A stretch of DNA of 24,852 nt from a virus. Of this stretch, positions 1-24,852 are shown piece by piece. The DNA lies in the IMG/VR virus record IMGVR_UViG_3300043469_000382, positions 1-24,852 of that record; one strand, 5' to 3'. Each line of letters opens with the position of its first letter. Position 1 is the stretch's first letter. The position numbers were made by a program, and so were the translations under genes. The notes beneath the pieces were generated by a model. The model was not told the DNA's origin and ran no database searches. It saw only the letters and a list, made by a program, of their open reading frames with translations.

Positions 1-427
1 GGATGCGGACGGAGGGATTCAACTCCCTCGCCCTGCCGATGATGCGAAGGTAGGATTCGGCTGCGACGTGGTGCGCTTCGTCGATGACGAGCAGATCCAC
101 AGGAGGCATGGTGGCGAGGTTGTCTTCCCTGGCTAGGGTCTGAACCATCGCAAAGGTGACGCCATCCGACCAGCGTTTGCGGTCGGCGGCGTAGATGTCG
201 GTCGGCGTGTCGGCGTCGATGCGCCGGTAGGTCGCCCGGTTCTGGGCTACCAGTTCGTCGCGGTGTTGGAGGACGATGGTCTTGCCCTTCCCGGCGGCCT
301 TGATGGCGGCGGAAAGCATGACGGTCTTGCCCGCCCCAGTAGGGGCGACGCCGAGCGTATTGCCCTTGTCGTTGAGGGCGTAGTTGATCTTGTGGACGAA
401 GTCCACCTGCCTAGGTCGGAGCTTCAT
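1..427 (-). CDS. DEAD/DEAH-box superfamily II helicase, N-terminal part (truncated by window edge)
   Basis: The first 142 residues of an ATP-dependent superfamily II helicase are visible; the rest lies beyond the left edge. A Walker A motif APTGAGKT sits at residues 28-35, motif Ia-like VLQHRDEL at about 52-59, and a DEAH box (VIDEAHH) at 114-120. The N-terminal RPRQ resembles the Q-motif region of type III restriction/Ssl2-type helicases. In phages this family unwinds DNA or Holliday-type junctions during replication and recombination, which fits its place downstream of the Sak4-like and single-strand-binding genes. The ATG at 427 is the first start after the non-coding gap and has no Shine-Dalgarno sequence. 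Motifs are seen directly; the exact substrate is inference. Confidence 0.85.
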   Translation of the reverse strand, partial: MKLRPRQVDFVHKINYALNDKGNTLGVAPTGAGKTVMLSAAIKAAGKGKTIVLQHRDELVAQNRATYRRIDADTPTDIYAADRKRWSDGVTFAMVQTLAREDNLATMPPVDLLVIDEAHHVAAESYLRIIGRARELNPSVRI

Positions 428-489
428 CGAATCAAAAGAACCGTCCGAGAGAAACCATCGTTGAGAGGGCCGAGCGGTGAAAGGGAAGA

Positions 490-519
490 CTCCCCTGTGC
501 CTTTCGGTAGGGAGGGGAG
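490..519 (-). terminator. GC-rich hairpin, possible weak terminator upstream of the helicase gene
   Basis: CTCCCCT at 490-496 pairs with AGGGGAG at 513-519, with an inner CC/GG pair closing a GAAA loop on the minus strand. On that strand the stem is followed by TCTTCCCTTT, a poor U-tract. It could attenuate transcription into the helicase gene. It is called on structure only. Confidence 0.3.
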
Positions 520-674
520 CCGTTGTAGTTTCCCGCTAGAGCGGAAAAAGGGGGGCGGCGGGAGAGGCAAACCCAACATCTGCGTCACCGCTGCGAGCGT
601 GGACGGAAGTGTCTGGACCGACGGCCAGGTTGTCATCCCGCTCTCACCCTGTGTTTTAAAGAGCAAAAGGACAA

Positions 675-736
675 GCGTCCCTTGAGAAGATGCTGACATG
701 TTATTCAGATTTGTCAGCAACTTTCTCAAGGGACGC
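675..736. repeat. 62-bp two-stem inverted repeat (cruciform/hairpin-capable)
   Basis: The outer arms GCGTCCCTTGAGAA (675-688) and TTCTCAAGGGACGC (723-736) are perfect 14-base complements. Inside them GCTGACA (692-698) and TGTCAGC (712-718) form a perfect 7-bp stem around a 13-base loop. The repeat begins 16 bases past the stop codon of the single-strand-binding gene. It lacks a following U-run on either strand, so it is not a standard intrinsic terminator. A replication origin element, RNase III-type processing site or protein-binding site are alternatives. Confidence 0.85.
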
Positions 737-751
737 CTGGATGGTATCCGA

Positions 752-1345
752 TTAGAACGGATTGGAGGAAGACGGAGTCTTCACCCAACCCGGAGCGGCG
801 GTCGGAGTCGGAGCGGAGAAGGCCGCCGCGCGAGCCTGCTCGACGACGCCAGACTGGCCGGCGACCAGCTTCTGGAAGTCGCGGTAGCCACCGGAGGCGG
901 CGTTGGGCGACAGCCACTCACCGACCTTGTTCTTGTCGGCGTAGGCCGGGTCGGTGTTCTTCTCGACCTTGACCTTGATGGCGACGCGCTGGCCGTCCAT
1001 GAAGTTCATGATCGCGAGGGTGTCCCTGCCGTTGAACGCCTCGTAGGACTTCGGGTCGGAGGGCTTGAAGTGACCGCTAGACTCGAAGATGCGGGTGATG
1101 GACGTGATGCCCATCTTGCGCCACTTCTCGCCGTTGCGGTCATCCTGGACGTCGGGGATCATGTCGAAGACCTTGCGGCCTTCGTGTTCGCCGCCGATGA
1201 CCGTGAGCGTCACCGGGTAGTAGGTGCCGCCGCTGGACTTCGACTGCTTCGCGCCGCCGATGGTGATCAACGCCCACGCCAGGGTGCCGTTGGGGATGAG
1301 TTCCGGGGCCGAGCCGGCGCCGGAGGTGGGGGAGAACATGCTCAT
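752..1345 (-). CDS. DUF669-type phage single-stranded DNA-binding protein
   Basis: This 197-aa protein has the pattern of the DUF669 family that accompanies Sak4-like ATPases in phages: IPNGTLAWALITIGG at about 17-31, a SSGGTYYPVTLTVIGG strand pair, then EHEGRKVFDMI. The family is thought to be an OB-fold single-strand-binding protein acting in recombination and replication. The C-terminus is a flexible Ala/Pro/Thr-rich tail ending in Pro-Phe (SSSNPF). That recalls the terminal Phe of SSB tails but lacks their acidic residues. It starts 8 bases after the Sak4-like stop codon, with no Shine-Dalgarno sequence; ATG at 1339 is an alternative start. The pairing with the upstream ATPase is strong support. 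Binding activity is family knowledge, not shown here. Confidence 0.72.
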   Translation of the reverse strand: MSMFSPTSGAGSAPELIPNGTLAWALITIGGAKQSKSSGGTYYPVTLTVIGGEHEGRKVFDMIPDVQDDRNGEKWRKMGITSITRIFESSGHFKPSDPKSYEAFNGRDTLAIMNFMDGQRVAIKVKVEKNTDPAYADKNKVGEWLSPNAASGGYRDFQKLVAGQSGVVEQARAAAFSAPTPTAAPGWVKTPSSSNPF

Positions 1346-1353
1346 ATTATGTA

Positions 1354-2223
1354 TTACTTGGTGTTGGTATTGGGGGTGGAAGCGGGAATGGTGCGGACGA
1401 GGTTGGTATCGACGCGCTTGCCGAGGCGGATCTTCTTGATGAGCGCACCGAGGTCCGGAGCTTCAAGCAGGTCGAGGCGACCGGAGCGGTCTTTGGCGGG
1501 GTAGCCCCACGGATTCTGCTGCTGGCAACAGAAGGCGCGGTACATCGAGCCGTCCTCGTTCTTGAAGTTCTGGAGGGTGATCACCTGGTCGAAGATGCCA
1601 GGAAGTTCGCGGCCAGTCTTGGAACCCTCAATCTGGGGATTCCACGACACGCGCTTGAGGTCGTCGATTTCCTGGTCGAGGATACCCGACAGGATGATGG
1701 ACTTGTTGGAGTGCTGGAGGTGGGTCAGCCAGCGAATCATCTCTTGGCCGAGCAGTCCGTAGGCACCGCGGGTGTCCGGCTTGCCTTCGCGGTTGAACGT
1801 CTCCGGCTGGACCTTCGCCCACTTGAAGCACTCGCGACCAGCGACCGTAATGGAGTCGATGAAGATCGTGTCGTACTTGTTGAGGTCGATGTTGGAGAAG
1901 GCAGCCGAGACAGCCTCATGGACTGGCTTGGAGTACGGACCGGTGGCGTCGCTAGGGTCGTGGCCGCCGACGTACAGAGCCAGGGCGCGGGCGATTTCCC
2001 ACGGATACTTGCCGAAGGACTGGGCGACATCGCGGACGTCGATGACGTCTGCCGGCCAGTCCTGGATGGCGAGGGTGCCGGCTTCCAGGTCCACGAAGAG
2101 GGTGGTCTTCGGGTCGAGGGTGCGAGCCTGCGTGGTCTTGCCCACGCCGGCGGGGCCGAACAGGGCGATGTTGATCTTGGGTACGGCCTTGAGGCGGTCG
2201 TCAGCCTTGATGATTTTGATCAT
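1354..2223 (-). CDS. Sak4-like RecA-fold ATPase (AAA_24), recombination mediator/annealase
   Basis: This 289-aa P-loop ATPase has Walker A GPAGVGKTT at residues 23-31 and a Walker B-like TIFIDS at 119-124. Phage Sak4 proteins are short RecA/Rad51-core ATPases that promote single-strand annealing together with their cognate single-strand-binding protein, which is encoded immediately downstream here. Residues past about 270 are a Pro/Thr/Asn-rich tail. Start choice: ATG at 2223 follows a CCCAACCCAACC leader after the upstream stop codon, with no Shine-Dalgarno sequence. A general AAA_24 NTP-binding protein is the conservative name; the Sak4 role is inferred from length, motifs and neighbour. 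Confidence 0.8.
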   Translation of the reverse strand: MIKIIKADDRLKAVPKINIALFGPAGVGKTTQARTLDPKTTLFVDLEAGTLAIQDWPADVIDVRDVAQSFGKYPWEIARALALYVGGHDPSDATGPYSKPVHEAVSAAFSNIDLNKYDTIFIDSITVAGRECFKWAKVQPETFNREGKPDTRGAYGLLGQEMIRWLTHLQHSNKSIILSGILDQEIDDLKRVSWNPQIEGSKTGRELPGIFDQVITLQNFKNEDGSMYRAFCCQQQNPWGYPAKDRSGRLDLLEAPDLGALIKKIRLGKRVDTNLVRTIPASTPNTNTK

Positions 2224-2240
2224 GTGGTTGGGTTGGGAGA

Positions 2241-2687
2241 TTAGGAAACGAAGGTGAACTTGGGTTCGCTGTACTTGACGGTGCGGGCGTCGAGCAGCTT
2301 GTCGCGGAGGGTGTTGTCGGTGACGGACTGGAAGGACTTCTCCGGAACGGAGAACTCAATCTTGAACATGCGCTGAACCTGGTCGTAGGGCAGGGAGCGG
2401 GCGACCAGTTCAAGCTTGGGGCTGTCCCACTTGACGGTGGCGCGAACCTCGGACGTGAGCTTGACGCCCTCGGACTCAAAGGTGTGCTGGCCGTGGGTCT
2501 TGCCTTCGTCCTCCAGAGCGGACTTGATCACGTCGGCGAACCGGGTGGTCAGTTCCGACTGGATGTCGGCGAGTCGAGCCTTGGCGGCATCGACGATGTT
2601 GTTCTGGATGGAGGCGGCGTCGCGGAGTTCCGCGACGTCCATCTCCGAGAGAGCCTTAACGGCTGCTGCGGACTTTTTGTTTTTCAT
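2241..2687 (-). CDS. Conserved phage protein of the recombination neighbourhood, unknown function
   Basis: This 148-aa protein has a helical, likely coiled-coil first half (about 15-65) and a mixed second half with the pattern VKWDSPKLELVARSL at about 85-99, then SVPEKSFQSV and a closing PKFTF. I associate this layout (helical N-half, WD..KL segment, final P.F.. strand) with unnamed phage proteins encoded beside annealases and exonucleases, but I cannot assign an activity. Its N-terminus overlaps the end of the HTH gene by 32 bases in another frame. The start ATG at 2687 directly follows CCCCCAACACCG and lacks a Shine-Dalgarno sequence. A Gam-like nuclease inhibitor was considered because of the coiled coil, without firm support. 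Confidence 0.75.
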   Translation of the reverse strand: MKNKKSAAAVKALSEMDVAELRDAASIQNNIVDAAKARLADIQSELTTRFADVIKSALEDEGKTHGQHTFESEGVKLTSEVRATVKWDSPKLELVARSLPYDQVQRMFKIEFSVPEKSFQSVTDNTLRDKLLDARTVKYSEPKFTFVS

Positions 2688-2943
2688 CGGTGTTGGGGGA
2701 AAGCTTCTTCTCGGCGTTGGGGGCGGAGTTTAGCAAGAAAGAGTTAAGGTCAATGACACGGCCGTCGCGCTTGGCAAGGTCCATCAACTGGACGATGCGA
2801 TGCGCCGGGAGGCTGTCGCGTTCAGACCACTTCTCGATGGTCTTGATCGAGAGGGCGTAGCCGGCGGCGTTGAGTTTACGCCAGAGATTGATGCGACCGC
2901 CGAAGTAGGCGACTAGCTTTTTAATGTCGAGTTTGATGTCCAC
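2656..2943 (-). CDS. Cro/YdaS-like helix-turn-helix DNA-binding protein, probable early regulator
   Basis: With the GTG at 2943 the protein is 95 aa. The stretch LVAYFGGRINLWRKLNAAGY followed by LSIKTIEKWSERDSLPAHRI has the pattern of Cro/YdaS-type repressors: a GG-R/N-L-W-R-KL helix pair, recognition-helix S.KTI.KW, and a following helix that includes the LPAHR pattern. The C-terminal third is charged and probably disordered. It diverges from the only plus-strand gene across a region with an operator-like inverted repeat, so control of that divergent promoter is likely but inferred. The start is uncertain: two in-frame GTG codons at 3000 and 2997 would add about 19 residues. I prefer 2943 because it follows the CCCAACACC leader seen at neighbouring genes. 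Confidence 0.72.
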   Translation of the reverse strand: MDIKLDIKKLVAYFGGRINLWRKLNAAGYALSIKTIEKWSERDSLPAHRIVQLMDLAKRDGRVIDLNSFLLNSAPNAEKKLSPNTDEKQKVRSSR

Positions 2944-3029
2944 GGTGTTGGGTCCGATGAGAGGGTTGTGCCTACTGGGTGTAGGGTCGTCAATCACCAC
3001 TTTGTTTTTACTATGCTTTTTTTACAGGC

Positions 3030-3058
3030 TTGACATCTCCTACGAAATGTAGGATGCT
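3030..3058 (+). promoter_or_regulatory. Putative sigma70-type promoter for the plus-strand gene
   Basis: A perfect TTGACA at 3030-3035 is followed after 17 bases by GATGCT (3053-3058), a poor -10 box that shares two of six consensus bases. Transcription would begin around 3065, leaving a leader of about 13 bases before the ATG at 3078. The -35 match and spacing are seen; function is inference. Confidence 0.4.
3038..3054. promoter_or_regulatory. Operator-like inverted repeat between -35 and -10 of the divergent region
   Basis: TCCTAC (3038-3043) and GTAGGA (3049-3054) are perfect complements around GAAAT. The repeat lies in the spacer of the putative plus-strand promoter, a position where a bound repressor would block RNA polymerase. 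The adjacent HTH gene is the natural candidate ligand. A short transcript hairpin is an alternative. Confidence 0.5.
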
Positions 3059-3077
3059 GTCTTCCTTCCCACCCAAC

Positions 3078-3287
3078 ATGAAGATCCAATACATCAAGCC
3101 CAGCCTCATCAAACAGTTCGCCAAGTCGCACGGCAAGCGAGTGTCGAAGGAATTCCTTTTCGCTCTCGATGCGTACGTCGAGCGTAAGGTCGCCGACGCC
3201 TGCGCCACGCACAACGCCGGCAAGAAGACCCTCGACGGCGGCGTCGCCCACTACCTGTTCGTGGGCGGCTTCAAGAAAGCGAAGTAA
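3078..3287 (+). CDS. Small histone-fold-like protein (phage NF-YB/HAP3-like type), putative DNA-binding
   Basis: This 69-aa basic protein has the pattern IKQFAKSHGKRVSKEFLFALDAYVERKVADACATHNAGKKTLDGG. That resembles small bacterial and phage proteins annotated as histone-fold or NF-YB-like: a short basic helix, a long central helix with ALDAYVE, then a Lys-Thr turn and a third helix. By analogy it would dimerise and bind DNA. It is the only plus-strand gene in the window. ATG at 3078 is chosen over the in-frame ATG at 3030 because 3030 falls inside the putative promoter. It ends at TAA 3285-3287, directly touching the stop codon of the convergent membrane-protein gene. Recognition rests on pattern only, so the fold call is moderate. 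Confidence 0.62.
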   Translation: MKIQYIKPSLIKQFAKSHGKRVSKEFLFALDAYVERKVADACATHNAGKKTLDGGVAHYLFVGGFKKAK

Positions 3288-3578
3288 TCAACGCCGGCCC
3301 TTCATCATCCTCGCCAGTAGCGCGAGGGTGATGAGGGCAAGGCAAACGCTGAACACAGCGGTCGCACGCTCGGTGTCTTCAAACGCCGAGCGTGCTGTGT
3401 TTAGTTGGTTCTCGACGCGCGCGCTGTCGCTCTTGATTGAATCCTCGGTGACGATGATAGCCATCGCTCCTGGATCCGTAAGTGCAAGTCGGATATCCTC
3501 CATGATCATCCACAGCCGGACGCATACGGCGTCGGCGATGAAGAGCGTACCAAGCAACGCCACCTCAAGGGTGGGCAT
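3288..3578 (-). CDS. Two-helix membrane protein of the lysis cassette, unknown role
   Basis: With the ATG at 3578 this is a 96-aa protein with hydrophobic helices at about 4-26 and 73-91. A charged, likely helical segment of about 45 residues lies between them, and the tail is basic (MKGRR). With both ends in the cytoplasm the middle would sit in the periplasm; the opposite orientation is also possible. It follows the holin gene by four bases (stop codon at 3583-3585), so an antiholin, second holin or other lysis accessory is plausible. No family is recognised. An in-frame GTG at 3602 would add eight residues overlapping the holin. An AAAGGA lies 11 bases before the ATG, a poor Shine-Dalgarno position. 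Confidence 0.7.
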   Translation of the reverse strand: MPTLEVALLGTLFIADAVCVRLWMIMEDIRLALTDPGAMAIIVTEDSIKSDSARVENQLNTARSAFEDTERATAVFSVCLALITLALLARMMKGRR

Positions 3579-3582
3579 GGTC

Positions 3583-3948
3583 TTACTTTTTCCTTTTACC
3601 ACGGCCGCCTCCCTTCTTTACCTTGGCAACCTCCGCCTCCCCTTTCGCCTTAACCCAGGCGATGGCATAATCAACGATGTGAGTGGCGGCCGCGCCGGCT
3701 ACGCCGATGCAGGCCGTCTTCAGACCCTGCGACATAGCCACTTCCTGTAGACCCTGGCCGACCAGCCAGGCGACGATGCCAGCGGCAAGGACGTGACGCG
3801 CAGCCTTACCGACGGTCATCTCCGCGTCATTTGAAAGTAGGATCTTTGCCACCATTCCGGCCATACCGATAAGGGCTGCCGTGAAGCCACCTTGCTTGAG
3901 GTGCGTGATTAGGTCAGCACCAGACTGGGCTTCATCCGGGGGCTTCAT
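3583..3948 (-). CDS. Class I holin-like protein, three transmembrane helices
   Basis: This 121-aa protein has three predicted membrane helices at about 21-39, 50-68 and 78-99 and a strongly basic tail ending GGGRGKRKK. Size, three-helix layout and charged C-terminus fit class I holins, which open the inner membrane at the time of lysis. The overall pattern recalls LydA-type phage holins. Its ATG overlaps the stop codon of the upstream HEFLH gene (ATGA), indicating coupled translation. Neighbours are a spanin-like lipoprotein and another small membrane protein, consistent with a lysis cassette. The holin role is inferred from topology and context. Confidence 0.72.
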   Translation of the reverse strand: MKPPDEAQSGADLITHLKQGGFTAALIGMAGMVAKILLSNDAEMTVGKAARHVLAAGIVAWLVGQGLQEVAMSQGLKTACIGVAGAAATHIVDYAIAWVKAKGEAEVAKVKKGGGRGKRKK

Positions 3949-4211
3949 CGGCGTCTGTATCCCATCTTCCAGAGGGCTTCGGCTACGATGGTCGCCGTTG
4001 TAGCCACATTCTTTTCAGCCATGTATGGACAGGCGACGTGAAGAAATTCGTGTACTGCGCTGTCGAGCATCTCCGACTCCGGCTGTCGCGGATCCAGAGT
4101 CACCTCGCCAGTAGCCTTGTCGGCCTGGCCGAAGTCGGTGTTGTTGGAGTTGGTGGGCGGATGTTCGCCTAGCTCCTCAAACTCAACCTTGATCTTTGGG
4201 CGAGGTTTCAT
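3945..4211 (-). CDS. Small putative zinc metallopeptidase-like protein (HEFLH motif)
   Basis: From the ATG at 4211 the protein is 88 aa. It has VTLDPRQPESEMLDSAVHEF leading into HEFLH, a classic HExxH zinc-binding motif, followed by VACPYMAEKNVATTATIVAE and a closing LWKMGYRRR. Phage and bacterial genomes carry similar short proteins (T-hydrophobic-D-R segment, HE-x-x-H, then E-.-V-....-A--L-..-GYR-) annotated as SprT-like or putative metallopeptidases; activity is mostly untested. It lies inside the lysis cassette, overlapping the spanin-like gene upstream and the holin downstream. An in-frame GTG at 4223 is an alternative start; neither has a Shine-Dalgarno sequence. A lytic role is possible but unsupported beyond position. 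Confidence 0.7.
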   Translation of the reverse strand: MKPRPKIKVEFEELGEHPPTNSNNTDFGQADKATGEVTLDPRQPESEMLDSAVHEFLHVACPYMAEKNVATTATIVAEALWKMGYRRR

Positions 4212-4887
4212 TGGCTTTGTCACGGACGTAATCCCACAGCAGGTATAGCATCAGTCCACACCCTACGGCCAGGGATCCTCCGGCGATATAGTTAAAATAC
4301 GGACTATCCACCACGAAGGGGAATGCTCCGATTGCACCCCCGCACAGAAGCAATGGGATGCCGGTGCGTGGACCTACCAGGGCAGTCACCACCCCGCCGA
4401 TCACAGCCAGCGCGACGCCGGCCATAGTCCAGATGTCCTTCTTACCTTGCTCAATCTTCTCGGTCAGCTCCGCGATCTTCTTGTCCTTTAGGTCAGAGAC
4501 ACGCTTGGCTTCAGCCTGGTCTTTCTCAAGCCGCTCCCACGCCTTGTTGACCGCAGTCGCCAACTGGCGACCGAAAGCCATCTGCTTGGCGTAGTCGATT
4601 TCACTACCCTTCGCCGCGCGCGCCTCCGCAAATGCGACGTCCGCCGGCGGTGGAGGTGGTAGGTATGACTGGGCTAGGCGAGACTCCGCTACCACTACCT
4701 TCGGTTTGTCCGCATTCCGTTCAATTGCGACCAGGGCAGCACCGACGCGATGGTCGGTCTTGTCCAAGTCCTTGCCTAGGGTCGTGACGGCGTCCGGCTT
4801 GGTCGGCGCGGGGGGCTGAACTGGCAGCTCCGGCTTGGACGAGCATCCTGCCAGCGCGAGTAGTACGACTGGCAGGACGTACCGCAC
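4183..4887 (-). CDS. Lipoprotein with C-terminal membrane helices, candidate unimolecular spanin
   Basis: This 234-aa protein starts with a lipoprotein signal peptide: MRYVLPVVLLALAGC, with lipobox LAGC and Cys15 followed by Ser-Ser, which would sort it to the outer membrane. A Pro-rich stretch (20-31 and PPPPP at about 77-81) is followed by a charged coiled-coil-like region at about 105-150. Three hydrophobic helices follow at about 152-171, 175-193 and 199-218, and then a short polar tail. An outer-membrane lipid anchor plus inner-membrane helices joined by a periplasmic rod is the layout of unimolecular spanins such as T1 gp11, although those have one C-terminal helix. The start is GTG at 4887, immediately after the upstream TAA, with AAGGAG inside the upstream gene serving as ribosome-binding site. 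The spanin role is inferred from topology and lysis context. Confidence 0.68.
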   Translation of the reverse strand: MRYVLPVVLLALAGCSSKPELPVQPPAPTKPDAVTTLGKDLDKTDHRVGAALVAIERNADKPKVVVAESRLAQSYLPPPPPADVAFAEARAAKGSEIDYAKQMAFGRQLATAVNKAWERLEKDQAEAKRVSDLKDKKIAELTEKIEQGKKDIWTMAGVALAVIGGVVTALVGPRTGIPLLLCGGAIGAFPFVVDSPYFNYIAGGSLAVGCGLMLYLLWDYVRDKANETSPKDQG

Positions 4888-5019
4888 TTACTCCTTGTCG
4901 GACTTGAAGACTTCGGCGACTTCCTTGATCTTGGCGACCTTGGAGGATTTGGCATTCTTGACGCCGGCGGCGAAACCGCAGGCGAAACCAATAACGAGCG
5001 TGATAGAGGCGAGGATCAT
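4888..5019 (-). CDS. 43-aa single-helix membrane protein
   Basis: This short open frame starts at ATG 5019. It has a hydrophobic helix at residues 2-20 (MILASITLVIGFACGFAAG) followed by a Lys-rich amphipathic tail (residues 21-43). A GGTAGGGG stretch just before the ATG is a weak ribosome-binding site. Its stop codon TAA is immediately followed by the GTG of the spanin-like gene, and its last codons supply AAGGAG for that start, so the two are translationally coupled. Possible roles are a pinholin, antiholin or other lysis regulator; none is shown. The frame's fit between its neighbours and the clear helix-plus-basic-tail pattern argue that it is real. Confidence 0.68.
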   Translation of the reverse strand: MILASITLVIGFACGFAAGVKNAKSSKVAKIKEVAEVFKSDKE

Positions 5020-5035
5020 ACCCCTACCATCTTGT

Positions 5036-5401
5036 CTAGGACTGGGCTTTGGTCAACCGTTTCAGCCACCTGTAGACTTTGCCCAGTTGCTCGGCGTTGG
5101 CCGACGACTTGATGCGGTTAGCCAGGTAACAAACCACCACCACGTTGCCCTTTATGTAACCTTTGGAATTGTCGATTCGGTCGATGGTAGGGGAGGTGTC
5201 GATTGGGGTGCCGTTTACCCCCCTCTTGTACGTCAGACCAAGGACTGGGCATACTTTGCCAATCGGGATGTCGGAAGGCTTCAGATCGAATTCTAGGCCG
5301 TACCGCGACGCCCTCTGTTTGGCTAGGCCGAGAAGGTATCTCGCCGGGTTTGCGGTCCGGTATGTCTTTAGCCAGGCGGCCTTCTCTTGGCCGGTCTTAA
5401 T
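5036..5401 (-). CDS. Small HNH/endonuclease VII-like nuclease with no normal start codon
   Basis: An open frame of 121 codons from ATT 5401 to TAG 5036 encodes YGLEFDLKPSDIPIG, then CPVLGL, DTSPTIDRIDNSKGY (68-82), IKGNVVVVCYLANRIKSSAN. This is the pattern of small phage proteins annotated as HNH or recombination-endonuclease-VII-like: a ββα-metal-type core with D-R-I-D-N and a later Asn in GNV (N86). The usual His and zinc Cys pairs are reduced to a single CP.LG, so catalysis is uncertain. The frame begins right after TAG ATC TAG and has no ATG, GTG or TTG near the N-terminus. An ATG at 5417 with a well-spaced GGAG (six bases) lies one base out of frame. Either ATT initiation, a +1 shift or a single-base change is needed. 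Confidence 0.72.
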   Translation of the reverse strand: MKTGQEKAAWLKTYRTANPARYLLGLAKQRASRYGLEFDLKPSDIPIGKVCPVLGLTYKRGVNGTPIDTSPTIDRIDNSKGYIKGNVVVVCYLANRIKSSANAEQLGKVYRWLKRLTKAQS

Positions 5402-5411
5402 CTAGATCTAG
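5402..5411. repeat. 10-bp perfect palindrome at the DUF1599/nuclease junction
   Basis: CTAGATCTAG at 5402-5411 is self-complementary. It includes the two in-frame TAG stop codons that separate the DUF1599-like gene from the nuclease frame. It may be chance, or it may form part of the signal behind the nuclease's odd start. Confidence 0.6.
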
Positions 5412-5743
5412 CGCCATTTGCCGCTCCGGAGGAGCAGGCCGATGACGCCGTAGTTTGCGAGATCGGACCAGGAATCGACGATAGGTTCGTTCGATGCGGC
5501 AGGTTCGCCCTTCATCTCCTTGGTGAGGAGATTCCGGATGCGACTGACCTTGTCCTGGGTGCGGACCATGACACCCAACTCGCCGTTCAGACTGATGTTG
5601 CTGCTTCCGTAGTCCCGCTGCTTATGATCCATAAGCAAGGCGAGGGGAAGAATGGCGCGGAGGTATTCGCGTCCCATTTCAGTCTGTAGGCCGAGATCAG
5701 CGTGGAGCTTATCGGCCAGGGCGTCGGTATCAATGTTGGGCAT
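5408..5743 (-). CDS. DUF1599-like protein (nucleotide-modification-associated domain type)
   Basis: This 111-aa helical protein has the family signature: KQRDYGSSNIS, then GVMVRTQDKVSRIRNLL, then NEPIVDSWSDLANYGVIGLL. DUF1599 proteins are common in phages, are linked to nucleotide or DNA-base modification gene sets, and resemble all-helical NTP-pyrophosphatase folds. The substrate is not known. The Asp/Glu residues in the last segment (EPIVDSWSDLAN) would be candidate metal ligands. Start choice: ATG at 5743 has GGGAGGA upstream, one of the few clear ribosome-binding sites in the window. An ATG at 5767 would add eight residues but would place that site inside the coding sequence and has none of its own. 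It follows the giant virion gene by about 45 bases. Confidence 0.75.
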   Translation of the reverse strand: MPNIDTDALADKLHADLGLQTEMGREYLRAILPLALLMDHKQRDYGSSNISLNGELGVMVRTQDKVSRIRNLLTKEMKGEPAASNEPIVDSWSDLANYGVIGLLLRSGKWR

Positions 5744-5789
5744 TGCGAGATCATCCTCCCACAACACCCAACATTCGTCAACTGATTCG

Positions 5790-8700
5790 TTACTTCTTGG
5801 GTTTTTCTACGCCAGTCAGACCCTCCAGGATGGCGTCGCTGAAGTCCCGGTCGCGCATGAGGTAGTTAGCCCCAGCACCTAGCACAGGATTAACCGCAGA
5901 AGCACCACCAACAACGACAGGATTAAGACCAGTACGCTGTACCGACTTCAAAGCGTTGTAGTTAGCGCGGTCGGAGTCTCCGCCCTTTTCGAGGGCAGTT
6001 CCGGCAGCGACAAGGGCTTTGCCAGCCGCTTCGGGAATCGGCCCCATCGGCAATTGCTTGCGAACCAAGATGCGTGACAGGTATTCAAACTTCTTGCCGA
6101 ACATACCGGCGTAAGAAGCGGCGTCCAAGACTTGGATTTCCGGATCTTTTTCCATCCATTCGTCTCCGGAGTCGGATGGGAAGATGGAAGCCACAAGCAT
6201 CTTCGTAGCCATAGATGCGATGACGGTCATCGAACCGCCAGCGACAAGAGGCATCAAGTACCTCACGCGGTCGAGAGCGGTAATCTGTTCGGCAGGAGTA
6301 GAGCGTTTGAAAGCACCAAGCGCGCTGTCGTACATACGATCCTTCACCAACTGTGAGTAGGCGTAGGAGTAGTTCATCAACTGCATCAGCATCTTGCCCC
6401 AGATGCTGTCAGAGCCTTCGGTCTTCATCGACGCATCGGTGCTGATTGCAAGGCCGGTGCTAGTACGCTGAAGCGCCTGGCGATACATGGCAGCCTCTCG
6501 GCTGTTGCCCATAACCGCAGCTTCATAGTCGGCATCGTTCATTCCTTGCAGGGATGCGACGAAAGCAGCGAAAGCGGCGTGATCTGCGTCAGCGACGCCG
6601 ATTTCCCTCATCATCGCGCGAGCCGAAGTCTCTCCGGATTCGCTGACACCTGGGATCATGCTGAAAACTTTCTGCAACGGCGAGTTTCCGTTGAAAGTGC
6701 GGGCTACGTTGAGAAGATGTCCTCTGGCGATAGCCATCGAGGTGATGACTTTCGCACGTTCAGACTGCTCCATTAGGTTTGCCTTCAGCACTCGCTGGGT
6801 GAGCCACTTTGCCAGAGGGCTTCCCTCTTCTTCCATGTCGGCATTGAAGTCCCAATGGCTGTCCTGGGCGATGCGATCAAGTTCGACGTGGGTAAGGCCA
6901 AGAGTCTCGGCTAGCGCGGTATCCATAGACCTGGCGAATTCTTTTCGGTTCTTGTAGTGCTTACGGACAAGGTTTGAATCATTAACAGAACGACCAAGTT
7001 CCTTGATGAAGTTGCCCCAGGTACGAACCACGGCCTCAAGCGCGAGCTTGGGGCTTCCGGTACGGATGCCGTACGACACAGGTTCAAGGAAGAGGTTGTT
7101 GATATAGCTCAACCCAAGGTATCCGGATACGACGACGAAGTTAGCCCAGTCCATGAACTTGGCTTCAAAGCCTTCAAGCTTGTTGGCGGTAACATCGAGC
7201 GACTGGCGAATTAGCTTCTCGATATGCTTACGCTCCGCATCCGTGACTCCGTCCTTGGCTAGTTGAACCACCATTTCGCCAAGTTTATTTCCATTCTCAC
7301 CGAACACGCGGGCAAGCTCTGCTTTCTTTACGGCGGAATGGACGTAGCGGATGACGGTCTTGTCGATGTCGTCATCCTGGAATTCGTCGGCAAGGGCTGC
7401 TTCTTCTGCCGTGAACATCCGAGGGTCTGCATGATCTGGTGCTTTGGCAGACTTGTCGCTGGAGTCATTAAGGGTAATTTCGTCGATGCGTCCGTTCTGC
7501 GCGCGCCATGCCCAGTTCTCCGCCATCTTCTGGTAGTGAGCGTCGTCCTTTGCGTCATGCTCCGCCTGTAGCGCGGCAATCTTTTCGTCAGCGTTGTCTC
7601 TGGCGTCCTGCTGATATTCGGCATCCGGCTTGACTCGGCGGCCGGCCTTCTGGTCTTGGGCTTTCTTCCGGGCAGCCTCGGCGTCAACTCCTGCATTGAT
7701 TGCGTCGATAGCCTCATTCAGAAGTCGAAGGTCGCGCTTCTGGTACATCTCCTTGGCGACTTCATAGAAACGCTGGATGTTCTCCTGGATCTTCTTGTTA
7801 GACCAGATGCGAGGGAAGTATCCTTCGCCGGCGTCGCCGATATCGATCCCGGCTTTACGCTGATACTCAAGAAGTTCCTTCATCATCTGTCGGAATTCAA
7901 GTACAGCTTTGCCCATCTCTCCAGGGGGCAGAGGTTCAAGGCCGATGACAGCACGACGGAATTGCTTATCCCAAGCCTTACGCTGGGCTTCGTTCATCTT
8001 CGCGAATTCCGTGGCGAAGCGGTTTAGGATGTTGGAATACTTGTTGGCGAACTGGGTGCGGATCTGCTTGATGCGCTGCGGAATCGAATTCCGTACGGCT
8101 TCCGTGACAGGCTTTCCGTCCGGACCGATGGTCGTTACTTCGGCGTCAGCATTCGGGCCGGAGCGGGTGAAGATAAGGTTAGCAATCTTCCGCATCGTGG
8201 CGGAATTAGGATACTTGTCGGAGTATTCCCACAACTTATCTGCGCGGCTGTCCAGGAAGTGCTTGGCGATGGCGGCCGGAGTCTTGGCGATAGCCTTGGC
8301 AAGCTGCCACACCTGCTTCATGTCGTACTTGCTCATCTTCCCAGCCATGCTCTTCGCCCACGAACCGAACTTCATGCCAGTCTTGACGATCAACTTGGAG
8401 ATGCGGTACGCCCAGGCGGAAAGCTGCTGCGGGCTGATTGAATTGGCGCGGTAGTTAGGCTTGTCGTCCGGACCAAGGACATCGGTTTCCCAGGCGTCCA
8501 ATGCCTTCTTCACACGCTCCGCAAGACCGGCAGGGTCGCCATTCTTTGCCTCTTCAAGGGCTGCTCGTACCTTCTTTTGCTGCGGAGACTCTACGTCTCC
8601 ACGGAGATCTTCTCCGACAAAACGCTTTGAGAGAGGAACCACATTGCCTTCATCGTCTTTTACGACCTGGTCGGCACTCTTGATGTCTGCGTTGTTTCCG

Positions 8701-11700
8701 ACGTAGTAAATCTTTTCACCGTTTTCCAGGTTAACGACAACAGGAGAATTCGGTGTAGCCCTTACTCCGAACAAATCAGAAGCCATCTTTTCTCTCGTCG
8801 TGTTAATTTCACGAGGGTTTCCAGACAAGCGAAGGAACACGGCCTTAACCTCCGGCTTACCTCCGACAAAGTCTTCCTTTGCAAGTGCTTCAAGTTTGGA
8901 GGCCTGCTCCGGATATCCAGCCTTTCGCAGTTCAGAAGCGTAATCTTCAAGAGAGTCTACGGCAGACTGGAGGCTGTCCACGGCATTTGTATCGAACCTA
9001 ATGTCGCCTACGTTGGTAGAATCATACACCATACCAGGTGCGTCTTCAGGGATGGTTGCGAATATTTCGTTAGCCTTTGCGACCAAGTCTGAAATAGACC
9101 TTCCTTCATCACCCATAGTCTCGGAGTATTCCTGCGCCGCTTCCTTATTCGTGGTGAAAGAAGGTGCGCCGCGAGAAACGCCGGCATTAGACCCAGTCCG
9201 ATTTGGGTCAAACTTATTGAATCCGCCTGTAGGCGTTCCGTGGTAAACAGGGCCGATGGTGAAACCTTGTTCTGCCGCAGCAGCCTTCAGTTCTTCATCC
9301 GTAGGCGTTTTTTCCGCCGTGGCTTCTACGTCGATCACAACTTTTCGGACATCACCGACCTGCTCTTGGTTTGTGTCGTCAGTTTCTTCCGTTGCTTCAA
9401 CGTCGATGACGCTGTCTTTTGCCTTTTTCTCCGCCAGTCTTGCGGCTTCAACTTCCGAATCGTATTTCTTTCGGTTTCTTTCCGCGTAATATTTCTGCAT
9501 GTAGTCCGTAGCCATCCACTTGTAGGCTTTGTTAAGTACGCTTCCAGGTGGGTATGCCTTCGCCGCTTCCTCGTAAATCTTTTCTGCGGCCTGGTATTCT
9601 TCCATCGTCTTTGGTTCTGGCTTTCCTTCCATTCCGATAGGCTTCGGAGCGTTACGAGCTTTAGTTTCCTCTTCGGCGTACGGATCGTAGAGGGGCTTGG
9701 ATTCCCTCCAGTCATCTCCCTTCCTGCTTCTATCCCAGATCTTTCCATTAGGCGAGATATGGCCGACAATCTTTCCGTTCTGATCGACGACTACAGGTCC
9801 GGTTCCTTTGTTTACCTTGCTGGCAAAATCCTTTGCCGCCTCGGTGCGACCAACGTTAACGCTCAATCCTAGACCCTGGACGCCAGATGCGAACTGTTGC
9901 CATTTTTCAGACGCCTCTTCAAGCGAACCTACCGGGAAACTTTCACCATCGATCCTGATGTAAAGTTGGGGCTTGAGCTGAATTGGGTTGATCTTGGGAG
10001 CAGGCTTGCCCTCAAGTTCGGCAAGTTTCAGCTTCAGCTTATCAGCCTGCATCTGCGATCTTTCATCTCCAAACTCTTCAAGGTTCTTGATTCGTTCGCG
10101 CAGCTTTTCAGCCTTCTTGTTTGCAGGCTGAACCTCGCTTTCCTTTGAAGCCTTGGCTTTGAGGTTCTTGTCCCTGGCCATCTTCATTGCTTCCTTGATG
10201 AACGGACGAACTTTCTCGCCGAATTCCTCGACCAGTCTAGCCGTGATGACTCCGACGTTCTTCACGCCTCTTGCGGACATATACGCAATCTTCGTGGCAA
10301 GCGCCAGAAGGACATCAGGTCCGGGTGAGTTTGCCCTGGTAACGTCGAAGATGGATTGTCCGTCTTTCAGTCCAAGCGTTCTGTTAGCCCAAGACTCAAG
10401 TTTTGAAATCTGTCCTTCATCCAACATCGCAACGTCGTTGGAGATGGCCGGATCTACTTCGACCGAAGCGGAGGGGCTTGGGTCGTAGTCGTACTGCTCA
10501 TCCGCTGCCATCGGGTCGATAGGCGCGACGTTCGGATCTACCGGGGTGTTAGGTTTTGAGGCCGGCTGACCGGATAGGATGCGTTCAATCTTCTCCTTGT
10601 TCTGGGCGATGCGGTCATCTAGGTTCTTGGTCTTTCGACCTTCCTTGATGGCCTTCTCGCGCGCCTTCTGGTCGTTGATGACCTTGTTGTGCAGTTGGCG
10701 GACGTCCTGCTTGAGGTTGCGGTTGAGGGCGTCGAAGCGGCGGTCGTTGCGAGGATCTGCGGCGACAGGCGTACCAGACGGCTGGACCGGCGGGGTAGGC
10801 GCGCCGGACTTCTCCTTGCCCTTGATGGCTTCCAGTCCTTGGCGAAGACCTTCGACGATAGAAGGACGCTTCGGCTTTGCCTCTGGAGCGGGGGTAGCAG
10901 GGGCGGGAGTGGTAGGAGCAGGGGTAGGGGCAGGAGCGGGCGTAGCGTCAGCCGTAGGGGCTGGAGCAGGGGTAGGAGCAGGTGCAGGGGTTGCCTGCGG
11001 AGCGGGAGTGGGGGCAGGGGTTGCGTCAGCCTGGGGTGCAGGAGCAGGGGCTGCTTGTGCGGTAGGTGCAGGCGTAGTCTGCGGGGCAGGGGCGGCTTGA
11101 GGAGCAGGAGTAGGCTGGGCGGCCGGAGCGGGAGTAGACTGGGCGGCTGGAGCCTGGTCGCCGAGAAGCTGGGCGATGTTGGCTTTGATCTTCTCAATCT
11201 GCTTCTCCTTCTTTTCCGTCTTGTAGTTCTTCGCCTTCATATCGGCCAAGACCTGCTGTTGTTCTAGGAGGAACTGGTAGGCGCGGCGAAGTTTGCTCTT
11301 CGTCTCACGATCTAGGTCGTCGAAGCGAGCGTCGTCGCGAGGATTGCCTCCGTCGTAGGCAGGGGCAGGGGTGGCTGCCGGTGCAGGGGTGGCTGCCGGG
11401 GGTGGCGTAGGACCAGGAGGGACAGGGGTAGGCGAGGGAGCAGGGGCAGGAGCGGGGGTAGACTGGGCGGCAGGAGCAGGAGCGGCGGCGGGGGTGGGCG
11501 TCGGCGCAGGGGCAGGTGGCTTGGCAGCAGCAGCAGCTTCGGCATTAATGATATCTACCGCACTAGGTCCGGCAGGACCGGCCTTGGCCGCTTCGATCTG
11601 CGCGGTGATGTCAGCAATCTGTGTAGTGGCGGCGGTGTAAGCTTCGCTTGCCGCTTTGTTGGCTGCCGAAGCAGCAGCGACCGCTGAATAATTAGCCTGG

Positions 11701-13445
11701 TTTTCGGGATTGTCCTTCAATGCCGCTTCGGCAACTTCAAGGTCAAACGCCGCTTTTGCGACGTCAGATTCCGCTTTAGATTGAGCTTCCTTTGCCGCAT
11801 CCAGTTGTTGCTCTAGCGCGGTCGTATCGACTGCCGGTGCGGCAGCAGGGGCAGGGGCAGGGGTTGCGTTTGTAGCGGTTGCTGGGGCGGCCGGAGCAGG
11901 GGTGGGAGTCGCAGGAGCAGGCGCGGGGGTAGCCGGAGCGGGGGCAGGAGGAACGACTTCGCCGGCGATAGGAGCAGCAGGAGCGGCAGGCGTAGGGGCT
12001 GGAGCGGTCGCCGCAGGAGCTGGCGTAGGGGCGGTAGGAGCAGGAGTCGGAGCTGCCTGTGCGGCAGGGGCTGCCGGAGCGGGTTGTCCGCGAACCGCCT
12101 GGTATCCTTTCTTCAGAGCGGTTCCGCCAGCCTTCATCGTAACGTCGCTTGCGCCGCCGGCCAAGCCGCCGCCGACAGCAGAGAATCCGACCTGCGTTCC
12201 GCTGAATTCTTTTCCAGACCCAGCGGCGATATCAGCGGCTTGCGACGCTGCGCTTACGACGGCTTCTTCAGCACCTTCCTTCAACGCTTCGACGGCAATA
12301 GGAACGCCATGCTTGAGGATGAATTGCACCCCCTTGTTCTTGCCAACAGCACGAACCGAACCACTTCCAGGGATGAGGCTGAATCCACCAGTTACAGCAC
12401 CTTCGGCGGCTGCGGCCGCAAGAGCGGTACGATCAGCAAGCGAAAGGGCTTCACGGAAAGCTTTGGGATCCTTGTTGCGAAGCGCGATGACGGCATCTTC
12501 GTCGTTGGCATCAACGCCCTGGGCTTGAAGCCATTCCTTGAAATTCTGCGCCTTGTTTCCGACGTAAGCATCTCGACCAGCCGTACCACCTTGTACGGCA
12601 GCAGTACCTCCATAAACCAAAGGACCGGCTGTTCCTCCAGAAAGATAGGTGATTCCGGCTTTTCCAATATCAATAAGTCCAGACTTCAGACTAGGCCAGG
12701 CAGACTCAAGACCCATGTTGATGCCGACTTCAGCCGCGTTAGTTCCAAAGTCTCCCTTTAGGATTTTTGCTCCGGCTACAATGTCTTCATTCTGGGCTGC
12801 CTTTTGAAACGCCTGGTAGTCCGCGCTTCGACCCTCGATGCCGGCCATAGTCTTCTCCATCTCGTCCTTACGCTTCTTGGCCGCGACGATTTGCTCGCGT
12901 ACCGAAGCAAGGTTCTTGTAGGCCGTTTCAAGCAGATCGGCAGAGCGAGGCTTGAGCGGCGCCGGACCTTTACGAGGAGGACGCGGACCGATAAGTCCTC
13001 CATCCTTGGGCGTAAGTCTGGCGATTTCTTGCTGAAGGTCATGCTCTCTTGCGACCAGGTCAAAGAATTCGTTATCAGCAATAGCCGAATCCTTACCATA
13101 CCATCCGGACAGGAGGGAATTCCACGCGCTTTCCCATTGACCGACAGGCTGGGCTTGCGGATCGAGAGACTGGCCGAGCTGACGCACACCACCACCGATG
13201 CCTCGCATCTGCGACTGGGGAAGCACCTGTTGGTTCGGCGTGGCTACCGCGAACGCATCGGCGACCGACGGCGCGGGGACGACCGGAGCAGGCTGCTCTA
13301 CGGCGACGACTGGCTGGGTGACGACAGGCTGCTGGACAACCTGTTCGGGAACGGATGCAGTCTTGTCCTTCTCCCAGAATTTTACTTTTTCTACCGGGGG
13401 CTGATTTGCCTGTACAGGTTTATCCTTGTCCCAGAAATTGCTCAT
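5790..13445 (-). CDS. Giant modular internal virion/ejection protein (T7 gp16 position) with ADP-ribosyltransferase-type domain
   Basis: This 2551-aa protein sits last in the internal-protein series, where T7 has gp16. Layout: two FW(D/E)KDK motifs at 4-9 and 23-28; charged coiled-coil region about 100-230; Gly/Ala-rich, partly hydrophobic region about 240-450; Pro/Ala linker about 451-538; coiled coil about 540-635; linker about 638-695; helical module (RFDDLDRE) about 697-763; linker about 763-856; second copy of that module (RFDALNRN) about 893-959; charged regions; ADP-ribosyltransferase-type domain about 1395-1610; then a long helical C-terminal part with GEGYFPRIW (W1881) and hydrophobic segments about 2096-2125 and 2396-2422. 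I find no lytic transglycosylase motif like that of T7 gp16. It is likely packaged in the head and ejected into the host. The start overlaps the preceding stop codon (TAATG). Confidence 0.85.
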   Translation of the reverse strand: MSNFWDKDKPVQANQPPVEKVKFWEKDKTASVPEQVVQQPVVTQPVVAVEQPAPVVPAPSVADAFAVATPNQQVLPQSQMRGIGGGVRQLGQSLDPQAQPVGQWESAWNSLLSGWYGKDSAIADNEFFDLVAREHDLQQEIARLTPKDGGLIGPRPPRKGPAPLKPRSADLLETAYKNLASVREQIVAAKKRKDEMEKTMAGIEGRSADYQAFQKAAQNEDIVAGAKILKGDFGTNAAEVGINMGLESAWPSLKSGLIDIGKAGITYLSGGTAGPLVYGGTAAVQGGTAGRDAYVGNKAQNFKEWLQAQGVDANDEDAVIALRNKDPKAFREALSLADRTALAAAAAEGAVTGGFSLIPGSGSVRAVGKNKGVQFILKHGVPIAVEALKEGAEEAVVSAASQAADIAAGSGKEFSGTQVGFSAVGGGLAGGASDVTMKAGGTALKKGYQAVRGQPAPAAPAAQAAPTPAPTAPTPAPAATAPAPTPAAPAAPIAGEVVPPAPAPATPAPAPATPTPAPAAPATATNATPAPAPAAAPAVDTTALEQQLDAAKEAQSKAESDVAKAAFDLEVAEAALKDNPENQANYSAVAAASAANKAASEAYTAATTQIADITAQIEAAKAGPAGPSAVDIINAEAAAAAKPPAPAPTPTPAAAPAPAAQSTPAPAPAPSPTPVPPGPTPPPAATPAPAATPAPAYDGGNPRDDARFDDLDRETKSKLRRAYQFLLEQQQVLADMKAKNYKTEKKEKQIEKIKANIAQLLGDQAPAAQSTPAPAAQPTPAPQAAPAPQTTPAPTAQAAPAPAPQADATPAPTPAPQATPAPAPTPAPAPTADATPAPAPTPAPTTPAPATPAPEAKPKRPSIVEGLRQGLEAIKGKEKSGAPTPPVQPSGTPVAADPRNDRRFDALNRNLKQDVRQLHNKVINDQKAREKAIKEGRKTKNLDDRIAQNKEKIERILSGQPASKPNTPVDPNVAPIDPMAADEQYDYDPSPSASVEVDPAISNDVAMLDEGQISKLESWANRTLGLKDGQSIFDVTRANSPGPDVLLALATKIAYMSARGVKNVGVITARLVEEFGEKVRPFIKEAMKMARDKNLKAKASKESEVQPANKKAEKLRERIKNLEEFGDERSQMQADKLKLKLAELEGKPAPKINPIQLKPQLYIRIDGESFPVGSLEEASEKWQQFASGVQGLGLSVNVGRTEAAKDFASKVNKGTGPVVVDQNGKIVGHISPNGKIWDRSRKGDDWRESKPLYDPYAEEETKARNAPKPIGMEGKPEPKTMEEYQAAEKIYEEAAKAYPPGSVLNKAYKWMATDYMQKYYAERNRKKYDSEVEAARLAEKKAKDSVIDVEATEETDDTNQEQVGDVRKVVIDVEATAEKTPTDEELKAAAAEQGFTIGPVYHGTPTGGFNKFDPNRTGSNAGVSRGAPSFTTNKEAAQEYSETMGDEGRSISDLVAKANEIFATIPEDAPGMVYDSTNVGDIRFDTNAVDSLQSAVDSLEDYASELRKAGYPEQASKLEALAKEDFVGGKPEVKAVFLRLSGNPREINTTREKMASDLFGVRATPNSPVVVNLENGEKIYYVGNNADIKSADQVVKDDEGNVVPLSKRFVGEDLRGDVESPQQKKVRAALEEAKNGDPAGLAERVKKALDAWETDVLGPDDKPNYRANSISPQQLSAWAYRISKLIVKTGMKFGSWAKSMAGKMSKYDMKQVWQLAKAIAKTPAAIAKHFLDSRADKLWEYSDKYPNSATMRKIANLIFTRSGPNADAEVTTIGPDGKPVTEAVRNSIPQRIKQIRTQFANKYSNILNRFATEFAKMNEAQRKAWDKQFRRAVIGLEPLPPGEMGKAVLEFRQMMKELLEYQRKAGIDIGDAGEGYFPRIWSNKKIQENIQRFYEVAKEMYQKRDLRLLNEAIDAINAGVDAEAARKKAQDQKAGRRVKPDAEYQQDARDNADEKIAALQAEHDAKDDAHYQKMAENWAWRAQNGRIDEITLNDSSDKSAKAPDHADPRMFTAEEAALADEFQDDDIDKTVIRYVHSAVKKAELARVFGENGNKLGEMVVQLAKDGVTDAERKHIEKLIRQSLDVTANKLEGFEAKFMDWANFVVVSGYLGLSYINNLFLEPVSYGIRTGSPKLALEAVVRTWGNFIKELGRSVNDSNLVRKHYKNRKEFARSMDTALAETLGLTHVELDRIAQDSHWDFNADMEEEGSPLAKWLTQRVLKANLMEQSERAKVITSMAIARGHLLNVARTFNGNSPLQKVFSMIPGVSESGETSARAMMREIGVADADHAAFAAFVASLQGMNDADYEAAVMGNSREAAMYRQALQRTSTGLAISTDASMKTEGSDSIWGKMLMQLMNYSYAYSQLVKDRMYDSALGAFKRSTPAEQITALDRVRYLMPLVAGGSMTVIASMATKMLVASIFPSDSGDEWMEKDPEIQVLDAASYAGMFGKKFEYLSRILVRKQLPMGPIPEAAGKALVAAGTALEKGGDSDRANYNALKSVQRTGLNPVVVGGASAVNPVLGAGANYLMRDRDFSDAILEGLTGVEKPKK
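8617..9262 (-). other. ADP-ribosyltransferase-type (ART-PolyVal-like) domain within the giant virion protein
   Basis: Residues about 1395-1610 carry VYHGTPTGGFNKFDPNRTG (His1402), then GAPSFTTNKEAAQEYSETMG, a strand VKAVFLRLSGNPREI, and finally IKSADQVVKDDEGNVVPLS. The HGT...F..FD, the S-F-T...A..Y segment and the closing IKSAD-V--D--GN-VPLS are hallmarks of ART domains in phage polyvalent and MuF-type proteins. Candidate catalytic residues of an H-Y-E type site are His1402 and the Tyr of QEY; I cannot place the Glu with certainty. Activity is inferred. Confidence 0.72.
10568..10765 (-). repeat. Helical module, copy 2, in the giant virion protein
   Basis: This copy encodes DPRNDRRFDALNRNLKQDVR, a Lys-rich helix and an ending ILSGQ, the partner of the copy at 11155-11355. 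The protein similarity is clear but the DNA has diverged, so the duplication is not recent. Confidence 0.75.
10877..11155 (-). repeat. Pro/Ala-rich low-complexity linker (third)
   Basis: The DNA repeats short GCAGGGGTAGGAGC-type units on the plus strand, encoding APAPTPAP-type sequence on the minus strand. It joins the two helical modules and probably forms an extended flexible chain. Confidence 0.8.
11155..11355 (-). repeat. Helical module, copy 1, in the giant virion protein
   Basis: This copy encodes NPRDDARFDDLDRETKSKLR followed by a Gln/Lys-rich helix and an ending LLGDQ. It aligns with a second copy about 200 residues later: (D/N)PR.D.RFD.L.R..K...R, a conserved Lys-Thr, I...K..I...L.GQ/DQ. 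Pro/Ala linkers flank both. Confidence 0.75.
11360..11530 (-). repeat. Pro/Ala-rich low-complexity linker (second)
   Basis: This linker encodes PTPTPAAAPAPAAQSTPAPA-type sequence between the coiled coil and helical module copy 1, with the same base bias and unit pattern as the other linkers. Confidence 0.8.
11832..12092 (-). repeat. Pro/Ala-rich low-complexity linker (first)
   Basis: About 87 residues of Pro, Ala and Thr separate the N-terminal Gly/Ala-rich region from the coiled coil. A similar shorter tract occurs near the C-terminus of the neighbouring 466-aa protein (about 13560-13670). Confidence 0.8.
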
Positions 13446-14845
13446 TACTTCTTTGTAAGGACGCTTCCATCTGGAGCAACATAAACAGCACCTACAGGCA
13501 ACTTATCGTAAGCCTCTCGACCGGCCGCATCATCGGTAATACGAGGGGTTGAAGCGTCTGCGACTGGAGCAGCCGGAGCAGGGGCTGGAGCAGCCGGAGC
13601 GGCACCGGGTGCAGGAGCAATCGTAGGAGCGGCAGGGGCGGCACCAGGCGCTGCGCCGGCGGCGACCGCGTCAGCCAAGGCTTCTGGAGCCTTAAACCCT
13701 TCAAAGGTAATCTTACCATCCTCGGTCTGTTTAAGTCCCCAGAAGACGTCTTTCTTACCCTTGACCATGCTTCCGGTGATTCCGTGATCTTCTTCAGACT
13801 TCTTCATTGCGGCCATCACATCCATCTTGTCTCGCAGGATGTATTGCATCGCGCGGTCGGTAAGTGACTTCTTCTGGGCAGGGTCTACCTGCTCCCATGC
13901 GTTAGCCGCACCAAGGTTCTCGGAGAAGTCCTTGGCGTAGATTTCCTCGATACCCTTACGGACAGTCAACTGCTTGGCCTGGTCGTTAAGATTCGCACTC
14001 GCAGCGGCTGCGTTAGCCCGGAGTTGATCCATATTGGTAAGACCCTGCAATCGAGCGATTTGAGCGTTAGTAAGTTTTGTCCGCTCTTCTCCGGTAAGGT
14101 TAGTAAGCTTGATCCTGGCCTGGCTTTCAGCGGTCGCGTTGTTGGCCGAATTTTCAATCGCTCCAACCCTTGCTTCGGTGAGATACTCAACAGAGACACC
14201 CTTCTTACGCAGCAACTCAATCTGTGCATCGGTAAGTCTGCCGAGATTGGTTTCCCTCGTTCCAAGCAACTTAATCTTGGCGTTAGACTCTGCCGTATCC
14301 GTGGTAATCTTGTTAAGGTCAACCTTTCCGGCCGGAGTCGTGTCGATGATCTTGAACTTGCCGTCTGCTCCAAGCTGGGTGATGACGCCACCGCTAGTGG
14401 TGACGCCGGCAGCCAGGGCAGGGGCGAAGTCGAGATTGAGGGTGCCGTCCGGGTTGGTGGTAAGACGACGGACCATTTCACCCTTGGTATAGTCGTCGTA
14501 GGCATTTGCCTGTCCAAGGAGCGGTAGGGCTACCTTGGTGTCGCCCTTGATGAGGGCTTCACGACCGCGAAACTCATTGATACCCCTACCAAAGGAAGCC
14601 AGCGAGTTGTCTCGCGTGGCGCGGGCTGCGGCAATCTCTGCTGGGGAATACCCGGCGGCTGCAAGGTATGCGTCGCTCAAGGCGTTGTTCTGATCCTCGA
14701 CGCCTGCTGCCTTTGCGTTGTTGTAACGAGTAGTAGCAAGCAATGACGCACCTTGGGCTTCAGCCCTAGGGTCGAACATACTAGCAATATTCTCGGTAGC
14801 CTTCGCCCAGTAAGGGTCGCCTTGGACGTTTACGCGATTAGACAT
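13445..14845 (-). CDS. Internal virion/ejection protein in the T7 gp15 position
   Basis: This 466-aa, mostly helical protein lies between the gp14-like and gp16-position genes, so an ejection-channel or internal-core role is inferred from order. An N-terminal SMFDPRAEAQG (22-32) is shared in part with the upstream 154-aa protein (EMFDPR). A 54-residue repeat is visible: AESNAKIKL (185-193) with LTDAQI, and AESQARIKL (239-247) with LTNAQI. A Pro/Ala-rich tract at about 390-435 is followed by a C-terminal motif YDKLPVGAVYVAPDGSVLTKK, a Leu-Pro-..-Ala-...-Asp-Gly ending I have seen on other phage proteins. Both ends use TAATG coupling with neighbours and there is no Shine-Dalgarno sequence. No sequence similarity to T7 gp15 itself is evident. 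Confidence 0.7.
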   Translation of the reverse strand: MSNRVNVQGDPYWAKATENIASMFDPRAEAQGASLLATTRYNNAKAAGVEDQNNALSDAYLAAAGYSPAEIAAARATRDNSLASFGRGINEFRGREALIKGDTKVALPLLGQANAYDDYTKGEMVRRLTTNPDGTLNLDFAPALAAGVTTSGGVITQLGADGKFKIIDTTPAGKVDLNKITTDTAESNAKIKLLGTRETNLGRLTDAQIELLRKKGVSVEYLTEARVGAIENSANNATAESQARIKLTNLTGEERTKLTNAQIARLQGLTNMDQLRANAAAASANLNDQAKQLTVRKGIEEIYAKDFSENLGAANAWEQVDPAQKKSLTDRAMQYILRDKMDVMAAMKKSEEDHGITGSMVKGKKDVFWGLKQTEDGKITFEGFKAPEALADAVAAGAAPGAAPAAPTIAPAPGAAPAAPAPAPAAPVADASTPRITDDAAGREAYDKLPVGAVYVAPDGSVLTKK

Positions 14846-15696
14846 TAGAGTTTAAATGGTTGTCCGATGATGCTCTGAACAGGGTTGTTTCCTGCTCCGT
14901 TAAGGAGATGACCGAAACGAAGATCGAACAGACTCTTCGGACCGGCAATCTTACCTACCTCTGGGAAGAGATTGGCAGGAAGGTTGGCAGGGGTAGAGGT
15001 AATAGCAGGAGTAATTGCTCCGGCAGGATTGGTCGTGATGGCAGATCCAGCGGCGATGCCGTTGCCAGCCGTGTCTGCGGCCTTCCACCAGTCAGCACCC
15101 GCACCCATACCAACGACAGTACCAGCCGTAGACAGGACGGTACCTAGGGTCTTGAGGTTGTCGCCCTTGCGTGACGCGGCTTCCAGTTCGACCGGCAGTA
15201 CGCCGGCTGAACCTCGCATGAAGTTCCCGGTCGTGTTAAGCTGCTGTCCGGCGCGGATGTTGTTGATGGCGTTCTGGAACGTGACGTCGTTGAACGAAAG
15301 TAGGTTAGCCTTGGCGGCACCCTGCTGGCCGGCATAGCCCAGGTTGCGAGCGGCCTGTAGGTCGCTTTCCGTAGCCATGACCTTATTGCCGGACGTGTCG
15401 CCGGCAAGGTTCTCTCCGACAGCCTCTACAGGCTTGCGGACTTCAGCGGTAGCGGCGGCAGCATCGGCAGCTCGCGCTTCGGCTGCGGCCTTCATTCCGG
15501 CGTCAGTAGAAGCCTTGCCGGACTTACCGAGCGACTCATCGACGACCTTGTTGGCTTCGTCCTGGAATCCCTTTTGGCGGATGCTTTCGGCAACACGCGC
15601 GCCTTCCATAGCCTTGGCAGCGCGACGCGCGCCGGCGGCCTGTGCGGCAGATCCTGCCGCCGTTAGAGATAGGGCGATGGCAACAGGATTACACAT
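14845..15696 (-). CDS. T7 gp14-like internal virion protein B
   Basis: This 283-aa protein has an N-terminus MCNPVAIALSLTAAGSAAQA followed by a long Ala/Arg/Lys/Glu helix. It closely parallels T7 gp14 as I remember it: Met-Cys, a short hydrophobic helix, then an Ala-rich coiled coil. In T7, gp14 is ejected and forms the outer-membrane part of the DNA-entry channel. Residues 1-22 could insert in a membrane; the region about 185-210 is Gly-rich and mildly hydrophobic. It is longer than T7 gp14 (about 196 aa), with a Pro/Thr-rich C-terminal third. It starts by TAATG overlap with the gene before it and ends in the same way. This is the best gp14 candidate of the four Met-Cys proteins. Confidence 0.72.
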   Translation of the reverse strand: MCNPVAIALSLTAAGSAAQAAGARRAAKAMEGARVAESIRQKGFQDEANKVVDESLGKSGKASTDAGMKAAAEARAADAAAATAEVRKPVEAVGENLAGDTSGNKVMATESDLQAARNLGYAGQQGAAKANLLSFNDVTFQNAINNIRAGQQLNTTGNFMRGSAGVLPVELEAASRKGDNLKTLGTVLSTAGTVVGMGAGADWWKAADTAGNGIAAGSAITTNPAGAITPAITSTPANLPANLFPEVGKIAGPKSLFDLRFGHLLNGAGNNPVQSIIGQPFKL

Positions 15697-16160
15697 TAAC
15701 GAAGGGGGACGTTGAGGTTACGGAAGCTGCCAGGTCCGCCGACTTCTTCGTACTGACCTGGCTTGATGCCAAGAATTTCCCCGACCGTAGGAGAACGCTG
15801 GATGCGCTGGATGGGTTGAATCGGAGAGTATTCCTTACGCATCATGTGCTGGGGAATGCTTTGGATGCTGTCGCTCATCACCGGACCTTCTTCGTCGAAT
15901 TCTGCGCGGCTGATAGGAACGATTTGCATTTCCTTTGGCGGACCTACCTGGCGGATGACCTGCCCGGTACGAGGATCGAACATTTCAGAGATACTGGAAG
16001 CAGTAGCACCCATGTATCGAGGATCGTTTTGACGAGGGTCAAATCCAGACGGAGGGACAGATTGGATGCCGGCAGAAACCGTACCTTCGGCAATGTTTTC
16101 TTCCATCTGCTTACGCATGGCGTTTTCAGCGATGGCCTGTTGAATCTGTGGAGTACACAT
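15696..16160 (-). CDS. Met-Cys internal virion protein candidate, unknown function (154 aa)
   Basis: This protein begins MCTPQIQQAIAENAMRKQM, a short helix, then becomes Pro/Gln/Arg-rich and probably largely extended. FDPRQNDPR and SEMFDPR occur at about 40-65, the latter echoed near the N-terminus of the 466-aa ejection protein. Another Pro/Gln/Ile-rich segment (YSPIQPIQRIQRSP) lies near residue 111. No family is recognised. It starts five bases after the previous stop codon with no Shine-Dalgarno sequence, and ends with a TAATG overlap into the gp14-like gene. Context makes it a probable virion protein or ejection cofactor. Confidence 0.65.
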   Translation of the reverse strand: MCTPQIQQAIAENAMRKQMEENIAEGTVSAGIQSVPPSGFDPRQNDPRYMGATASSISEMFDPRTGQVIRQVGPPKEMQIVPISRAEFDEEGPVMSDSIQSIPQHMMRKEYSPIQPIQRIQRSPTVGEILGIKPGQYEEVGGPGSFRNLNVPLR

Positions 16161-16165
16161 AAAAG

Positions 16166-16786
16166 TTATTTGCTAGGTACGACGCGGTTTTGTTTGTTAG
16201 ATCCAAGACCGACGAATTCTCGGAACGGCTTCATGCCAGGACCGCCGGAGTAGTAACCGGCGTTCTGTGCAGCACCGAGCATACCTGTGGTGTTGGCAAA
16301 TAGGTTTGCGACTGGATTAAAAGCCTGCTGTTGCTCAAGGATACCGGCGGAACGGAGGGCGTTCTGGGCGGCCATCTCTGGATCGCTGGTCATGTTGACC
16401 TGCTGGATGAGGCTGTTGCGCTGGTCTTCGACGGCCTGGCGAGCCTTGGTGGCTTCCGTCGTCGCGCCTTCGGCCAGTTGCTGTCGAGCGAGGGCGTTGT
16501 CGCGCATCAGAACACCGCTCTGTCGGGCAGCTTCGCTGGACTGGTCAAGGCCGGTTCGGGCGAGGGAGAAGGCCAACTGATCGCTGACCTGCTTGTAGGC
16601 ATCGTTGACCTGGGGGGTAGCGAAGTTGCGATAGGCATCCTTGCGACCCTGGTAGAAACTGTCGTCGAACTGGTTGAACTGTTCGTTGATCCGTCCGACG
16701 CCCTGCTTGATGCGAGCCTGGCGAGCCATCTCGTCCGCGCGAGCCTGGGCTGCACCACCGTCACCGCCACCGCCACCGAAGCACAT
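16166..16786 (-). CDS. Met-Cys internal virion protein candidate, helical (206 aa)
   Basis: It begins MCFGGGGGDGG, then a long helical region with many Ala, Gln and Arg residues (about 12-150) that resembles gp14-type internal proteins. A Gly/Asn-rich C-terminal third (NTTGMLGAAQNAGYYSGG) follows. NQFDDSFYQGRKDAYRNFATP near residue 40 is a conserved-looking motif, but I cannot name the family. The ATG overlaps the preceding stop codon by one base (TAATG); a GGGAGGG 11 bases upstream is a poorly spaced ribosome-binding site. Together with its neighbours it suggests an expanded set of gp14-type proteins. Confidence 0.7.
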   Translation of the reverse strand: MCFGGGGGDGGAAQARADEMARQARIKQGVGRINEQFNQFDDSFYQGRKDAYRNFATPQVNDAYKQVSDQLAFSLARTGLDQSSEAARQSGVLMRDNALARQQLAEGATTEATKARQAVEDQRNSLIQQVNMTSDPEMAAQNALRSAGILEQQQAFNPVANLFANTTGMLGAAQNAGYYSGGPGMKPFREFVGLGSNKQNRVVPSK

Positions 16787-17091
16787 TAGGAGATTACCCT
16801 CCCGGTCTTGTTTGAAGAATTGTTCATGTTGATAGTCGTTGGTGTCTGGTATCCGTTTTGCATTCCCTTTGCCATAGCCAGAGCGACCATTCCCTTGGCC
16901 GCAGGACTAGAATTGTTGCCAAAATACTTACCAGGGGGAAGTTCTTGTGCCTGTTGAGTGATGCCACGGTCGCCCCTAGGAGACATGAATTCGTTAGTCT
17001 TCATGGCTGCGCTACGCGCGCGACCTTCCGCCATCATATCCTGGAGGGTTCCGAAGGCTTTACCTGCAATTGATGGAGCTGGCGTACACAT
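16786..17091 (-). CDS. Small Met-Cys protein of the internal virion cluster (101 aa)
   Basis: The frame is open upstream, but ATG at 17091 is chosen because it lies four bases after the stop codon of the gp13-like gene and gives the MCTPAPSIAG start shared with neighbouring genes. The product is Met/Asn/Gly-rich with a helical middle (AFGTLQDMMAEGRARSAAMK) and a polar Asn/Ser-rich C-terminus. No family is recognised. Position and N-terminus suggest a virion or ejection protein. Confidence 0.62.
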   Translation of the reverse strand: MCTPAPSIAGKAFGTLQDMMAEGRARSAAMKTNEFMSPRGDRGITQQAQELPPGKYFGNNSSPAAKGMVALAMAKGMQNGYQTPTTINMNNSSNKTGRVIS

Positions 17092-17095
17092 CTCG

Positions 17096-17581
17096 TTAGG
17101 TCGATTGTGTCTCTGCCGGCGGCTTTGTCCAGCAATACAGATAGAACGCCTCGCCGGCCTTGCCGTAGTTGGATACCTCACACTCCTTGACCGCGCCGAG
17201 CAGCTCAAGCCACCGATGGGCGACGTCGTGGTTGGCTATGCTCCGGCATTCAAGCCTATGCCATCCAATTTCGTCTAGGACTGGGAAGAATACCCTCTTG
17301 GCGAACCTGTGTACGGATAGAGATATCTCGTCGAACCTGTCGGTTGCGAACATCCAAATCGACATGACGCCGTTCCACATGGGCATGGCACCGCATGCGA
17401 CGACTGGTTCGCCGTCGTCTGCATGTAGGATATACCCGCCGCCGTTCATCCGCAGGATCGAGTTGCCGAATTCCCAAGGGTCGTCCGACCATTGGGTGGC
17501 GTAAATCTCCGCCTGGTCCTTCGCCCTCATGTTGTGAACCACATGCTGCACCCCTTCGGGATACAGTTCAGTCACTTTCAT
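17096..17581 (-). CDS. T7 gp13-like internal virion protein A, GNAT-like fold
   Basis: This 161-aa protein has an acetyltransferase-like pattern: YILHADDGEPVVACGAMPMW (strand pair after an acceptor helix), FATDRFDEISLSVHRFAKRV, then WHRLECRSIANHDVAHRWLE, which matches the late GNAT 'R-E-...-N-..-A--W-L-..-G' segment. T7 gp13 and related DUF2833-type proteins share such a fold and occupy the same slot, after the tail nozzle gene and before gp14. The Q/RxxGxG/A loop that binds acetyl-CoA is not convincing, so enzymatic activity is doubtful. The start overlaps the end of the nozzle gene by 14 bases. Confidence 0.75.
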   Translation of the reverse strand: MKVTELYPEGVQHVVHNMRAKDQAEIYATQWSDDPWEFGNSILRMNGGGYILHADDGEPVVACGAMPMWNGVMSIWMFATDRFDEISLSVHRFAKRVFFPVLDEIGWHRLECRSIANHDVAHRWLELLGAVKECEVSNYGKAGEAFYLYCWTKPPAETQST

Positions 17582-20228
17582 TGAAGTCGAAGTGGGTGAT
17601 TAGGTTAGCGATCCGAGCGTAGCCGGGAGACTGGTTGACCATGCGGACGCCGACGTGCGTTCCCATGCCGCTGGCCTGGATACGGCCAAGGGTAAAGGTA
17701 GGCTGGCTGACCGTTGCGACCAGGTCGCGGGCATTGGGGGAGATAGGATCCATACCAATCTCAACCGCCCACTCGCCTTCGCAGGTCATATCCAGACCCA
17801 TGAGGGTCTTCATGTGCGCCGGCTTGCCGCCATCGAGATAAGGCAGGATGACTTCGACTTCGTCGTTGTCATAGGCGTTTCCGTCCAAACCGCCGTACAG
17901 GTACACAATGTTTCCTTCCTTTGCGTACACCTTGCCGTCCTTGGTCGTGAAGTCCGTGAAGGTATGTCCAGGTTCGTAAGTAGACCATGCCGCGACTTGG
18001 CTGCTTGGGAAGTACGAGTAGACGTAGATTTTATCTCCGATGGCTACCCAGTAGCGTCCATCGATAGGTTCGATGACGGCAGGGCAGGAAGCCTTCTGGT
18101 CGAAGGTCATGTCGCTGATTTCAGACAAGATAAGGTTGTCGATGGGCGTACCGACGTCGTTGACTACTGCGGCGTTGGAGCTGTCTCGCGCGCGTAGGGA
18201 GCGTACGCCGGAGTCAGACAGGTAAAAGACGTCCAGGTCGCCGACAGACACGACGCTGCGAGGGCCGAAAGCACCGGTGTTAGATAGCACCTGGCCTTGG
18301 CGGTTGTTTGCAGGATCGGTGTCGATGCTCCAGATTTGTACCGTACGACGGCTGAAAGCCGCCAGGTTGCCTTGGTACAGAGATACAGCCGTGATGACTT
18401 CATTGCCACCAGAGCTGTTGGACATGTTGATGAAGCCTGCGCCTACGCCGTCCTGTCCCCACTTCTTCGGGTTGTTTACACCAGAGAAGAAAAGGCTAGA
18501 TCCGCTTCCGACATGAGCCTTGGTCTTATAGGTAAGGGCAGACGTGGGAATCGTATCAGTTACGCGGGTGGCACCGAAGTACACAGGATTGGAAGAATCC
18601 AAAGCCTTGGTGGCGATGAGAGTGACGCTTTTGTTTGCGGTGAAGGTAGCACCTCCGCCGATGCTGAAACGTACGCGCTTGCGTACGCCAGGTACGGCGT
18701 CAGCTCCGCCTGTGAATGAAGAGTATCCGGAAGCACCAATGTTTCCAATGACCTTCAGTTCGATGACTCGTCCGTTCTGGTCCGCACCTGTGTTAACTGA
18801 AGTCAGCGTGACCTTGTCGTTTGCGTAGGAAGCGGTGTATTCCGGAGAGGAATTAAATGTGTTAATCTTGTCCACGATATTGGTCATCGTGATGGAGTGA
18901 GAACCAGTCCACTTCATCGGAGAACCAAGTACATCAACGCCATCCACCAGGACTTGGCTGACGGCATTGGTGACACCGCCGGCCATAGATGCGAACTTTG
19001 CCGTCCATCGTCCAGACACAAATCCACTCGGAGCAATGGTGCTGACATCAATCAACTGGCTGATGCCAGGAACCAAGGAAGGGTCGGCTGCGAATTCAAT
19101 TTCGATGTCCTTTCCGTTATTGGCAGCGTGATCATCGAAGTAGGTTCCGCTTGTATTCGGGACGAACAGTTTGATGTATCCGATGGCCGGCTGTCTGCGC
19201 GGGTAGGCGTATGTGGCAATCGAAGCCCCCACAGGAGTATCAGCAAGTCCGTCCCTGTTTCGCTTAAAGTTAGTAAGGTAGTAATTGATTCTATCAACCA
19301 GCCCTGTGGACGTGTTGGCGAAGCCTGTGGCGTCGAATCCGGTCCAGCCGCCAGGTTCGTCGATGCCCTCCTGCTCATCAAAGTAGATGTTCATAATCTT
19401 CGCAGCACCAAGCGCGCCGACATACTGAAGCGCGCGGGTAGCACCGGCAGGAGTGCCGAGCGTACCAGTTACGATAGAAAAACCACCGGAAGCTTTCTTG
19501 GCCGCCGTCCCTGCCTTGAATTCCGTAATCGTGGAAGTCGATACGGATACGCCTACTTCAGTCGTAAACGACGGAGTAAAGTCAACGTCAGCAGGAGCAA
19601 TAAGATCAACCCAACTGTTGCCTCCGGCAGGAATGTTAGAGTTGTCTGAATCCCATCCAGTAGTGGTTAGTCCGTAACTGCCACCACGGATCTGCCAAGC
19701 CAAGGTAGCACAAAAGACATCCCAAGGGTTGGAAGCCGCCGTCATCCAGTCGCGCGTCTTTCCGACATAGAAGTCAGAAAGAAACTCTCCGTCGAAGTAT
19801 GGGATAACCTCTCCGGTACTCCACTTCGCCAGAACAAAGGTCTTACCTCCGTACAGGGTGCTGTAGACAATTCCTTCAAGGGTTGGGCGAGGACCAGGGA
19901 TAGACCAAAGCGTCACGCTTGGGTGAGACAGGTATCTTACGAACAGTCCATTACTACCAAGCGGAAGTTCATTTGATGTGGTGTTGGATGCCCATCCGTC
20001 CGTGAACGTGTAGATCTTGTCAGCCGTAGCCTGTAGTCCGTGAAGCGGACGATTGAAGATGTGTTCGTTGAGAGGGTTGATTGCCTCGAAAGTCTTACGC
20101 TTCTCAATCTCACCGCCACGCGAGACGTGGGCGTTCTTCAAAGTCTGGAGCGTACCTGGGCGAGCCGTGAGGGGATGCCTCCGCGTGTCGAGGCCGGCTG
20201 AAAAGTTCTCGACGACGATATATGCCAT
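17568..20228 (-). CDS. Tail nozzle / tail tubular protein B-like (T7 gp12, P22 gp10 type)
   Basis: This 886-aa protein opens with VENFSAGLDTRRHPLTARPG and LQTLKNAHVSRGGEIEKRKTF, the recognisable N-terminus of podovirus nozzle proteins (F..G-.-D-R...-P-G-.-L--..N..-.--G-.--KR). Later blocks include AAFSRRTVQIWSIDTDPANN, FYLSDSGVRSLRARDSSN and DGRYWVAIGDKIYVYSYFPS, the β-propeller-like segments of this family. The middle (about 230-560) is a β-rich, Gly/Thr-rich insert ending in FTGGADA. The protein forms the DNA exit tube below the adaptor and usually holds the fibres. It is coupled to the adaptor gene by a three-base gap (TAA TTT ATG). Confidence 0.85.
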   Translation of the reverse strand: MAYIVVENFSAGLDTRRHPLTARPGTLQTLKNAHVSRGGEIEKRKTFEAINPLNEHIFNRPLHGLQATADKIYTFTDGWASNTTSNELPLGSNGLFVRYLSHPSVTLWSIPGPRPTLEGIVYSTLYGGKTFVLAKWSTGEVIPYFDGEFLSDFYVGKTRDWMTAASNPWDVFCATLAWQIRGGSYGLTTTGWDSDNSNIPAGGNSWVDLIAPADVDFTPSFTTEVGVSVSTSTITEFKAGTAAKKASGGFSIVTGTLGTPAGATRALQYVGALGAAKIMNIYFDEQEGIDEPGGWTGFDATGFANTSTGLVDRINYYLTNFKRNRDGLADTPVGASIATYAYPRRQPAIGYIKLFVPNTSGTYFDDHAANNGKDIEIEFAADPSLVPGISQLIDVSTIAPSGFVSGRWTAKFASMAGGVTNAVSQVLVDGVDVLGSPMKWTGSHSITMTNIVDKINTFNSSPEYTASYANDKVTLTSVNTGADQNGRVIELKVIGNIGASGYSSFTGGADAVPGVRKRVRFSIGGGATFTANKSVTLIATKALDSSNPVYFGATRVTDTIPTSALTYKTKAHVGSGSSLFFSGVNNPKKWGQDGVGAGFINMSNSSGGNEVITAVSLYQGNLAAFSRRTVQIWSIDTDPANNRQGQVLSNTGAFGPRSVVSVGDLDVFYLSDSGVRSLRARDSSNAAVVNDVGTPIDNLILSEISDMTFDQKASCPAVIEPIDGRYWVAIGDKIYVYSYFPSSQVAAWSTYEPGHTFTDFTTKDGKVYAKEGNIVYLYGGLDGNAYDNDEVEVILPYLDGGKPAHMKTLMGLDMTCEGEWAVEIGMDPISPNARDLVATVSQPTFTLGRIQASGMGTHVGVRMVNQSPGYARIANLITHFDFNESD

Positions 20229-20231
20229 AAA

Positions 20232-20930
20232 TTAGACCCTGGTGCTGGGAAGGATACGCGCGCCGTTAAGGAAGCTTTGACCTTCAACAGGCATACCGCC
20301 GCCCATCACGAAGACATCATTCTTGATGCCGCTGCCCTTGAGCTTGGTGAACAGTTCGTTGGCCGCACTCATCTTACCCTGGGCGTCGTCTGACTTCGCG
20401 CGCGCGAGCATCTCGGCAGCGGCGAACAGCACGATCAGATTGTCGTCTAGTAGGGCGACGTCGCCGTCGTTGACCATCTTTGGCAGCTTCTTGATGGCTT
20501 TGAATCGGACGACGCACTCGTTACTGGAAGGGGTAGGCCAGACTTCAAACTGGTTACCCTCGTAGTGACGCCACCGGGTGGGCGGGTCTTCTTTGTCGCC
20601 ATCGGCGATATCTGAAGAGTTGTACTGCTCCGTGCCGATGCCGTAGTCTAGCTTGCGCCAACTGTCCGAGTACTTGACGTGGGCTTCCGTGATCCTACCG
20701 AAGTCGATCTCTGGGTCGAAACCGTAGTACCGGGAGCCGTTTACCATTTGCTCGTCTCGCTCGATATATGCGAACGGCCAGTCGAACTTTTCCCACAGCC
20801 AGGATTGGGTGCGATTAAGGATCTGCTTCAACGCCGGCAGGGAGTTGACTCCCATCGCCACGTTGGTCGAAGCACCGATCTCTGCCCGCAGGGCATCGAC
20901 CAGCGCGGAGAGCTGGGTGCCGCGAGCCAT
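20232..20930 (-). CDS. Head-to-tail adaptor / tail tubular protein A-like (T7 gp11, P22 gp4 type)
   Basis: The 232-aa protein has an N-terminal helical bundle (ALVDALRAEIG, ALKQILNRTQSWLWEKFDWP), a β-rich middle (YYGFDPEIDFGRITEAHVKY, WRKLDYG, RWRHYEGNQFEVWPTPSSNE) and a helical end (LIVLFAAAEMLARAKSDDAQ). 'RTQ-W-WEKFDWPF' and 'FEVWP.P....-.--R--..K' are typical of podovirus adaptor proteins that join portal to nozzle. Order (capsid, small gene, this, nozzle) supports the call. It starts three bases after the previous stop codon; GAAGAAA upstream is a weak ribosome-binding site. Confidence 0.8.
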   Translation of the reverse strand: MARGTQLSALVDALRAEIGASTNVAMGVNSLPALKQILNRTQSWLWEKFDWPFAYIERDEQMVNGSRYYGFDPEIDFGRITEAHVKYSDSWRKLDYGIGTEQYNSSDIADGDKEDPPTRWRHYEGNQFEVWPTPSSNECVVRFKAIKKLPKMVNDGDVALLDDNLIVLFAAAEMLARAKSDDAQGKMSAANELFTKLKGSGIKNDVFVMGGGMPVEGQSFLNGARILPSTRV

Positions 20931-20933
20931 CGG

Positions 20934-21230
20934 TTATTTCTTCTTGGGGTTTTCTTCCGGAACTTCGACGCCGATTTCGGCGAGAGCGGTCGGAAGCTTG
21001 GAGGTGACTCCAGGGAACAGTCGGGAGAGAATCTCTTCGCCGTAGAAACGACCAAGGCGATCACGCTCAACAGCCTGTTCGACAGGAGCGGTGCGGGACT
21101 TCTTGATGTTCACGACAGCATCGTGGCCGTGGAGGGCTTTGATGACGGCGATTTCGGGGGCGGAGACTTCCTTGATAACGGTGTTCTCAAGGGAGCCGGC
21201 GAGTCGGACTTCTACGTTGGCGTATTCCAT
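20934..21230 (-). CDS. Small conserved phage protein between capsid and adaptor genes
   Basis: This 98-aa protein has the pattern VEVRLAGSLENTVIKEVSAPEI, then LHGHDAVVNI, a charged helix with ERDRLGRFYGEEILSRLFPG, then LPTALAEIGV and a Lys-rich tail. I recall similar small proteins near capsid genes in other phages, without known function. A head or decoration accessory is possible. It is the first gene after the capsid terminator. The start has no Shine-Dalgarno sequence; overlapping out-of-frame ATG triplets lie just upstream. Confidence 0.68.
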   Translation of the reverse strand: MEYANVEVRLAGSLENTVIKEVSAPEIAVIKALHGHDAVVNIKKSRTAPVEQAVERDRLGRFYGEEILSRLFPGVTSKLPTALAEIGVEVPEENPKKK

Positions 21231-21247
21231 CCATACATCGTGCCACG

Positions 21248-21266
21248 GCTTGCCATTGTTGCAAGC
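21248..21266. repeat. Second hairpin beside the capsid terminator
   Basis: GCTTGC (21248-21253) and GCAAGC (21261-21266) are perfect 6-bp complements around CATTGTT. On the minus strand the hairpin lies just after the T-run of the main terminator and before the 98-aa gene. It may be a processing site or an accessory stop signal. Confidence 0.5.
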
Positions 21267-21270
21267 AAAA

Positions 21271-21298
21271 GGGGGTGGCTACTTGCGTAACCACCCCC
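21271..21298 (-). terminator. Intrinsic terminator after the major capsid gene
   Basis: GGGGGTGG at 21271-21278 pairs with CCACCCCC at 21291-21298. Beyond one mismatch, TAC/GTA pairs enclose a four-base loop. On the minus strand the stem is followed by TTTTGCTTG. It lies 25 bases after the capsid stop codon. Partial termination here would give more capsid mRNA than tail mRNA, as T7 Tφ does after gene 10. Confidence 0.82.
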
Positions 21299-21322
21299 CT
21301 GGGGGAGTCTATCGATTACCGA

Positions 21323-22366
21323 TTAGACGACTTCGTACACGGCAGAGCCGGTGAAGTGCTTGCCAGTCAGACCACCGGTCCAGGTCATGGCGCGGTACAG
21401 GACGTACTGGTCATGCGGACGAGCCGGGTTGTGCTGCTTCTTGTCTTCACCGTCCATCACCATAAGGTTGATGTTGTTGGTGTCGATGAAGTAGGCGCGG
21501 TTCGTGTAGCCCAGGTCGTCGAGGGTCGGGTCGTAGAGGAACTCGCCGATACCCTGCATCGTGATGCCGGACAGACCGATGTCGGTGTTGCCCTTCGCGA
21601 AGCCGGACTGGGTGTAGGTACCCTTGCTGGTGATTTCGAGGTCGAGCTTCTCAAGGAAGCCGGAACCGCAAAGGACCAAGGAGGGCTTGCCACCGAAGCG
21701 GGTCAGCTGGCGGACTTCCTTGCGGAGGAACTCGCTGATCTTCTGCTGGCCGGAGACGTAGGTGATCGCGTTAGCGCCGACGGCGGCGCGGTTGCGCCAC
21801 TTGGCGTTGGTAGCGCGGTCGATACCGCCGACGGTGCCGGTGGTGGGGTCGTCCGTGATGAGGGAGGTGATGCCGGCGACCTTCTTCGGGTCAGCCAGGC
21901 CGTTGGACCAGAGCATCTCGTTGAACGAGCGCGCCCAGCCTTCAGCCATGTCCTTGAGCTTTTCGTCGAGGATGCCGGTAAGGACCGTGAGGTCGCGTTC
22001 CGAATGCTTGGAGGTGGAGGCACCGGTGGTGGAATCCGTGACGGAAAGGCCATCGTGCTTCAGCTCGGTGAGCGTCAGCGAGATGCCGGCATGGATTTCC
22101 TTCCATTGGTAGTTAGCGCGCTTCGTGTTAGCCGGGTTGGCGTACGAGACGGTGTCGTTGTGGGTGAAGCCAGCAATCGAGGTCGTGTAGTCAAACACGA
22201 CAGGGATGCTGATGTTACCCTTACCACCGGGGAAAGTCTTCTGCTTGCTGGTGAGAGCCTTGAGCAGCGGCTTTTCCTGGATGTTCTGGGCGAAGGCCGG
22301 ACCCTTGATGTAGTAATCGAGGGCCGACGCGGCGATGTTAGCGAGTTCGGCGTTAGAGAAGGCCAT
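21323..22366 (-). CDS. Major capsid protein (HK97-fold type)
   Basis: This 347-aa protein follows the scaffold gene. The N-terminal helix (FSNAELANIAASALDYYIKG) is followed by PLLKALTSKQKTFPGGKGNI, SIPVVFDYTT, YANPANTKRANYQWKEIHAG and LTLTELKHDG. The C-terminal half includes LVLCGSGFLEKLDLEITSKG, IGLSGITMQGIGEFLYDPTL and a closing YVLYRAMTWTGGLTGKHFTG. This is the usual course of HK97-type coats that lack a cleaved prodomain: N-arm, E-loop, long spine helix, A-domain. Hundreds of copies would form the shell. The start ATG 22366 follows a 14-base A/T-rich spacer with no Shine-Dalgarno sequence, unusual for the most abundant virion protein. Confidence 0.87.
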   Translation of the reverse strand: MAFSNAELANIAASALDYYIKGPAFAQNIQEKPLLKALTSKQKTFPGGKGNISIPVVFDYTTSIAGFTHNDTVSYANPANTKRANYQWKEIHAGISLTLTELKHDGLSVTDSTTGASTSKHSERDLTVLTGILDEKLKDMAEGWARSFNEMLWSNGLADPKKVAGITSLITDDPTTGTVGGIDRATNAKWRNRAAVGANAITYVSGQQKISEFLRKEVRQLTRFGGKPSLVLCGSGFLEKLDLEITSKGTYTQSGFAKGNTDIGLSGITMQGIGEFLYDPTLDDLGYTNRAYFIDTNNINLMVMDGEDKKQHNPARPHDQYVLYRAMTWTGGLTGKHFTGSAVYEVV

Positions 22367-22380
22367 AGGTTTTTATAGGT

Positions 22381-23403
22381 TTAGCGGGTTTGCATTGCGC
22401 CGAGACGCACCGCCTCCAGGAGGCTGCGCGGCTGGGCCGTTGCGTGGGCGGACGACGTGGAGCTTGATACATGATTTACAGGTCTGCGCTGGGGTGCGAA
22501 TCGGGAAAGCCGCTCCTTGATAGTGGAGTGGGCGCGCTCGACGAGCGCAAGAGCCTCCTCCGGAGTCGTCGGCTTTTCCGCCTGCAACATCAGTTTGACC
22601 TGGTCGATGACCATCTCCTGTTTGGCGGACCAATCGGGATCCTTGACCCTCATCTGCTGTTCCCAACCAACCACCGCAGAATGGATGTTGCCGCGAGACT
22701 GTTGTTCCCGCTGCTGCATCGCATTCGCCTGTTGCTGCTGATAAAGACCCTGCTGTGCTTTGAGCATGGCAAGTTCCTTCGCGCTTTCTTCATCGACGTA
22801 ACCCTCTTCGACCTTTTTCTGGATATCCGGGGGTAGCGTCGCTCCGACGAAAGCATCGAGCCGCGACTTGTATTCGCTGATCCTCTTGTGGGCTTCGACC
22901 GGGTTGGTCTTCATTAGGGCCATGATCTGGAACCCTTCTGCGACTTCATCGGTGGACAACCCATTCGCGGACATGAAGGTAGTGACCTTTCGGAATTCTT
23001 CCGATTCGGCGCGGTATGCATCACGCTCCGTGATCATCTCCTTCCAGCGAGGGTGGTTGTGGAACGGCAGTTTCTTGTCAGCTTCCGGAGAGGATTTGCC
23101 CTTCGCTGTGTCGTCCAGACTAGGCGTAGAGTTTCCTTCTCCATCGGCGGATTTGCCGTTGGTTTCCACGGTGGACGATTCCGCGTCAGCCGATCCCTGC
23201 GCCGCGCGTTTGACGGCGTCGAGCAGGGATTTAGGCTTCTTGTTAGCGTCCTGGTCGCCCGACTCCGACGAGGTAGTCTGGCTGGTTTCTTTAGCGTCGG
23301 CCGCTACCGGAGCAGTTTCCTGTTCCGGAGTGGAAATGGGTTCTGGCGCGGGAGCGTTGTCCTGCGTTTCGAGGGCGTCGGTTGGCTCGGTTGGATCGGG
23401 CAT
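22381..23403 (-). CDS. Capsid scaffolding protein
   Basis: This 340-aa protein lies between portal and capsid. The first third is an acidic, Glu/Asp/Ser/Pro/Thr-rich disordered region (DPTEPTDALETQDNAPAPEP). The middle is a charged coiled coil with KKVEEGYVDEESAKELAMLK and Gln-rich YQQQQANAMQQREQQ. The C-terminus is basic (LSRFAPQRRPVNHV...LLEAVRLGAMQTR), as expected for a coat-binding tail. Scaffolds direct procapsid assembly and then leave. The match is by composition and position rather than sequence motifs. The ATG at 23403 has no Shine-Dalgarno sequence. Confidence 0.8.
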   Translation of the reverse strand: MPDPTEPTDALETQDNAPAPEPISTPEQETAPVAADAKETSQTTSSESGDQDANKKPKSLLDAVKRAAQGSADAESSTVETNGKSADGEGNSTPSLDDTAKGKSSPEADKKLPFHNHPRWKEMITERDAYRAESEEFRKVTTFMSANGLSTDEVAEGFQIMALMKTNPVEAHKRISEYKSRLDAFVGATLPPDIQKKVEEGYVDEESAKELAMLKAQQGLYQQQQANAMQQREQQSRGNIHSAVVGWEQQMRVKDPDWSAKQEMVIDQVKLMLQAEKPTTPEEALALVERAHSTIKERLSRFAPQRRPVNHVSSSTSSAHATAQPRSLLEAVRLGAMQTR

Positions 23404-23434
23404 GAGATTACTATACGCTACGATTTATCTTAAA

Positions 23435-24852
23435 TCAAGCGTTGGGGTACTGGACGCCTTGCTGACGGATGTCAGCCGGCGATGCGGGAGCGGTCGGTCC
23501 GTCCGCACCAGGCGCGCCGGGAGCGGGAGCGACGTTGGTCGCACCGGCGGCACCCTGCATGTTCGGGTCGGAAGCAGGATCGCCTTGGGCGAGCTGCTTC
23601 TGGGCGTTCATGGCTACGATGGACGGCAAGGCGGCACGGATCGCGTCCGTGATGTCCATGCCATCGTCCATGCGTTTGAGGGCTTCCTTCGCCATGAATT
23701 CGGGATTCATGCCGGGGATCTGGAGCAGGATTGGGGCGATACGCTCAAAGTTCTGAATCTGGATGGCCTTGTTGGGGCGACCGTTGGAGCCGGCTTCGAC
23801 TTCAAGCATCAGCTCCTGGGCGACTTCGCTGGCCGTGAGTTGCGGCCATACTGCGCCAGGACCGGCGATCTTCATCACAGTCTGCTGATCCATCTGGACG
23901 AGCAGCACCTGGCCGGCAGCCCGCGCCAGTTCGCCGAGGAAGTCTTCAAGGTCGTCCACGTTGGACGACAGACTGGACATACGGCTACCTTCGGCGACGG
24001 AGACTTCCGTGGCGGTAGACGCCGACGTACCGCCGAGGTTAGCCTCCTGGCTGCCCACCACACGCATCATGTCGTCCAATAGCATGGACGTGTCGTACAG
24101 GCTAGGGTCGATAGGGGCGTGTTGGACCGGCTGGAGGATGGAGTTGACGGCCTGTCCGGGCGACAGGTTCTGGAGTTTGATGACCGCGTTGGCGGGGTGT
24201 GCCTGGAGGTTGGAGATGTCCTTCTCGGACAACGCACCTTCGTAGGTGGCGTACAGGGGGCGGTTGGCGAAGCGATGCTCGCGGAGAGCCTGTCGCGCGC
24301 GGTTGTATTCCTTCTGCACCGGCATCAGCAAGCGGACGTCGGAAGGCGGGATGACGTCCGTGTCGGAATCGACTTCGTTGAAGATCAGCGGGAAGAAAGG
24401 CCAGAAGCGTTCAAGGTCGAGGGTGGGGGCTTCCGGTTCCTTGAGGAAATCGTGGTAGCCGTCGCACACGACGTAGCAAAGTCCGTCCTTCTTGGAATAG
24501 ATTTCCCAGATGGTTGCCTTGTCGCACTTGTCGTCGCCTTCGTTCTTGTCTTCGTAGGCCGTGAATTCCTTACCAAGGTCGATCTTGTAGACTTCCTTCA
24601 CTTCGTCCAGGTCGAGGATGAATTCCTGCGCGATCCAGTCAGCACCGACGAAGCCGGACAACTGACGGCACTTCGGATCGACGATGATGGAGTTGGACAT
24701 CGGGAAGTCGAAGACGATGCCTTCGCGTACGATGACGTCCTGCTTGGACTGGATGGACTTGAGGAGCAGGCGGAGTTGCTCCATCTTCGCGTTGTCTTCA
24801 GAGAACTTCTCGTCCTGCTTGTCAGCACCGAGACGCTCAAGGGTCGTCATCT
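23435..24852 (-). CDS. Portal protein, C-terminal part (5' end beyond the window)
   Basis: The frame is open to the right edge. The visible part starts well inside a portal: FDFPMSNSIIVDPKCRQLSG, then ADWIAQEFILDLDEVKEVYK, then a clip/stem stretch DVRLLMPVQKEYNRARQALR and SASTATEVSVAEGSRMSSLS, and a C-terminal Pro/Ala/Gly-rich tail. 'Q-E-.N-.R-.-..' followed by '...-A-T-.-..-E' is the usual signature of podovirus portals (T7 gp8, P22 gp1). The Met codon at 24850 is probably internal, because portals of this kind have additional N-terminal wing sequence. The dodecamer is the DNA gate and the seed for head assembly. It ends 31 bases before the scaffold start. Confidence 0.83.
   Translation of the reverse strand, partial: MTTLERLGADKQDEKFSEDNAKMEQLRLLLKSIQSKQDVIVREGIVFDFPMSNSIIVDPKCRQLSGFVGADWIAQEFILDLDEVKEVYKIDLGKEFTAYEDKNEGDDKCDKATIWEIYSKKDGLCYVVCDGYHDFLKEPEAPTLDLERFWPFFPLIFNEVDSDTDVIPPSDVRLLMPVQKEYNRARQALREHRFANRPLYATYEGALSEKDISNLQAHPANAVIKLQNLSPGQAVNSILQPVQHAPIDPSLYDTSMLLDDMMRVVGSQEANLGGTSASTATEVSVAEGSRMSSLSSNVDDLEDFLGELARAAGQVLLVQMDQQTVMKIAGPGAVWPQLTASEVAQELMLEVEAGSNGRPNKAIQIQNFERIAPILLQIPGMNPEFMAKEALKRMDDGMDITDAIRAALPSIVAMNAQKQLAQGDPASDPNMQGAAGATNVAPAPGAPGADGPTAPASPADIRQQGVQYPNA

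Follow-up and report, generated by a model that had tools for sequence, protein, structure and literature searches.

Early transcripts of phages such as T7 carry hairpins that are processed by RNase III. Other phage RNAs pair with messages: as outlined in PMC12197685, the c4 antisense RNA of P1 and P7 has complementary stretches, presumed to be in its loops, that base-pair with a phage mRNA near its ribosome-binding site, and the same source has lambda PreS acting on the host dnaN and OOP serving as an antisense RNA to cII.

Here we analyse a phage hairpin, termed H, whose main value is as a pointer to a well-supported structured RNA that lies outside Rfam and comes with a testable antisense hypothesis. 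Relatives retain the hairpin in structure, and immediately ahead of a helicase gene they also retain the RNA, whose pairs show extensive compensatory change. The window is the whole stretch of DNA analysed, 24,852 nucleotides from IMG/VR record IMGVR_UViG_3300043469_000382. H occupies a 324-bp gap between the stop codon of the gene at 752-1345 (- strand) and the helicase start at 427 (- strand), and all of its neighbouring genes are on the - strand. In the order of transcription, the features of the gap and its downstream flank are:

672..739, - strand: hairpin H, with outer arms 672-688/723-739 and inner arms 687-698/712-723
652..671, - strand: T-rich, U-tract-like linker after H
545..651, - strand: structured RNA, with closing helix P0 (645-649/553-557), arm A (595-643), arm B (558-591) and a short U-rich tail
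428..544, - strand: variable stretch from the RNA to the helicase start, whose hairpin modules come and go among relatives
2..427, - strand: 5' part of the helicase gene (phrog_16), following the structured RNA

An earlier note, made from the sequence alone, had reported an inverted repeat at 675-736. The repeat is real and reaches slightly past those ends. Its outer arms are 17 nt long and 94% complementary, and nested within them are inner arms of 12 nt that are 92% complementary, giving a nearly continuous duplex of about 25 bp with small mismatches. As RNA its folding energy was -42.7 kcal/mol. Dinucleotide shuffles gave -20.4 +/- 3.0 (z -7.4), and none of 200 equalled it, so that H forms a stable stem-loop in the transcript, as an intrinsic terminator does. 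The accompanying claim that neither side has a U-run holds for the + strand and fails for the - strand, the coding strand of the flanking genes, where the stem is followed by TTTTGCTCTTTAAAAC; the longer sequence after H on this strand is CTTTTGCTCTTT. The window's own tract is interrupted by CC and G (CCTTTTGCTCTTT).

Gene assignments in the earlier note fared unevenly. The helicase label of the downstream gene is supported by phrog_16. The gene at 752-1345 had been labelled as encoding a single-strand-binding protein, which we could not support: its product matches phrog_2300, a group of unknown function, and no Pfam family, and a search for its relatives in a phage collection gave no match. 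Elsewhere, in its major head protein, the phage shares 47% identity with Microcystis phage Mae-Yong1326-1 and 40% with a Rhizobium phage, and the window has at 5790-13445 (- strand) an open frame of 2551 amino acids with long Pro/Ala-rich repeats.

Relatives were fetched from IMG/VR by the protein of gene 752-1345, yielding 58 loci. The gap to the helicase was delimited in 45 of 55 loci in addition to the window, exceeding 1 kb in two of the 45 (L053 and L054), and its length among near relatives ranged over 210-593. The earlier note held that the proposal should fall if the element were not conserved as a hairpin. A hairpin was found in the interval from the stop codon to the next block of conservation in all 26 distinct near-clade versions (the window included), with z scores weak to moderate in some; in several relatives they were weak (-1.7 to -3), by a simple dinucleotide-edge shuffle. 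Sequence turnover in the gap is high, and the outer stems are wholly different between clades. Covariation within H was weak in the window's clade (1/27 pairs changed on both sides, eight distinct sequences) and moderate in the L026-L031 clade, which has unrelated outer-stem sequence (4/32 pairs, a level reached by 3/500 shuffles). The coding strand gave the more stable fold in 19 of the 26 versions, and the stems of several relatives depend on G-U pairs, which are possible only in RNA of the gene strand. After the hairpin, a TCTTT, TTCTT or TTTTT tract was present in 32 of 38 distinct linkers, compared with 2.3% of random 24-mers. Since the structure is kept and this type of tract follows it, H is probably best described as an RNA-level boundary hairpin, either a terminator or a processing site.

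Which of the two it may be can be weighed further. H could be nothing more than an intrinsic terminator, not specially connected with the downstream RNA, a reading that we put a little short of an even chance. A GC-rich stem with a T-rich tract is indeed found in many relatives (for example L143 and L106), but the stem of H is far longer than termination needs, and the helicase would then require a promoter in the short linker; a simple sigma-70 scan of positions 1-3000 gave none. Alternatively H may be a site for a double-strand RNase of the RNase III type, cutting a polycistronic message and so releasing the RNA downstream of H. The length and near continuity of the duplex would suit such an enzyme, as would the position of the RNA between two genes on a uniformly oriented strand; we nevertheless rate this specific assignment as rather unlikely. 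A putative RNA-processing role for H is part of our best explanation.

The earlier note had also offered a DNA role for H, as an origin of replication or a recombination or packaging site, and had proposed looking for a GC-skew inflection. In four of four long records the cumulative GC-skew extremes were not at H; in two of these the maximum was about 2.3-2.5 kb away. The inner core of H, GCTGAC-N15-GTCAGC, is common to many relatives at fixed spacing, and 12 of 20 records have exactly one copy of it, a pattern that a protein-binding dyad could produce, but the core is missing from some relatives that still have a hairpin in the gap, and the G-U pairs of the stems are valid only for coding-strand RNA. 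We therefore reject a replication origin, find a packaging site without support, and consider any DNA element here very improbable.

Open frames of about 63-69 codons cross the hairpin place in four relatives (L033:5615-, L037:3364-, L043:5603- and L115:2605-), and three of the four finish in the conserved linker, of TTCTTT(T)TAA type. H might accordingly be viewed as the remnant of a decayed small gene whose codons form the core palindrome. The peptides are alike, with 27-44 identical residues of 63-64, but in most comparisons changes are not in excess at third positions, the L037 frame gave no match in PHROG, and phages without the frame have hairpins at the same place; we regard such an origin as quite unlikely.

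Directly downstream of H lies the structured RNA, which the earlier note overlooked and which is conserved with compensatory change. RNAalifold, unaided, gave the same fold of a closing helix and two arms, and 21 of the 33 pairs that it predicted had changed on both sides. In the curated structure, 95.6% of cells were paired and 22 of 33 pairs had changed on both sides among 24 distinct sequences. The covariation score was 0.485, compared with 0.204 for shuffles (0/500), and fell to 0.04-0.09 when partners were slid. Both apical loops are invariant:

617..624, - strand: apical loop of arm A, CCGUCGGU, invariant in 24/24 A2 sequences
572..578, - strand: apical loop of arm B, UGUUGGG, invariant in 24/24 A2 sequences and complementary to CCCAACA

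Frames that run through the RNA in the near clade were considered as a conserved protein and rejected, because the conserved nucleotides fall in differing frames between clades and the base pairs covary. No Rfam 15 family matched the 545-651 stretch at gathering score. Below gathering score, at E<=5, there were microRNA and lncRNA matches only, and we rejected the microRNA matches as generic hairpin matches. In the titles and abstract openings of open papers we recognised no description of the RNA, which is a statement about those parts of the literature and not a claim of absence from print. With direct covariation support and no place in Rfam 15, the RNA is thus an addition to the structured RNAs of a widespread environmental phage group.

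We surveyed the distribution of the RNA with a covariance model, R1, which scored 117.7 bits in the window. R1 matched 40 of the 41 loci L003-L043 plus the window (L036 ends before the RNA, and L017 is cut off); at E<=0.01 it had no match in L044-L060 or L069. The RNA was single-copy in 11 of 15 whole records. At the same threshold R1 was found in 65 of 80 helicase loci, always 5' of the helicase, some of these loci being on contigs used to build the model and hence not independent; four more matched at E 0.013. A viral scan by sequence pattern returned 33 stretches, only eight of them with an R1 match at E<=0.01, while the pattern scan of GTDB returned six, none of which matched R1. A scan of GTDB with a primase/polymerase-like protein gave no relative.

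The end of the RNA lay 2-16 nt from the helicase start codon in 11 of the 14 loci measured; in other lineages 117, 284 or 318 nt of variable sequence intervened. Where equivalents of the 428-544 stretch could be compared pairwise (L039/L040, L006/L004, L023/L034), the hairpin modules that had been gained or lost end in pyrimidine-rich tracts. The same modules recur before the helicase in phages whose backbones differ. L143, L146 and L147 have, upstream of the helicase, an apparently reduced RNA that lacks arm B and is not matched by R1; TCCA follows it in L143 and L146.

Its location raises the question of whether the RNA acts in cis as the helicase 5' leader, as an autoregulatory binding site or a riboswitch-like element. 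H would then serve the upstream gene as an ordinary terminator, and the leader motifs described below would be unrelated. Wherever the RNA was found, it preceded the helicase, and the short distance to the start codon in most measured loci is what such a leader would show. The long variable intervals of the other lineages fit poorly, however, and sequences complementary to the RNA loops rank highest among the leader motifs of other genes. We consider a purely cis-acting leader unlikely, if less so than the decayed gene.

Twelve distant sequences have a T-arm-like hairpin, GUCGG-UUCCANN-CCGGC, which competes with the reading of GUCGGU as a loop, and in the distant group the GUCGG stretch may, on this predicted fold, be paired in a stem instead. 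Distant relatives such as L104, L106, L130 and L141 carry an invariant TCGGTTCCA..CCG stretch resembling a tRNA T-arm. The fold does not agree with a tRNA-like RNA, in which the T-arm would stand beside the 3' strand of the acceptor stem; here arm B intervenes before the closing helix. After the stop of the 752-1345 homologue in L044-L050 and L059 there is a different two-arm structure, whose first loop (of TTGTGTGG type) is complementary to CCACACA/CACACA just downstream, in a pseudoknot-like arrangement before the next start codon.

Motifs beside gene starts were counted in leaders, defined as the 25 nt before the first ATG, with starts taken mechanically (the first ATG after a stop) and uncurated, and with leaders differing by six or fewer of the 25 bases merged. 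AGGAGG was not enriched in leaders, so the genes here appear mostly to lack Shine-Dalgarno motifs. Instead, CCCAAC ranked first in enrichment among all hexamers of the 221 distinct leaders from the near clade (26 versus 2.07 expected, p 1.6e-20). The top two hexamers in 124 distant leaders were AACCGA (22 versus 0.82 expected) and ACCGAC (25 versus 1.88); ACCGAC was not enriched in near leaders (5 versus 3.4). None of these three hexamers was enriched in 105 leaders of phages without the RNA. The RNA loops GUUGGG and GUCGGU are complementary to the near CCCAAC and the distant AACCGA, respectively. When hexamers were scanned across the whole RNA, the strongest enriched complements in near phages fell in loop B, and those in distant phages in the GUCGGUU stretch, followed by loop B. 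A third lineage, without an R1 match, had AACACA in 7 of 65 leaders (0.58 expected), and its RNA after the same gene, the homologue of 752-1345, has a GUGUGU stretch.

Motif-bearing genes are concentrated around the RNA: CCCAAC or CCAACA preceded 22 of 110 genes within 8 kb of it but only 4 of 181 genes farther away. CCCAAC was in leaders of 17 of 165 gene families, and motif-bearing families include a Sak4-like protein, a Cas4-type exonuclease, a primase/polymerase-like protein and a DNA methyltransferase. Two sites in the window, both in gene leaders, are proposed to pair with loop B:

2227..2237, - strand: two copies of CCCAAC that overlap, before the Sak4-like gene (start 2223); CCCAAC or CCAACA in 26/33 family members
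2691..2697, - strand: CCCAACA, before the gene with its start at 2687; 13/24 family members

In a per-gene test of leaders against their shuffles, with the loops of each clade typed as a consensus and not read per locus, complementarity was above shuffles for the Sak4-like gene and the gene starting at 2687, and little or no more than shuffles for gene 752-1345. Two further nulls addressed the RNA itself. Dinucleotide-shuffled RNAs, made by a simple dinucleotide-edge shuffle, reached the observed top-three sum in 98/5000 trials for near and 18/5000 for distant phages, and random windows of the same contigs did so in 124/2452 and 35/1920. Because these nulls are moderate, we treat loop-leader pairing as a well-motivated hypothesis and not as a demonstration.

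Judged from sequence, the loop-leader complementarity suggests a multi-target antisense RNA resembling c4 of phage P1. We give about even odds to the joint reading, in which H would bound an early mRNA and the loops of the 545-651 RNA would pair with early-gene leaders. H would then be a hairpin of the early transcript (- strand) and not a DNA element. It would close the mRNA of gene 752-1345, either in the manner of an intrinsic terminator or as a processing hairpin for a double-strand RNase, and would thereby bound the separate structured RNA at 545-651 (- strand) on its 5' side. With the transcript ended or cut at H, the structured RNA would accumulate, and its loops could pair with CCCAAC or ACCGAC beside the start codons of early recombination and replication genes. 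Such pairing would most likely block translation of those genes late in the early phase, much as c4 antisense RNA blocks its own target in P1 and P7. The structured RNA may also act in cis on the helicase.

A bolder version can be entertained, though we hold it somewhat less probable than the joint reading: an undescribed RNA family may act in trans as a global switch, its GUYGG-core loops pairing with CCRAC that abuts the starts of early genes lacking Shine-Dalgarno motifs, with loop and leader motifs having changed together across lineages. The matched pairs in such a switch would be CCCAAC/UGUUGGG, AACCGAC/GUCGGUU and perhaps, in the third lineage, AACACAC/GUGUGUU. If loop-leader pairing is true, one phage RNA would control several Shine-Dalgarno-less genes through occupation of a shared start-codon motif, a simple and testable scheme of early-gene shut-off.

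Several known systems bear comparison. Intrinsic (Rho-independent) terminators are alike in that, on the coding strand, a T-rich tract comes after the stem; H differs in its long two-part stem, its loop of 13-15 nt and the window's interrupted tract. RNase III hairpins of the T7 type resemble H in their long duplex, in small internal mismatches and in their place between early genes on one strand, cleavage of H being putative. PreS and OOP of lambda are likened to the RNA by function only, as phage small RNAs that act by base pairing, a mode proposed here. From the available description, the closest working analogue is c4 of P1/P7. Rfam 15 reported no family for the stretch, c4 included if it has an entry there, and the RNA is accordingly not filed as a c4 member. 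Both RNAs are phage-encoded and structured, with loops complementary to start regions; complementarity around candidate target start codons is present here with moderate significance, the distant GUCGGU being perhaps paired. As described, c4 targets the ant mRNA, whereas the targets proposed here are several early genes.
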